Part shown: positions 1-59,768 of the stretch, in pieces
Layout: each line of letters starts with the position of its first letter
How positions within the stretch are numbered: the first letter of the stretch is position 1
Assembly: GCF_004341165.1 (NCBI RefSeq)
Contig: NZ_SLZR01000019.1
Location: 1-59,768 of the forward strand
Reading direction: 5' to 3'
From: Reinekea marinisedimentorum
Lineage (GTDB): Bacteria; Pseudomonadota; Gammaproteobacteria; Pseudomonadales; Natronospirillaceae
DNA length: 59,768 nt
The notes under the pieces: model-generated
What the model was told of the DNA's origin: nothing
The model's database searches: none
The model's input: only the letters and a program-made list of their open reading frames with translations
Made by a program: the position numbers and the translations under genes

Positions 1-96
1 GGTCGTTATCAGAAATATGTAGTGGCGATGATGTTCTCATGCGGCCATTGTACTACAATCTTTTTAATTACTTAACTTTCCGCATGGCCCACTAGC

Positions 97-280
97 CTAT
101 CCCACAAAAAATAAAGCCAGGCCGAGCCTAACGCTGAAACGTCGCCCTGCGCGGTCACACAAAGGACCTTCAAATATCTGACCAATTGCCATGACAAAAA
201 AGTAAATGCTCACGGTAACGGTAATGGCAACTACAAAAACGACGATGCCACCACTAAGGTTGTATATGCAACAAAATTCA
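97..280 (-). pseudogene. Remnant of an MFS (Bcr/CflA-like) drug transporter
   Basis: Read on the minus strand, one frame from about 280 down to a TAG at 97-99 encodes a hydrophobic segment followed by G-Q-I-F-E-G-P-L-C-D-R-A-G-R-R and another hydrophobic run. That resembles the TM2-loop-TM3 signature of major facilitator transporters, GxLxDRxGRR, in the form seen in Bcr/CflA-type drug-efflux proteins. There is no start codon with a ribosome binding site and no further transporter sequence toward the window edge, so only about 60 codons of a roughly 400-codon gene remain. It lies just downstream of the antiporter gene on the same strand. The motif match is what I see; the family choice is inference. 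Confidence 0.5.
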
Positions 281-298
281 GATCCATTAAGAACACCT

Positions 299-1273
299 CT
301 ACGCCGAAAGCGCTGTTCTAATCAGCCAGGCGCTATAGCCAATATAAACCAGAACCAGTAGGGCACCTTCAGCCCGGTTAATTCGCCCGTGGCGCCCTCT
401 GAAACCGTAGCCCAGCAAAAATAGTGACAGGGTTAATAGCCCCATGACAGCCATATCCCGTGAAAGGGTTTCCGGAGCAACCGCATAGGGGTGAATCGCA
501 CCGGAAATACCGACAACGGCCAGCGTATTGAACAGGTTAGAGCCCAGCACGTTGCCCAGTGCAATATCGTGCTCTCCCTTGCGTGCAGCGATCACTGAAG
601 AGGCCATTTCCGGCAGCGATGTGCCCACGGCAATAATGGTTAAACCGATGATCATATCGCTAACACCAAGCTGCTGAGCAATGCTAACGGCGCCCCATAC
701 CAGTATGCGGGAGGAAACGATGAGCGCTACCAGGCCAGCAATTAGCCAGAAGAGCGCGGTTTTCAGCGGCATCGGGCTTTGAGCCGTTTCAGCTTCTATC
801 TCAATGGCCAAAGGGTCGCTCTTTTGCTGCAGACCCTGAACGATGGTCCAGGCCATTAAACCGCAGAACACCAGCAGCAACGCCAGTGCATCCAGCTGAG
901 ATAATTCAAGATCTGCCAACAGCGCAATACTGCCGACCGTGATCAGCATCAGTATCGGCAGCTCTTTGCGCAGAATTGATGAATGAACGATGATCGGGCT
1001 GATCAACGCCGTGACCCCGAGTATCAGTGCAATATTGGCGATGTTAGAGCCGTAGGCATTACCCAGTGCTATGCCAGGGTTACCGCCCAGCGCGGCCAAT
1101 ACCGAAACCACGATTTCCGGTGCCGAGGTGCCAAAGCCCACAATCAGCATGCCTATTAACAGGGGCGGCATCCCGAAAGTCCGTGCCGTGGCGGTTGCGC
1201 CTTCTACAAAGCGATCTGCACTCCAAACCAAAAGCCCAAGGCCTGCGATTAATGCAGTAAATGCCCATACCAT
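299..1273 (-). CDS. Calcium/sodium antiporter, CaCA superfamily (YrbG-like), paralogue 1
   Basis: This 324-residue inner-membrane protein is built from two inverted homologous halves, the CaCA exchanger architecture. The first alpha repeat carries G-T-S-A-P-E (near residue 50) and G-N-A-Y-G-S-N-I-A-N; the second carries G-T-S-L-P-E and G-N-V-L-G-S-N-L-F-N (near residue 215-250). The acidic residue in each GTSxPE motif binds the cation in characterised family members. About ten membrane segments are expected. It probably exchanges Na+ (or H+) for Ca2+. A second, diverged copy sits beside kdsD at 47589-48554, the usual yrbG position, so this one is the accessory paralogue. ATG start at 1273 with an AAGG-like site upstream in the transcript. 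The actual ion specificity is not shown by the sequence. Confidence 0.9.
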   Translation of the reverse strand: MVWAFTALIAGLGLLVWSADRFVEGATATARTFGMPPLLIGMLIVGFGTSAPEIVVSVLAALGGNPGIALGNAYGSNIANIALILGVTALISPIIVHSSILRKELPILMLITVGSIALLADLELSQLDALALLLVFCGLMAWTIVQGLQQKSDPLAIEIEAETAQSPMPLKTALFWLIAGLVALIVSSRILVWGAVSIAQQLGVSDMIIGLTIIAVGTSLPEMASSVIAARKGEHDIALGNVLGSNLFNTLAVVGISGAIHPYAVAPETLSRDMAVMGLLTLSLFLLGYGFRGRHGRINRAEGALLVLVYIGYSAWLIRTALSA

Positions 1274-1488
1274 TGTTGAAAGACCTTATTCAAAGTGAAC
1301 CTTTACAGGCGGCCGGGACGGCCGATTTCTGTGACGGAATTTGAACGTAAAACCGTTGGTTTACAAGAGGGGCAGGGAAATAAAAAAGTAAGAGTCTGTG
1401 AGCGGGGAGTAGGGAGCAGTTATAGGATCACGGCTCCTGCAAGGCTCTTAGTCGAGGTTTGCTGGAGCTGTGAGTATTTAGGTGTCAA

Positions 1489-1836
1489 TTAGTCGTTTTT
1501 GTTAGTTTCATAGTGGAAGTCTACATCGACTGTTGCACGGTAAACGATGTTGTTACGGCCCAGTGCGAACTCTTCTACGGTCACTTCGGCATCGTCCAGA
1601 GCGATATCGCGTACCACACCTTCACCGTAAAGCTTCAGAGTTTGTTTCAGCTCGCCTTTAGATGCTGAATCTACCTGGTCAATAACATCGAAACCTGCGT
1701 TGTAAGCTTCAGCGGCAGTGCTGTAGGAATCTGTGTAAAGCGTCGTACTTTGGGTTTTAACAGTACCGGCAGTTGCAGCGGCGCTGATAAGAAGAGCGGC
1801 AGTTAAAGCAGTAGAGAATTGAGCAATCTTTTTCAT
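1489..1836 (-). CDS. Small secreted protein, DUF3316-like
   Basis: This 115-residue protein has a clear signal peptide (MKKIAQFSTALTAALLISAA..., cleavage after the ATA region near residue 23). The mature part contains a T-x-L-Y-T-D-S-Y-S-T segment and an A-x-x-A-Y-x-A-G-F-D stretch typical of the short DUF3316 proteins found in Vibrio and other marine bacteria. The mature chain is small, beta-rich and acidic, and is expected in the periplasm; its function is unknown. The start is supported by AAGGA a few bases upstream. It is transcribed alone, followed by the antiporter gene about 215 bp downstream, with a long 505-bp region ahead of it. Confidence 0.65.
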   Translation of the reverse strand: MKKIAQFSTALTAALLISAAATAGTVKTQSTTLYTDSYSTAAEAYNAGFDVIDQVDSASKGELKQTLKLYGEGVVRDIALDDAEVTVEEFALGRNNIVYRATVDVDFHYETNKND

Positions 1837-2069
1837 GGTTAAATCCTTAATGTGACTAACGTCATATCTGTTTGTTTAGTGATGATTAAACAGCGCTGAT
1901 CAATGTGTTGAATTGAGTTCAGTTGCTGCCTCATCGGGACCACTAAAGAATGCGTCTGCTACCGCTTAACCACCAGTAAAACAATATTAATCGTTATTTT
2001 TTGGTATTTATTGAGTTGCCTGAGGCACTTTTGGTCATCTGGGGGGATGACCCACTCTACACAGATCTA

Positions 2070-2084
2070 ATGGCTGTCAGCCAT
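2070..2084. repeat. Perfect 15-bp palindrome
   Basis: ATGGCTG-T-CAGCCAT is a perfect inverted repeat with 7-bp arms and a one-base centre. It could be a dimeric regulator's operator or the stem of a small hairpin. There is no T-run next to it, so it is not a canonical terminator. Confidence 0.55.
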
Positions 2085-2170
2085 CTGAATACGGGGTCTC
2101 CGGGGGAGTTTCGAGCATGTGTTTAAAATCGGAATTTATGTTTTTTTATAAGTTTATGAGCCAAAATTTA

Positions 2171-2255
2171 GAATCGCTGATAAGTTTTGATAGAAACTTT
2201 AGGCTGATTCGCTGGAAATTCTCATTGAATAGAGCTCGAATGATTCGTTGAAAAT
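2171..2255. repeat. Three degenerate 14-bp direct repeats, 35-36 bp apart
   Basis: The copies are GAATCGCTGATAAG (2171-2184), GATTCGCTGGAAAT (2206-2219) and GATTCGTTGAAAAT (2242-2255). Copies two and three match at 12 of 14 positions. The 35 and 36 bp spacing is close to an integral number of helical turns, as expected for cooperative regulator sites. The last copy overlaps the palindrome CGAATGATTCG at 2237-2247, about 95 bp before the FMN reductase start. The spacing is observed; regulatory function is inference. Confidence 0.45.
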
Positions 2256-2341
2256 AATTTAGGCTCATGTCGCCTCAGATTATGCTCCGTTTGGGTGGCA
2301 TATTTTCTGCAAATTAGCCCGGTTCACAGAGGAGAAATTTA

Positions 2342-2881
2342 ATGTCAAAACTGAAAGTCGTCATCCTGAATGGCAGTATGCAGCAACCTTCACGCACCCA
2401 TGTGCTGTGTCAGGCCTTGTTTGACGAGCTTGCGGAACACCTGCCCGGCGCCGATTTGCATTGGGTAGAAATCTCACAAATTGGCCGCTCTTTGGGCGCT
2501 TGCCTACAACGCCAGGAACTGCCGCGTGAAATTGAGGCGGATTTACAGGCCATCGAAAATGCCGATTTGCTGATTGCTGCCAGCCCGGTTTACCGCGCAA
2601 CCTTTACCGGTCTATTCAAGCACCTGGTCGATTTCTTGGGTATGACCGCGCTGGTCAACAAGCCGGTTCTGTTAGCGGCGACCGGTGGCAGCCCGCTGCA
2701 CGGCCTGATGCTGGATCACCAAATGCGCCCGCTGTTTGCGATGATGCAGGCGCTGACCCTGCCGATTGGCGTTTATGCTACCGAGTCGGATTTTTCTGGC
2801 GATTACGAGTTAGCCAGCAGCGCGGCAAAAGACAGAGTGAAATTGGCGGTGGAAATGGCGCTGCCGAACATTTCGCGCTAA
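2342..2881 (+). CDS. NADPH-dependent FMN reductase (MsuE/SsuE-like flavodoxin fold)
   Basis: This 179-residue cytoplasmic flavoprotein has the N-terminal phosphate-binding loop N-G-S-M-Q-Q-P-S-R-T (residues 10-19) and the mid-protein S-P-V-Y-R-A-T-F-T-G-L-F-K motif that lines the flavin in the SsuE/MsuE/ChrR group. Length fits the family (about 175-195). Members reduce FMN with NAD(P)H, either to supply two-component monooxygenases, often for sulfonate use, or as quinone or metal reductases. No monooxygenase or sulfonate transporter lies nearby, so its partner is unknown. It is monocistronic, preceded by a strong AGAGGAG site and the phased repeats described separately. Confidence 0.85.
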   Translation: MSKLKVVILNGSMQQPSRTHVLCQALFDELAEHLPGADLHWVEISQIGRSLGACLQRQELPREIEADLQAIENADLLIAASPVYRATFTGLFKHLVDFLGMTALVNKPVLLAATGGSPLHGLMLDHQMRPLFAMMQALTLPIGVYATESDFSGDYELASSAAKDRVKLAVEMALPNISR

Positions 2882-2888
2882 GGGCAGG

Positions 2889-2908
2889 GCTGCCGGCTGT
2901 GTGGCAGC
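2889..2908. terminator. Weak hairpin between convergent genes
   Basis: GCTGCC (2889-2894) can pair with GGCAGC (2903-2908) across an 8-nt loop, directly after the FMN reductase stop and before the stop of the opposing 147-residue ORF. No T-run follows on either strand, so termination strength is doubtful. Confidence 0.3.
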
Positions 2909-2929
2909 ACAGAGCATCTGGAATAAGAA

Positions 2930-3373
2930 TTAGGATTCAAGGCCGAGGTAATGAGCAATTTCAAACATATCCGGCCTGCCTTCTTCATAACCGAAATAGC
3001 AGACATCCTGATAGGCTTCGCCTTCAATCTGGCCGACCACAAATTCACACTGGTGCGTTTTTGCCAGTGAGTACAGAAAGTTCAGCGGTTCTTTCAGCTT
3101 CTGTGTTTTGGAGATGCTGATCTCATAACCCACTTCATAATCACGCTGCGTTCTCGACGGTGTTTCCGTTTCAATGCCTCTGAGCACCGTTGTTACCGTG
3201 GTTTTCGGCTCGGCCCAGGCGGCCAGCTCTTTATGGATGGCACTGAAGAGATCTTCAATTTCGTCGTGTTCTGCAAAAAAGTAAACGTTCAATGGTGGGC
3301 CCTGAATTGTTGGAATTAAGTGTGGCTCATAATTATAGCGCGGTCGTGACAGGCCGGGTATCGGCCTTGTCAC
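2930..3373 (-). CDS. Hypothetical protein downstream of puuE
   Basis: I do not recognise this protein of up to 147 residues. It is soluble, with no signal peptide or membrane segment, and mixed alpha/beta: an N-terminal part with I-x-H-K-E-L-A-A-W-A-E, a central Y-E-V-G-Y-E-I-S-I-S-K strand and a C-terminal acidic F-G-Y-E-E-G-R-P-D-M-F-E-I segment. The proposed GTG start at 3373 gives a proline- and arginine-rich N-terminus that looks partly untranslated; an internal TTG near residue 29 (L-N-V-Y-F-F) is an alternative. It follows puuE by 30 bp on the same strand and probably shares its transcript, suggesting but not proving a role in the same process. Confidence 0.55.
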   Translation of the reverse strand: MTRPIPGLSRPRYNYEPHLIPTIQGPPLNVYFFAEHDEIEDLFSAIHKELAAWAEPKTTVTTVLRGIETETPSRTQRDYEVGYEISISKTQKLKEPLNFLYSLAKTHQCEFVVGQIEGEAYQDVCYFGYEEGRPDMFEIAHYLGLES

Positions 3374-3403
3374 TGCAAATGCCGCGTCACTGAGCTGTGC
3401 TCG

Positions 3404-4321
3404 TCAGCCCTTGCTGACAGGCGGGAAATTCCGGTGCCAATGCTCAGCAATATCAATACGCCGGCAAAGCCAGACATCATCAAAGCCTTTCACATAATCG
3501 AGGAAGCGCTTCAGCGCCATGGCTCGTCCGGGTCGGCCAACCAGCCGGCAATGCAGGCCAATGCTGAGCATCTTAGGTGTATCCGCGCCTTCTTCACGCA
3601 GAAAATCCACGCTGTCTTTCAGGTAGTTAAAGAACTGGTCGCCGGCATTAAAGCCTTGCGGTGTGGCAAAGCGCATGTCGTTGCTGTCCAGCGTATAGGG
3701 GATGGTTAGCAATGGTTCGTCGAAGTCGTAGCACCAGTAGGGCAGATCGTCGGCGTAGGAATCGGCGTGGTATTTAAAGCCGCCTGCTTCTGCAACAAGT
3801 TGACGGGTGTAGGGGCTGTCTCTTCCGGTATACCAGCCCAGTGGCCGGCTGCCGGTGACCCGTTCATGAATGGCGATGGCTTCTTGCATCAGGGCGCGTT
3901 CCTGCTCGATGGGCATATCCTGATAGTGCAGCCACTTCAGGCCGTGGCTGGCGACCTCCCAGTCGGCATCCAGCATGGCTTGTACCGCATCCGGGTTGCG
4001 TTCTAACGCTTTGGCCACGCCATAAACAGTTACAGGAATGTCGCGTTCGGTGAACAGCCGGTGCAAGCGCCAGAACCCCGCGCGGCTGCCGTATTCGTAG
4101 ATTGATTCCATGCTCATGTGGCGCTGGCCCTCATAGGCCTCGGCACCGACGATCTCAGAAAGGAACTTTTCAGAGGCGGCGTCGCCATCGAGTACGCAGT
4201 TTTCGCCACCCTCTTCATAATTGATGACGAATTGCACGGCCAGCTTTGCGCCATTAGGCCATTGCGGGTCGGGTGGGTTTGCGCCGTAGCCGATAAAGTC
4301 GCGGGTGTTTTTGCTCATCAT
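3404..4321 (-). CDS. puuE: Allantoinase PuuE (polysaccharide-deacetylase-fold)
   Basis: This 305-residue protein matches the PuuE family in length and signatures: an N-terminal D-F-x-G-Y-G-x-N-P-P-D-P-x-W-P block, N-Y-E-E-G-G-E in place of the metal-binding TFDDG of ordinary NodB deacetylases, S-H-G-L-K-W-L, W-Y-T-G-R and a C-terminal G-L-H-C-R-L-V-G-R-P-G-R motif. PuuE enzymes hydrolyse (S)-allantoin to allantoate in purine degradation. Met1 and Met2 are adjacent and either may be used. No other ureide or purine-catabolism gene lies in the window, so the pathway context is incomplete here. Some members of this family act on other cyclic amides or are cytosine/uracil-related, so substrate is inferred from family. 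Confidence 0.82.
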   Translation of the reverse strand: MMSKNTRDFIGYGANPPDPQWPNGAKLAVQFVINYEEGGENCVLDGDAASEKFLSEIVGAEAYEGQRHMSMESIYEYGSRAGFWRLHRLFTERDIPVTVYGVAKALERNPDAVQAMLDADWEVASHGLKWLHYQDMPIEQERALMQEAIAIHERVTGSRPLGWYTGRDSPYTRQLVAEAGGFKYHADSYADDLPYWCYDFDEPLLTIPYTLDSNDMRFATPQGFNAGDQFFNYLKDSVDFLREEGADTPKMLSIGLHCRLVGRPGRAMALKRFLDYVKGFDDVWLCRRIDIAEHWHRNFPPVSKG

Positions 4322-4426
4322 TCAGTACCGTGAGTAACAGAGGGAATAGCAGTTATCTAATCACCCACGGCTGTGATGTACAAACCCGGGGGGTTAAATC
4401 GGGCTCGTATTTCTGTAGGAGGCTGG

Positions 4427-5434
4427 CTATTCAATGAGGCAGGTGAGCAGCTCTTCTTCCCAGTATTCAGATTCTTCATCGCTGATAATTTCAATACGGC
4501 TTTCAGAATATTCATCGAGCGCTGTTTCGGTAATACCATCCCGGGTTTTGTTGTAGCTGTAAATGCCTTCCGTGGTGATAAAGACCGCCTTTAAGCGTTC
4601 AACATCCGGGCTGGCGACGAACTGACGAACCTTAAATAAACTGAAGTGTTTTTCAGGCGTAAAACGCCAGCCGATGCTGACATAGCCTTCACCTTCATTG
4701 ACGGCTTTGATGAAGCCGGATTCGGGGAATTTCTTTTCACTGGCCAACGGGCGCGGGTCTGCGTGGTGATGATGGTGAGCGTGGTGATTCACAATCGGCG
4801 AGCGGGTGCTGCCCTGAAGCTGTTCAGGCTCAATAACACCAAATTCGCCAAAGATGACCTCGGTGCCGGCAGCGGCTTTTTTGGCAACGTATTCGATCAG
4901 CTGTTGCTTGTCTTCAGGTTGGTATAAATCGGCCTTATTGCCCAGCACAATATCGGCAATCGCTATCTGCTGATTAAAGGTTGTGTTGGTGGTGTAGCGC
5001 GCGTCAGCAAGCCTGCGGGCATCGACCAGGGTTAAGGTTTTTTGAATATCCAGAATGCCCTGATAGTGTTCGTCGGATAAAACCTGCAACACTTCCTTGG
5101 GGTGACCTAAGCCGGTGGGCTCAATTAACAGGCGGTCGGGCCGGGCCTTTTTCAGCAATTCGTTGAGGGCTATTTGCATGGGTAAACCAGCGGCGCAGCA
5201 CATGCAGCCACCGGGGACTTCGGAAATGAAAATACCGTTCGCCTCGGTTGCCTGCCCCTTCATAATGGAGCCATCTACACCGATTTCACCGAACTCATTA
5301 ACCAGCACGGCCCAGCTTTCTTGCCCGGGTTTATTCTTCAGCAGGTTTAATATGGCCGTAGTTTTACCCACACCCAGAAAGCCTGTAATGATGTTGGTAG
5401 GCACTTGCGAAAGTGGTGCAGCTGTGTGATTCAT
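4427..5434 (-). CDS. COG0523 (CobW/P47K) GTPase, putative metallochaperone
   Basis: This 335-residue GTPase has a P-loop G-F-L-G-V-G-K-T-T (residues 18-26), the family-defining C-M-C-C motif (Cys77, Cys79, Cys80) inside G-G-C-M-C-C-A-A-G, a G4 motif N-K-A-D and a histidine cluster H-H-A-H-H-H-H-H near residue 220, followed by the CobW C-terminal domain. Members deliver metals, commonly Zn2+ (YeiR/YjiA/ZigA type) or Co2+, to client enzymes using GTP hydrolysis. The histidine run suggests zinc or nickel handling, but I cannot assign the metal. The next gene downstream is puuE, whose family is reported to work without metal, so a direct client relationship is not obvious. Transcribed from its own 248-bp upstream region. 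Confidence 0.88.
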   Translation of the reverse strand: MNHTAAPLSQVPTNIITGFLGVGKTTAILNLLKNKPGQESWAVLVNEFGEIGVDGSIMKGQATEANGIFISEVPGGCMCCAAGLPMQIALNELLKKARPDRLLIEPTGLGHPKEVLQVLSDEHYQGILDIQKTLTLVDARRLADARYTTNTTFNQQIAIADIVLGNKADLYQPEDKQQLIEYVAKKAAAGTEVIFGEFGVIEPEQLQGSTRSPIVNHHAHHHHHADPRPLASEKKFPESGFIKAVNEGEGYVSIGWRFTPEKHFSLFKVRQFVASPDVERLKAVFITTEGIYSYNKTRDGITETALDEYSESRIEIISDEESEYWEEELLTCLIE

Positions 5435-5682
5435 TTAAACATACCCTTATCTGGTGAGGTGCCGGCGGGTTCACTCTGTGTGCAGGCGCGGTTAGTTTGC
5501 TCAGGTCTTATTAATAGGTCCGCTTTTCATGGCTTCAATGGTTGAATCGCAATGCGCGCCCGTAGCGGGTATTTCCACGCTGTTTAAAGATTGCCATGTT
5601 GCCCAACCAGTATTTTAGCTCTTATTAATCCGTATTCAGCGTAAATATCCAGGGGCTTAATCTCTGCAGCTTTTGCTGGTGG

Positions 5683-6570
5683 TTAAACTGCCGAAAACCG
5701 CTCAACCAGCCAGTCAACAAACACGCGCGTACGCGATGAAAGCTGTCGGTTGTGGGTCATCAGCGCCGAAACCGGCATCGGCGGTGGTGGTGTTTGCGGC
5801 AGTATTTCCAGCAGCTGTTTCTGCTGCAGCTGCTGCTCTATGCGGTAGCGCGGAACCTGAATAATGCCCAGGCCAGCCAGTGCCGCACCGGTGTACAGGT
5901 CGGCGCCGTTCACAATCAGGCTGGCGGGTAGGGTGACTTCGGTGAGTTGCTGATTCACCCGGAAATCGAGAGTTGTCTGTTCGCCGTTGCCGTGCGGGTT
6001 ATAGGCGATGGCGCGGTGGTTCGCGAGTTGCTCAAGAGTTTTCGGTGTGCCGTTGGTTTCAAGGTAATCCGGGCTTGCCACCGTTACCTGGGGCATGTAC
6101 GCCAATGGCCGGGCGATGAGGGTGGAATCGTGCAGGGTGCCGGCACGCAGTACACAATCGACGCCTTCGCGCACTAAGTCGATGAGCCGGTCGTCTTCTC
6201 CGATGTGCAGGCGAATGTTGGGGTAGCGGCGGGTAAAGTCCCCAAGGTAGGGGGTGACAAAGTGACTGGCCAGCGTGCCCTGCAGGTTGACCCGCAACAA
6301 GCCACTCGGGTTCTTTTCCAGAAAGGTGCGCTCGGTGTCTTCCACGTCGCTGAGTATCTGCAAACAGCGCCGGTAAAAATATTGGCCTTCCTGCGTTACC
6401 CGCACCTGCCGGGTGGTGCGCTCAAGCAGGCGGCAGTTCAGCCGGGCTTCGAGGCGCTTGATCATGTTGGTCACGGTTGCCCGGGGCATCTGCAGGTCAT
6501 CAGCGGCCAGCGTAAAACTGCTGCGCTCTGCGACCCGCACAAACACCTGCATTTCCTGAAAACGATCCAT
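5683..6570 (-). CDS. LysR-family transcriptional regulator
   Basis: This 295-residue protein has the LysR layout: an N-terminal winged helix-turn-helix (MDRFQEMQVFVRVAERSSFT..., with recognition helix P-R-A-T-V-T-N-M-I-K-R-L-E around residues 29-41), a linker helix and a periplasmic-binding-like effector domain from about residue 90. The R-L-L-E-R-T-T-R-Q-V-R motif is that of the CrgA/DsdC-like YafC-type subgroup. It is divergently transcribed from an SDR oxidoreductase 115 bp away, the typical arrangement in which a LysR protein controls its neighbour and itself. The inducer is unknown. Confidence 0.92.
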   Translation of the reverse strand: MDRFQEMQVFVRVAERSSFTLAADDLQMPRATVTNMIKRLEARLNCRLLERTTRQVRVTQEGQYFYRRCLQILSDVEDTERTFLEKNPSGLLRVNLQGTLASHFVTPYLGDFTRRYPNIRLHIGEDDRLIDLVREGVDCVLRAGTLHDSTLIARPLAYMPQVTVASPDYLETNGTPKTLEQLANHRAIAYNPHGNGEQTTLDFRVNQQLTEVTLPASLIVNGADLYTGAALAGLGIIQVPRYRIEQQLQQKQLLEILPQTPPPPMPVSALMTHNRQLSSRTRVFVDWLVERFSAV

Positions 6571-6685
6571 GCTTGGCCTATTGTTGTTGAAAATGAAACA
6601 GTGATGATTACTTTATCGTAATTATTAATGATTAGTGAAATATTAATCTGGCCTTCCATCAATCAATCCTCTGTAAGGAAGGCTT
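6571..6685. promoter_or_regulatory. Divergent LysR/SDR promoter region
   Basis: This 115-bp A/T-rich spacer lies between the LysR and SDR starts. It contains two ATTAAT blocks (6624-6629 and 6642-6647) flanking GATTAGTGAAAT; A/T-rich interrupted dyads with a T-N11-A core are typical LysR sites. A GTAAGGAAGG ribosome binding site precedes the SDR ATG at 6686. The operator is inferred from arrangement. Confidence 0.4.
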
Positions 6686-7423
6686 ATGAATAACGCAAAA
6701 CCTGTGGCAATTGTGACCGGTGCATCACGCGGTATAGGGGCAGAAATAGCGCTGCGCCTGGCGAATGATGGCTACGCGGTGGTTGTGAACTATCAAACCA
6801 ACAGCCAGCAAGCAGAACAGCTGGTGGCCGAGATTATCCGCAAGGATGGCCTGGCGTTGGCTGTACAGGCGGATGTATCTAGCCTGCCGGATGTAAAGCG
6901 GCTGTTTGAAGAAACCAAAGCGCGCCTGGGCCGCATCGACGTTCTGATCAATAATGCGGGTGTTTTGCAGGTAGTGCCGTTTGCGCAAACGTCGGCAGAG
7001 CAACTGGCGCGTACCTTTGAGATAAACACCTACGGCAGCTTTTTAACCATGCAGCAGGCCGGTGAGTATCTGCAAACGGGCGGGCGTATTATCAATGTTT
7101 CCAGTACCACACTGGCGTTGAACATGCCGGGTTACGCCCTGTACAACGGCTCTAAAGCCGCGGTGGAAGCCTTTACCCGGGTGCTCGCCAAGGAATTACG
7201 CGGCAAGGAAATTACCGTCAATGCAGTCGCCCCCGGACCCGTGGCGACGGAATTATTCCTGAAGGGTAAAACCGAGGAGCAGATTGCCCAGTTTGCCAAA
7301 ATGCCTCCGCTGGAGCGATTGGGCCAACCCGAGGATATTGCGAATGTGGTGGCCTTTTTATGTTCCGAGCAGGGCGGTTGGGTGAATGGCCAGGTGCTCA
7401 GGGCGAATGGCGGGATTGGTTAA
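6686..7423 (+). CDS. Short-chain dehydrogenase/reductase (classical SDR)
   Basis: This 245-residue cytoplasmic NAD(P)H oxidoreductase carries the classical SDR signatures: the cofactor loop T-G-A-S-R-G-I-G (residues 11-18), the N-N-A-G motif, the catalytic serine in N-V-S-S-T-T and Y-N-G-S-K as the Y-x3-K pair, plus a P-G-P-V-A-T-E loop. The basic residue after the glycine loop and at the end of beta-2 suggests NADPH. It resembles FabG-like and glucose/3-oxoacyl-type reductases, but the substrate cannot be read from sequence. It is divergent from the LysR regulator, its likely controller. Confidence 0.9.
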   Translation: MNNAKPVAIVTGASRGIGAEIALRLANDGYAVVVNYQTNSQQAEQLVAEIIRKDGLALAVQADVSSLPDVKRLFEETKARLGRIDVLINNAGVLQVVPFAQTSAEQLARTFEINTYGSFLTMQQAGEYLQTGGRIINVSSTTLALNMPGYALYNGSKAAVEAFTRVLAKELRGKEITVNAVAPGPVATELFLKGKTEEQIAQFAKMPPLERLGQPEDIANVVAFLCSEQGGWVNGQVLRANGGIG

Positions 7424-7491
7424 ATAATCAGCCGCTGGACAAGCGAAGGTCAGCGCGTGTCTAATCTGGTCTGAATAACAGAGAGGCCGTA

Positions 7492-7992
7492 ATGAAGCTA
7501 ACGATTCGAATGGTACAGACTTCAGATGCTCAGGGTATCTTGGATATCATTAATCCTATAATTGAAGATGGGTGCTATACGGTCTTAGACCAACCCTTTA
7601 CCTTGCAACAGGAAGTTGATTTCATTGATGGCTTTGATGAACGCGGGGTATTCAACATTGGTATCGATGAAAGCAGGGGTGTGATTGCTGGTTTCCAGAA
7701 TGTTGAACCTTTTGCCGCCTTTACAAGTGCATTTGATCATGTCGGTATTATAGGTACCTTTGTCAGCAGAAATTACCGGCGGAAAGGTGTTGCTAGCCAA
7801 TTGTTTGAAGAAACATTTAGCAGCGCCAGATTAAATGGTTATGAAAAACTGTTTGCGTACGTCAGGTCAGACAACCCCAATGCTCTTGCAATATACGAAA
7901 AGCATGGATTTAAAACTATTGGCACGGCTAAAAAACAGGCAAAAGTAAACGGTCATTATATAGATGAAGTGTTTATTGAAAAACTTCTCTAG
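7492..7992 (+). CDS. GNAT-family N-acetyltransferase
   Basis: This 166-residue protein has the GNAT fold: beta-alpha start I-R-M-V-Q-T-S-D-A-Q-G-I-L-D-I-I, acetyl-CoA binding motif A R-N-Y-R-R-K-G-V-A-S-Q-L (around residues 97-108, the R/Q-x2-G-x-A/G loop) and the C-terminal N-P-N-A-L-A-I-Y-E-K-H-G-F motif. The overall pattern is that of phosphinothricin- or amino-acid-acetyltransferase-like members. It is unlinked by operon to the SDR gene (68-bp gap). ATG start at 7492; substrate unknown. Confidence 0.85.
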   Translation: MKLTIRMVQTSDAQGILDIINPIIEDGCYTVLDQPFTLQQEVDFIDGFDERGVFNIGIDESRGVIAGFQNVEPFAAFTSAFDHVGIIGTFVSRNYRRKGVASQLFEETFSSARLNGYEKLFAYVRSDNPNALAIYEKHGFKTIGTAKKQAKVNGHYIDEVFIEKLL

Positions 7993-8008
7993 GGCATTCG
8001 CCCCCGTT

Positions 8009-8812
8009 TTAATTCCCGGTACTTTTATAAAACTGCAGGCTGTAACGCCAGTACAGCATGGCCAAGCCAAACAGTGCAAAGCCAACCGCTGGGGCGATGT
8101 ACATATACAAGGCCGGGAACTCTGCCATATCTGTTTTATGCAGTAAAAACTGCGATGGAAAGTAATTTACGAAGGCAAATGGCACGATGTATATCAGCAG
8201 GATTTTTATTGAAGCGTGGAAAATACTGATCGGGTAGCCGGCAAACTTTCGGGTATTCCAGTACAAAATTTGGCGCAGGTTTGAAACGCTGATAAAGGTA
8301 AAACTCAATGATGCCATCAGCAGGAAAATGGCGGCCTGAATAAGGACGCCGCCGATGATCGCCAGCGCGCAGTACGTAATATTTATTGCGCTCCAGCTAA
8401 CGTTTACCTGAAATGCAGAATAGAGGAACAGTAACAGACCTAAACTGCCGTGGCCGATGGCCGCAAACCAATCAACCTTTGCCACAATAATCTGGAAAAT
8501 AAGACCGCGCGGCCGCAACAGGTAGCGGTCGAATGAGCCGATTCTGACCAGCCCTTCAAAATCGCGCAGGCCGGTAAAAAACAGTATGAACAAGCCATAG
8601 GTGAAGAAAATATAGCTGTACAGAAACAGCAGCTCGTACATTTCCCAGCCGTTAATTGAACCAAAGCGCAACAGCATAAAATAGATGACGGCAATGGTAG
8701 CGCCCTCGCGCAGAAATACGGCAAGCGACACCAGAATAGCGTTCAGCTTGTACTGAAAGCGTTCTTTGATTGTCAGTACAGAGTAGTGTTTAAACAGACT
8801 CAACCATTCCAT
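8009..8812 (-). CDS. ABC-2 type exporter permease (COG3694-like)
   Basis: This 267-residue membrane protein has about six hydrophobic segments and no soluble domain. It starts MEWLSLFKHYSVLTIKERFQYKLN, with the amphipathic N-terminal helix and R-F-D-R-Y-L-L-R-P (here S-F-D-R-Y-L-L-R-P-R-G near residue 94) typical of the DUF990/ABC2_membrane_6 permeases. It is the third gene of a compact minus-strand set: ATPase, permease (276-residue ORF), this permease, with only 3 bp between the two permeases. The three probably assemble as one exporter with two different membrane subunits and one ATPase dimer. The transported molecule is unknown. Confidence 0.85.
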   Translation of the reverse strand: MEWLSLFKHYSVLTIKERFQYKLNAILVSLAVFLREGATIAVIYFMLLRFGSINGWEMYELLFLYSYIFFTYGLFILFFTGLRDFEGLVRIGSFDRYLLRPRGLIFQIIVAKVDWFAAIGHGSLGLLLFLYSAFQVNVSWSAINITYCALAIIGGVLIQAAIFLLMASLSFTFISVSNLRQILYWNTRKFAGYPISIFHASIKILLIYIVPFAFVNYFPSQFLLHKTDMAEFPALYMYIAPAVGFALFGLAMLYWRYSLQFYKSTGN

Positions 8813-8815
8813 TAT

Positions 8816-9622
8816 TCAGCCTCCCTGAACGACGATACGCTGTTTACCCATAGACCACAGCAGGTGACTGATGCCCAACATGGCGATAATCCAGAGCAGT
8901 TGCTGGGTAAAGTAGATGCCGGCTTCGGCCGGAGGAATGTCGCCCAGATACAGCCGGGTGGGAATAAAGTAAATAGCGCCAAAGGGGGTGTAGCTGACAA
9001 AGCTGGCTATTTTTTCCGGCAAAAACCAGATGGGGATGACGGCACCGGAAAGTACGGTGATCAGCACATTTTTAATGGTGGACAGGCTCCAGACATTCAT
9101 GACCCAGAACGATAAAAACTGCACAATGGAACTGAGCATCCACAATACGCCAAAGCCCAGTGAAATGCTGATTAAAAACAGCAAAAACGGCAGCACACCC
9201 GCGGGTGGAAGAACATCGGTTGCGAGGCTGAAGATGATAACCGCCGGTAAGAAGTTCGATAATATCCGGAAGGTAATTTCACCCAGTGCCTCAGCCAGTA
9301 ATTGCAGGCGGAAGCTGACCGGCTTCAGCAGCGTAAAAGAAATAGAGCCATCCTTAATCAGCTTAGAAACCGCCTGGTCATTAATAAAGTATGCATTCGA
9401 TAAGCCCTGGCCGATGACAATGGTGGTAATGACCATGGGCAGGCTGATGCCTTCAACGCTGGCATTGCCGCCGTAGAGTGTTTGCCAGATCAGGCAGGCG
9501 ATAAACAACTGAATGCAGGTGTTCAGCAAACCCAGAACGTAGTCGAATTTATACACCAGCTTGCTTAGAAAAATGGTTTTGGTGTACATCAGGTACACGC
9601 TAAAATTAAATTCCTTTTTCAT
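8816..9622 (-). CDS. ABC-2 type exporter permease (COG4587-like)
   Basis: I place the start at the ATG at 9622 (MKKEFNFSVYL..., 268 residues) rather than an upstream TTG at 9646; the ATG version overlaps the ATPase stop codon by 17 bp and has CGGGAAA upstream. It has about six membrane segments, a K-D-G-S-I-S-F-T-L-L-K-P-V loop equivalent to the R-Y-L-L-R-P loop in the neighbouring permease, and a P-I-W-F-L-P motif common to this group. It is likely the partner subunit of the 8009-8812 permease, driven by the ATPase at 9606-10589. Confidence 0.85.
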   Translation of the reverse strand: MKKEFNFSVYLMYTKTIFLSKLVYKFDYVLGLLNTCIQLFIACLIWQTLYGGNASVEGISLPMVITTIVIGQGLSNAYFINDQAVSKLIKDGSISFTLLKPVSFRLQLLAEALGEITFRILSNFLPAVIIFSLATDVLPPAGVLPFLLFLISISLGFGVLWMLSSIVQFLSFWVMNVWSLSTIKNVLITVLSGAVIPIWFLPEKIASFVSYTPFGAIYFIPTRLYLGDIPPAEAGIYFTQQLLWIIAMLGISHLLWSMGKQRIVVQGG

Positions 9623-10589
9623 AAATTTCCCGAATAATTTGCTCAATACCCTGCTCGGTAATGCTGATGTCTAAAACGGCATGCTCTGCCAGCAGCGCCT
9701 GCACCAGGTCTTTCACGGCGACCTGGTCACTGGAGAAAGAAAACTCAATCACGTGGTTTGGCTTGAGTTTTTGGCTGACGCCGGGAATGCTGTATACGCA
9801 GGCAGGGGATTCAAACTGAACAATCAGCTTTTTTTCGTTACCGAACGTGCTTTTTATACCCTCAACGGTACCGTCATAAAGTTTTCGGCCCTTGTCGATA
9901 ATGATCAGCCGTTGGCAAACCTGTTCAATATCCTGCATATCGTGGGTTGTGAAGATAACGGTCACCTGCATCTCACGATTGAGGTAGCGGACAAACTCGC
10001 GGATTTTTTCTTTCGCCACCACATCCAGGCCAATGGTAGGCTCATCAAAGAACACCAGCTCGGGCTTATGCAGCAGCGAGGCGGCGATATCTGCACGCAT
10101 TCTTTGGCCTAAAGAAAGTTGACGAACGGGTTGTTCGATAAAGCCCGACATATCCAGAATGTCGGTGAACTGCTCGAGTGTCTGGTTAAATTGCTGATCG
10201 GGTATCTGATAGATTTTTTGCAGTAAATAGAAGCTATCGAGCACGGGTAAATCCCACGACAGCTGAGACTTCTGCCCAAAAACGGCGCCTATTTTCGCGA
10301 CATACTGCTTACGGTCTTTTTGCGGGTGAACCCCTAATGCCGTAATAGAACCCTCGGTTGGGGCCAGAATGCCGGTCAGCATCTTGATGGTCGTGGATTT
10401 GCCCGCGCCGTTAGCACCAATAAAACCAACAGCATCGCCGCGGTTAATGCGGAAGCTGATGTCAGAAACCGCCTGCTTGTATTCAAATTTCGGAACAATC
10501 AGGTTTGCCATATGGCCGAGAAACCCCTTCGGCCGCTTATTGATTTTAAACTCTTTCTTCAGGGCGCTGCATTCAATGACCGTATCCAT
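9606..10589 (-). CDS. ABC transporter ATP-binding protein (COG4586-like)
   Basis: This 327-residue ATPase has Walker A G-A-N-G-A-G-K-S-T, a Q-loop (V-F-G-Q-K), signature L-S-L-G-Q-R-M-R, Walker B L-V-F-F-D-E-P-T-I-G-L-D and a switch histidine (T-T-H-D-M). A C-terminal extension of about 85 residues follows the core domain. The insertion of about 30 residues before the P-loop (G-H-M-A-N-L-I-V-P-K-F-E-Y-K-Q-A-V) is characteristic of the COG4586 group that pairs with DUF990 permeases. It is the first gene of the three-gene exporter operon and faces the M48 gene across a divergent promoter region. Confidence 0.92.
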   Translation of the reverse strand: MDTVIECSALKKEFKINKRPKGFLGHMANLIVPKFEYKQAVSDISFRINRGDAVGFIGANGAGKSTTIKMLTGILAPTEGSITALGVHPQKDRKQYVAKIGAVFGQKSQLSWDLPVLDSFYLLQKIYQIPDQQFNQTLEQFTDILDMSGFIEQPVRQLSLGQRMRADIAASLLHKPELVFFDEPTIGLDVVAKEKIREFVRYLNREMQVTVIFTTHDMQDIEQVCQRLIIIDKGRKLYDGTVEGIKSTFGNEKKLIVQFESPACVYSIPGVSQKLKPNHVIEFSFSSDQVAVKDLVQALLAEHAVLDISITEQGIEQIIREIYEKGI

Positions 10590-10831
10590 TGTCTCGCCAT
10601 ATCCCTATTGTCAATTTGAGCAGGGAATGGTAACCCGAACGCAATTAGAAAATTTGATTCGGGTCACTGGCAGCTAAGACAAAAAACGACAGCGCTACAC
10701 GAAAACTGCACAATACGTCGCAAAATCGGTATAAGATAGCCGCAATTAAAGGCGCCTTGCTACACTCAATTTTAGCGCTGTTAGAACAGCGGCGAATTAG
10801 AACCCGTCGTATCAGGGGTGTTACCAGAAAT

Positions 10832-12040
10832 ATGACTAAAGATTTAACAGTGCTTGCTGCTCAGAGCAGCTACGACTGTCATGCGTTTCACGAAAGCCTG
10901 AAAGGCGGTAAGTCGTCAGGCACTCTGGCCATCAGTGCCTCCGGTTTAAAATTCAACATTCAGGGCAAAACCGTCAGCCTTCCCTTTGAACGCCTGGAAA
11001 TAAAGATGGGCGGTGCCAGCAACCGGCTGGTGTTCTTCAGTCATCCGGCCTTTCCCGACTGGTCTTTCTACAGCAGCGATCGCAAGGTTTTAAAAGACCC
11101 TCAGTTAAAACAGCACAATGCGCTGGCGCGGCATGTGAAGCGTGCAACCAACGTGCGTAAAAAGGCTTGGGCGGTTTTCTGGGCAGTCTGTTTATTAATT
11201 ATTGCCATACCGGCGTTGCTGCTGCTTCGCATGGACATTCTCACGAAATACGTTGCCGCCAAAATACCTGCGCAATGGGAGGAAAGCCTGGGTGAGTCTG
11301 CTATGGCTCAGTACCGTATTGGGCAGCAGCTTATGCCTGAAGACGAGGCAAACGAGATTTTACAGCCGCTGCTGGAACCCTTAATGGCGAACCTCGCTTC
11401 TGATCGCTATCAGTATGAGTTTCACATCGTCAACGACAGCAGTGTTAATGCCTTTGCCTTGCCGGGCGGCCAGGTGGTGATTAATTCTGCATTGATATTA
11501 ACGGCGGAGTCGGCTCCGGAATTGCTGGGTGTGGTCGCGCATGAAATCAGCCATGTGCAGGAACAGCATGGCGTGCGCAATGTCATCGGCAGTGCCGGTA
11601 CTTTTCTGGTGGTCTCGGCACTGGTAGGCGATGCCAGTGGTTTAATCGCCACGCTCAGTGGTGCAGCCCCATTGCTGCTTAATCAGAGTTACTCGCGTCG
11701 CTTTGAAACCGAGGCCGATGTGAAAGGCTTCGGGCTGCTGGTCGATGCCAATATTGACCCACAGGGTTTAACCAATTTTTTCGAGCGGCTAATGCTTGAA
11801 GAGCAAAAACAATTAGAGAGCATCGACAACGAAGATGCCCGTAATGCACTGGAAGCCGTAACGGCGCTTTTATCAACGCACCCGACAAACGATGCACGTA
11901 TTCAACGGTTGAATAAGTTAACCGCAGAGCTGGCATCAAACAGAGAGTTTTTGGATTTATCCAGGGAGTTTAGTCAACTGCAATCACTGGTTAAGCAGTT
12001 TGTAACTGAAAACAATGAAGAGGAATTGTTGCGTGAATAG
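10832..12040 (+). CDS. Membrane-anchored M48-family zinc metalloprotease
   Basis: I prefer the ATG at 10832 (402 residues) over a TTG 75 bp upstream. The N-terminal 100 residues form a beta-rich domain with G-T-L-A-I-S-A-S-G-L-K-F and a W-S-F-Y-S-S-D motif (PH/GRAM-like in appearance; I believe this is the conserved domain seen ahead of some bacterial M48 peptidases). A single membrane segment follows (about 111-131), then the peptidase domain with H-E-I-S-H (His237, His241) and the third zinc ligand in E-T-E-A-D (Glu292). A-F-A-L-P-G-G-Q-V precedes the zinc helix as in Oma1/YcaL/BepA relatives. Its stop overlaps the first of three AIM24 genes, indicating coexpression. Confidence 0.9.
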   Translation: MTKDLTVLAAQSSYDCHAFHESLKGGKSSGTLAISASGLKFNIQGKTVSLPFERLEIKMGGASNRLVFFSHPAFPDWSFYSSDRKVLKDPQLKQHNALARHVKRATNVRKKAWAVFWAVCLLIIAIPALLLLRMDILTKYVAAKIPAQWEESLGESAMAQYRIGQQLMPEDEANEILQPLLEPLMANLASDRYQYEFHIVNDSSVNAFALPGGQVVINSALILTAESAPELLGVVAHEISHVQEQHGVRNVIGSAGTFLVVSALVGDASGLIATLSGAAPLLLNQSYSRRFETEADVKGFGLLVDANIDPQGLTNFFERLMLEEQKQLESIDNEDARNALEAVTALLSTHPTNDARIQRLNKLTAELASNREFLDLSREFSQLQSLVKQFVTENNEEELLRE

Positions 12041-12740
12041 TGAGCAAGAAGATCTGCACGAAGTTGCCCTTAAAGGACACCTATCCGGCAAAATTCGTGG
12101 TTCTCAGGCTTTTTCTTATGTCGATATCGATTTAGAGCCTGGCGAGTCACTGACAACGGAAACCGATGCTATGTCGAGCATGGATGCCGATGTTGATTTA
12201 ACGGCAGCCTTTAATGGCGGTTTTTTCAGTGGTCTGGCGCGTAAGTTTTTTGGTGGTGAATCGCTGTTTATCAGTCGTTTTACCAACAATACCGATCAGT
12301 CGCGTCGCGTTACCTTTGTGCAACCAAACCCGGGGGAAATACGCTGTAAAACCCTGAACGATGAAACACTCTATTTGCAGCCGGGGGCTTATCTGGCATC
12401 CAGCGACGGTGTGAAGCTGGGGCTTTCCTGGGCGGGGTTCATTTCATTTATTTCACGCGAAGGCCTGTTCCGGTTGAAGGTCAGCGGCACGGGTGATGTG
12501 TTTTATGGCGCCTATGGCGCGTTACTGGAAAAGGAAGTAGACGGTGAGTACATCGTCGATACCAGTCACTTGGTTGCCTACGAACCGGGCGTCAGCCTGA
12601 AGCTGCAACTGGCCGGCGGCCTTTTTTCCAGCTTCTTCGGCGGCGAAGGCCTGGTCACACGAGTTGAGGGGCAGGGCAAAATTGTTGTGCAATCGCGCAG
12701 TATTTCCGGCCTGGCGGGTTGGTTAAACCCGAAGTTCTGA
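12033..12740 (+). CDS. AIM24-family protein, paralogue 1
   Basis: The likely start is the GTG at 12033, preceded by AGGAATTG and overlapping the M48 stop by 8 bp; this gives 235 residues. The protein is an all-beta AIM24/TIGR00266 (DUF124) domain: repeated glycine-rich hairpins with F-F-G-G-E-S-L-F-I (near residue 70), an L-Q-P-G-A-Y-L-A-S strand, D-G-E-Y-I-V-D-T and F-F-G-G-E-G-L-V-T-R near the C-terminus. No signal peptide or membrane segment. Family function is poorly defined; mitochondrial Aim24 affects inner-membrane organisation. Second gene of the M48-AIM24 operon. Confidence 0.85.
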   Translation: MNSEQEDLHEVALKGHLSGKIRGSQAFSYVDIDLEPGESLTTETDAMSSMDADVDLTAAFNGGFFSGLARKFFGGESLFISRFTNNTDQSRRVTFVQPNPGEIRCKTLNDETLYLQPGAYLASSDGVKLGLSWAGFISFISREGLFRLKVSGTGDVFYGAYGALLEKEVDGEYIVDTSHLVAYEPGVSLKLQLAGGLFSSFFGGEGLVTRVEGQGKIVVQSRSISGLAGWLNPKF

Positions 12741-12755
12741 TAAAGGATTGAACGC

Positions 12756-13439
12756 ATGAATATTGAATTGTTACATCGCCCCGGAAACACCGCTGCCAAG
12801 GTTACCCTGCAGCCGGGCGAAACCTGTACGGCCGAGTCCGGAGCCATGATCGCCATGAGCGGTCACATGGAAATTACCACCACGACCCATAAGAAAAAAT
12901 CCGGCAGCTTGTTGAAGGCTGTAAAACGCGTTTTTTCCGGTGAGTCGATTTTTCTTAACCACTTTGAGCCAACAGATAAACCGGGAGAGGTGTTCTTCGG
13001 TACCGATCTGGCCGGCGATATGATCGATTTAACGCTCGATAACGAAAACCTGATTGTGCAGAGCGGCTCTTTTCTGGCCTGTGAAGATTCCATCGATATC
13101 GGCTTTGGCTGGCAGGGTTTTAAAACCTTGTTTTCTGGTGAACGGGTGTTTTGGCTAAACCTGAAGGGTTCCGGAAAGGTGGTGCTTTCCTCATTTGGCG
13201 CTATCTACCCGGTTGAGGTGGATGGTGAATACATTGTCGATGGTGGTCATATCGTAGCCTTTAATGAAACGCTCGATTTCAGCATCAGTAAAGCCGGTAA
13301 GAGTTGGATTCACTCCTTCCTTGGCGGTGAAGGTCTAGTGTGTAAATTCAAAGGTAAGGGCACGGTCTGGTGCCAGTCTCATAATCCGGGCAGCTTCGGA
13401 CCGTTGCTTACCCCTAACTTACGTGCTCGCAAAGCCTAA
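12756..13439 (+). CDS. AIM24-family protein, paralogue 2
   Basis: This 227-residue protein is the second tandem AIM24 copy, 15 bp after the first. It shares the same landmarks: F-S-G-E-S-I-F-L-N, L-I-V-Q-S-G-S-F-L-A-C, G-W-Q-G-F-K-T-L-F-S-G-E-R-V-F-W, D-G-E-Y-I-V-D-G-G-H-I-V-A-F and L-G-G-E-G-L-V-C-K-F-K-G-K-G. Divergence between copies is large, so this is an old duplication rather than a recent one. Predicted to be cytoplasmic or peripheral to the membrane. Confidence 0.85.
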   Translation: MNIELLHRPGNTAAKVTLQPGETCTAESGAMIAMSGHMEITTTTHKKKSGSLLKAVKRVFSGESIFLNHFEPTDKPGEVFFGTDLAGDMIDLTLDNENLIVQSGSFLACEDSIDIGFGWQGFKTLFSGERVFWLNLKGSGKVVLSSFGAIYPVEVDGEYIVDGGHIVAFNETLDFSISKAGKSWIHSFLGGEGLVCKFKGKGTVWCQSHNPGSFGPLLTPNLRARKA

Positions 13440-13451
13440 AGGAGAACAGCA

Positions 13452-14456
13452 ATGACAACGGAAACTTGCGATATCGTACTCAGCGGTAAGTTAGTGAATG
13501 GAGCGGATAAAGACCAGGTACAGCAAAAACTGGGTACCTTGTTTAAAACCACCGAAGCAAAGATTGCAGAGCTGTTCACGCGTGCGCCAGTGGCGATTAA
13601 AAAATCGGTTGATGTCAGCACCGCTCAGAAGTATCAGCGCGCAATTGAAAAGGCCGGTGCTGAATGCGTTTTGAAAACACAGCAGCCCCCGGTTGCCAAA
13701 GAACAGCAGGAACCCTCATTGAGCCTGGTTCCGATGCCGGAGCAACAAGCCGAAAAAGTCGAGCCAACGGGGGTGCAGAAACCGAAGAAGCCGGGTTATG
13801 ACTTTGAAATTACCGGTCAGCCCGATTACAGCTTTTTAACGGTGCAGATCCCGGCAAACGAAACGCTCAAGGTGGAAGCCTCGGCCATGGCGACCATGGA
13901 CACCAACATCGAGATGAAAACCAAGCTGAAGGGTGGCTTTGGTCGATTCCTCACCGGTGAAAGCCTGTTTATAAACGATTTCACCGCCGCCAACGGCCCG
14001 GGCGAAATTGGCATAGCACCGGGCGCTCCGGGAGATTTACTGCACCAGTATCTGGATGGCAATACCATCTATCTGCAGAACTCAGCGTACGTTGCCTCAA
14101 CGGCCGACGTGACGGTTGAAAGCAAGTGGCAGGGCATGGTGAAGGGGTTCTTCTCCGGTGAAAGCTTGTTTTTAATTCGCTGCAGCGGCAAGGGTGACCT
14201 CTGGTTTAACACCTACGGTGCCATTATCGAGATCGACGTTGAAGACGACTATGTCGTTGATACCGGCAATATCGTTGCTTTCACCGAAGGGCTGGAATAT
14301 ACCATTCGCAAGGTTGGCGGTTATAAATCGCTGTTTTTCTCCGGCGAAGGGTTAGTGTGCCGCTTCAGTGGTAAAGGCAAGGTGTGGATTCAGACCCGCA
14401 GTGCTGCGGCCTTTGTTTCCTGGGCGCACTGGTTCCGCCCGGTTAAGCGTAAATAA
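13452..14456 (+). CDS. AIM24-family protein with extra N-terminal domain, paralogue 3
   Basis: This 334-residue protein has two parts. Residues 1-80 form a small alpha/beta domain (C-D-I-V-L-S-G-K-L, L-G-T-L-F-K-T-T-E-A-K, K-Y-Q-R-A-I-E-K-A-G-A-E-C). I have the impression similar sequences precede other gammaproteobacterial membrane-associated domains, but cannot name a family. A Pro/Glu/Gln-rich linker (about 80-110) leads to a complete AIM24 domain with L-T-G-E-S-L-F-I-N, F-F-S-G-E-S-L-F-L and F-S-G-E-G-L-V-C-R-F. A GGAGAA site precedes the ATG. It ends the four-gene cluster. Confidence 0.82.
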   Translation: MTTETCDIVLSGKLVNGADKDQVQQKLGTLFKTTEAKIAELFTRAPVAIKKSVDVSTAQKYQRAIEKAGAECVLKTQQPPVAKEQQEPSLSLVPMPEQQAEKVEPTGVQKPKKPGYDFEITGQPDYSFLTVQIPANETLKVEASAMATMDTNIEMKTKLKGGFGRFLTGESLFINDFTAANGPGEIGIAPGAPGDLLHQYLDGNTIYLQNSAYVASTADVTVESKWQGMVKGFFSGESLFLIRCSGKGDLWFNTYGAIIEIDVEDDYVVDTGNIVAFTEGLEYTIRKVGGYKSLFFSGEGLVCRFSGKGKVWIQTRSAAAFVSWAHWFRPVKRK

Positions 14457-14763
14457 CCCACTATTTGATGCGGCCCGTGGCGTCTGTCACTGGCTGCGTT
14501 CTTTTCATGTTCAAATTCTGCCTTTCTATCCGGCTTAATTACCCGGCTCGAATCATCAATTACCCGAGTCATCAATAAATTGTCATTTGTCTGTTCACAT
14601 CAGAACGCACAGAGCCACTGCCTGACCAATACTTATGGATGCCTGTCTGAATGGGTCAGTAGCATCTATAATTAAGTCATCATTATGATCAGGACGGCTG
14701 AGCGTTGTTCGACGACAATGGATGGCACTGATAGGGCTTTAAAGGATTGACCGGGAGGTTTAC
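14457..14763. other. 307-bp intergenic region without a recognised gene
   Basis: The region between the third AIM24 gene and the PAS-protein gene has no ORF that looks coding. It contains a short direct repeat, CGAATCATCAAT (14549-14560) and CGAGTCATCAAT (14565-14576). GGGAGG at about 14754 serves as ribosome binding site for the PAS gene. No clear terminator hairpin with a T-run was found. Confidence 0.45.
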
Positions 14764-15147
14764 TTGATTACAGACAGAGAAAAACTCATGGAGACCCGCA
14801 GGCACTGCAAGGATCTAAAACATACCGAAATAGCAGTGCAATCGCTTGATTTCAGCGGGTCAATACTGGATGTCAGCCCGGCCTGGCTGGATGCGATGGG
14901 TTACCAGCGTGAAGAAGTCATTGGCCGGCATTTTTTTGAATTTCTGGATAAGCAATCGCTGATGAAGGTCGATAGTTGCTTTCCGCGGTTAAAAGACTTT
15001 GGCTATGTAGATGCCGTGCCGTTGGGGTTGATGCGTAAAGATAAGTCCGTACTCAAGGTTACCCTAACCGGCACCTCCCTTTATGGTCCAAACGGCACTT
15101 TTATTCGTACCTTTTGCGAGCTGACACCCGCTGCGAATGAACAATAG
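14764..15147 (+). CDS. Single PAS-domain protein
   Basis: This 127-residue protein is nearly all one PAS domain: F-S-G-S-I-L-D-V-S-P-A-W-L-D-A-M-G-Y... with the G-Y-x-R-E-E-V-I-G-R-H-F-F-E-F motif near residue 45-60 and a C-terminal strand T-L-T-G-T-S-L-Y-G-P-N-G. No output domain is attached, so it would sense a ligand or redox state and pass the signal by protein contact. A TTG start at 14764 is chosen because a GGGAGG site sits 4-9 bp upstream; the first internal ATG is 24 bp later and has a poorer site. Partner unknown; a PAS-GGDEF protein is encoded 3 kb downstream. Confidence 0.75.
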   Translation: MITDREKLMETRRHCKDLKHTEIAVQSLDFSGSILDVSPAWLDAMGYQREEVIGRHFFEFLDKQSLMKVDSCFPRLKDFGYVDAVPLGLMRKDKSVLKVTLTGTSLYGPNGTFIRTFCELTPAANEQ

Positions 15148-15343
15148 GCGTTGGATTTCGTACGGTGAGTGAATTCAGGCGTTCACTCTTTAAATCATCA
15201 TATTTAACCGTTAGTCTGAGCCTTGGGTACTTCTGAACAGTTCACTTACGCAATGGCTCTGACTCATGTCTGCTCTCAGCCTGTTCAGGCAAAGCGTATT
15301 GTTCAGAGGAACCCTCGTTGCAGATTATCGTACTGGGGTTGTT

Positions 15344-18300
15344 ATGAAACTTGTTAGATACCTGACCATTGGTCTTATTACCTTTGTTCTGGCGGTGTAT
15401 TCGCTGGTTTGGTTGTTGTCGCCTGTTGCTGTGCGCATGGCCGCTAAAAAGCCTTTGGCAGAGTACGGTTTAACGCTCAGTTCCGATTCTGTGGTGCGCC
15501 TGAACCTCTTCAATTCTACGCTTTCCGTTCAGGATTTTGTGTTGCTGCACAACGAGGCACCCACCTATTCACTGGACTGGCTGCACGTTAAGTACAGCCT
15601 GCTGAAGCTGCTGGTGAAAGAGGTGCGCATTGAAAGCGTTGAGCTGGATGGCATGTCGCTGCTGGCAAGCAATAATCAGGGCGAAGTTACGGTTGCCGGT
15701 GTGGCTGTGCCGCAGGCAACGGAGCCGGCTGTTGGCGAGCCGGTAGCAGAACAGCCCGAAGCCGAAGAAGAGGCCGGCATGGCCGTTTCGGTTAACGTGC
15801 CTGAGGTGCTGTTGCAGAACCTGCGCTTAACCTTCGAGAACCTTGGCCATGCGCACGAGCTGAAGATTAATGAGCTGCGCATTACCGATACGCTGTTTAA
15901 TGAAGGTGCCCTGAGCACTGCATTGCAGCTGGATGCCCAGCTTGATGGTATGGCCATCAACCTGAGTAATCGCCTGCAGCTTGATGAGCAGGATATTCAG
16001 GCACAGGTTAACCTGCAGCTGAGCAGCCTAACGCCAGAAAGCCTGCTGTACCTGTTACCGGAAAACATCGCAGCGCTGAACTTCAGCTCCGACCTTGAAC
16101 TGAGCAGCGACATTCATTTCAGTGGAAACCGCCTGAACATCCGTAATACTGATTTGGCTGTTGCTCTAGCGCAGCTTGATTTGCAGGAGCAGCAGGTGAG
16201 TGCCGGGCTGGAGACCTTTGCCTTCTCGGTGTCGAACCTGGCCGCTGAATACCACCTTGATACTGCCTTCGCCAGCGCTAATGGTGAATCGGCGATTCAG
16301 CTGGCAGGGCTTGCGGCCGATATCACGGCAACCGGCAACCCGCAGCTGACGCTTGGTTCCTTCGACAGCGGAACCATCGCTTTTGATCTGGATAGCCAGA
16401 GCCTGGCCGAAACCCTGAAGCAATTCGACATGGAATCTTACCTGACTGCGCCAGCATCGACGGAAGCGGAGGACGAACCTGTTCCTGAAACGGCTGCCAG
16501 TGCAGCTGCGACCATTAAGCCGCTCTCCATCTCCCTGCCAAAGCTGCAGTTACAAAGCCTTGGCTTGAGCCTGGAAAACCAGGGGCAAGTGCATGAGGTG
16601 CAGGTTGATGACCTGCAGATTGCCGATACCCGGCTGAATAACGATACCTTCAGCACGGCGCTGACCCTTGCCGGGCAGTTAGATGCCATTCAGGTTGGTT
16701 TGAGTAACAGCATCAGTGTGAACGCCCAGGAAATGCAGGCGCTGGTCGATCTGAACCTGAGCAACATTACACCGGAAAGCTATGGCTATCTGTTACCCGG
16801 GAATATTACTGAGCTGGGTTTCAGCTCAGACGTTCAACTCAGCAGTGAAGTGAAGCTGAATGGCGGTGTGCTCAATATAGCGGGCGCTTCTGCGGCGTTG
16901 GCTTTATCTGCACTAAATGTTCAGGAGCAGCGGCTCAGCGCCGGTTTGCAGAGCCTTTCATTCTCGCTGAGCGATGTCGCGGCAGAGTATCAGCTGGAAA
17001 CGCTTGTCGCGCAGGCAACGGGTGAAGCCTCAGTGCAGCTGGCAGGGCTGAATGCAGCTATGGCAGACAGCGGTGACACCCTGATAAAGGTGGGGTCGTT
17101 CGATAGCGGCACGGTAGCGTTCGATATCAACGATCAGGATTTCTCGGCGCAGTTAAACCAGCTGACGGTGGAATCTCTGCTGGCGTCACAGGTGATGTCG
17201 GTAGACGGCATGCCGGCCATGCTGGTGATGGATTCGATCAGTGTGAAGGATGTCGCCGCCAGTAATCAGGCGGTGAGCATTGCCACTGTTGAGCTGGGTG
17301 GAGGCCGTATATCGGTGATCCGCAATGCCGCCGGTGAACTGACCACGCTGGTGGATACCGCGGCCCTTAGCCCCGCAGAAAGCCTGCCGGGTGAAGAAAC
17401 CGAGCCGGAGGTGGCTGAACAGCAGAATGCAGAAACCGAATCTGCAGCGCCCGCACCGGCCATTCAGCTGGGCCAAATCCTGTTAACGGTGCCTGTTAAG
17501 ATCAGCATTGAAGATCAGAGCAACCGCACGCCTTTTGCGAAAGTCTTTGAGCTTCATAAGGCTGATATCCGCTCGGTTGACAGCCGTCAGCCGGAGCTAA
17601 AAACGACCTTCGATGTCGCCTTGAAAGACGCCGACTATTTCACCCTGCAAACCGATGGCTGGGTGCAGTTGTTTACACCAGAGATCAACCTTGCAATGAC
17701 CGCAACCGCCCGGGAGTTTCCGATGAATGAGGTCGCGCCCTACCTGAAGGATACGCTCGGTTTCGAGGTGAAATCCGGTCAGTTGGATGCCGACATCACC
17801 GCCGAAGTGGTGGCCGACCAGCTCGACAGCGATGTATTGCTGTTGATGCGAGGCGCTAACTTTGCCGCCAGTGAAGCGTCGGATGAGGGCAGTAACTTCA
17901 TTGGCCAAACGGCGATACCGCTGAATGTCGCGCTGAACATGCTGAAAGACGGCGACGGCAATATTGAACTGAAAATACCGGTGAACGGCGACATCAACGA
18001 CCCGAGTTTTGGCTTGCAGCATGTGCTGGGGCTGGTCGTGAAAAAGGTTGTGCTGGCGCAGGCAAAGAATTACTTGCTGACCACCCTGGTCCCTTATGCA
18101 AAGGTGGTTTCGGTGGCCGTTGTCGCCGGTGAGCAGGCGCTGAAAGTCCGCTTTGAAGACCTGCCCTATGCCGAGAACCAGATTGAATTACTGGCGGAAC
18201 AAACAGAGTTTGCAGATCAACTGGCAACGCTGATGACCGACAAGCCTGAGTTAACCGTTAATGTCTGTGCGGTAGCCATTGCCTCGGAATCTGTAGCCGC

Positions 18301-18484
18301 ACCGACGGCTGAAAACCCTCAGTTGGTTCTGGATGCCTCGGCAGTGGCCTCGGCGCGTGCGCAAACCTTTAAGAGCTACCTGGTGAATAATTATGCCGTG
18401 GCCTCATCCCGGTTGTTGCTTTGTTCACCGGAAATCGACAACGGCAAAGAACCACAGTCCAGAATCAAGTTCTCTGTTCTGTAG
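15344..18484 (+). CDS. AsmA-like DUF748 envelope protein with internal duplication
   Basis: The start at ATG 15344 places a signal-anchor (MKLVRYLTIGLITFVLAVYSLVWLL) at the N-terminus, giving 1046 residues. The rest is beta-rich, in the style of AsmA/TamB/DUF748 proteins, which are held in the inner membrane and extend into the periplasm. Two tandem units of about 220 residues (about 15780-16446 and 16518-17184) share T-P-E-S-x2-Y-L-L-P-x-N-I and G-S-F-D-S-G-T-x-A-F-D. Both landmarks are separated by exactly 738 bp. Each unit is preceded by an acidic Ala/Pro/Glu linker, and a third linker leads into the DUF748 region. The C-terminal 170 residues resemble an OmpA-like fold with two cysteines. 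Likely role: lipid transfer or outer-membrane homeostasis, inferred. Confidence 0.8.
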   Translation: MKLVRYLTIGLITFVLAVYSLVWLLSPVAVRMAAKKPLAEYGLTLSSDSVVRLNLFNSTLSVQDFVLLHNEAPTYSLDWLHVKYSLLKLLVKEVRIESVELDGMSLLASNNQGEVTVAGVAVPQATEPAVGEPVAEQPEAEEEAGMAVSVNVPEVLLQNLRLTFENLGHAHELKINELRITDTLFNEGALSTALQLDAQLDGMAINLSNRLQLDEQDIQAQVNLQLSSLTPESLLYLLPENIAALNFSSDLELSSDIHFSGNRLNIRNTDLAVALAQLDLQEQQVSAGLETFAFSVSNLAAEYHLDTAFASANGESAIQLAGLAADITATGNPQLTLGSFDSGTIAFDLDSQSLAETLKQFDMESYLTAPASTEAEDEPVPETAASAAATIKPLSISLPKLQLQSLGLSLENQGQVHEVQVDDLQIADTRLNNDTFSTALTLAGQLDAIQVGLSNSISVNAQEMQALVDLNLSNITPESYGYLLPGNITELGFSSDVQLSSEVKLNGGVLNIAGASAALALSALNVQEQRLSAGLQSLSFSLSDVAAEYQLETLVAQATGEASVQLAGLNAAMADSGDTLIKVGSFDSGTVAFDINDQDFSAQLNQLTVESLLASQVMSVDGMPAMLVMDSISVKDVAASNQAVSIATVELGGGRISVIRNAAGELTTLVDTAALSPAESLPGEETEPEVAEQQNAETESAAPAPAIQLGQILLTVPVKISIEDQSNRTPFAKVFELHKADIRSVDSRQPELKTTFDVALKDADYFTLQTDGWVQLFTPEINLAMTATAREFPMNEVAPYLKDTLGFEVKSGQLDADITAEVVADQLDSDVLLLMRGANFAASEASDEGSNFIGQTAIPLNVALNMLKDGDGNIELKIPVNGDINDPSFGLQHVLGLVVKKVVLAQAKNYLLTTLVPYAKVVSVAVVAGEQALKVRFEDLPYAENQIELLAEQTEFADQLATLMTDKPELTVNVCAVAIASESVAAPTAENPQLVLDASAVASARAQTFKSYLVNNYAVASSRLLLCSPEIDNGKEPQSRIKFSVL

Positions 18485-18498
18485 CTGTCGGCGGGCTG

Positions 18499-21400
18499 TT
18501 ACGACAGGATGGCCTTATTTTTACCGGTCGTTTTTGCCTGATAAAGCGCTGTGTCGGCCCGTTTGAATGCACTGGCAAAGGTATCACCCATCGTGAATTC
18601 GGTGATGCCTGCGCTGAAGCTGATGTGGCCGACCGTTTCAAAGTTCATCTGATCAACAAACTCTCTCAGGTTCTCAGCCATGGCCAGCGTCTGCTCGCCG
18701 GCGGAATGCGGACATATGATCAAAAACTCTTCGCCGCCCCAGCGGCCGACATAATCGGTGCTGCGGGAATTTTGTTTCAGTATGGTGGCGAGCTTTTCCA
18801 GCACCCTATCACCGGTGTCATGACCGTAGGTATCGTTGATGGTTTTAAAGTTGTCGATATCCAGCAGCGCGATGGAAAAGCTGACATTGTAGCGCTCAAA
18901 GGTAGAAACCTGCTCCGCGGTAATCTCTTCCAGTTTTTTGCGGTTATAGAGACCGGTCAGGTGATCTTTGACTGAGAGCTCTTCAATCTGCTTTTTATCG
19001 GTAATGTCTTCAAGAATGGTCCGGTAGCCGACCTTCACACCGTCTTTGTAGATGGCATTGATATAGGTATTGAAGTGAATCTTTTTCAACGCTTTCGAAT
19101 GGGTATAGGCCTCGCCTGCCCAATGATCGTGCCTGTTTTCTGCGCGCTGTACGTTTTCGATAACCTTATCGCTGGCATCGTGATGGATAATCTCGGAGTG
19201 TGGCAGGTTGATCAGTTCTTCCATTGTATAGCCAGTAGTGCGGCAGAAGGCTTCGTTGGCAAAGCTGATGATGCCGGAGGAGTTGGTTTCCAGAATCAGT
19301 ACGTACTGGTTGACCATCGACTGTTGCTCGGCAATGTCGATGTTGGCTTTTTCCAGCTTTTTATTAACCTTGCGAATAGAGCGGTTGTGGTACCCAAATA
19401 CCAGAATGATCAGGGCAAAGATCAGTGAGATATAGATAACCCGTTTGTAGTCGGGCTCCTGGTGGTAGCGCACAGAAATCCATTTGTTGAGAATTTCCTG
19501 ATGCTCTTCTGTGCTCATGCCGGCGATGGCTTTATTGAAAATGCTGTGCAGCAGGGGCTCATCGTTGCGAACACCCACGCCCAGGCTCCAGTTTTCATCA
19601 AACTTGCCGGTGATTTTTAATTCGCCGATGAAGCCCTGTTGAATCTGGTAGCCCAATGTGGGCAGGGTGCCAATAAAACCGAACAGCTCACCGGCATAGA
19701 GTTTCTCCAATCCTTCTGTCTCGTTGTTCACCTCAATAAGCTGAATGTTTGGGTATCGGTCTTTCAGCAGGCTGGTGTAGGCGTAGCCCTTTACGGTGCC
19801 GATTTTTTTGTCGGTTATTTGAGTAATGTCGTCGATAAAGGTTTCCGAGATATCGGTCGCTATCACCAGTGGTACGGTCAGGTAGGGGTCGGTAAACAGC
19901 AGATACTCTTCACGCTCCGGTGTGCTCATGACCATTGAAAATATATCGCACTGTCTGGATTTGCCAAGCTCGAGCGATTCTAGCCAGTTATCGGCCGGCA
20001 CCATTTCAATGGGGATGTTCAGCCGGTTTTCGAACAACTTAAAGTAATCAGCAGACATGCCAATGTGTTTGCCGTTTTCGTTTTTCTCAAAAGGCATCCA
20101 GTCCGGATCGATGCACATGGATATCCGGCGTTTTTCGGTCAGGTAGTCCTGTTCTTCCCGGGTCAGCGCCAGCTGGTTAAGGCCCGGTCGAACATTCATC
20201 CAGTGGCTTTTAAGTTCGGATTGCTCACCATTGGTAACCGCGTTTTGCGCCTGCTCCAGAATAGACAGCAAAGTAGCGTTGCCTTCTTTTACGGCCATTT
20301 TCAGCTGACTGCTGCGGGTTGCCATCTCATCGCCCGATTCTACGGTTTTTAAATTGCTGAGCCAGCTTCGTTGGATGTGATACTCCAGCACCGGAAGAAT
20401 GCCAAAAACAGCATCAGCCTCGCCGCTCACGACGGCACGCAGCGCATCCGGGGTGGAGCTTGCCAGGTAGAGTTTCTGGTTGGGGTATTCATCGGTGATA
20501 ATACCCTGCAGGGTGGAGCCTTCGGTCACCGCCAGAACCTTGTCTGCCAAACTGGTCATCGAATGGATACTGTTCTCCGTTTTTTGAACAGCAAAGCCCG
20601 ATTTAAAGTTAATGATATTGGTGGCGGAGTAGTTGAGCAGGGGCTTGCGGTCCTGATGCTCTGCTACCTGCGGTAGAATATCCAGTTCACCGTTATCGAG
20701 CATATCAAAGGCCTGACTCCAGTTTTCCGGCACGATGAACTCAACCTCGATACCCAGCTTACCGGCAATCATGCGCATGTAGTCTATAAAAAAGCCGGTG
20801 GGCCGCTCTTCCGAGATAAAGCTGAATGGCGGCAGATTGGGATAGGTCATGACCTTCAGTTGTGGATTATTAACCAGCCACTGCTGCTGCTCCTGGCTGA
20901 GCGTGATGCCGTTTCTTGTTGGCGGCAGTATGGCCGAATAGTAGAACCACTTGTTGTAGATCTGCTGCTTGACTTCATCGGGGATAGCCGCAAGGCCCTT
21001 GTTCATGATTGACAGGGCTTCCGGGAAGTCATTTCTGATTGAGAAGACCAGATCGAGCCGGCTGCCCGGAACGGTATCAAGAAGGATCAGCCCGGATTCC
21101 GATATACGGTTAGCGGCCAGTAATGCGGAATGGCTGCCGATGAGGGCATCTACCTGCTCATTCAGCAGGGCATGGGTCAGTGCCGGTGATGAACTGAACG
21201 GAACTGCGACTGTGCCGGCCAGGCTTTCAATGGTCTTCTGGGTGGCCAGATCACCGGCCTGATAACCAATGCGAATGCCCTGCAGGTTTTCCGCGGATTT
21301 CAGATTCTTCGGGTTCTTGCCGGAAACAATCAGGTGCTGATAACGGGTTATATAAGGCTCGGAAAAATTAAAGTATTGCCGGCGTGAGTCATGCACTGCG

Positions 21401-21714
21401 CTGGAGCTTAACCCGTCTATGTCAAAGTTCATGGCCTGCCTGAGCACGTTTTGCCAGGTTCCGGTCTGCAGTTGGAAGTTGGCTCCGGTCAGGGTGTTTA
21501 CCTGCTGCAGAATTTCCACATCGTAGCCGGAAACAGAGCCGTCGGTATTGGTGACGACAAACGGCATCCAGTTGCTGTCGGAGCCCAGAGTGATCACCGG
21601 ATGTTCGGCTAAAAATTGTTTTTCCTGGTCGGTCAGTTTCAGCTCCGCTGCGTGCAGGGCGTGAAGTGACACTAATAACCAGATTATTAGAGTATGGAGT
21701 AGCAGTTTGTACAT
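18499..21714 (-). CDS. Transmembrane diguanylate cyclase with three periplasmic substrate-binding domains and a PAS domain
   Basis: Starting at MYKLLLHTLIIWLLV (ATG 21714) gives a 1071-residue protein with a signal peptide. Three successive family-3 solute-binding (amino-acid-type) domains follow, at about 25-260, 270-515 and 520-770, each beginning with a short D-Q-E-K or R-E-E-Q helix. Then come one membrane segment (VIYISLIFALIILVFGYH), a PAS domain (about 805-915) and a GGDEF domain (about 925-1071) with an intact G-G-E-E-F active site. An inhibitory-site R-S-T-D sits five residues before it. It should make c-di-GMP in response to periplasmic small molecules. The PilZ protein at 23794 is a nearby potential c-di-GMP receptor. 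An alternative ATG 33 bp upstream would blunt the signal peptide. Confidence 0.9.
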   Translation of the reverse strand: MYKLLLHTLIIWLLVSLHALHAAELKLTDQEKQFLAEHPVITLGSDSNWMPFVVTNTDGSVSGYDVEILQQVNTLTGANFQLQTGTWQNVLRQAMNFDIDGLSSSAVHDSRRQYFNFSEPYITRYQHLIVSGKNPKNLKSAENLQGIRIGYQAGDLATQKTIESLAGTVAVPFSSSPALTHALLNEQVDALIGSHSALLAANRISESGLILLDTVPGSRLDLVFSIRNDFPEALSIMNKGLAAIPDEVKQQIYNKWFYYSAILPPTRNGITLSQEQQQWLVNNPQLKVMTYPNLPPFSFISEERPTGFFIDYMRMIAGKLGIEVEFIVPENWSQAFDMLDNGELDILPQVAEHQDRKPLLNYSATNIINFKSGFAVQKTENSIHSMTSLADKVLAVTEGSTLQGIITDEYPNQKLYLASSTPDALRAVVSGEADAVFGILPVLEYHIQRSWLSNLKTVESGDEMATRSSQLKMAVKEGNATLLSILEQAQNAVTNGEQSELKSHWMNVRPGLNQLALTREEQDYLTEKRRISMCIDPDWMPFEKNENGKHIGMSADYFKLFENRLNIPIEMVPADNWLESLELGKSRQCDIFSMVMSTPEREEYLLFTDPYLTVPLVIATDISETFIDDITQITDKKIGTVKGYAYTSLLKDRYPNIQLIEVNNETEGLEKLYAGELFGFIGTLPTLGYQIQQGFIGELKITGKFDENWSLGVGVRNDEPLLHSIFNKAIAGMSTEEHQEILNKWISVRYHQEPDYKRVIYISLIFALIILVFGYHNRSIRKVNKKLEKANIDIAEQQSMVNQYVLILETNSSGIISFANEAFCRTTGYTMEELINLPHSEIIHHDASDKVIENVQRAENRHDHWAGEAYTHSKALKKIHFNTYINAIYKDGVKVGYRTILEDITDKKQIEELSVKDHLTGLYNRKKLEEITAEQVSTFERYNVSFSIALLDIDNFKTINDTYGHDTGDRVLEKLATILKQNSRSTDYVGRWGGEEFLIICPHSAGEQTLAMAENLREFVDQMNFETVGHISFSAGITEFTMGDTFASAFKRADTALYQAKTTGKNKAILS

Positions 21715-21895
21715 CTTGGAATTCTGTCTTAGCTTGGCAGGCGTCATGTTCAGTATAGGCAGCTATTTGAAGGCTGATGTGCGCGCTGATCAATTTCCTT
21801 ACTTTTAAGCCAGGCATGAGCGGCCTTGCCGGTGGTTTTCAGGGCGGGTCAATTAGCGTTATCATGCCGTTGTCTTTTTCAAAGGAGTGAACAAG

Positions 21896-22744
21896 ATGCC
21901 CGCAATTTTCTGCGTTTTGCTGTTTTGCGTTTTGGTAACGCTACCCGTGGCCGTTGTGGCCGCCCAATCTGACCTGCCGTTAATGAAAGCCCGAGAGCTG
22001 ACGACTGAAGTCGATATTCGGCAATTTTCCGTGTCTGAAAAATACGATGGTGTTCGTGCGCTGTGGACCGGCCAACATTTGCTGACCCGTTCCGGCCATG
22101 TCATCGCGGCACCAGAATGGCTGACCGCCGGCCTGCCGGAGGCTACGGCTGTGGAGGGTGAGTTATGGCTTGGGCGAGGCCGGTTTGATGAGGTTTCTGC
22201 GTTGGTGCGCCGTTATGACGCATCAGATGCTGGCTGGCAGCAGGTACGCTTTATGGTGTTTGATCTGCCCTACAGTACGCTGAATTATTCACAGCGCATG
22301 GCGCAACTGGAGCAATTGCAGCAGAGCTTTATCAGCCCGGCTCTGAAGTTGGTGCCGCGTTTTACGGTTGAGGATCAGGCGGCTCTCGATGCTGCCCTGG
22401 CTAAGGTTGTGGCCGACGGAGGCGAAGGCTTGATGCTCAATCGTGTGGATGCCCTGTATCAGCCGGTTCGCAGCGGTGCGATTCTGAAATATAAACCCGA
22501 GTACGATGCCGAGGCGGAAGTCGTTGGTTATTCACCCGGTCAGGGAAAGTATGCCGGCATGATGGGCTCGCTGATTGTGCGCGATGAGCTGGGCCGCAGC
22601 TTTAAAATAGGCACCGGCTTCACCGATGCAGAGCGGGCAAGCCCGCCGGCCATTGGTGAGCGGGTGAGTTATCAGTATTCCGGTTTTACCTCTTCCGGGC
22701 TGCCGAAGTTTCCGCGTTTTTTGCGTGTTTACCGCGAGATCTGA
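21896..22744 (+). CDS. Periplasmic ATP-dependent DNA ligase (LigE-type)
   Basis: The ATG at 21896, with AAAGGAG 8 bp upstream, gives 282 residues beginning with a signal peptide (MPAIFCVLLFCVLVTLPVAVVAA). The adenylation lysine lies in S-E-K-Y-D-G-V-R-A (motif I, K-x-D-G); E-G-E-L-W-L is motif III-like; G-G-E-G-L-M-L is motif IV; L-K-Y-K-P is motif V; and a short OB-fold ends the protein. This minimal ligase lacks extra DNA-binding domains and is exported in Neisseria, Haemophilus, Vibrio and others, where it is thought to seal DNA taken up by competence. That role is family knowledge, not shown by context. Divergent from the GGDEF gene. Confidence 0.88.
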   Translation: MPAIFCVLLFCVLVTLPVAVVAAQSDLPLMKARELTTEVDIRQFSVSEKYDGVRALWTGQHLLTRSGHVIAAPEWLTAGLPEATAVEGELWLGRGRFDEVSALVRRYDASDAGWQQVRFMVFDLPYSTLNYSQRMAQLEQLQQSFISPALKLVPRFTVEDQAALDAALAKVVADGGEGLMLNRVDALYQPVRSGAILKYKPEYDAEAEVVGYSPGQGKYAGMMGSLIVRDELGRSFKIGTGFTDAERASPPAIGERVSYQYSGFTSSGLPKFPRFLRVYREI

Positions 22745-22756
22745 TAAAAGCTTAAT

Positions 22757-22796
22757 CTGAGATTTCGCTCAGCGCCGAAGGACTTTATACTGAGCG
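22757..22796 (+). promoter_or_regulatory. Alternative small hairpins between ligE and the RmlD-like gene
   Basis: CTGAG (22757-22761) can pair with CTCAG (22768-22772), or CGCTCAG (22766-22772) can instead pair with CTGAGCG (22790-22796). The two hairpins are mutually exclusive. They lie in the 76-bp gap before the next start codon. Function is unknown and chance is possible. Confidence 0.25.
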
Positions 22797-22820
22797 CAAA
22801 TATCTGTTAGCGAGTTTTCA

Positions 22821-23717
22821 GTGATCGACATATCCCCAACCCTGGCTTTCTTGGTAATTGGTAGTGATGGTCAGGTTGGATCATCTCTGGTTGAATTATT
22901 GGCATCGCGCGCTATTCCTTATTACCCCTTAAGCAGCGAAGCGGCGTTTAATCACGAGCAACTCACCGCCTTTCTGCAGCAGCATGGGGACGTGCGTTTT
23001 ATCGTCAATACGCTCTTTGAAGAACCGGCCGAAGGCCTGGAAACAGACTATGCGCAGTGGCATGCCGTTGCCGGCACACTGGCGGAGCACGCCCATGGCC
23101 ATGACCAGATACTGTTGCAGCTGTCTTCTGCCATGGTTTATTCGGGCAATACCAGCCGGGCCTATAAGGAGTCTGATCTGCCGGATGCAACCTCCGACTT
23201 CGGGCGAGCGATGCAGCAGATTGAAAGTGCCACGGCAGAAATAAATCCTAAAACCATTAGCCTGCGTGTTGGCTGGCTGTTCAGTGATCAGGTCGGTAAC
23301 TTTTTAACCTATCTGGTGGGTGCTGCCATCAGTCAGGAGACGCTGAGTTTTTCCGGCAAGCTTCGCGGTTGCCCGACAGACTCTCAGGCGGTCGCCAAGG
23401 TGATTTTGGCGATGGCCGAGCAATTGGATTGCGGTGTTGATGAGCCGCCGTTGTGGGGGATATATCACTACGTCGACAGCGACGCCTGCTCTATGCATAC
23501 CTTCGCCAAGACGGTGATTACCGTGGTGAAATCGATGACCGAGGTGCGGGTGGAGACGATCGGTGAGGGTGACTCTCCGGAAATGATCGATGCCGTGCTC
23601 GAGCCTGAGAACTACGAGCTTAACTGCAAGAAAATTCTTTCGACCTTTGGTATTAAGCAGCGGCCCTGGCGCCGTTCTGTCCATGAGGTGCTGAAGAAGA
23701 AGTTTTCCAGCCACTGA
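22821..23717 (+). CDS. RmlD-like NAD(P)-dependent sugar-nucleotide reductase
   Basis: This 298-residue extended SDR begins with a Rossmann loop V-I-G-S-D-G-Q-V-G-S-S-L (residues 12-23), the RmlD-type G-x(3)-Q-L/V-G. It has L-S-S-A-M-V-Y-S-G and Y-K-E-S-D as the active-site region, L-R-V-G-W-L-F matching the RmlD signature and C-P-T-D-S-Q. RmlD reduces dTDP-4-keto-rhamnose. No other rhamnose gene is near, and the stand-alone position resembles the sugar-nucleotide-reductase-like proteins of Pseudomonas and Oceanospirillales with unknown substrate. GTG start at 22821. Confidence 0.75.
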   Translation: MIDISPTLAFLVIGSDGQVGSSLVELLASRAIPYYPLSSEAAFNHEQLTAFLQQHGDVRFIVNTLFEEPAEGLETDYAQWHAVAGTLAEHAHGHDQILLQLSSAMVYSGNTSRAYKESDLPDATSDFGRAMQQIESATAEINPKTISLRVGWLFSDQVGNFLTYLVGAAISQETLSFSGKLRGCPTDSQAVAKVILAMAEQLDCGVDEPPLWGIYHYVDSDACSMHTFAKTVITVVKSMTEVRVETIGEGDSPEMIDAVLEPENYELNCKKILSTFGIKQRPWRRSVHEVLKKKFSSH

Positions 23718-23793
23718 GTGTGCATCGGCCTTAAGTTTTAGCATTTATGACCGATGAAACAGTCACTACTTAATTTAACAGGAACAACGCTTA

Positions 23794-24462
23794 ATGGCTG
23801 CCGATGAACTAACCCGCTTGCGACTGGCCCCCGGCCTGGCTATGAACCTGGAGGTTTTGGGTGGCGACGGGCAGCGCCACAAGGGCGTTTTTCTGGGTAT
23901 GATCTCCGGTCGCTCGGTGATGATGTCGACCCCCCTCGTCGGTGAAAACAGACCGCTGCTGCTGCGAAAAGATCAGCCGGTTGTCTGCCGTTTTTTTGAT
24001 CAGAAGATAGCCTGTGCCTTCCGCAGCCAGGTATTGTACCTCTGTACTACGCCGATTCACTACCTGCACCTGGCCTGGCCGACGGATGTTGAAGTGGGTC
24101 ATGTACGGGTGTCTGAGCGGGTGGTTGCGAATCTGCAAATGAATGTCGTCAATCAATCTGATATCAGCTGGGACAAAAGCCATGGTGCTATTGTCGATCT
24201 TTCTATCTCCGGTGCCCGGCTCGAAACCGTGGAGCCGGTTGGCAATATAGGCGATAAGATCGTGCTGTCGGGCAGGGTTGTTGTTGGCCATGTCGCCCGC
24301 TTGGTAACCATTGAGGCCACCCTGCGCGCCGAGCTGGATAAGTTTGAACTTTCAAACAGCACGGCGGCGTACGGCATAGAATTCAATTACATTTCAGATG
24401 TCGACTTCCTGGCATTGAAGGCATTCGTCAATGGCCAGTTGGTCAAGGGCGCAGCGCGTTAG
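23794..24462 (+). CDS. PilZ-domain protein (YcgR-like)
   Basis: This 222-residue cytoplasmic protein has an N-terminal YcgR-type beta-barrel (about 1-105, M-N-L-E-V-L-G-G-D-G... with L-R-K-D-Q-P-V) and a C-terminal PilZ domain. The c-di-GMP signature is present: R-V-S-E-R (R-x3-R) near residue 107 and D-L-S-I-S-G-A near 133. YcgR-like proteins bind c-di-GMP and slow the flagellar motor or adjust motility. The nearby GGDEF protein could supply the ligand, but the link is only proximity. Its stop codon overlaps that of convergent ispB (shared TTAG). Confidence 0.85.
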   Translation: MAADELTRLRLAPGLAMNLEVLGGDGQRHKGVFLGMISGRSVMMSTPLVGENRPLLLRKDQPVVCRFFDQKIACAFRSQVLYLCTTPIHYLHLAWPTDVEVGHVRVSERVVANLQMNVVNQSDISWDKSHGAIVDLSISGARLETVEPVGNIGDKIVLSGRVVVGHVARLVTIEATLRAELDKFELSNSTAAYGIEFNYISDVDFLALKAFVNGQLVKGAAR

Positions 24463-25427
24463 CTGCGTCTTTCTACGGCGATATCCGCCAGGCTGAGCAG
24501 GGCTTCTTTGTATTTGTTGTCGGCAAAGCCCTGTAAGGCATCTTTGGCAATTTGTGCATGTTTTTGCGCCAGAGCTTCCACATATTCAATCGATTCGTTG
24601 TTTTTAAGGATGGCCTGGACGGCTTCCAGCTGATCCAGACTGCCTTTGCGGATACAGCTGCGAATCAGTTTGGCGTCGTCATCGCTGCCATGCTCCATTG
24701 CATGAATCAACGGCAGGGTTGGCTTGCCCTCGGCCAGATCGTCGCCGACATTTTTGCCCAGAGCCTCGGCGTCTCCGCTGTAATCCAGCACGTCATCGAT
24801 CAGCTGGAATGCCAGGCCGAGATTCAGGCCATAAGCCGCCAGTGCTTCAATCTGTTCAGCGGAGCAGCCGGAGATAATGCCAGAGGTTTTGGCGGAAGCC
24901 TCGAACAGGATCGCCGTTTTGCCGGTGATCACATCCATATACTGGGCTTCAGTGGTATTCGGGTTTTTCACGTTCATCAGCTGCAGGACTTCACCTTCAG
25001 CGATTTTTCGGGTGGTGCTTGCCAGGCTGTTCATGACCTCCAGATTGGCGATCTTCACCAGCAGTTCGAAAGAACGGGCGTATAGAAAGTCGCCGACCAG
25101 AACGCTGGGTGCATTGCCCCACTTTGCGTTGGCTGTCTGACGGCCACGGCGCATGTCGGAGGTATCTACTACATCATCGTGCAGCAGGGTCGCGGTGTGC
25201 AGGAACTCGATCACCGTGGCCAGTTCACAGTGGGTTTCGCTGGTCTGGCCGTTCATGCCGGCGGTCAGCAGCACCAGGGTGGGGCGCATACGCTTGCCAC
25301 CGCTGGAGATGATATACTCCGCCACCTTCTCCACCATGGGGACGTGCGAGGCTAATTGCTGGTAAATGATGTTGTTGACGGTGTCGAAGTCGTCGGAAAC
25401 TGTCTGAAATACGGCTTTTGAGTCCAT
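24459..25427 (-). CDS. ispB: Octaprenyl diphosphate synthase (trans-polyprenyl synthetase)
   Basis: This 322-residue enzyme extends farnesyl diphosphate with isopentenyl diphosphate to form the ubiquinone side chain. The first aspartate-rich motif is L-L-H-D-D-V-V-D-T-S-D-M-R-R-G, the second F-Q-L-I-D-D-V-L-D-Y; G-G-K-R-M-R-P near residue 50 binds the diphosphate. Length and motifs are standard. It is divergent from rplU, the conserved gammaproteobacterial arrangement, and convergent with the PilZ gene. Chain length (C40 likely) is inferred. Confidence 0.96.
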   Translation of the reverse strand: MDSKAVFQTVSDDFDTVNNIIYQQLASHVPMVEKVAEYIISSGGKRMRPTLVLLTAGMNGQTSETHCELATVIEFLHTATLLHDDVVDTSDMRRGRQTANAKWGNAPSVLVGDFLYARSFELLVKIANLEVMNSLASTTRKIAEGEVLQLMNVKNPNTTEAQYMDVITGKTAILFEASAKTSGIISGCSAEQIEALAAYGLNLGLAFQLIDDVLDYSGDAEALGKNVGDDLAEGKPTLPLIHAMEHGSDDDAKLIRSCIRKGSLDQLEAVQAILKNNESIEYVEALAQKHAQIAKDALQGFADNKYKEALLSLADIAVERRS

Positions 25428-25507
25428 TTTTATAGGGTTCTGTGATTGGCTATTCTGTGGATGCTAGGGAGCACTCTATTTGCTGTCAAGATGGTTAAAA
25501 AAACGGC

Positions 25508-25536
25508 TTGCATAGAACTGGTTGAGTCCGTATTAT
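25508..25536 (+). promoter_or_regulatory. Predicted sigma-70 promoter of rplU-rpmA
   Basis: TTGCAT (25508-25513) and TATTAT (25531-25536) are separated by 17 bp, a good sigma-70 fit, about 120 bp upstream of the rplU start. A G/C-rich discriminator (CTGCGCCCC) follows, as is usual for growth-rate-regulated ribosomal genes. Confidence 0.55.
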
Positions 25537-25657
25537 CTGCGCCCCGATCGAAGTGCATCATTCCCTGCCATAGGGTGCCAACAGCGTAGGCGTCGCCTTT
25601 AGAAGCAGGTAGAAATGAATATTACGGTCGGTTAATTATTTAATTTTGGAGAATTAC

Positions 25658-25969
25658 ATGTACGCTGTAATCGTATCTGGCGGTAAGCAATACCGCGTCA
25701 GCGAAGGCCAAACGGTCAAGCTGGAAAAAATTGAAGCTGAAACTGGTGCTTCAATTGATTTCGAAAAAGTATTATTAGTAGCAGATGGCGACAAGATCAA
25801 TATCGGTCAGCCAACTGTTGCTGGTGCTAAAGTTACCGCTGAAATTGTTGCTCAGGGTCGTCACAAGAAAGTGAAAATCCTGAAGTTCAAGCGTCGTAAG
25901 CACCACATGAAGCAAATGGGCCACCGTCAGTGGTTCACTGAAGTTAAAATTACAGGCATTAGTGCATAA
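25658..25969 (+). CDS. rplU: 50S ribosomal protein L21
   Basis: The ATG at 25658 preceded by GGAG gives the standard 103-residue L21 ([14 protein letters not shown]). It contains the C-terminal [16 protein letters not shown] signature that contacts 23S rRNA. First gene of the rplU-rpmA operon, 13 bp ahead of rpmA. Confidence 0.98.
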
Positions 25970-25982
25970 CGGGAGATAAATC

Positions 25983-26237
25983 ATGGCTCACAAGAAAGCT
26001 GGTGGTAGTACTCGCAACGGTCGTGACTCAGAAAGCAAACGTCTCGGCGTTAAAGCCTTTGGTGGTCAGACCGTTTCTGCAGGCTCTATTATTATTCGTC
26101 AACGTGGTACTCGTTTCCACGCTGGTGACAACGTAGGTATGGGCAAAGACCATACCCTGTTTGCGAAAGCAGATGGCAAGGTTGAATTCGTTGTAAAGGG
26201 TGCGGGCAACCGTAAGTACGTCAACATCGTTGCGTAA
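25983..26237 (+). CDS. rpmA: 50S ribosomal protein L27
   Basis: This 84-residue protein starts [16 protein letters not shown], the flexible N-terminus that reaches the peptidyl transferase centre, and has the family G-x-N-V-G-M-G-x-D-H-T-L motif. Co-transcribed with rplU and followed by an intrinsic terminator. Confidence 0.98.
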
Positions 26238-26257
26238 TTAACACCCTGACCGAAAAG

Positions 26258-26287
26258 GCCTCGCTTTATAGCGGGGCTTTTTTGTTT
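26258..26287 (+). terminator. Intrinsic terminator after rpmA
   Basis: GCCTCGC (26258-26264) pairs with GCGGGGC (26271-26277) with one T-G wobble across a 6-nt loop, followed by six T (26278-26283). Confidence 0.85.
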
Positions 26288-26308
26288 CAGGTACTGGATA
26301 AATAAAAC

Positions 26309-26323
26309 GTCTGTAAAGCAGAC
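26309..26323 (+). repeat. Small hairpin next to the long stem upstream of obgE
   Basis: GTCTG-TAAAG-CAGAC forms a 5-bp stem with a 5-nt loop immediately before the long inverted repeat at 26329-26380. The left arm could alternatively pair with ACAGAC at 26382-26387, enclosing the long stem. Confidence 0.4.
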
Positions 26324-26328
26324 AGGCG

Positions 26329-26380
26329 GGCTATAGCTGGTGTTTTATTGAGCATCTCAAAAAAATACCAGCTATAGGCC
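26329..26380. repeat. Long near-perfect inverted repeat between rpmA and obgE
   Basis: The left arm starts GGCTATAGCTGGT and continues through GTTTTATTGA. It pairs with the right arm TCAAAAAAATACC-AGCTATAG-GCC around a GCATC loop. Only one A/A mismatch, one G-T wobble and one bulged G interrupt about 23 base pairs. It lies after the rpmA terminator and 44 bp before the obgE ATG, so it would sit in an obgE leader or act as a DNA cruciform. It lacks a downstream T-run in the obgE direction. It could be a miniature repetitive element or an RNase III site. Confidence 0.7.
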
Positions 26381-26411
26381 GACAGACAGATAAACTTAGC
26401 GGATCAGGTAA

Positions 26412-27623
<1,212 letters not shown>

Positions 27624-27638
27624 ATGGTGAATTTTTAG

Positions 27639-27673
27639 AAAAGCCTCAACCAGTAATGCTTGAGGCTTTTTTA
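27639..27673 (+). terminator. Intrinsic terminator after obgE
   Basis: AAAAGCCTCAA (27639-27649) pairs perfectly with TTGAGGCTTTT (27660-27670) across a 10-nt loop, with the T-run continuing through TTTTTTA. The proB start lies 56 bp further on. Confidence 0.9.
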
Positions 27674-27728
27674 TTGCTGTCCGGTTTCTTATAAAATCCC
27701 GGTTACGAATTGAATTGAAGGAAAGACA

Positions 27729-28853
27729 TTGGAACGCGCGCGCTTATCACTGACAAAGGGTCAACGTTGGGTCGTAAAAATAGGTTCTGCACTGCTGACG
27801 AATGATGGTGCAGGTCTGGATGTAAAGCGGATCCAGGGCTGGGTACAGCAGATGGCCGAGCTGAAGCAGGCAGGTGTTGATATTATTCTGGTCTCATCCG
27901 GTGCGGTTGCGGCCGGTATGACGCGGCTTGGCTGGTCTGAGCGCCCGGACAGTATGGAGCTGTTGCAGGCTGCCGCTGCCGTTGGGCAAACCAAGCTGGT
28001 ACAAACCTATGAAGATCTGTTCCAGCCATTTGGTCTGCATACGGCACAAGTCTTGTTAACCCATGAAGATCTTTCAGACCGTAAGCGCTACCTGAACGGC
28101 CGTAATACCTTGCGTGCGCTGCAGGAAATGCCGGTCATTCCGATTGTGAACGAAAACGATACCGTGGTGACCGATGAAATCCGCTTTGGTGATAACGATA
28201 CCTTGGGCGCTCTGGTGGCCAATCTGGTTGAAGCTGATGCCCTGATTCTGCTCACCGACCAGGATGGGCTGTACGATGCCGATCCGCGTTCAAACCCTGA
28301 TGCGCAGTTAATTGCGACGGCCAAATCGAATGACCCCCGGTTGGTATCTGTTGCCGGCGGTGGCGGTAAGCTGGGTCGTGGCGGTATGGCGACTAAGATC
28401 CGCGCGGCCCGTTTGGCTTCCCGCTCCGGTACCGTTACCGTGATTGCCGGTGGCCGTATTGAAAATGTCTTGTCACGGCTGCGGGCTGGCGAACAGGTGG
28501 GCACGCATCTGGTGCCGGATATGGAGCCAATTACCGCACGCAAGCAATGGCTGGCCGGGCACCTGCAAATGAAGGGTGAGCTGGTGATTGATGCCGGTGC
28601 CAGCAAGGCGTTGCTGAATAAGGGTAAAAGCCTGTTGCCGGTTGGCGTTAAAGCCGTATCCGGGCGCTTCCAGCGCGGAGAGTGTGTCGCCGTGGTGGAT
28701 GAATCTGGCCGTGTGATTGCTCGTGGTCTGGCCAATTACAGCGCGCTGGAGGCTTCGAAGATCTGCGGCCGCAACACCCAGCAGATTCAGCAGGTACTGG
28801 GCTATATCAGTGAACCTGAGCTGATCCACCGTGATAATCTGGTGGTTCTCTGA
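27729..28853 (+). CDS. proB: Glutamate 5-kinase
   Basis: This 374-residue enzyme phosphorylates glutamate in the first step of proline synthesis. The amino-acid-kinase domain (about 1-260) has [17 protein letters not shown] and N-E-N-D-T-V; the C-terminal PUA domain starts near residue 280. A TTG start at 27729 follows AAGGAAAG. It sits downstream of obgE as in Pseudomonas. proA is not in the window. Confidence 0.96.
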
Positions 28854-28892
28854 ACGGGCGTTTGCCGGTTACCAACCTCTGAGGTGTTTGTT

Positions 28893-29480
28893 ATGAAGCG
28901 ATGTGGCTGGTGTGGTGAAGACGCTCAGTATCAGCGCTATCACGATACTGTTTGGGGTCGCCCTGAGCGTTGTGGTCGTGAACTGTTCAAGAAGCTGTGT
29001 CTCGATGGTCAGCAGGCCGGACTCAGCTGGATCACCATTCTGCGTAAGCAGGAGGCCTATGAGCGGGCGTTCTTTGATTTCGACCCGGAACAGATGGCGC
29101 TGATGACCGAGGCTGATATTGAGCAGCAAATGCAGAATACCGCCATTGTGCGTAACCGCCTTAAAATAGAGTCCCTTATTCGCAATGCCCGGGCCTATCT
29201 GAATTATGAACAGCAGGGCGATTTTGCTGAATTTATCTGGTCGTTTGTGGGTGGTGCGCCGATTGTGAATCACTGGCAGAGCCTGTCGGATGTGCCGGCA
29301 CAGACGGCGGAGAGCGTGGCGATGTCTAAGGCTCTGAAGAAGCTTGGTTTTAATTTTGTGGGGCCAACCATCTGTTATGCGTTCATGCAGGCCTGTGGTC
29401 TGGTTATCGATCACCTGACGGATTGCAGCAGTTATACCGACTGTAAGCAGCTGGCGCAGGGTTTTAGCTTAACGGATTAA
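28893..29480 (+). CDS. tag: DNA-3-methyladenine glycosylase I
   Basis: ATG at 28893 (GAGGTG 6 bp upstream) gives 195 residues beginning M-K-R-C-G-W-C-G-E-D, followed by Y-H-D-T-V-W-G-R-P. Both contain the zinc/structural and substrate residues of the Tag family. The helix-hairpin region S-W-x-T-I-L-R-K-Q and C-terminal Y-A-F-M-Q-A are conserved. It removes 3-methyladenine from alkylated DNA. A C-terminal H-x-x-D-C is also present. It follows proB by 39 bp and could share its transcript. Confidence 0.95.
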   Translation: MKRCGWCGEDAQYQRYHDTVWGRPERCGRELFKKLCLDGQQAGLSWITILRKQEAYERAFFDFDPEQMALMTEADIEQQMQNTAIVRNRLKIESLIRNARAYLNYEQQGDFAEFIWSFVGGAPIVNHWQSLSDVPAQTAESVAMSKALKKLGFNFVGPTICYAFMQACGLVIDHLTDCSSYTDCKQLAQGFSLTD

Positions 29481-29492
29481 GGGGCAGGCAAA

Positions 29493-29513
29493 GACGCGCC
29501 TGACCGGCGCGTC
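29493..29513. terminator. Bidirectional hairpin between tag and corC
   Basis: GACGCGCC (29493-29500) pairs perfectly with GGCGCGTC (29506-29513) over a 5-nt loop, in the 44-bp gap between convergent stops. T-rich sequence (GGTTTT) follows on the plus side and is weaker on the other. Confidence 0.6.
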
Positions 29514-29524
29514 GATAGGTTTTA

Positions 29525-30382
29525 TCAGCTGACAAACCGGACTTCAAAAGAGCGAACCCGGCGGTTGTCTGCCGTGGTGACGCGTACTTCCAAAGCGCCA
29601 ATCTGAATGGTGTCGTCCCGCTTGGGAACACGCCCGAAATGGTGCATCACGATACCGCCGATGGTGTCGAACTCTTCGTCGCTGAAATCGGTCGCAAAGT
29701 GGTCGTTAAAGTCGTCAATCGGGGTGAGCGCCTGCACGACGTAAGAGCCGTTACCGGTAGAGGAAATGTTGGTGATGGTTTCATCGTCGTGTTCGTCTTC
29801 GATTTCGCCGACAATTTCTTCCAGTACGTCTTCAATGGTCACCAAGCCGGAAATGCCGCGGTATTCATCAACGACAATGGCCATGTGATTGCGGTTCATG
29901 CGGAAATCGCGCAGCAGTACGTTAACCCGCTTGCTTTCAGGCACAAAGGTTACGTTGCGGATGATCTCTTTCACATGCCTTTGCATGGCTTCTTCGTTGA
30001 AGTCGTGCTTCAGCGTCAGGGCCAGCATGTCTTTTGCTAATAATACGCCGACGACCTCGTCCGGGCTTTCACCGAGCACGGGAAAGCGGGAATGGCCGGA
30101 TTCAACGACTTTAGTAGCCCACTGCTTAACACTTTCATCGTGCTCAAGGCAGGCCATTTGTGAGCGCGGAATCATAATGTCCCGCACGTGGAGGTCAGAA
30201 ACATTCATTGCGCCGTGAATAATGCGCAGTGAATCATCGTCAAGAATCTTATTTTGATGTGCTTCCTGGATGATCGCGAGCAGATCTTCTCTGTCTTTCG
30301 GCTCCCCGGTAAAAGCGTCTCCCAGTCGTTCAAGAAATGTCTTTTTACCGGGGTTTCTACTACTCGGTCGTTCGTCACTCAT
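29525..30382 (-). CDS. corC: CorC/HlyC-family CBS-domain protein
   Basis: This 285-residue cytoplasmic protein has two CBS domains (about 65-185: V-R-D-I-M-I-P-R-S and [15 protein letters not shown]) and a C-terminal CorC_HlyC domain (about 200-285). The DUF21 membrane domain is absent, as in YbeX. It is linked to Mg2+/Co2+ efflux and to ribosome metabolism in Enterobacteria. It is the last gene of miaB-ybeZ-ybeY-corC; lnt, its usual downstream neighbour, is missing here and tag faces it instead. Confidence 0.94.
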
Positions 30383-30395
30383 TGTGGTTGTGTCC

Positions 30396-30866
30396 TCAGT
30401 GGTCAGTTAAATATGGATCCGGAATGGCCAGTGTTGCCAGAATTTCCCGTTCCAGTTGTTCCATAATTACGGCTTCTTCATCGGTCAGGTGGTCATACCC
30501 CAACAGGTGCAGTGTGCCGTGAATTACCATATGAGCCCAGTGGTTTTCTTCGGGCTTATCTTGTTGTTGTGCTTCTTGCTGGATTATGGGGGCACAAATT
30601 ACTAAATCACCCAGCAAATGGTTAATTTCTGATTCCGGAATGCCCGGAGGTGCTTCAAAGGGGAAAGACAGCACGTTGGTTGGCTTGTCTTTGCCGCGGT
30701 ATTGCGCGTTCAGTTCCTGGCTTTCCGGTGCATCGACCAGACGAATGCTGACTTCTGCTTCGCTGCGGCGACCTTCAAGTGCCGCGCTGAGCCAGCGGGA
30801 AAACGCCGACTCGGCCGGCGTAGAAAAATTTTCTGCAGCGTTCTGCAGATCAAGTGTTATGTTCAT
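30396..30866 (-). CDS. ybeY: Endoribonuclease YbeY
   Basis: This 156-residue metalloprotein has the [11 protein letters not shown] zinc motif (three histidines, near residue 115-125) and N-V-L-S-F-P-F. It is involved in 16S rRNA 3' maturation and ribosome quality control. It overlaps ybeZ by 4 bp (ATGA), so translation is probably coupled. Confidence 0.96.
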
Positions 30867-31903
30867 TCCTGCTCTTTTGATTCGTAGGCATCGACAATGC
30901 GTTGCACCAGTGGGTGACGCACCACGTCCGCGGAGTCAAAATGGGTGAAGCTGATGCCGGGAACATCGGCGAGGACTTCCAGGGCATGGCGTAAACCGGA
31001 TGACTGGCCGCGCGGCAGGTCGATCTGGGTTGGGTCGCCGGTAATAACAGCGGTCGAACCAAAGCCGATGCGGGTCAGGAACATCTTCATCTGTTCCCGG
31101 GTGGTGTTCTGGCTTTCATCCAGAATGATGAAGGAATGGCTGAGCGTTCGGCCACGCATGTACGCCAGCGGCGCTACTTCGATGACATTGCGTTCAATCA
31201 GCCGGTCGACCTTTTCAAAGCCGAGCATGTCGTAAAGCGCATCGTAAAGCGGGCGCAGGTACGGGTCGACTTTCTGGCTCAGATCGCCGGGCAGGAAGCC
31301 GAGCTTTTCACCGGCTTCGACTGCAGGTCGAACCAGCAGAATTCTGCGTACTTCATCCTGTTGCAGGGCCTGAACAGCGCAGGCCACCGCCAGATAGGTT
31401 TTACCGGTACCGGCCGGGCCTACCCCGAAATTAATGTCGTGGTTGAGTACATTATGAACATAACGCTTCTGGTTGCCGCCACGCGGACGAACGACCAGCT
31501 TAGGCGTGTGCACAACATAGAGTTTGTCGTCATGCATCTTCGGCGCAGGGCTGCTCTGGCGCAGGCTGTTGGTCTCAGAGGGCTGCAGGCTCAGATGGAT
31601 GGCATCCGGCGTTAAATCGCGGCTGCCTCTGGTTTCCTGGTACAGCTGCTTCAACGCTGTTTCCGCGATGGCAATTTGCTCGGGTTCGCCCCGCACTTCA
31701 AACTGATTGCCCCGGTTATGAATGCGCACATCGAGCCGCTCGGCAATCATTTTCAGATTGTCGTTGGCCAGGCCGCACAGGGATGCAAGGCGTTGTGGGT
31801 GATCGGGTTCTAATGCGAATTTTACTGAGGAGACAATGGCGCCGGGCCTGTCTTCGACCGAAGGGTTGTTCAAATGGGGTAGTTCCTTAGATGTTTGACT
31901 CAA
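30863..31903 (-). CDS. ybeZ: PhoH-like ATPase YbeZ
   Basis: This protein of up to 346 residues has an N-terminal KH-like region and a PhoH ATPase domain with Walker A G-P-A-G-T-G-K-T and Walker [12 protein letters not shown]. Family members partner with YbeY in RNA metabolism. The TTG start at 31903 lacks a good ribosome binding site; a second TTG at 31873 follows AAGGA with 9-bp spacing and may be the real start, shortening the protein by 10 residues. Upstream gene miaB ends about 100 bp away. Confidence 0.93.
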
Positions 31904-32001
31904 GAATACCCAGCATAGATGTCATGTCAAAAAGTCTTTTAGTAAAACTGGTCGATTTTCAGACAAAACAGCTATAACCGGGTGCTTCGTAGCGTTAAAC
32001 C

Positions 32002-33360
32002 TTAATAAGCCAGGTCCGCGTTGATAATTTCACCGCGCAGGCTGTTGGCGTAGGCATCGGTGATGCGTACCTGTACAAACTTGCCGATCAGCTCGTCATC
32101 ATCGCAGGTGAAGTAGGTGTTGCGGTTGTTTTCGGTACGACCATAAAGATCTTCAACATCGCGCTCGCTGCGGCCTGCCACCAGAACAATCTGGGTGGTA
32201 CCCACCATGCGTCGGGCAATCTGCGCTGCCTGCTGGTTAATGCGCTGTTGCAGGATGCTCAGGCGCTGCTTTTTGGTGTCTTCGGGCAGATCACACTCGT
32301 ATTCCGCCGCCGGAGTGCCCGGACGTGCGCTGAATATGAAGCTGAATGAGTGATCGAAGCCAATACGCTGAATCAGGTTCATGGTGTCTTCAAAATCCTG
32401 ATCTGTTTCGCCGGGGAAGCCCACAATAAAATCGGAAGAGAAGCTGATATCCGGGCGGTTGGCGCGGATGCGCTCCATCTTTTCAATGTACTCTTCAACC
32501 TTATGGCCGCGCTTCATCGCTGCCAGAATGGTGTCAGAGCCGCTCTGTACCGGCAGGTGCAGGTGACTGACCAGCTCAGGGACTTCTTTGTAGATGTCGA
32601 TCATGCTGTCGGTATATTCAACCGGGTGACTGGTGGTGAAGCGGATGCGGTCAATGCCATCAATGTGAGAGGACAGGGTAATCAGCTCTGCCAGATCGGC
32701 GATGCTGCCGTCGTGTTTTTCACCACGGTAAGCGTTGACGTTCTGCCCCAGGAAGTTAATTTCCCGAACGCCCTGTTCAGCCAGGTGCATGACCTCGGCC
32801 AGTACATCATCGAATGGTCGGCTGACTTCTTCGCCACGCGTATAAGGCACAACACAGTAAGTGCAGTATTTTGAGCAGCCTTCCATAACGGAAACGAAGG
32901 CTGAGATGCCATCACTTGAGGGTGCTGGCAGGTGATCAAACTTTTCGATCTCAGGGAAGGTGATGTCGACCATAGCAATGCGGCCATTTTTGGGGGCTGC
33001 GGCATCGGTTGCATCAATCATCTTAGGCAAACGGTGTAGGGTTTGCGGGCCGAAGATCAGGTCAACATAGGGGGCTCGCTTAGAGATAGCTTCGCCTTCC
33101 TGTGAAGCTACGCAGCCGCCGACACCGATCTTAAGGTCAGGATTCTTGTCTTTCAGTGATTTCCAGCGGCCCAGTTGATGGAACACCTTTTCCTGAGCTT
33201 TTTCACGAATGGAGCAGGTATTCAGCAGAATGACATCTGCTTCATTCTCATCATTCGTCAGCACATAACCATGGCTGTCATTCAGTAAGTCGCCCATGCG
33301 TGATGAGTCGTACTCGTTCATTTGGCAACCGTGAGTTTTGATAAAGAGTTTTTTGGTCAT
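32002..33360 (-). CDS. miaB: tRNA-2-methylthio-N6-dimethylallyladenosine synthase
   Basis: This 452-residue radical-SAM methylthiotransferase has three parts: the N-terminal UPF0004 domain with cysteines in H-G-C-Q-M-N-E, C-S-I-R-E and G-G-C-V-A; the radical-SAM cluster C-S-K-Y-C-T-Y-C; and a C-terminal TRAM domain. It adds the methylthio group to i6A37 of tRNAs reading UNN codons. It heads the miaB-ybeZYX cluster. Divergent from the DUF1820 gene. Confidence 0.97.
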
Positions 33361-33507
33361 TGCTACTTTTAGGGTCTGAAAATATGAAGGCGCGAAATTA
33401 TACCTGCGGCTGGGTAAATTCCAAACAAACTCTGTAAATATCGGTTTTAGTGTGTAGACTTACGCCGGAATTTTTGACCCCCAGTAACAGGTAGCACGCT
33501 AAAGTTT

Positions 33508-33834
33508 ATGAAGCCAAAGAAGTCTATTTATCGCGTTATTTTTGTGAATCAGGAAAAACTGTACGAAATATACTGCAGCCAGGTTTTTCAAAGTGATATG
33601 TACGGGTTCATTGAGGTTGAAGAGCTGATTTTTGGTGAACGCAGTCAGCTGTTGGTCGACCCGGGTGAGGAGCGGCTGCAGAGCGAATTCGCCGGAGTGA
33701 AGCGTTCCTATATCCCTATGCCTTCAATCGTCCGGATTGATGAGGTTGAGAAGGAAGGGACGCCCAAAGTAACTGACTCTAAAGGATCCAATATTTCAGC
33801 CTTTCCTGGCGCTATGCCCAAGAAAACTGACTAG
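33508..33834 (+). CDS. DUF1820-family protein
   Basis: This 108-residue soluble protein starts M-K-P-K-K-S-I-Y-R-V-I-F-V-N-Q, with Y-E-I-Y-C-S-Q-V-F-Q-S-D-M-Y-G-F-I-E-V-E-E and Y-I-P-M-P-S-I-V-R-I-D-E-V. This is the conserved core of DUF1820 proteins, which in gammaproteobacteria are generally found next to miaB or in similar core contexts. Function is unknown. The last 25 residues are low complexity. Followed by a strong terminator. Confidence 0.88.
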   Translation: MKPKKSIYRVIFVNQEKLYEIYCSQVFQSDMYGFIEVEELIFGERSQLLVDPGEERLQSEFAGVKRSYIPMPSIVRIDEVEKEGTPKVTDSKGSNISAFPGAMPKKTD

Positions 33835-33851
33835 TCAAAACCCTATATCCG

Positions 33852-33881
33852 GGCCCTGAAACCTCAGGGCCACAGCTTTTT
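33852..33881 (+). terminator. Intrinsic terminator after the DUF1820 gene
   Basis: GGCCCTG (33852-33858) pairs with CAGGGCC (33865-33871) over a 6-nt loop; CTTTTT follows at 33876-33881. Confidence 0.8.
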
Positions 33882-34130
33882 ACGGCAGGCTGCTGTTTAG
33901 AAACCGCATTCAACACGTCAGCGTAACGGTTCGTTATCGTAAAAAAGTAGGGTTAAATATCGCTGCAGGCCTCGATTTTAGCGGTGTATCTGCCAGCTCA
34001 CCGTTCTGGAACTATATGATGAATGGAGAATCCAACCCCTCGGGCTATAATTACTGGTGAATTCAGTTGTTATTCAGCCGATAGACCTAATGTATACAGA
34101 CGTTAGTTAATCGAGATTTGGAGGTGACGT

Positions 34131-34250
34131 ATGGTTATTGCGATTTTGGCCATTTGTGCTGGGGTGCTGTTAGCCTATTCACAGCAAAGCAACCAGGCTG
34201 CCAAGCCGGTGCCCATTAAAATTGAACGCGACGAAGACAAGCGCCGTTAA
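34131..34250 (+). CDS. 39-residue single-span membrane microprotein
   Basis: ATG at 34131 is preceded by an excellent TTGGAGGTGA site 5-10 bp upstream and ends in TAA at 34248-34250. The peptide has one hydrophobic segment (M-V-I-A-I-L-A-I-C-A-G-V-L-L-A-Y) and a charged tail with I-E-R-D-E-D-K-R-R. It is a classic bacterial small membrane protein: N-terminal helix, cytoplasmic charged end. It stands alone between the DUF1820 terminator and the Bax-like gene. I do not recognise a family. The strong ribosome binding site and amphipathic layout argue for translation. Confidence 0.6.
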   Translation: MVIAILAICAGVLLAYSQQSNQAAKPVPIKIERDEDKRR

Positions 34251-34345
34251 TACATAATCTGTAGCTGCTCATAGGGTGGTTGATTGAGATTTGAGCAGCT
34301 TTGCTTATAATCGCGCGCCCTTTGTCTAATGAGTGAAGCGCTACA

Positions 34346-35161
34346 GTGAAACTTTCCTTATTGAATATTCTTGTTGTTGCCGGTCTGGCTGTGAGCCCTT
34401 TGCAGGCGCTGGCAAACAATTCTGATTCGGCAGAGCCTGTCATGGCTGCCGAAACCGTTGAGCTGCCTGAAATGGCGGCCATTGAGAATGTTCAGGAAAA
34501 GAAAGAAACCTTTTTCGCCTTCCTGGACCCGATTGTTGCCTCTGTTAATGAGCGTATTCAGGCCGAGCGAGCCTGGCTTAAGGTAGTCGAGCAAAAATTT
34601 AAGCGCAACGAAGTGCTCGACTACTGGCAGCAGTCTTTGCTGAACGAGCTGCTTGCCTACTACAAGGTCGACGAGCCAGCCGGATCATCAGCCTCCTTTG
34701 CAGAGCTCTACCGAAAGGTAGACACCATCCCCGCGTCACTGGTTTTGGCGCAGGCTGCTAACGAGAGCGCCTGGGGAACCAGCCGCTTTGCCGTGGAGGG
34801 CAATAACCTGTTCGGTCAGTGGTGCTTTGTGAAGGGGTGTGGCCTGGTGCCGTCCGGCCGTGCAACAGATGCTTCTCATGAGGTGAGGGTGTTCGATTCA
34901 GTCACCGAGTCTGTAGAGGGTTATTTCCGTAACCTGAATACCCACGATCAATACGCATCATTGCGCTCTATCCGCGCGGAATTGCGCAGGTTAACGATTC
35001 CGCTGGACAGTACATACTTAGCCTGGGGTCTGGAAGGCTACAGCAGCCGGGGTGAGCACTATATTCAGGAGTTGATCGATATGATCCAGTTTAATCGGCT
35101 GCAAACCTACGATCAGCCCGCTTTTTATGCGTTTAACGGTGTTTCTGTTCAGTTCGATTAA
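34346..35161 (+). CDS. Bax-like secreted N-acetylglucosaminidase
   Basis: This 271-residue protein has a signal peptide (cleaved near A-L-A-N, residue 24) and a C-terminal glucosaminidase domain (about 115-260). That domain contains L-V-L-A-Q-A-A-N-E-S-A-W-G-T-S-R-F, whose glutamate is the catalytic residue of family GH73, and G-N-N-L-F-G-Q-W-C-F. This matches the Bax group of periplasmic peptidoglycan hydrolases. Two cysteines flank the W-C-F-V-K-G-C segment and may form a disulfide. The GTG start at 34346 has only a weak upstream site. Monocistronic. Confidence 0.88.
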   Translation: MKLSLLNILVVAGLAVSPLQALANNSDSAEPVMAAETVELPEMAAIENVQEKKETFFAFLDPIVASVNERIQAERAWLKVVEQKFKRNEVLDYWQQSLLNELLAYYKVDEPAGSSASFAELYRKVDTIPASLVLAQAANESAWGTSRFAVEGNNLFGQWCFVKGCGLVPSGRATDASHEVRVFDSVTESVEGYFRNLNTHDQYASLRSIRAELRRLTIPLDSTYLAWGLEGYSSRGEHYIQELIDMIQFNRLQTYDQPAFYAFNGVSVQFD

Positions 35162-35251
35162 GTCTCTGCCGTATAAATAGCTATTTCCGGATTGGTAAAT
35201 CCTTTCTGTTTCGAGTAAAACAGTGTCTCTTTTACCTGTTTGGAGTGCATT

Positions 35252-35863
35252 GTGTTTACCGGAATAGTTCAGAATAAAGCGAACGTTCGAGTTGAGCGAT
35301 CAGAAAACCAGTTAAAAACCTTTTCAATTGAACTGACGGAAAAGCAGGAAGACGGCCTTTCCATTGGTGGCAGTATTGCTCTGAATGGCGTCTGTTTAAC
35401 GGTGACTAAGGTTGAGAACTCACGCGCTTTTTTCGATGTCATGATGGAAACTCTGCGTGCAACCAACCTTGGTCAGCTGCAGGATGGTGACGCGGTAAAC
35501 GTTGAGCGGGCAGCTAAGTTCGGTGATGACATTGGCGGTCATGCGGTTTCCGGCCATGTTTCATCCACCGTGAAGGTTGTTGAGATTCAGAAGCCGGAAA
35601 ACAACTGCATTATCTGGTTTGAAATCTCCCCTGAGCAGCGTAAGTACCTGTTCAACAAGGGCTTTGTTAGCCTGAATGGCTGCAGTCTGACCATTGGTGA
35701 GGTTGAAGATGATCGCTTCAACATCTATCTGATCCCGGAAACATTAGCGGTAACTACCTTTGGCGAAATGGCCATTGGAACAGCGGTTAACATTGAATAC
35801 GATGCCAATACTCAGGCCATTGTCGATACCCTGACCCGGATGAAGCAAGAGGGTGCGCTCTAG
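35252..35863 (+). CDS. ribE: Riboflavin synthase alpha subunit, E. coli type
   Basis: GTG at 35252 (TGGAG 7 bp upstream) gives M-F-T-G-I-V-Q..., 203 residues. The protein is two lumazine-binding barrels with S-I-A-L-N-G-V-C-L-T-V-T, E-T-L-R-x-T-N-L-G, I-G-G-H-A-V-S-G-H-V and, in the second half, S-L-N-G-C-S-L-T-I-G-E-V. It dismutates 6,7-dimethyl-8-ribityllumazine to riboflavin. It resembles E. coli RibE more than the Pseudomonas RibC type, and stands apart from any rib operon, so a second synthase in the rib operon is possible. The alternative is a lumazine-binding relative; catalytic residues look intact. It shares one base of its stop with the next gene. Confidence 0.87.
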   Translation: MFTGIVQNKANVRVERSENQLKTFSIELTEKQEDGLSIGGSIALNGVCLTVTKVENSRAFFDVMMETLRATNLGQLQDGDAVNVERAAKFGDDIGGHAVSGHVSSTVKVVEIQKPENNCIIWFEISPEQRKYLFNKGFVSLNGCSLTIGEVEDDRFNIYLIPETLAVTTFGEMAIGTAVNIEYDANTQAIVDTLTRMKQEGAL

Positions 35864-36345
35864 TGGATTTGCGTCAACCCAGCAGTGAGTTGATATTCCG
35901 GTGTGTACCGTTTGATCAGCTTGATAACCACACACTCTATGACTTATTGGCGTTAAGAACCGCAGTGTTCAGCGTTGAGCAGAATTGCGCTTATCAGGAT
36001 ATGGACGGTAAGGATGCGCTGGCTTGGCATCTGCTGGCTTACATCGATGGTGTCCTGGTGGGTGTAGCCAGACTGCTGATGCCCGGTGAATCTTATCCGA
36101 ACGCCAGTTCCATCGGCCGGATTGCCTGCCATATCGACTATCGCGAACTGGGTGTCGGTAGAAAACTGATGGCCGAAGCCGTGCGCCTGAATGAAAAGCT
36201 GTTCCCAGGTTTTGCCATTACCATTGGTGCGCAACGCTATCTGACCCAGTTTTATAGCAAGTTCGGGTTTGAGCAGATGGGTGACGCTTATCTTGAAGAT
36301 GGCATCGTTCACGTCACCATGACCCGCGAGCCTATCGATAACTGA
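35863..36345 (+). CDS. ElaA-type GNAT acetyltransferase
   Basis: This 160-residue protein has the ElaA pattern: L-Y-D-L-L-A-L-R-T-A-V-F-S-V-E-Q-N-C-A-Y-Q-D-M-D near residues 28-48, I-G-R-I-A and R-E-L-G-V-G-R-K-L as the acetyl-CoA loop, and A-Q-R-Y-L-T-Q-F-Y-S-K-F-G-F. Function of ElaA is unknown. GTG start at 35863 uses the last base of the ribE stop (TAGTG), so the two are co-translated. Confidence 0.85.
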   Translation: MDLRQPSSELIFRCVPFDQLDNHTLYDLLALRTAVFSVEQNCAYQDMDGKDALAWHLLAYIDGVLVGVARLLMPGESYPNASSIGRIACHIDYRELGVGRKLMAEAVRLNEKLFPGFAITIGAQRYLTQFYSKFGFEQMGDAYLEDGIVHVTMTREPIDN

Positions 36346-36392
36346 GAATAACAATTAACGTAACCTAGCCTTTAGAGATAGCAAAAATCCGT

Positions 36393-39179
36393 ATGAGCTT
36401 TGAGTCATTTGTCAGCAGTGTGCAGCAGCTTTTGCCCGCCGAACGCATCATTACCGATGATTTCCGCTGCTTTGCCTTAGGCGGTGACGCCAGCTGCTCG
36501 GCATTAAAGCCTAGGGCGGTATTACGCATTAACTCCGAGTTTGAGATGTCTGCGGTCATGCGGCTGGCTCGCACGCATCAGGTTTCGCTAACCTTTCGGG
36601 GTGCCGGAACCAGCCTTTCCGGTCAGGCAACCGGCGGTTCGGTGCTGATACAGCTGACGTCGGCCTGGAATGGTCACAAGGTGGAGCCGCTCGGCGAGCG
36701 GGTTCATTTGCAACCGGCGGTAACCTGTAACGAGGTGAATCGCCTGCTGGCGCCTTATGGCCGGAAGCTGGCGATGCGTGTTGAGCCACCGGCGATTGCT
36801 ACGGTGGGTGGTCTGGTGGCAAACGGTGCCCTGGAAATACAGGGTGCCAGGTTGATTCTGGCTGATGGCTCCGTTGTTGATTCCAGAGATGAACAGAGCG
36901 TTGCTGATTTTCGTCTTTCGCAGGCAGAGTTGTTAGCGCAGCTGGCCGAACTGCGTCGCGAGATTGTGGCCGATGCGGAATTGGTTCAGGAAATTCAATC
37001 TGATTCTGCGCAACAGAGCAGGGCGGGTTACCGGCTCCAGGCTTTTATAGCGTATGAAGACCCGCTGGAGATTCTGTTTCAGCTGATCGCCGGCTCTGAG
37101 GGTACTTTGGGCTTTATTTCGGAGGTTGCCGTTGCAACGGTTGATTTGCCGAGGCATCAGGCTGCTGTTATCGCCGGCTTCAACCTCAAGACTGATTACC
37201 TCAACCTGGTTGGCTCCTTACAGGGCTTTGATCTTCAGCGTGCTGAAATGATTGATGCTTCGGCCATTCCAGCCTTTAAGCCGCAGCACGAGCTGCCGGT
37301 ATTTGCTCAGCAGTTGAACGCCGACGGATGCCTGGCGTTTCTGGAGTTCCGGGCAGATACGGCACAGGCACTGCAAAGCGATATTGATCGGTTCACTGCC
37401 TGGCTTGCTGATTCTGATTGTGTCGGTTTTAGCGAGTTCTATCAGGGTGCGTCGGGCATCAGCCAGTGTCATTCGCTGGCGAGCTCGTTGGTGAACTCTG
37501 TTGTTGCTCAGCGCATGGCAGGCACTACCCCGATTTACCAAAGCTATGCTGTGCCTGATACCGACTTTGAGCCGGCTTTCATGCAGATAAAACAATGGCT
37601 GACCGAGTTCTGCTGCGCAGGCTCTTTAGCCTGGGGTGATGTAACGACCGGCCGAATAGGCTTTGTGGTCTGCCCATCGTTTTCCTCAGAGGCTGATAGT
37701 GAGTCCTTTGTACAGTTTCGGCAGCAGGTCGTTGCTCTGGTTCAGGCGGCCGGAGGGTGTTTGGCCGCAGACTATGGCGTTGGACGCCTAAATGCGGTGG
37801 CTATGCAGGGGATTGCCAGCAATAAAAAGAACTCGCTGCTGCGAGCGCTCAAATCGCTGTTGGACCCTGACTGTATTCTCAACCCGGGTGTGATTCTGGA
37901 GGACGAAGGTCAGCCCTTTCAGGTCAGCTTCAAGGCGACACCGGTGGTCAACGCGAAAATCGATGCCTGTACCGGCTGTGGTCTTTGTGAGTCGGTTTGT
38001 GTCGGCCGAGGGCTGGAATTTAGCGCACGCCAGAAAATTGCCGTCTATCGCGAGATCGAAACCAGAAAGGAGCAGAAGCGGGAGCTACCGAAGTACTGGG
38101 AAGATCAGTTCAAAACACTCGCACTGGACAGCTGCGTCACCACCGGTTTGTGTCAGCAGGTTTGCCCGATGGGCATCAATACTGGCCAGTTGGTTGTGTC
38201 ACTGCGGGCAATCCACAACTACCGCTACCAGCGATTAGCCTGGGGTTGCGCCCGTCACTTTGCGGCGCTGTCCAGCTGGGCTCGGGGGAGTTTGCAGCTG
38301 TTAACCAGCCTGCAGCGATTGTTTGGTGCCGAGCGGGTTGAGGCGTTTTCCCGCCGCATCCGGCGTTTAACCGGTGACCGCACCCCCTTGCTTTTGTCGA
38401 CGACGCCGGGCAGATCCCGCCCGGTCTATGCCCGTAACGAGCTGATCAACCTGGGTAAGGAAAACACCGTAGTCTATTGGCCGTCCTGTATCAGTCAGAC
38501 GTTCGGTAAAGCATTGGCGGATGACCGCGAGAATATTCCCGCTGTTGTGCAGCGGGTGCTGAAAAAGGCTGATCTTAATGTGGTACACCCGCAGCCGACG
38601 CGAGGTTTGTGTTGCGGGCAAACGCTGGCTAAAAAAGGCTTTGAGGCAGCCGGTGAGCATATGCTAGAGGAGTTGATTGCGGCGCTGTGGGATATCTCCA
38701 GTGCCGGTCGATACCCTGTACTGGCCGACACCAGTGCCTGTTCGCTGCGGGTAAAGCAGCGGGCGCTGGAGCGGGGCATTCACCTGTACGACAGCAGTGA
38801 ATTCATCGATAAATTTTTGCTTAATCGCTTAAAGTTGAACCCGGAAGAGCAACAGGTTGCCGTGCATGTTACCTGCAGTACACGCAAGCTACAGGCGGAA
38901 GCCAGCTTTTATCGGGTTCTGAACCGCTTAGCCCCAAGATGGGTTGAGCCTGAAGGTATCGATTGCTGCGGTTATTCCAATGAAAAAGGCTTTGTCTACC
39001 CCGAACTCAGTGAGCAGGCGCTAAAGGGCTTACCGGCTGAGCTGAAGGGCTGCGTCTATGGTGTATCCAACAGCCGCACCTGCGAGATAGGTCTGAGTCG
39101 CCACAGTGGCCTCACCTATTATTCGTTATTTGAGTTGCTAGACAGGCATTCAGAGGCGTTATCCGAAGCACATCGCTGA
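36393..39179 (+). CDS. FAD/Fe-S D-lactate dehydrogenase-like oxidoreductase (Dld-II type)
   Basis: This 928-residue protein fuses an FAD-linked oxidase half (PCMH FAD-binding L-T-F-R-G-A-G-T-S-L-S-G-Q near residue 70 and I-A-T-V-G-G-L-V) with a C-terminal Fe-S half. The Fe-S half has C-T-G-C-G-L-C-E-S-V-C near residue 525, a second set C-V-T-T-G-L-C-Q-Q-V-C-P near 580, and two CCG domains (L-C-C-G-Q, D-C-C-G-Y). This is the layout of Shewanella-type Dld-II D-lactate dehydrogenases and YdiJ. It probably passes electrons from D-lactate or another 2-hydroxyacid to quinone. Preceded by a short gap from ElaA; convergent with yjgA. Confidence 0.85.
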   Translation: MSFESFVSSVQQLLPAERIITDDFRCFALGGDASCSALKPRAVLRINSEFEMSAVMRLARTHQVSLTFRGAGTSLSGQATGGSVLIQLTSAWNGHKVEPLGERVHLQPAVTCNEVNRLLAPYGRKLAMRVEPPAIATVGGLVANGALEIQGARLILADGSVVDSRDEQSVADFRLSQAELLAQLAELRREIVADAELVQEIQSDSAQQSRAGYRLQAFIAYEDPLEILFQLIAGSEGTLGFISEVAVATVDLPRHQAAVIAGFNLKTDYLNLVGSLQGFDLQRAEMIDASAIPAFKPQHELPVFAQQLNADGCLAFLEFRADTAQALQSDIDRFTAWLADSDCVGFSEFYQGASGISQCHSLASSLVNSVVAQRMAGTTPIYQSYAVPDTDFEPAFMQIKQWLTEFCCAGSLAWGDVTTGRIGFVVCPSFSSEADSESFVQFRQQVVALVQAAGGCLAADYGVGRLNAVAMQGIASNKKNSLLRALKSLLDPDCILNPGVILEDEGQPFQVSFKATPVVNAKIDACTGCGLCESVCVGRGLEFSARQKIAVYREIETRKEQKRELPKYWEDQFKTLALDSCVTTGLCQQVCPMGINTGQLVVSLRAIHNYRYQRLAWGCARHFAALSSWARGSLQLLTSLQRLFGAERVEAFSRRIRRLTGDRTPLLLSTTPGRSRPVYARNELINLGKENTVVYWPSCISQTFGKALADDRENIPAVVQRVLKKADLNVVHPQPTRGLCCGQTLAKKGFEAAGEHMLEELIAALWDISSAGRYPVLADTSACSLRVKQRALERGIHLYDSSEFIDKFLLNRLKLNPEEQQVAVHVTCSTRKLQAEASFYRVLNRLAPRWVEPEGIDCCGYSNEKGFVYPELSEQALKGLPAELKGCVYGVSNSRTCEIGLSRHSGLTYYSLFELLDRHSEALSEAHR

Positions 39180-39200
39180 GCCTCGGATAACCGAGTGGGG

Positions 39201-39728
39201 CTACGCCAGAAGGGTATCTTTGATCATCGCTAACAGCTTTTTGGTGTTTTTACCGGCTTTCAGCGGTGCACTTTCATCGTCCGGCTGTTCTTTTTGGGCG
39301 GCCCGGACCAGAGCCCGCAGTTGCTGACGGTCTGTCTCCGGGTGCTCATCAATCCATTTGGCAACCGTATCTGAAGATTTCAGCATCTGCAGGCGCCACT
39401 GTTCGGCCTGGTTCTGAATGCGTTGATAATAGTCAGATGACGGGTCGAGCTTATCCAGGCAAAGCTGAATGGCATCGACATCGAGTGAGCGGATCAGCTT
39501 GCCAATGTACTGCAGGTGGCGGCGCATAGCCTCATGGCTTTTGATGCGTTTGCTCTCTTCAATAGCAGCAAGCATTTCATCGTTCAGCGGAAAGTCTGCT
39601 AAGTCGCTTGCTTTAACGTTAAGAAGCTTTTCACCTAACTCCTGAAGCTTATGCATATCGCGCTTCATTTCAGATTTGCTGACCCAGATGATTTCATCAT
39701 CATCCTGGTCGAAATTGGGGTCTTTCAT
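39201..39728 (-). CDS. yjgA: Ribosome biogenesis protein DarP (YjgA, DUF615)
   Basis: This 175-residue helical protein contains E-I-I-W-V-S-K-S-E-M-K-R-D, L-Q-E-L-G-E-K-L and A-M-R-R-H-L-Q-Y-I-G-K-L, all hallmarks of YjgA. It associates with pre-50S particles. It is the last gene of the rpoN-side run, after mgtE. Confidence 0.93.
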   Translation of the reverse strand: MKDPNFDQDDDEIIWVSKSEMKRDMHKLQELGEKLLNVKASDLADFPLNDEMLAAIEESKRIKSHEAMRRHLQYIGKLIRSLDVDAIQLCLDKLDPSSDYYQRIQNQAEQWRLQMLKSSDTVAKWIDEHPETDRQQLRALVRAAQKEQPDDESAPLKAGKNTKKLLAMIKDTLLA

Positions 39729-39739
39729 ATCTAATTGCC

Positions 39740-41098
39740 TTACAGTAAAAACGCGGTTGCCAGACCAAGAAAGGTCAGGAAACCAAATACATCAGTCAGT
39801 GTAGTTAAAATAACGCTGCCGGATAATGCCGGATCAATTTTAGCGGACTTCAATATAAAGGGCAGAAGTGTTCCGGAAAGTACTGCGAGGCATATATTTA
39901 CCAGAATGGCCGCCGCAATGACGAGCGCAAGCGAAAAGCTATGATACCAGATGACGGTGATGGAGCCGATGACTATTGCCCATAAGCTGCCGTTTATCAG
40001 GCCAACCCCAAGTTCACGCAGGATCATCCAGCTTAGATTGGAGCGTGTCACGTGGCCGGTAGCCATGCCGCGGATGATCAGTGTCAGTGTTTGGCTGCCG
40101 GCAATGCCGCCCATACTGGCAACCACCGGGCTGAGTACCGCCAGTGCCACGATTTCGGCAATCGACGCTTCAAAGCGGCTCATCACGGCGGCAGCAATGA
40201 AGGCGGTTGCCATGTTGATGCCGAGCCAGACAGCGCGGTCCTGGCTGCTTTTGATGGCCGGGGCGAAGACATCGTCTTCCTCATCGAGACCGGCCATACC
40301 CAGAATGCTGTGGTCGGCATTCTCAATGATGACGTCAACGACATCATCAATGGTGATACGGCCAATCAGAATGCCTTCGCCGTTGACGACCGGCGCGGAG
40401 ATTAAATCCTGGCGTTCGAAGATCTGAGCAACATGCTCTTCATCGGCATAGGCATCAATGGCCTTGATGGTGGTGCTCATAATGTCGGCGATGGTGACAT
40501 CCGCTGCGGTAGTCAGCAGCCTGGGCAGCGCCAGTGAGCCCTTGTAGTGAGAGTCCCTGTCCGTGACCCAAAGCATATCGAGGGAGTCTGGCAGCTCAAG
40601 CTTTCGGAGGTAGCGCAAAACGGTTTCGACCGTGACATCGGCGCGGATTGCCACCACATCAGTATTCATCAGGCCGCCGGCGGTGTCTTCCGGATAGACC
40701 AGCAGGCCTTCCACTTCGGAGCGGTCATCAGAGGGCATCAGCTGCAGAACGCGGTTGGAAACCTCCGGTGGCATCTGCTGCAGCATGTCGGCCAGGTCAT
40801 CGCTTTCGATATCCTGGGTTGTTTCAACGATCTCTTCGGCCGACATCTTGCCAAGCAGTGCTTGCCGGATTTCATCGTTCAGATAGGAAAGAACGTCGCC
40901 CTGATGGATTTCATCAATGAAGCTCCACAGGAACATGCGAACCTTTGATGGGGTTGATTCCAGCAGGTGCGCCAGATCGACAACAGACAGTTCTTCGTTA
41001 AAGAGCCGATCTATCGGGACAAAGTTGCCACTGTCGAGCGCCTGCTGGACGATGGACTTATATTTATCAAATTCTGTTTCGTCGAATACTGTTTGCAT
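39740..41098 (-). CDS. mgtE: Magnesium transporter MgtE
   Basis: ATG at 41098, with AAGGA 7 bp upstream, gives 452 residues; the ORF opens further but the extra seven residues have no ribosome site. Order of domains: superhelical N domain, two CBS domains (about 135-255), then five membrane helices with P-V-V-A-S-M-G-G-I-A-G-S-Q-T as the pore motif. It is a Mg2+ channel gated by cytosolic Mg2+. It follows npr on the same strand. Confidence 0.95.
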   Translation of the reverse strand: MQTVFDETEFDKYKSIVQQALDSGNFVPIDRLFNEELSVVDLAHLLESTPSKVRMFLWSFIDEIHQGDVLSYLNDEIRQALLGKMSAEEIVETTQDIESDDLADMLQQMPPEVSNRVLQLMPSDDRSEVEGLLVYPEDTAGGLMNTDVVAIRADVTVETVLRYLRKLELPDSLDMLWVTDRDSHYKGSLALPRLLTTAADVTIADIMSTTIKAIDAYADEEHVAQIFERQDLISAPVVNGEGILIGRITIDDVVDVIIENADHSILGMAGLDEEDDVFAPAIKSSQDRAVWLGINMATAFIAAAVMSRFEASIAEIVALAVLSPVVASMGGIAGSQTLTLIIRGMATGHVTRSNLSWMILRELGVGLINGSLWAIVIGSITVIWYHSFSLALVIAAAILVNICLAVLSGTLLPFILKSAKIDPALSGSVILTTLTDVFGFLTFLGLATAFLL

Positions 41099-41130
41099 CG
41101 GTTTTCCTTGCACTAACAAGGCGTCAGCTA

Positions 41131-41400
41131 CTACTCATCTTCGTCGAACCGATTACTGATAAGCGTTTTTATGCCTTCCCAGGCACTGGCTTCGTCGGTG
41201 CCTTCGATCGTGAATGTCAGTTCAGTGCCTTTGGAAGCGGCTAGCATCATAACGGCCATAATGCTTTTGGCATCGGCCTGACGGCCTTCTTTGGCAACCT
41301 GAATGGTACTGGCATAGTGAGAGGCAGTGCCGACCAGCTTGGCAGCTGCGCGTGCATGTAATCCCAATTTATTGATGATGGTGATGTTTTCCTTTATCAC
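41131..41400 (-). CDS. ptsO: Nitrogen-type HPr (NPr)
   Basis: This 89-residue phosphocarrier has L-G-L-H-A-R-A-A-A-K-L (His in the HPr active site, near residue 16) and S-I-M-A-V-M-M-L-A-A-S-K-G. It carries phosphate from EI-Ntr to PtsN. GTG start overlaps the rapZ stop by 4 bp. Confidence 0.96.
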   Translation of the reverse strand: MIKENITIINKLGLHARAAAKLVGTASHYASTIQVAKEGRQADAKSIMAVMMLAASKGTELTFTIEGTDEASAWEGIKTLISNRFDEDE

Positions 41401-42269
41401 GCGGAATCCTGCCCTAAGTCTCGATGCCTGATCTGTGTTGATGAATAGTGTTTGCTGAAGTCAGCATGCAGTCTTTCGGTCAGATAAACCGAGCGGTGCT
41501 GGCCACCTGTGCAGCCAATGGCCACCGTAAGATAACTGCGCTGATTTTTTTCGTATTCGGGTAGCCAGCGTGCCATGAAGTCATGAATATCCTGATACAT
41601 GTCGTTCACGGTCTGTTCTTTCTGCAGGAACTCCTGCACCGGTTTATCTTTACCGGTGAACTTACGCAGGCTTTTATCCCAGTAAGGGTTGGGCAGGCAG
41701 CGCACATCGAATACCAGGTCGGTATCACGCGGCAGGCCGTGCTTGAAGCCAAAGCTCATGAACTGCAGTGCCAGGCCATTGGAGCGCTGAATCAACTTTT
41801 GTTTAATTTCTGTACGCAGGTCCTGCACCGAAAGAGAGCTGGTATCCAGCCTTAGGGTGGCGCAGGTGGCAATGGGCGCCAGCAGCTTTGTTTCGCTCTG
41901 AATCGCTTCTGCCAGTGACTGGTGGCTGTCGGTTAGCGGGTGTTTGCGGCGGGTTGCACTGAAGCGCTGCAACAGAATGGCGTCTTCAGCATCGAGGTAC
42001 AGAACCTCGGCTTTAACGGTATCGCTGATATTTTCAAGAATTTCCGGCAGCGTGGCGATGCTGTCGGTGGCAATGCGGGCATCAATGCAGACGGCGGCCT
42101 GATTGCTGCTGGCCGACTGCTGCATCCACTTGACCAGCTCTGGAAGCATGGCCGGCGGGAGATTGTCGATGCAGTTAAAGCCCGCGTCTTCCAAAGTGTT
42201 AAGTACTGTCGATTTTCCGGACCCCGAGCGCCCGCTGATCACTATTAACCGAAAGTTTTTGGAAGTCAT
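41397..42269 (-). CDS. rapZ: RNase adapter protein RapZ
   Basis: This 290-residue ATP-binding protein has P-loop G-R-S-G-S-G-K-S-T near residue 13 and the C-terminal G-C-T-G-G-Q-H-R-S-V motif. In enterobacteria RapZ guides RNase E to the GlmZ sRNA to control glucosamine-6-phosphate synthase. Whether that function holds here is not known. In the rpoN-hpf-ptsN-rapZ-npr operon. Confidence 0.96.
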   Translation of the reverse strand: MTSKNFRLIVISGRSGSGKSTVLNTLEDAGFNCIDNLPPAMLPELVKWMQQSASSNQAAVCIDARIATDSIATLPEILENISDTVKAEVLYLDAEDAILLQRFSATRRKHPLTDSHQSLAEAIQSETKLLAPIATCATLRLDTSSLSVQDLRTEIKQKLIQRSNGLALQFMSFGFKHGLPRDTDLVFDVRCLPNPYWDKSLRKFTGKDKPVQEFLQKEQTVNDMYQDIHDFMARWLPEYEKNQRSYLTVAIGCTGGQHRSVYLTERLHADFSKHYSSTQIRHRDLGQDSA

Positions 42270-42292
42270 GATGTTCTCAGCCGTATGGTTGA

Positions 42293-42745
42293 TTAGTTAC
42301 CAATAAATAGATTGTACAGTTCTGTAGGTGTTTTGCAGTTCCTGATTTTAGTCAGATTTGCAGGGTCGTTAACCTGTTCAACAACGCTGGCCAAAAGTTG
42401 AAGGTGTTCGTCAGTGGCCTCTGAAGGGACAATTAAGGCAAAGATCAGATCAACTGGCGACTTATCGATAGAATCAAAATCGACCGGTTCCGGTATCTTT
42501 ACCAGCGCGGCAATGGGCTCTTCAAGGCCCTCCAGGCGGCAATGAGGCACGGCAACGCCAGAGCCTATGCCAGTGCTGCCCAATCGCTCGCGTGCGATGA
42601 GCTGGTCAAAAAGTTCAAGGTCTGAAATGTTGTCGAGCGTCTGTGAAAGACGCTCGGCTAAAGTTTGAAGGATTCTTTTTTTGCTGGCGCCGAAGCTTTC
42701 CATGTAGGTCTGCTCGGCGCTTAGCACCTGACTCAATTGAATCAT
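42293..42745 (-). CDS. ptsN: EIIA-Ntr (PtsN)
   Basis: This 150-residue PTS protein has G-S-G-V-A-V-P-H-C-R-L, where the histidine near residue 67 is the phosphorylated one. It regulates potassium and nitrogen-related processes rather than transport. It is the third gene of the sigma-54 operon. Confidence 0.96.
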   Translation of the reverse strand: MIQLSQVLSAEQTYMESFGASKKRILQTLAERLSQTLDNISDLELFDQLIARERLGSTGIGSGVAVPHCRLEGLEEPIAALVKIPEPVDFDSIDKSPVDLIFALIVPSEATDEHLQLLASVVEQVNDPANLTKIRNCKTPTELYNLFIGN

Positions 42746-42752
42746 GGGGTTA

Positions 42753-43052
42753 TTAATTTCCCTGTTTGTGCGCGACGTTTTTCTCTTTGCGCTTAATCAG
42801 TTGACGATCCAGTTTATCGTTCATCAGGTCAATAGCTGCATACAAGTCTTCATGTACTGCATCGGCATGAACCTGACCGCCTTTAATATTCACAGAGGCC
42901 TCTGCTTTCTGTCTTTCTTTTTCGACACTAAGTGTTACCTGAACGTTACCTATCTGATCAAAGTGTCTCTGGAGTTTTTCTAGCTTGGTAGATACATAGT
43001 TGTGGAGGGACTCTGTGACTTCAACGTGGTGACCGCTGATATTAACTTGCAT
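42753..43052 (-). CDS. hpf: Ribosome hibernation promoting factor, short form
   Basis: ATG at 43052 has AAGGAG upstream, giving 99 residues beginning M-Q-V-N-I-S-G-H-H-V-E-V-T. It is a short HPF with the conserved T-x-S-L-x-x-Y-V-x-x-K-L-E-K-L and no long C-terminal dimerisation domain. It promotes 100S ribosome dimers in stationary phase. Lies just after rpoN. Confidence 0.95.
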   Translation of the reverse strand: MQVNISGHHVEVTESLHNYVSTKLEKLQRHFDQIGNVQVTLSVEKERQKAEASVNIKGGQVHADAVHEDLYAAIDLMNDKLDRQLIKRKEKNVAHKQGN

Positions 43053-43109
43053 AGGCTGCTCCTTTTGCAGTTTTTCTGCTGACTGACCGTTGCCGGCCAG
43101 TACTATTAA

Positions 43110-43131
43110 GGTGGTGAACCAGTTCACCACC
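43110..43131. repeat. 22-bp perfect palindrome between rpoN and hpf
   Basis: GGTGGTGAAC (43110-43119) pairs perfectly with GTTCACCACC (43122-43131) around CA. In RNA it would be a stable 9-10 bp stem, about 60 bp upstream of the hpf start and 105 bp after the rpoN stop. There is no T-run in the operon direction, so it looks like an mRNA processing/stability element or a dimer operator for a local hpf promoter. Confidence 0.65.
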
Positions 43132-43236
43132 CGGGCTGATGGATCTAATCAGCCGTTGATAAAACTGTCGATTACTTAGTTATAAATATTGCCGTTGCTG
43201 AGCAAAACTTCAAGGAGTCAGATGAAATTTTTTAAT

Positions 43237-44742
43237 TTATATCAAACTCTTACGCTCATTTGAGGGAGGCAGGTTCATTGCTTCCCGGTATTTGGCAATG
43301 GTTCTTCGGGCTACCTTAATGCCCTGCTCACCGAGCAGGTTGGCGATCTTTGAGTCACTCAGCGGCTTGCGCGGGTTTTCTGCCGCAATGAGTTTTTTGA
43401 TCAGTGCCCGAATGGCGGTACTGGAGCATTCACCGCCGGAATCTGTGCTTACATGGCTGCTGAAGAAGTACTTCAGCTCGAATATACCGCGCGGGGTGTG
43501 CATATATTTTTGCGTGGTCACCCGGGAAATGGTCGATTCATGCATGCTCACGGCTTCAGCAATGTCGTGCAGAACCAGTGGTTTCATTGCCTCCTCACCG
43601 TATTCAAGAAAGCCACGCTGATGCTCAACGATGGTGGTGGCTACCTTCAGCAGGGTCTCGTTGCGGCTTTGCAGGCTCTTGATAAACCATTTTGCTTCCT
43701 GCAGATGGTCTTTCAGGTAGGTGTTGTCAGAAGAGTTGTCGGCTCTTTTCACCATCGACGCATAGGAGGAGTTAACCTTCAGTTTTGGCGCAATATCCGG
43801 GTTCAGTTCAACCAGCCAGCGGTTATTCTTAATGTCTTTGGTGACAATAACGTCCGGAATAACGTATTCGGATTTGCTGGTTTCAATTGTGTTGCCCGGA
43901 TGCGGGTTCAGGGTTTGAATCAGCAGGAAAACTTCGCGTAGCTCGGGTTCTTTGATTCGGGCCTTACGCATGAGCTGGGCGAAATCTTTGGTGCCCAGCA
44001 GCTCAATGTGGTTTTCAACGATCTTGACGGCGGTATCCCTGAACGGGGTCTCAGCCGGCAGTTGTCTTAATTGAATGGACAGGCAGTCTGCCAGATCGGC
44101 GGCACAAACGCCCGGTGGGTCAAACTGCTGCAAACGGTGCAGAACGGCGTTCAACTCGTCGGCTTCCAGCTCATCGTCTTCGGTCGACAGCTCTTCTTTC
44201 AGGCCGTCGTAGATGTCTTCGATGGTGCTCGATAAATAACCCTTTTCATCGACGCTTTCCAGAATGGCTTCGGCGATGACGCGGTCTTTATCAGACATCG
44301 GGGTCAGATTCAGTTGCCAGTTCAGGTGATCGATCAAGGAATCGGTCGTACCGTAGATGTTTTCCAGGTTGTAGTCATCATCGGCGGAGGGCAGGCCGTG
44401 GCTGGTCGGTGTGTGAGTGTAGATGTCATCCCAGGAGCTATCGACTGCAAGGTCGTCCGGAATGGTTTCCTGTACCGAAAGCTCTTTGGTGGCGTCGTCC
44501 GATTGACTGGACGTGCCTGGCCCATCCTGTTCAGTCTTATGGGTTTCTGTTGACTGTTGTTGCGCATCAGCAGAGGGGGTTGGCTCATCTTCCTTAACTT
44601 CAAGCATTGGATTGGTATCCAGTGCCTGCTGAATTTCCTGTTGCAGATCCAGCGTGGAAAGCTGGAGTAACTTAATAGCCTGCTGTAGCTGAGGAGTCAT
44701 CGTCAGCTGCTGGCTCATTTTAAGTTGTAAGGATGTTTTCAT
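43237..44742 (-). CDS. rpoN: RNA polymerase sigma-54 factor
   Basis: This 501-residue protein has region I ([22 protein letters not shown]), an acidic region II, the core-binding domain, and the RpoN box [10 protein letters not shown] near the C-terminus. It directs transcription from -24/-12 promoters with enhancer-binding proteins. Preceded by lptB 47 bp upstream. Confidence 0.98.
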
Positions 44743-44789
44743 ATTTAATTAATACTCACCAGTTGCGGATGCGCGATCCACTCATATCT

Positions 44790-45515
44790 TCATAGTTTGA
44801 AGTTATCGCCTAAATATACCTCACGTACAGTTTTGTTGCTGAGAACTTCTTCAGCTGTGCCGTGCGCAATGATATGGCCATTGCCGACAATGTACGCTTT
44901 CTCGCAGATATCCAGGGTTTCCCGGACGTTGTGGTCGGTTATTAAAACGGCGATGCCTCGTTTTTGCAGGTGATAGATGATCTCTTTAATGTCACCTACT
45001 GAAATTGGATCGACACCGGCAAAGGGTTCGTCCAACAGAATAACTTTAGGCTCTGTTGCCAGGGCCCGGGCTATCTCGACCCGCCGGCGTTCACCGCCGG
45101 AAAGGGCCATGCCCAGGCTTTTTCGAATATGGGTAACGTGGAACTCTTGCAGTAAGTTTTCCAGCTGTTCTTTCTGCTGGGCCTTGTTCAGGTCTTTTCG
45201 GGTTTGCAGTACGGCCAGTATATTATCTTCAACGGAAAGCTTTCGGAATATGGAGGCTTCCTGTGGAAGATAACCTATGCCTTTTTTTGCCCGTGCGTGC
45301 ATCGGCAGTTTGGATATGGCCTGGCCGTCAATGGTTACGGTGCCCTTATCCAGCGGTACCAGGCCGACGATCATATAGAAGCAGGTTGTCTTACCTGCAC
45401 CATTCGGGCCCAGCAATCCGACAATCTGGGCTTCTTCAACGGCAATGCTGACGTCCATTACGACCGGGCGCTTCTTGTAGCTTTTTGCCAGATTATTTGC
45501 TTCGAGCAGTGCCAT
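44790..45515 (-). CDS. lptB: LPS export ABC transporter ATPase LptB
   Basis: This 241-residue ATPase has Walker [10 protein letters not shown], signature L-S-G-G-E-R-R-R and Walker [13 protein letters not shown]. It powers extraction of LPS from the inner membrane with LptFG, which are not in this window. Its start abuts the lptA stop. Confidence 0.97.
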
Positions 45516-46043
45516 TTAATCTACCGTACCTGGTTGCAATAACAGTTCTGCCTGGCCCTGGCTGTTGTCTCCGGACAGTGCGCGGGCTGAATAGATCACC
45601 ATTTGACCAGAGAGCGTGTCGTATTCAATTTTTTCGCCTCGGGCCTCGTTACCCGATTGCGTGATCTGGGAGTTGCCCAGCGTCACAATCAGGTTCTGCT
45701 GTGGGTAATATTCAACAGTATCACCGGTAACTTCAACTTCGTCTGCATCCAGTTCTGGTATGTCGGTAAATTGAGCGGGCTTACCAATGGCCTTCATGTA
45801 GGTCAGGTCGTTGGTTTCCGGGTCGGTAATGATAGTGACCTGATCGGCAAGAATCTGCAGCTTGCCCTGATTAATGACAACATTGCCGGTCAGTACACTG
45901 GTTCCGGTATTGGTATCCAGGGTATTGGTGTCGGCTTTACCGGTAATGGGTAAGTTCCTGTCTTCCGGTAGTGCGAATGTCAGGCTGCTGTGCAGTAAAG
46001 CGGCTACAACTACAGGCTTTACAAGGTGCTTAAATGGGGTCAT
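45516..46043 (-). CDS. lptA: LPS transport periplasmic protein LptA
   Basis: This 175-residue protein has a signal peptide and the OstA/LptA beta-jellyroll: R-N-L-P-I-T-G-K-A-D, G-N-V-V-I-N-Q-G-K-L-Q-I-L-A-D-Q-V and R-G-E-K-I-E-Y-D-T-L-S-G. It bridges the periplasm between LptC and LptD. Overlaps lptC by 14 bp. Confidence 0.94.
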   Translation of the reverse strand: MTPFKHLVKPVVVAALLHSSLTFALPEDRNLPITGKADTNTLDTNTGTSVLTGNVVINQGKLQILADQVTIITDPETNDLTYMKAIGKPAQFTDIPELDADEVEVTGDTVEYYPQQNLIVTLGNSQITQSGNEARGEKIEYDTLSGQMVIYSARALSGDNSQGQAELLLQPGTVD

Positions 46044-46593
46044 AGAAAAATGTCACCTCATTCTCAAGATGAATAATCGGGCTTATTGTATCAAGATTTA
46101 CGTTCATACCTACGGCGTTAATAATTTGCTTGCCCTGGGTAATCTCAACAGGTTTATCCGTGGTGACCAGATTGCCTTGCTCGGTCACCTTCATATATTC
46201 GCTTTTTACAATCGATGCTGGCGTGGTATTCAGTTGGGTGACAACAACATCGGTAAAGAACTCAATGTCCTCGTTGTCATAAACCACGGCGTTGCGGGCG
46301 GTTATCTTCCAGTCATTTTCCTGATCTTTCAGCAGTGTCACAACCGGAGCGGTGAGGATGCTTTTTCCTGAATCGTTATAGGTGGCAACAGAGCTGGCCA
46401 GTACCTTAAGGGTAGGCACTCCGGTCGCCGAGTAACGGGTGAGGTCCATGTCTGTCATGTAGACATCCGGAATTTCCTCGGGAAGTTCGAGCGCAGATTC
46501 AACCGCAGGGCCGCGGTTGCTGTTCAGCCAGATGAAGGCAGCCCCGACAATTGTTATGACCGCAACTATTAAATACTTGCGCAGGAATTCCAT
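46030..46593 (-). CDS. lptC: LPS export protein LptC
   Basis: This 187-residue bitopic protein has an N-terminal membrane helix (Y-L-I-V-A-V-I-T-I-V-G-A-A-F-I-W-L) and a LptC jellyroll domain with an N-terminal Y-M-T-D-M-D-L strand. It shares one base with the kdsD stop (TGATG), so translation is coupled; kdsC, normally between them, is absent. Confidence 0.93.
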   Translation of the reverse strand: MEFLRKYLIVAVITIVGAAFIWLNSNRGPAVESALELPEEIPDVYMTDMDLTRYSATGVPTLKVLASSVATYNDSGKSILTAPVVTLLKDQENDWKITARNAVVYDNEDIEFFTDVVVTQLNTTPASIVKSEYMKVTEQGNLVTTDKPVEITQGKQIINAVGMNVNLDTISPIIHLENEVTFFYDPI

Positions 46594-47558
46594 CAGGCAA
46601 CGCCGGCTTTCAATATGTCATGCATGTGAAGGACGCCGGTAACTTTGCCTGCATCAACAACGACCAGGGAAGTAATTTTCTTTTCTTCCATAATAAACAG
46701 CGCCTGAGTGGCCAGTTGTGCAGAGCCGATGGTGCGGGGGCTGGTATGCATCACTTCGCTGATATGAGTGGTTTTGAAGTTGACGTCTTTATCGATGGCG
46801 CGGCGCAGGTCGCCATCCGTGAATACGCCCAGTAGCTGGTCGTTATTCTGGACAGTCACCATGCCGAGGCTCTTCTGGGTCATTTCCAGTAAGGCTTCAG
46901 AGATCATGGTGTCTGCGCTGACCACCGGAATGCGGTCACCGCTGTGCATGATGTCTTCGACCTTCAGCAATAGCTTGCGGCCCAGGCTGCCGCCCGGATG
47001 AGAAAAAGCAAACTGTTCGGCGGTAAAACCACGTGATTCCAGCAGTGCGATTGCCAGGGCATCGCCCATGACCAGCGCAGCCGTAGTGGAAGAGGTTGGT
47101 GCCAGGTTCAGCGGGCAGGCTTCCTGCTCGACGCCACAATAGAGGTGAACATCAGAGGACTGTGCCAGCGTGCTTTCCGGATTCCCGGACATGCCGATCA
47201 ATTTTGCACCCAGCCGTTTAATCAACGGCAGCAGGGTGATAAGTTCGGGAACTTCTCCGGAATTTGATAATGCGATAACAACGTCATCCCCGGTAATCAT
47301 GCCCATATCACCGTGACTGGCTTCGCCGGGGTGAACTGCAAACGCCGGGGTGCCGGTGCTGGCCAGAGTAGCAGCCAGTTTATTGCCGATATGGCCGGAT
47401 TTGCCCATGCCGGTAACAACTACGCGGCCTTTACAGCTGAGGATCAATGCGCAGGCTTTTTCGAATTGATCATCGAGTTTTTCAGCCAGTGTAGTGAGCG
47501 CTTTTATTTCAAGCTTGAAGGTGCGCTTTGCAATATCGAGGACATTGGTATCGGTCAT
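46593..47558 (-). CDS. kdsD: D-arabinose 5-phosphate isomerase
   Basis: This 321-residue protein has an N-terminal SIS sugar-isomerase domain (G-M-G-K-S-G-H-I-G and S-N-S-G-E-V-P-E) followed by two CBS domains (about 200-320). It converts ribulose 5-phosphate to arabinose 5-phosphate for Kdo synthesis. Its genomic partner kdsC (Kdo-8-P phosphatase) is missing from the expected position after it. Confidence 0.95.
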   Translation of the reverse strand: MTDTNVLDIAKRTFKLEIKALTTLAEKLDDQFEKACALILSCKGRVVVTGMGKSGHIGNKLAATLASTGTPAFAVHPGEASHGDMGMITGDDVVIALSNSGEVPELITLLPLIKRLGAKLIGMSGNPESTLAQSSDVHLYCGVEQEACPLNLAPTSSTTAALVMGDALAIALLESRGFTAEQFAFSHPGGSLGRKLLLKVEDIMHSGDRIPVVSADTMISEALLEMTQKSLGMVTVQNNDQLLGVFTDGDLRRAIDKDVNFKTTHISEVMHTSPRTIGSAQLATQALFIMEEKKITSLVVVDAGKVTGVLHMHDILKAGVA

Positions 47559-47588
47559 AGTTCTCTATCAGGTCGTTTGTTGAACACA

Positions 47589-48554
47589 TTACAACGAAGT
47601 TGCTGCCTGATATGCAAGGTAGCCGTAAGCGGCGTACATTACAACAAATATCGTGCCAATTACTCTTCCTAAAGACTTTCCTCGCTTGCCCTGTACAACC
47701 AGCAGAATGAACAGCAGTGCGCTGATCGCGAGCATGAAGCTGTAATCGCGGTGCAGCAGTTCGGCTCCGAACTGCGAAGGAGCAACCAGTGCAGGAACGG
47801 CGATCACCGCCAGCATATTAAAGATGTTGGAGCCCAGAATGTTACCGATAGCGATATCGTGATGCTTTTTAATTGCGCTCATGGCAGAGGCGGCAAGCTC
47901 GGGCAGGCTGGTGCCGATGGCAATGATCGTAGCGCCAATGATGGCATCGCTGATGCCGTAGGTTGTAGCGATGCCAACAGCACCCCAAACCAGCATGCGG
48001 GCGCTGCCGACCAAGACGACCAGGCCGAGTACAAACCAGCCAAGCGCCACCGGTGTCGACATGTCGTTCGGGATTTCATCGTCGAACTCGTCTTTTTCTT
48101 CATCAGAATATTGGTTCTGAAAGTAAATCCAAGCCAGGAAGCCGGTCAGGGCGGCCAGGAGCAGCAGGCCTTCGTATATTTCCAGCTGCAGGTTAATCAG
48201 GATAAGGCCGACACCAAGCGTGACCAGCAGCATGATCAGGTTTTCATTGGTGATCAGTCGTTTGCTGATCGGAATGGGCGCGATTAAGGCCGTTGCCCCG
48301 AGCACCAGGCCGATGTTAGCTATGTTAGAGCCAATGGCATTGCCCATGGCCATATCCACGCGGCCTTCAATAGACATGAGCGTGGCAGCGATGATTTCAG
48401 GGGCGGAGGTTCCCAGAGAGACAATCGTGACACCAATAATAATGTGAGGTACGCCGAAATTGTTGGCGATGGCGGCGCTGCCAGCAACAAAGCGGTCTGC
48501 ACTGAGTACCAGAAATACCAAGCCAACAATAATTGCCAATGAGAACAGGAGCAT
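47589..48554 (-). CDS. yrbG: Calcium/sodium antiporter YrbG
   Basis: This 321-residue CaCA exchanger has two alpha repeats with G-T-S-A-P-E and G-T-S-L-P-E, G-N-A-I-G-S-N-I-A-N and G-N-I-L-G-S-N-I-F-N. It is in the conserved yrbG position ahead of kdsD and is the presumed ancestral copy of the paralogue at 299-1273; the two share motif spacing but differ widely elsewhere, including an acidic loop S-D-E-E-K-D-E-F-D-D-E here. Confidence 0.93.
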   Translation of the reverse strand: MLLFSLAIIVGLVFLVLSADRFVAGSAAIANNFGVPHIIIGVTIVSLGTSAPEIIAATLMSIEGRVDMAMGNAIGSNIANIGLVLGATALIAPIPISKRLITNENLIMLLVTLGVGLILINLQLEIYEGLLLLAALTGFLAWIYFQNQYSDEEKDEFDDEIPNDMSTPVALGWFVLGLVVLVGSARMLVWGAVGIATTYGISDAIIGATIIAIGTSLPELAASAMSAIKKHHDIAIGNILGSNIFNMLAVIAVPALVAPSQFGAELLHRDYSFMLAISALLFILLVVQGKRGKSLGRVIGTIFVVMYAAYGYLAYQAATSL

Positions 48555-48721
48555 TTTTAAGCCTTATTTATATTTATGGAAAATGGCGCATTTAACTTAT
48601 TTTGTCTGACAATTGCAATGGTTCAGGGCAAGGGGGCAGTTCTTAGTCGGATAGCCTTTCCGATTGAGCCCCAGTTTGCGTATAATCTCCGCCCTTTTTT
48701 AATGCATTGTTGAGAACCCCT

Positions 48722-50225
<1,504 letters not shown>

Positions 50226-50240
50226 TTCGTTAATTTTGAG

Positions 50241-50260
50241 GGCCTCAGCGGGGCCTTTCT
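50241..50260 (+). terminator. Weak terminator-like hairpin between murA and hisG
   Basis: GGCCTC (50241-50246) pairs with GGGGCC (50250-50255) with one T-G wobble over a 3-nt loop, then TTTCT. Likely leaky, so hisG may also be read from the murA promoter. Confidence 0.45.
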
Positions 50261-50289
50261 GCTAATTTCTAAAAATGCTGTGAGCTACT

Positions 50290-50940
50290 ATGCAACCGAG
50301 TTCCGATACCATCACCATTGCGCTTTCCAAGGGGCGCCCGTTAAAAGAAACACTGCCGCTGTTTGCTGCGGCGGGCATCGAGCCGTTGGAAGATGTGCAT
50401 ACCTCGCGCAAACTCATTTTTGAAACCAACCGTCCGGATGTTCGCATGATCATTATCCGCTCGTCGGATGTGCCAACCTACGTTGAGTACGGTGTGGCCG
50501 ATCTGGGTGTCACCGGGAAAGACGTGCTGATGGAATACGGTGCGCAGGACATGTACGAGCTGCTTGACCTGAACGTTTCGCGTTGCAAACTGATGACTGC
50601 AAAAATCAAGGGTGAACAGTTGCCGCCGGGTAAAATCAAGGTCGCGTCCAAGTTTATTAATGTTGCGCGCCGTTACTTTGCCAATCAGGGTCGTCAGGTG
50701 GAGCTGATTAAGCTTTATGGTGGCATGGAATTGGCGCCCATCATGAACCTGGCGGATGTGATCGTAGATATTGTGGATACCGGTAATACTCTGCGAGCAA
50801 ACGGGCTGGAAACGGATGAGTTTATTGCCGACATCAGTGCGCGCGTGATAGCCAGCCGTCTGGCGCTGAAAATGAAAGATGAAAAAATCAAACCTATCAT
50901 TGAAATGCTGGCAAACGCCGTCAATAACAATGGTAACTAG
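50290..50940 (+). CDS. hisG: ATP phosphoribosyltransferase, short form
   Basis: This 216-residue short HisG has I-A-L-S-K-G-R-P and the PRPP-binding D-I-V-D-T-G-N-T-L. The short form lacks the regulatory domain and works with HisZ as a hetero-octamer; hisZ is not in this window. It begins the hisGDC group after murA. Confidence 0.96.
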
Positions 50941-50966
50941 TGAAAGATAGATAACGAAGGCTAACT

Positions 50967-52274
50967 ATGTCTGAATTGAACCTGAAATACTTAACGCTTG
51001 GCGAAGAGGGCTTCGACCAAAATCTGGCTGATATGTTGTCATGGGAGTCTGTTTCTGACGGCGACATGCAAAAGCTGGTTGCAGATATTATTCATCGTGT
51101 TCGTAAAGAAGGCGATGCAGCGTTAATGGATTATTCGGCAAAGTTTGACCATTTTGAAGTTGAATCTATGGATGCTCTGGTGCTGGGTGCGGCAGAAATT
51201 GAAGCAGCCTTCCATCGCTTGCCGGAAGATCAGCAACAGGCTCTGCAGACTGCTGCCCAGCGTGTTGAGAGCTACCACAGCAAACAGCTTTCAAAAAGCT
51301 GGCAGTACACAGATGAGCAGGGCGTTGTGCTGGGCCAGAAAGTGACAGCAATGGATAAGGTTGGCATCTATGTGCCCGGTGGCGTTGCGCCGCTGGCTTC
51401 GTCTGTAATTATGAACGCTATGCCGGCGAAAGTTGCCGGTGTCTCAAGCATTGTGATGACAACCCCGGCACCTAAGGGTGAAGTCAGTGATTTCGTGCTG
51501 GCCGCGGCTTATGTTTCCGGTGTCACCGAATGCTTCCTGCTGGGCGGTGCACAGGCAATCGCGGCACTGGCCTATGGCACAGAAACGGTTCCCTCGGTTG
51601 ACAAGATTGTCGGCCCGGGTAATGCCTTTGTTGCCACTGCAAAAGCGCAGGTGTTCGGCAAGGTTGGTATCGATATGATTGCCGGACCGAGTGAGATTCT
51701 GGTGGTGTGTGATGGTAAGACCAATCCGGACTGGGTGGCGATGGATCTGTTCTCACAGGCCGAACACTCGCACGATGCTCAGGCTATTTTGATCTCTCAG
51801 GATGGTGAATTCCTGAAACAGGTTGAAGAATCAGTAAAAAAACTGATGCCGACGATGGAGCGAGCCGACACCATACTGGAATCTCTCAACAGTCGCGGTG
51901 TGTTCATTAAAGTGGATACGCTTGAGCAGGCGATTGAACTGATCAATACCATCGCGCCGGAGCATTTGGAGCTTTCCATTGATGAGCCCGAGCAATGGCT
52001 TGATCGCATTCGCCATGCCGGTGCTATTTTCCTTGGCCGGTATACATCCGAGGCGCTCGGTGACTACTGCGCCGGCCCGAACCATGTATTGCCGACCAGT
52101 GGTACAGCGCGTTTCTTCAGCCCGTTGGGCGTTTATGACTTCCAGAAGCGCAGCTCTTTGATTGGCGCTTCTGCAGAGGCGGCTAATGAACTGGGCAAGG
52201 TTGCGTCAGTACTGGCGCGTGGTGAATTGCTGAGCGCGCACGCTCAGAGTGCGGAGTACCGAATTAATGACTGA
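50967..52274 (+). CDS. hisD: Histidinol dehydrogenase
   Basis: This 435-residue enzyme oxidises histidinol to histidine. It has P-G-G-V-A-P-L-A-S-S and the signature I-V-G-P-G-N-A-F-V-A-T-A-K near residue 210, D-L-F-S-Q-A-E-H-S-H-D (zinc ligands) and G-P-N-H-V-L-P-T-S. Overlaps hisC by 8 bp. Confidence 0.97.
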   Translation: MSELNLKYLTLGEEGFDQNLADMLSWESVSDGDMQKLVADIIHRVRKEGDAALMDYSAKFDHFEVESMDALVLGAAEIEAAFHRLPEDQQQALQTAAQRVESYHSKQLSKSWQYTDEQGVVLGQKVTAMDKVGIYVPGGVAPLASSVIMNAMPAKVAGVSSIVMTTPAPKGEVSDFVLAAAYVSGVTECFLLGGAQAIAALAYGTETVPSVDKIVGPGNAFVATAKAQVFGKVGIDMIAGPSEILVVCDGKTNPDWVAMDLFSQAEHSHDAQAILISQDGEFLKQVEESVKKLMPTMERADTILESLNSRGVFIKVDTLEQAIELINTIAPEHLELSIDEPEQWLDRIRHAGAIFLGRYTSEALGDYCAGPNHVLPTSGTARFFSPLGVYDFQKRSSLIGASAEAANELGKVASVLARGELLSAHAQSAEYRIND

Positions 52275-53370
52275 TTTTCGTGATCGACTGGAAACCGCTG
52301 TACAGCGTTGGGTGAGCAGTGATATCCGCAAGTTGAAGGCTTATCAGGTGCCGGATTCCTCCGGCATGATCAAGCTCGATGCAATGGAAAACCCTTACGT
52401 TTGGCCGCAGGCATTGCAGGAGCAGTGGTTGCAGGAGTTGTCTTCTGCACAGATCAACCGTTATCCGGATGCCGATGCCAGCGCCCTGAAAGAGCATATT
52501 TTCAGCGTGATGGATGTGCCGGAAGGCGTAGAGGTGGTTCTGGGAAATGGTTCAGATGAGCTTATTCAGCTGATCGCCATGGCGGTAAACGGCGCTGGCC
52601 GAAAGATTATGGCTCCGGAACCGAGTTTTGTGATGTATCAGATGGTCGCCAAGTTCCTGGGTATGGATTACGTTGGCATCTCACTGGATTCAGATTTTGA
52701 GATTGATCTGGAAGCGATGCTGCGCAAGATCGAGATCGAAAACCCGGCCGTGATCTTTCTGGCTCAGCCGAATAATCCAACCGGTAACCTCTGGGGCGAT
52801 GAAAAGCTGCGGCGCATCCTGGAGGCGGCTAATGGTTTGGTCGTTATTGATGAAGCCTACACACCTTTTGCTGATGCCGATTACCTCGGCTGGCTGGATC
52901 ATTATCCAAACCTGCTGATTATGCGAACGTTCTCCAAGGTTGGTTTGGCGGGCTTGCGTTTGGGCCTGCTGTTCGGTCATTCGCAATGGATTTCTGAAAT
53001 CAATAAGCTGCGTTTGCCATACAACATCAATGTGCTGACGCAGAAGAGTACCGCTTTTGCGCTGGAACACTACGATGTTCTGCTTGAGCAGGCTCAGGAA
53101 ATTGTTCGCCAGAGAGACGGGCTTGTCAGTGGTTTGAAGGCTATTGACGGCCTAACCGTTTACCCGAGTGCGGCCAATTTTGTGCTTGTCCGGTTAACAA
53201 AAGGCTCTGCCGGTGATGTTCATGAGGCGCTGAAATCGCACAATATTCTCATCAAGAAGCTGGACGGTGCGCATCCTTTGCTGGAAAACTGTCTGCGCAT
53301 TAATGTGTCTACCGGTGAAGAGAATCGCCTGCTTATCGAGGCGCTATCTCAGGTAATGTCCGGCCTTTAG
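52267..53370 (+). CDS. hisC: Histidinol-phosphate aminotransferase
   Basis: ATG at 52267 overlaps the hisD stop (ATGACTGA), giving 367 residues. Motifs of a fold-type I PLP enzyme: N-G-S-D-E-L-I near residue 85, N-P-N-N-P-T-G-like P-N-N-P-T-G, V-I-D-E-A-Y and the PLP lysine in R-T-F-S-K-V-G-L-A-G-L-R-L-G. It ends the his group; two REP-like palindromes follow. Confidence 0.96.
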   Translation: MTDFRDRLETAVQRWVSSDIRKLKAYQVPDSSGMIKLDAMENPYVWPQALQEQWLQELSSAQINRYPDADASALKEHIFSVMDVPEGVEVVLGNGSDELIQLIAMAVNGAGRKIMAPEPSFVMYQMVAKFLGMDYVGISLDSDFEIDLEAMLRKIEIENPAVIFLAQPNNPTGNLWGDEKLRRILEAANGLVVIDEAYTPFADADYLGWLDHYPNLLIMRTFSKVGLAGLRLGLLFGHSQWISEINKLRLPYNINVLTQKSTAFALEHYDVLLEQAQEIVRQRDGLVSGLKAIDGLTVYPSAANFVLVRLTKGSAGDVHEALKSHNILIKKLDGAHPLLENCLRINVSTGEENRLLIEALSQVMSGL

Positions 53371-53397
53371 GCCGACTGGTTATTGCGGTTCATACTT

Positions 53398-53462
53398 GTC
53401 GGGCTGAAGCCCGACCTAAAAACCCCAATTAAACCGAGTTGTTTACCCGGCCTGTAGCCGGG
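53398..53462. repeat. Two adjacent REP-like palindromes after hisC
   Basis: GTCGGGC-TGAA-GCCCGAC (53398-53415) is followed 30 bp later by CCCGGC-CTGTA-GCCGGG (53446-53462). Both are short G/C-rich hairpins of the kind scattered between genes in many gammaproteobacteria, sitting between convergent hisC and algW. They may act as terminators or mRNA end-protection elements. No similar copy was noticed elsewhere in the window. Confidence 0.6.
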
Positions 53463-53465
53463 CTA

Positions 53466-54542
53466 CTACTGGCGATAACCCGGAGTGACCGTTATCGCCA
53501 GTCTTTCTCCTTTTCTCGATACTTCCAGCGTTTCCGGTTGTTCCGGTATCAATTGGGCAATCAGCCGGGCTACCTGGGTTCTGTTTGAAAGTGGTTGGCC
53601 ATTCAGGCTGAGCAAAACATCGCCCGCCAGTATGCCTGCTTGTTCAGCGGGGCTGTCGGGTGCAACAGAAATCACAATAATTCCTTCGGCACTGCCCTGA
53701 TTGCTTTCTTTTAATTCGGTGGCCGACAGTTCTCGCACATCGATGCCCAGATAGCCCCGCGAAACCATACCGTTTTCCAACAGGGTGCCGGCAACCTTTT
53801 GAACATGGCCGATAGGAATCGCAAAGCCAATACCCTGTGAGCCTCCGTTGGAGGAGTAAATAGCGGTATTCATGCCGATGACCTCTCCTTGGGCGTTAAC
53901 GAGGGCGCCGCCGCTGTTCCCCGGGTTGATTGCTGCATCCGTTTGAATGAAGTCCGTCAGGCGGGTCAGGTTGGGTTGCATTCTGGCGGTGGCAGAGATT
54001 ATGCCCATAGAAACCGACTGGCCGATACCAAAGGGGTTGCCAATAGTGAAGGCCAGGTCGCCTACTCGTATGGATTCGATGCTGGCGGTTCTCAGCGGCG
54101 TGGAAATGGTCAGTCCGGTTTGAAGCACGGCGATGTCCGTATCCGGGTCGATAAAGGTACGTCGTACTTCGGCCTGCGCGCCGTCACTTGCCACGACAAT
54201 AATCTGCTGTGCACCTTCTACCACATGTGCATTAGTGACGATGTGGCCTTCGGTGTCTAGAATGATGCCCGAACCAAGGCTGGTTTTCTGATAGCTGCCT
54301 GGTTGTACATACTGGGAAAAGAACGGGTCGTCATCCAGTGGTGACTGGCCCAGATTGATGGTCTGGTTCGTATAGATGCTGACGGTATAGGGAAGCACGG
54401 GGGCCAGCGTGTCTGCATAGCCTGTGGCCGTGTTTGGGCCGCGGTTGTTCAATTGCTGGTTCGCGACGACCAGAACCAGCCCCAGTATCAGGCCAGCGGA
54501 TAGAGCCCGCAACCAGTCGACAGTAAAAGGTTTCTTTTTCAT
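53466..54542 (-). CDS. algW: Membrane-anchored serine protease AlgW/DegS
   Basis: This 358-residue protein has an N-terminal membrane anchor, a trypsin-like domain with triad motifs T-N-A-H-V-V (His), D-T-D-I-A-V (Asp) and G-N-S-G-G-A-L (Ser), and one PDZ domain (about 255-345). DegS/AlgW cleaves the anti-sigma factor RseA/MucA in response to misfolded outer-membrane proteins. It is in the conserved Pseudomonas position next to hisC. Confidence 0.94.
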   Translation of the reverse strand: MKKKPFTVDWLRALSAGLILGLVLVVANQQLNNRGPNTATGYADTLAPVLPYTVSIYTNQTINLGQSPLDDDPFFSQYVQPGSYQKTSLGSGIILDTEGHIVTNAHVVEGAQQIIVVASDGAQAEVRRTFIDPDTDIAVLQTGLTISTPLRTASIESIRVGDLAFTIGNPFGIGQSVSMGIISATARMQPNLTRLTDFIQTDAAINPGNSGGALVNAQGEVIGMNTAIYSSNGGSQGIGFAIPIGHVQKVAGTLLENGMVSRGYLGIDVRELSATELKESNQGSAEGIIVISVAPDSPAEQAGILAGDVLLSLNGQPLSNRTQVARLIAQLIPEQPETLEVSRKGERLAITVTPGYRQ

Positions 54543-54580
54543 ATTGTTGTAATTAATCGGATAAGTACCGGGAGTGTAAC

Positions 54581-55330
54581 ATGGTCATCAGCCGAACAGA
54601 GCTAGCCAACTATCTGTCTTCTTTCTTAAAGGTCGATATGTATAAAGACTATTGCCCAAACGGTCTGCAGGTAGAAGGCAGTATGGAAATTGAGCGCATT
54701 GTGACGGGCGTGACCGCCAGTCAGCGGCTCATCGAGGAGGCGATTGCACACAACGCTCAGGCAATTCTTGTTCATCATGGTTATTTCTGGAAGGGGGAAA
54801 GCCCGGTGGTTACCGGTATTAAACGGACCCGGATAGCCACGTTACTAGAGCACAATATAAATCTGTTTGGCTATCACCTGCCTTTGGATGGTCATGATGA
54901 GCTTGGCAACAATGTCCTGCTGGCCAGGCAAATGGGTTGGACGGTGAGTGGTACGCTGGCAGATACTATCGGCCTTACCGGCCGTGTAGACGGTAATGAA
55001 ACCGGCTTTAGCCTGAAGCGAAAGCTTTCGGAAACACTTGATTTCGATGTACTGCATATCGGCGAAGAGCAGGATGATATTGAGACCATTGCCTGGTGTA
55101 CGGGTGGCGCACAGGATTATTTAGAGCAGGCCATTGATGCCGGGGTGGATGCCTTTGTTTCGGGTGAGATCAGTGAAAGAACAGTGCATCTGGCTGAAGA
55201 GAGTGGTGTCCATTATTTCTGTGCCGGTCATCATGCGACCGAGCGTTACGGTATTCAGGCTCTGGGCGAGCATTTAGCAAAAAGGTTTGGCATCGATGTG
55301 CAGTTTATTGATTTGCCAATACCGGTATAG
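54581..55330 (+). CDS. Nif3-like dinuclear metal-centre protein (YbgI)
   Basis: This 249-residue protein has L-V-H-H-G-Y-F-W near residue 65 and G-H-H-A-T-E-R-Y near residue 217; in the family these histidines and the glutamate bind two metal ions in a toroidal hexamer. It may act as a GTP cyclohydrolase-like hydrolase, but function is unsettled. Divergent from algW, as in Pseudomonas. Confidence 0.92.
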   Translation: MVISRTELANYLSSFLKVDMYKDYCPNGLQVEGSMEIERIVTGVTASQRLIEEAIAHNAQAILVHHGYFWKGESPVVTGIKRTRIATLLEHNINLFGYHLPLDGHDELGNNVLLARQMGWTVSGTLADTIGLTGRVDGNETGFSLKRKLSETLDFDVLHIGEEQDDIETIAWCTGGAQDYLEQAIDAGVDAFVSGEISERTVHLAEESGVHYFCAGHHATERYGIQALGEHLAKRFGIDVQFIDLPIPV

Positions 55331-55339
55331 GTTTTTTGG

Positions 55340-55675
55340 TTAGTCTAGGTTATTCAACAGTATCTGCTGTTCAATCAGCTGTGCAATGATCTCGCTGGTA
55401 TTGTTGCTTTCAAAGTGAAGTCCAAAAGGGATGGGTGACTGATTGCCCGCGACGATGGCAATTAAGCCTGCTGCCTCTACATAAGGGCAGACAGCAAGCG
55501 CATCTTCGGCGCGGACAACTACCGCTGTATGGCCTGAGCGAAAGAGCTGCTGCTCCAGTGCAACAGCGGTTTCGATGGGGTCTTCGCAATTTAAGATGAT
55601 TGAGATCGGGTTCTGGAGGTGGCGTTTCTGGCGGTCCTGCTCACTGACCATCGGCAGCTGGCTGTGTATGGTCAT
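55340..55675 (-). CDS. Shrunken APS-kinase-like protein lacking the P-loop
   Basis: This 111-residue protein resembles a cut-down adenylylsulfate kinase (CysC domain). V-S-E-Q-D-R-Q matches the lead-in, T-A-V-A-L-E-Q-Q-L-F-R-S-G-H matches the helix after the P-loop (LAxALExxLxxxGH), and A-E-A-A-G-L-I-A-I-V-A-like V-E-A-A-G-L-I-A-I-V-A-G-N-Q-S-P matches A-G-L-I-x-x-x-A-F-I-S-P. The Walker A (G-L-S-G-S-G-K-S/T) is replaced by L-N-C-E-D-P-I-E, and most of the substrate-binding section is deleted. It occupies the slot where Pseudomonas has cysD-cysN(C). Catalysis is not expected. The homology is from remembered motifs and is not proven. Confidence 0.5.
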   Translation of the reverse strand: MTIHSQLPMVSEQDRQKRHLQNPISIILNCEDPIETAVALEQQLFRSGHTAVVVRAEDALAVCPYVEAAGLIAIVAGNQSPIPFGLHFESNNTSEIIAQLIEQQILLNNLD

Positions 55676-55685
55676 AGTGATGAGC

Positions 55686-56153
55686 CTACTTATTCACGGC
55701 CTTTTTGGTTGCGGTGCTGTCTTCAGGTTTCTTAAAGCCGTAGTTTTCTGAAAGTGTTCCTTCCTCTTCAGGGCCTTTTGCCACGTAATCCAGAGGGCGG
55801 CTTGGCTTTGCGTCGGTTTCGTCAGCGGGTGCCAGGTCTTCCAGGCTCGGCTCATTCGCCGAACTGGTCAGGCGATATTCAGGCTTAACGAATTCTTCCG
55901 CGCCCCGGGTCAGGTGATCCTGAATTTGCTTATAGCTTTCGCTGAGTTCAGATATAAGTTCAGTGGTACGGCTGAAGTGTTCAGTTACATTAATCTGGTA
56001 GGTCTGGTGTTCTTTCTTGAGCTCGTTAAGATCGCGCTTCAGCGACATGCGGTCTTTACCGCCGGTTTTCAATATCAGTTGAGTAAGCAGGCCGCCGATG
56101 ATTAGCGCCACGACGATGGATGCAGAAAAAGAAAGCCAGGATAATTGCAGCAT
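55686..56153 (-). CDS. YhcB/ZapG-like cell-division protein (DUF1043)
   Basis: This 155-residue protein has an N-terminal membrane helix (A-S-I-V-V-A-L-I-I-G-G-L-L-T-Q-L-I-L), then a coiled coil (L-K-R-D-L-N-E-L-K-K-E-H-Q-T-Y-Q-I-N-V-T-E-H-F) and a disordered acidic tail. In E. coli YhcB links division and envelope growth. The gene usually lies near algW/degS-type proteases. It is 10 bp upstream of the APS-kinase-like ORF and may be co-transcribed. Confidence 0.85.
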   Translation of the reverse strand: MLQLSWLSFSASIVVALIIGGLLTQLILKTGGKDRMSLKRDLNELKKEHQTYQINVTEHFSRTTELISELSESYKQIQDHLTRGAEEFVKPEYRLTSSANEPSLEDLAPADETDAKPSRPLDYVAKGPEEEGTLSENYGFKKPEDSTATKKAVNK

Positions 56154-56310
56154 GGAGTGCTCCGCTGATGTAAATGATTGTTCGACTTATAGAGTATAGC
56201 GATTTGGTATGCCGAAGAAATATGTTAATCGCCAAACATTTATGAAGAGCTTTCATTGATTGTAACGCTTAAGCCGTTAGAATCCGCACCAGCTTTAGGA
56301 GGAGCAGTAT

Positions 56311-57414
56311 ATGACAACCCCTTGGAAACGCTATCAGGCCGACCTAAAAAGAGAAGGATTCAGCTACGATGAATCACAGGAAGCGGCTGTTAAGGCGCTT
56401 CAGGCGGTTTATGATGGGCTGGTTGCCTCCTCCGGCAGAGGCCATGCGTTGATGCGCGGTGCGCGCGGTATGTTGCGACTCAAGCAGAAAAATGTGAAAG
56501 GGCTGTATTTCTGGGGGGGCGTCGGGCGCGGTAAAACCTATCTGATGGATACGTTTTTTGATTCTTTACCGTTCCCTGAAAAGAAAAGGCTGCATTTTCA
56601 TCACTTTATGAAGCTGGTTCATGAGCAACTACAGGTTCACCGGGGTAAGCCCAACCCGCTGGATATAGTTGCCACTGAATTTGCTAAAGAAGCCCGTGTT
56701 TTATGTTTCGATGAGTTTTTCGTAACTGATATTGGCGATGCCATGATACTTGCCAATTTGCTGCGAACCCTATTTGAGTCTGGCGTCACCCTTGTTGCGA
56801 CGTCCAATATTGAACCGGAAAATCTGTACAAAAACGGTTTACAGCGAGGCCTGTTCTTACCGGCAATTGAATTGCTTAAGCAGAATACCACGGTGCTTAA
56901 CGTTGATGGCGGTACCGATTACCGTCTGCGTACGTTAACCCAGGTGGAGATTTTTCATTCGCCTTTGGATGAAAAATCAGAAAACAATCTGATGATGTCG
57001 TTCCAGAAGCTGGTCCCGGATTTGGAGGCGGTGAAGTCTGAGGCCACCGTGGAAGTCATGAACCGGGAAATTCCGGTGCGCTTTTTAGGTGACGATGTCG
57101 CCTTATTCGACTTTAATGCTCTGTGTGACGGGCCTCGGTCGCAAAATGACTACATAGAGATTGCACGCTGTTTTCATGCCGTTCTGGTCAGTAATGTGCC
57201 GGTATTTAATGGCGGAAACGATGACGCCGCGCGCCGGTTTATCAACATGGTCGATGAGTTTTATGATCGCAATGTCAAACTGTTAATGACATCCGAGGCG
57301 GAAGTTGAGCATTTGTATAAAACGGGGAAGCTGGGTTTCGAATTTCAGCGGACCGTCAGCCGGCTTCTGGAAATGAAATCTGAAGAATATTTAGGCACAG
57401 CGCATAGGGCATAG
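56311..57414 (+). CDS. zapE: Cell division ATPase ZapE (AFG1-like)
   Basis: This 367-residue AAA+ protein has Walker A G-G-V-G-R-G-K-T and Walker B V-L-C-F-D-E-F-F-V-T-D-I-G-D-A-M. ZapE works at the Z-ring under low oxygen or heat in E. coli and resembles mitochondrial Afg1. A strong AGGAGGAG site precedes the start. It is normally near rplM-rpsI; here two glycosyltransferases follow. Confidence 0.94.
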   Translation: MTTPWKRYQADLKREGFSYDESQEAAVKALQAVYDGLVASSGRGHALMRGARGMLRLKQKNVKGLYFWGGVGRGKTYLMDTFFDSLPFPEKKRLHFHHFMKLVHEQLQVHRGKPNPLDIVATEFAKEARVLCFDEFFVTDIGDAMILANLLRTLFESGVTLVATSNIEPENLYKNGLQRGLFLPAIELLKQNTTVLNVDGGTDYRLRTLTQVEIFHSPLDEKSENNLMMSFQKLVPDLEAVKSEATVEVMNREIPVRFLGDDVALFDFNALCDGPRSQNDYIEIARCFHAVLVSNVPVFNGGNDDAARRFINMVDEFYDRNVKLLMTSEAEVEHLYKTGKLGFEFQRTVSRLLEMKSEEYLGTAHRA

Positions 57415-57418
57415 AATT

Positions 57419-58258
57419 TTGTCAAACGAAAAACCTGAAAGTATTGGCGTGGTCGTCACTACCTATAACTCACCTGATTGGCTACACAAAGTTCTGGTTG
57501 GGTATGAGTGTCAAACGGACACAGATTTTAAAGTATTGATCGCTGATGATGGCTCTGATCAGTCAACAGCTGCTGTTGTAGAGCAATTCAAAAAGGCCGG
57601 TAAGCTCAATATCCAGCATTTCTGGCATGAAGACAAAGGCTTCAGGAAGACTATTATCCTTAACAAGGTGATAGCCGAAACAGATTGTGATTATCTTATT
57701 TTTACAGATGGTGACTGTATACCCCGCAACGACTTCATTGCCGTTCACCGGGCAGAGGCTGGTAAGGGAAGGTTCCTGTCGGGTGGGTATGTAAAACTTT
57801 CAATGCCTGTTTCTGAGCGAATAAGCGATGATGATATTCAGGAGCAATTGATCTTTTCCAAGAACTGGCTGGTTCGGCATGGGCAGCCAAGCTCCTTTAA
57901 GCTGAGTAAGCTGATACGTCATAAGGTGTGGGTCGCTGTTCTCAATTCAATTACTCCGACAAAAGCGACATGGAATGGCATGAACAGCTCAGGTTGGCGG
58001 CAAGACTTGCTGTCAATTAATGGTTTTGACGAGCGCATGCAATACGGCGGACTCGATCGTGAAATGGGCGAGCGTCTGCTGAACAAGGGCATTGAGTCCA
58101 AACAAATTCGCTACTCCGCCATATGTCTTCACCTGGATCATCCGCGTGGCTATTCAAAACCCGAAATATGGGAGTTCAATAACGCGCTGCGGCAGAAGGT
58201 GAAAGCGGAGAACATTTCTTGGACAGATTATGGGATAGTGAAAAGCAATGACTCATGA
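57419..58258 (+). CDS. Family-2 glycosyltransferase
   Basis: This 279-residue GT-A enzyme has V-V-V-T-T-Y-N-S-P at the N-terminus, the nucleotide-sugar D-D-G-S, the metal-binding D-G-D-C-I-P (DxD) and a C-terminal galactosyltransferase-like region with G-F-D-E-R. Probably adds a sugar to the LPS core or a related glycan. TTG start at 57419 is 4 bp after the zapE stop; it overlaps the next gene by 11 bp. Confidence 0.85.
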   Translation: MSNEKPESIGVVVTTYNSPDWLHKVLVGYECQTDTDFKVLIADDGSDQSTAAVVEQFKKAGKLNIQHFWHEDKGFRKTIILNKVIAETDCDYLIFTDGDCIPRNDFIAVHRAEAGKGRFLSGGYVKLSMPVSERISDDDIQEQLIFSKNWLVRHGQPSSFKLSKLIRHKVWVAVLNSITPTKATWNGMNSSGWRQDLLSINGFDERMQYGGLDREMGERLLNKGIESKQIRYSAICLHLDHPRGYSKPEIWEFNNALRQKVKAENISWTDYGIVKSNDS

Positions 58259-59303
58259 TACGTCCGCTGATGTTGAGATTATCTTAGGCAATTCCAACAA
58301 AAAATTTTCCGGCGTTACCAGCACCATGTTGCAGGTGCTCTCTGTGCAGAGTAAGAGCGTAAATATCGCTGTGCTCGGCAAGCATCATCTACCGGACTCT
58401 GCGAATGCTGTCAGTTTTCGTCAGGCTGTTTCAATCTGTCGTAAGCCGTTGAAAAGTGGCCTTCCGCGAGTTTTTCATGCCCGGCGGAACGATGAAATGA
58501 TTCAGGGCCTATTGCTGAGGCTGTTTTGTGGCTCGAAGGTGAGGCTGGTCTTCACTTCAACTGCACAGCGCCCCAAAACCTGGATAACCCGATGGTTGAT
58601 GTCGAAAATGGACGGGTTACTGACAACCTGTTCGGCTGCGCATCAGTATATGACCCTTCCGGCCGATAGGGTGATTCCCCATGGTATCGATGTCGATCAA
58701 ATGCGCAGTGCAGCCAATGTTCATTCGTATGAGCTTCCGGGGCTTCTAAATGTCGGTATCTTTGGTCGTGTTCGTCACCAGAAGGGTGTGGATCTTTTTG
58801 TCGAGGCGCTGATTGCACTGCTTCCATCCTATCCGGACTGGGGGGGAGTCATTGTGGGTGAGGTCACGCCTTCACAGCAGAGTTTTGTTGATGACTTAAC
58901 CAGAAAGATTTCCGATGCAGGTTTGACCGATCGAGTTCGCATCCTGGGTAAAGTCGATTTTCAGGATATACCTCACTTGTTTCGCTCAGTTGATATTGTG
59001 ACCAGTTTGAGTCGTAACGAAGGTTTTGGTTTGACGGTACTTGAAGCCATGAGTGTTTCGAAGCCGGTTATTGCAACCCGAGCCGGGGCGTGGCCGGATA
59101 TTATTGATAGCGGTAAGGATGGTCTGTTGATCGATGTTGAAGATCTTGATCAACTCAAGGCTTCCCTGGAGCAGTTGATGCGCAGCGCGGAACAACGACA
59201 GTCAATGGGTGCATATGCGGCCAGCAAGATTGACCGGCAGTATACGATTGAGCGCGAGGCATCAGAGTTGCTCTCTTACTATCAGTCTGTCCAGCAGCGG
59301 TAA
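58248..59303 (+). CDS. Family-4 (GT-B) glycosyltransferase
   Basis: This 351-residue enzyme has a C-terminal Rossmann domain with F-G-R-V-R-H-Q-K-G-V-D, an L-G-K-V-D-F strand, and the E-x7-E motif in S-R-N-E-G-F-G-L-T-V-L-E-A-M-S. Retaining GT4 enzymes build LPS core or exopolysaccharide. Translationally coupled to the GT2 gene; the pair sits directly upstream of the rRNA operon. Confidence 0.88.
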   Translation: MTHDTSADVEIILGNSNKKFSGVTSTMLQVLSVQSKSVNIAVLGKHHLPDSANAVSFRQAVSICRKPLKSGLPRVFHARRNDEMIQGLLLRLFCGSKVRLVFTSTAQRPKTWITRWLMSKMDGLLTTCSAAHQYMTLPADRVIPHGIDVDQMRSAANVHSYELPGLLNVGIFGRVRHQKGVDLFVEALIALLPSYPDWGGVIVGEVTPSQQSFVDDLTRKISDAGLTDRVRILGKVDFQDIPHLFRSVDIVTSLSRNEGFGLTVLEAMSVSKPVIATRAGAWPDIIDSGKDGLLIDVEDLDQLKASLEQLMRSAEQRQSMGAYAASKIDRQYTIEREASELLSYYQSVQQR

Positions 59304-59370
59304 ACTGCGGCCTTCAGAGCTGTTCACATCAATTAATCTTATCAATGTAAGATAAAATCAAAATAAGTTA

Positions 59371-59398
59371 TTGACTCAAAAAAATCCCTCCCTATAAT
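59371..59398 (+). promoter_or_regulatory. rRNA operon promoter P1
   Basis: TTGACT (59371-59376) and TATAAT (59393-59398) with a 16-bp spacer, followed by the G/C-rich discriminator GCGCCTCCG typical of stringently controlled rRNA promoters. An A/T-rich upstream stretch precedes it. Confidence 0.85.
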
Positions 59399-59500
59399 GC
59401 GCCTCCGCTGCTTAGGGAAGACCTCTGTGAAGGTTGGAGCTGAGTCAGCGGTTAGCTCGGTAAGGAATTGATTCTTAAAGAAAAAATTCAAAAAAAAGAG

Positions 59501-59528
59501 TTGACAAGCAAGGTTGGCGCTGTAGAAT
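59501..59528 (+). promoter_or_regulatory. rRNA operon promoter P2
   Basis: TTGACA (59501-59506) and TAGAAT (59523-59528) with a 16-bp spacer and discriminator ACGCCCTCC, 130 bp downstream of P1. The same spacing and discriminator type as P1 argue for tandem promoters. Confidence 0.82.
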
Positions 59529-59552
59529 ACGCCCTCCTTGAAACGGCAAGCC

Positions 59553-59580
59553 CAGAGCGCCTCTGCCGAGATCTTTAAAA
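59553..59580 (+). promoter_or_regulatory. boxB-like hairpin and boxA-like antitermination sequence
   Basis: CAGAG-CGC-CTCTG (59553-59565) forms a small hairpin; GATCTTTAAAA near 59570-59580 resembles the rRNA boxA (GCTCTTTAACAA) bound by NusB-NusE. Together they look like an rRNA antitermination signal. Confidence 0.6.
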
Positions 59581-59724
59581 GTATTGAATCAAGTAATTCG
59601 TGTGGGCGCTTGTGAGTCGATAAATAATCGAACACAAGCGACTGTCAAAACATTAGGTTTGATAAGAAGCGACTGTTCGAACTCAGATTTTCTGTGTTGT
59701 CTTAATAATGCAGATATAGTTTTT

Positions 59725-59768
59725 AAACTGAAGAGTTTGATCATGGCTCAGATTGAACGCTGGCGGTA
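59725..59768 (+). rRNA. rrs: 16S ribosomal RNA, 5' end (partial)
   Basis: The sequence AAACTGAAGAGTTTGATCAT followed by GGCTCAGATTGAACGCTGGC is the universal bacterial 16S start. The gene runs off the window; only 44 bases are present. Confidence 0.98.

Follow-up and report, generated by a model that had tools for sequence, protein, structure and literature searches.

Why should the gene of an M48 membrane protease stand directly ahead of three diverged genes of the AIM24 family, and do the four of them work together? The locus lies in a stretch of 59,768 nucleotides from Reinekea marinisedimentorum (the whole of which is here called the window), and its preliminary description had proposed a bacterial membrane-quality module. 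We give a probability of about one half to the reading that the four genes form one module, a transmembrane quality-control protease with an inner AIM24 scaffold or sensor.

Organisation of the four-gene unit

The protease and the three tandem AIM24 genes first described are borne out, as the unit consists of four successive genes on the plus strand, all with Pfam matches:

10832-12040, plus strand: M48 protease gene (PH-M48), 402 aa; Pfam Peptidase_M48, E 1.2e-29
12033-12740, plus strand: AIM24-1, first paralogue, GTG start; PF01987, E 3.6e-57
12756-13439, plus strand: AIM24-2, second paralogue; PF01987, E 1.4e-66
13452-14456, plus strand: AIM24-3, third paralogue; PF01987, E 1.2e-66

The close spacing that had been reported stands, but not the gaps of 8 to 15 bp, as the GTG start of AIM24-1 in fact overlaps the end of the protease gene by 8 bases, and gaps of 15 bases (AIM24-1 to AIM24-2) and 12 bases (AIM24-2 to AIM24-3) follow. 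An in-frame ATG at 12015 is a possible alternative start for AIM24-1. Scans found no promoters, versus 3.7 in shuffled sequences, and six terminators, versus 4.8.

Conservation and inheritance of the unit

A genome-wide scan queried with an AIM24-2 alignment found 214 loci, 80 of which were kept; AIM24-2 duplicates, 11 of 96 loci, were removed before counting. AIM24-2 and AIM24-3 are present in all 80 kept loci and AIM24-1 in 78, and the titles of these loci name several phyla. Leaving aside five loci with no room upstream, the protease gene precedes the trio in 68 of 75, and in six of the seven non-adjacent cases a full-length protease is still found elsewhere in the genome. A rhomboid was considered as a second membrane protease alongside the unlinked PH-M48, and this idea was dropped because only one of six such loci (L108) has it. 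A contig scan that used the single M48 protein as query gave 48 pattern-matching stretches and no confirmed relatives.

The pattern is sharpest in the sample of 293 genomes from the order, in which full-length PH-M48 is coded by 16 genomes, exactly the 16 that carry the trio, and by none of the other 277. The co-occurrence across genomes on which the preliminary description was to be judged is thus found, and all 15 of the sample's other triplet genomes show the order M48-AIM24-1-AIM24-2-AIM24-3. As this order is shared by all 15 and recurs in loci titled under several phyla, the four-gene arrangement is not due to chance; absence of the linkage outside this genome had been named as the outcome that would speak against the module, and the linkage exists both in the order sample and in these more distant loci. 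Orthologues from the order sample (n = 15 for AIM24-2) are 73-76% identical to the window's protein for AIM24-2, 59-72% for AIM24-1, 57-62% for AIM24-3, and 42-49% for the protease.

Further afield, in the class of the genome G663 (which holds locus L101, titled Verrucomicrobiales), PH-M48 is present in six of six genomes with AIM24-2, five of which have it on the same contig within ~1 kb. A class-wide search for AIM24-2 (369 genomes, E 1e-30) retrieved only the genome of the window, and a class sample of nine genomes around a planctomycete genome added nothing. There are also counter-cases, namely three genomes with a related protease and no trio and one with the trio and no protease.

Gene trees were built from 69 of 85 loci, namely those in which all four genes were present and long enough (L035, L066, and L078 were removed), and a further subset of 52 rows was picked from this set. 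The four trees have 29-36 of 66 splits in common, versus shuffle means of 0.2-0.3, with a single supported conflict among the six pairs of trees. The comparison of loci and trees shows joint retention of the four genes and their transmission as one unit. The largest clusters of similar flanking genes cover six loci, and the four proteins had no match to the PADLOC models of anti-phage defence at E 0.01.

The AIM24 paralogues and the protease

(i) AIM24 proteins. The three proteins score 193.8, 224.6, and 224.8 bits against PF01987 (curated cut-off, 25.7) and 200.3, 202.8, and 220.6 bits against TIGR00266 (cut-off, 96.6), match the fold of the solved members 1yox/1pg6, and are the only AIM24 genes of their own genome. 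The strong divergence that had been noticed is confirmed over the kept loci, where mean identity is 34-38% between paralogues versus 63-67% between orthologues. AIM24-1 (80 rows) forms a clade of its own (SH-aLRT 99), as does AIM24-2 (SH-aLRT 100). When 54 non-trio AIM24 sequences were added to trio members from 20 loci, AIM24-1, -2, and -3 again formed one group each (SH-aLRT 99, 93, and 90). These 54 single genes of the order sample belong to the same family, as do those of ter clusters, and none shares more than 39% identity with the trio member that it scores best against, which means that the sample showed no orphan trio gene; at the five whose surroundings were checked, no such protease lies alongside. 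The comparison shows three deep clades, the genes of which are not interchangeable. Together with the all-or-none presence of the trio in the order sample and with 14, 16, and 17 invariant residues specific to the respective paralogues, this favours the earlier suggestion of subunits rather than redundancy. In AIM24-2, residues C196, C206, and H209 are nearly invariant, and a metal site is one idea for them.

The extra N-terminal part reported for the third protein is real and places ~115 residues ahead of its AIM24 domain:

AIM24-3, residues ~5-76: L7/L12-CTD/ClpS-like domain, followed by a linker
AIM24-3, residues ~117-316: AIM24 domain

Depending on the lineage, this N-terminal domain is L7/L12-like, GYF, or none that was found, which places it outside the conserved core. 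Hydropathy finds no membrane helix in the AIM24 proteins in nearly all rows, and they look cytosolic. Acidic residues make up 0-1% of nine AIM24 loops versus 9-11% of the whole proteins.

(ii) Protease. The modelled architecture is a PH-like domain, a membrane helix, and an M48 domain with an intact zinc motif; the first of these is a tentative assignment to the PH-like superfold, for which the reference is the set of seven strands plus a C-terminal helix of solved PH/PTB/FERM-F3 domains:

Residues ~12-95: PH-like domain (structural model)
Residues ~110-132: single membrane helix (by inspection)
Residues ~146-395: M48 metalloprotease domain, with HEISH at 237-241 and E292/D296

HExxH is found in 73 of 73 family members and ExxxD in 72, the sole exception (L078) being a gene split over two frames; proteolytic activity is putative. 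The helix score is at least 1.6 in 72 of 73, and the N-terminal side of the helix carries more positive charge in 71 of 73 (two ties). The protein is accordingly predicted to be a single-pass inner-membrane protein with the PH-like domain in the cytosol and the catalytic domain in the periplasm (extracytoplasmic). The PH-like domain contains a loop, GGASDR, with 65 of 73 rows matching GGxxxR; as a mark of partnership with the trio it is only a lead, since one of three proteins from trio-less genomes fits and two do not.

The best matches among solved structures are 3c37 and BepA. Although the M48 catalytic domain is common to BepA, LoiP, and HtpX, the protease falls far under their NCBIfam cut-offs (97.2 versus 570 bits for BepA, 50 versus 365 for LoiP, and 34.3 versus 355 for the best HtpX model), and it has a PH-like domain and one helix where BepA carries repeats and HtpX several helices. 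No OMA1 chain is among the six PDB sequences that it matched. Of the protease, AIM24-2, and AIM24-3, which were compared with a phage library, only the protease had matches, to two PHROGs of unknown function.

A proposed membrane module and its alternatives

Shared order and joint inheritance in very different bacteria point to one membrane machine, and from the features above we infer both an AIM24-protease contact and the function of the module. AIM24-1, -2, and -3 would assemble into an obligate cytosolic hetero-oligomer, with the three-fold repeats present in the AIM24 fold as its building blocks, and each repeat would contribute one of the loops that lack acidic residues, by which the oligomer would rest against the membrane's inner face. 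The least certain steps come next, in which the assembly may dock on the PH-like domain and localise or switch the protease according to the state of the membrane; the outer M48 domain of the protease could then cut membrane or envelope proteins upon membrane disturbance.

The preliminary description had also named the AIM24 proteins as substrates or inhibitors of the protease. A common operon, with the protease gene overlapping AIM24-1, would suit their binding at the active site, but the charge count and the hydropathy reported above place the catalytic domain outside the cytoplasm and the AIM24 proteins within it, and we therefore judge this highly improbable. With the partners on opposite sides of the membrane, any control by AIM24 would have to pass via the PH-like domain and the helix. 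The lower conservation of the PH-like domain, compared with most of the catalytic domain, would be easier to understand if an AIM24 hetero-oligomer organising lipids or membranes and the protease were merely co-transcribed in one envelope-stress response, side by side with no touching, and the seven loci with a non-adjacent protease agree with this as well. However, the exact co-occurrence in the order sample and the retention of the protease in the genomes of unlinked loci form a pattern that regulation alone need not give, and we consider shared regulation rather unlikely. The better conservation of the AIM24 genes than of the protease in the order sample, together with the action of yeast Aim24 on membrane architecture (PMC3975624), could also mean that the unit is mainly an AIM24 hetero-oligomer organising membranes or respiratory complexes, the protease being a housekeeping or assembly factor that cuts a periplasmic client anchoring the assembly; no client recurs widely among the neighbouring genes, however, and we find this improbable.

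Returning to the module of protease and AIM24 scaffold or sensor, the OMA1 parallel drawn in the preliminary description holds in part, as the family is shared and the sidedness predicted here agrees with that described for the mitochondrial proteins, but M48 is a broad family. Yeast Aim24, which acts with MICOS and gave PF01987 its name, is described as facing the matrix or lying within the inner membrane, is not released by alkaline extraction even though no helix is predicted, and runs at ~400 kDa (PMC3975624); it is one protein, with no M48 partner in that description, versus the three diverged paralogues kept together here. OMA1 is likewise an M48 membrane protease and cuts a substrate located in the intermembrane space (PMC13226697), which corresponds to the bacterial periplasm. 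The window's protease agrees with this layout by hydropathy and charge prediction only, and differs in its predicted cytosolic PH-like domain and its linkage to AIM24, which that account of OMA1 does not report. A more specific proposal, which we make tentatively and consider rather doubtful, is a cross-phylum and previously undescribed system in which a heteromeric ring of AIM24 proteins in the cytosol would respond to the lipids of the inner membrane and would switch the periplasmic M48 domain through the PH-like domain and helix. The functions of mitochondrial Aim24 and OMA1 could then descend from such a coupling, having split apart, or could have arisen in parallel to it.

Literature searches retrieved no paper on a module of M48 and an AIM24 trio. 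An AIM24 gene is included in the ter group I clusters, in an account stating that, as of 2018, AIM24 had been given no role in prokaryotes (PMC5822837), and the mechanism by which the yeast protein acts on inner-membrane architecture is left open in PMC3975624. The four-gene unit is a compact, deletable system for finding what AIM24 does; it could reveal in what way control from inside reaches a protease that acts beyond the membrane, and it connects, in bacteria, the families to which two mitochondrial inner-membrane proteins belong.

Composition of the M48-AIM24 module

The module is formed by four consecutive genes on the same strand, coding for a protease with a predicted PH-like domain, one predicted membrane helix and an M48 domain (PH-M48) and for three AIM24 paralogues (the trio). 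The Pfam M48, Pfam AIM24 and TIGR00266 scores far exceed their cut-offs.

10832-12040, + strand: M48 metalloprotease (Pfam and NCBIfam)
12033-12740, + strand: AIM24-1 (AIM24/TIGR00266), with a GTG start within the 3' end of the protease gene
12756-13439, + strand: AIM24-2 (AIM24/TIGR00266)
13452-14456, + strand: AIM24-3 (AIM24/TIGR00266)

From the protease to AIM24-3, an 8-base overlap is followed by gaps of 15 and 12 bases, and an upstream ATG at 12015 is a possible alternative start for AIM24-1. The genome has no AIM24 gene beyond these three. Downstream, the window contains a lone PAS-domain gene (14764-15147) and the gene for a 1072-residue DUF748 protein (15266-18484), neither of which is among the recurring flanking genes listed. 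As no cluster of flanking genes exceeds 6 loci, and these are mostly close kin or common families, the unit comprises four genes, as far as seen.

Distribution within and beyond the order

Among 293 genomes sampled from the order, including that of R. marinisedimentorum, 63 contain AIM24 and 16 a tandem AIM24 triplet. In all of the other triplet genomes (15/15), M48 lies immediately 5' of the trio, with gene order unchanged. Searched with the protease alignment, 16 of the 293 genomes show a full-length match, and these are exactly the genomes with the trio; the sole partial match (genome G083) has two stops and no PH-like part. All 54 non-trio AIM24 places were compared and had at most 39% identity to the best-scoring trio member, against a mean of 63 to 67% among trio orthologues. 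Since protease and trio genomes coincide and no non-trio AIM24 exceeds 39% identity, the module in this sample is present as all four genes or none. AIM24 is absent from the three sampled members of the genus (3/3). The trio is not common: in a class-wide draw of 369 genomes AIM24-2 was found only in R. marinisedimentorum.

For a wider scan, the AIM24-2 alignment was searched against one genome per species and the best 80 of 214 relatives were kept. AIM24-3 lies downstream in 80/80 of these loci (two copies are cut by the contig end) and AIM24-1 upstream in 78, the contig ending there in the remaining 2. The protease adjoins the trio in 68 of the 75 kept loci with room for it, and six of the other seven have a full-length protease elsewhere in the genome (E < 1e-111), in one case beside a second trio (L114). 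Genome bin G660 has two trios, L114 and L083, with the protease beside only one. In the seventh, a Kistimonas genome with the trio, the protease was found neither beside it nor elsewhere. Another unlinked PH-M48 gene adjoins a rhomboid-family membrane protease gene (L108:3919-4878).

By title, the kept loci belong to Gamma- and Betaproteobacteria, Verrucomicrobiota, Lentisphaerota, Planctomycetota, Acidobacteriota, Spirochaetota, Myxococcota, Bacteroidota and others, although some bin names look wrong, such as a 'Pedobacter' placed among Moraxellaceae in the tree. Two named Bacteroidota strains, Flammeovirga kamogawensis and Aureibacter tunicatorum, carry the four genes on complete plasmid records, with the annotation 'M48 family metallopeptidase' for the first and 'TIGR00266 family protein' for each of the other three. 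Within the class of G663, a genome titled Verrucomicrobiales, 6 of 236 sampled genomes have AIM24-2, all six with the protease, in five close by on the same contig. Three further genomes of this class (loci L104, L105 and L106) code for a weaker, full-length PH-M48 relative and contain only single AIM24 genes; the protease family thus extends beyond the module.

The preliminary description had joined M48 and three AIM24 genes in one unit. Their co-occurrence in the order triplets, the wide-scan loci and the Bacteroidota plasmids upholds this unit as real, across phyla, and better supported than sequence alone could show. We found no description of it in the full-text literature, judged by titles and abstract openings in a coverage that leaves out most subscription papers; 'undescribed' thus means not found in this search, nothing firmer.

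Divergence and inheritance of the paralogues

When 245 AIM24 proteins from 80 loci and 5 singles (AIM24 genes outside trios) are placed in one tree, built by a quick method that warns that long branches meet, AIM24-1, -2 and -3 each form one clade (SH-aLRT 99, 100 and 99). The same three groups, with weaker support (99, 93 and 90), were recovered from 52 single AIM24 proteins and 20 loci. Judged by this comparison, the three proteins are non-redundant, and the earlier reading of the triplication as distinct subunits rather than redundancy agrees with both trees. Separate trees of the four genes (69 loci) have 29 to 36 of 66 splits in common for every pair, with shuffled means of 0.2 to 0.3, and only one supported conflict over six comparisons. 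Betaproteobacteria branch at two points within the Gammaproteobacteria, a pattern that would be consistent with transfer of all four genes together but is no proof of it.

The domain at the N-terminus of AIM24-3 has been exchanged from lineage to lineage, being L7/L12-like in the window and in 14/16 order members, absent in others, and GYF_2 in L083, L080, L073, L071, L099, L097 and L088. In AIM24-2, C196, C206 and H209 are nearly invariant, the last two being peculiar to this paralogue, and these residues are possibly a metal or redox site. Six related loci, mostly Moraxellaceae by title (L056-L060 and L067), have an additional M48 gene, comparable in size to HtpX (284-288 aa; 26-29% identical), directly 3' of AIM24-3 on the - strand. 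The record of Pseudomonas phage Y1 (OQ572403.1), which carries no annotation, contains an AIM24-like frame at 62688-63299 (35% identity).

Proposed mechanism

Across the compared loci, the module is a conserved unit with the zinc motif kept, and the catalytic part of the protease and the AIM24 proteins are predicted to lie on opposite sides of one membrane. We propose a mechanism in which the three AIM24 proteins would form one hetero-oligomer on the inner membrane face, and the PH-like domain would be a docking site for this assembly, or a lipid reader, through which the membrane state inside may determine the site or timing of cleavage by the protease outside. According to PMC3975624, yeast Aim24 is a matrix-side or inner-membrane protein that withstands alkaline extraction, is TRAP-like by prediction and migrates near 400 kDa; PMC13226697 describes AIFM1 as cut by OMA1 in the intermembrane space. 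As far as these texts go, the sidedness of mitochondrial Aim24 and OMA1 agrees with that predicted for the bacterial trio and PH-M48, a parallel that is an analogy and no homology test. The module itself brings two known families together in a new combination.
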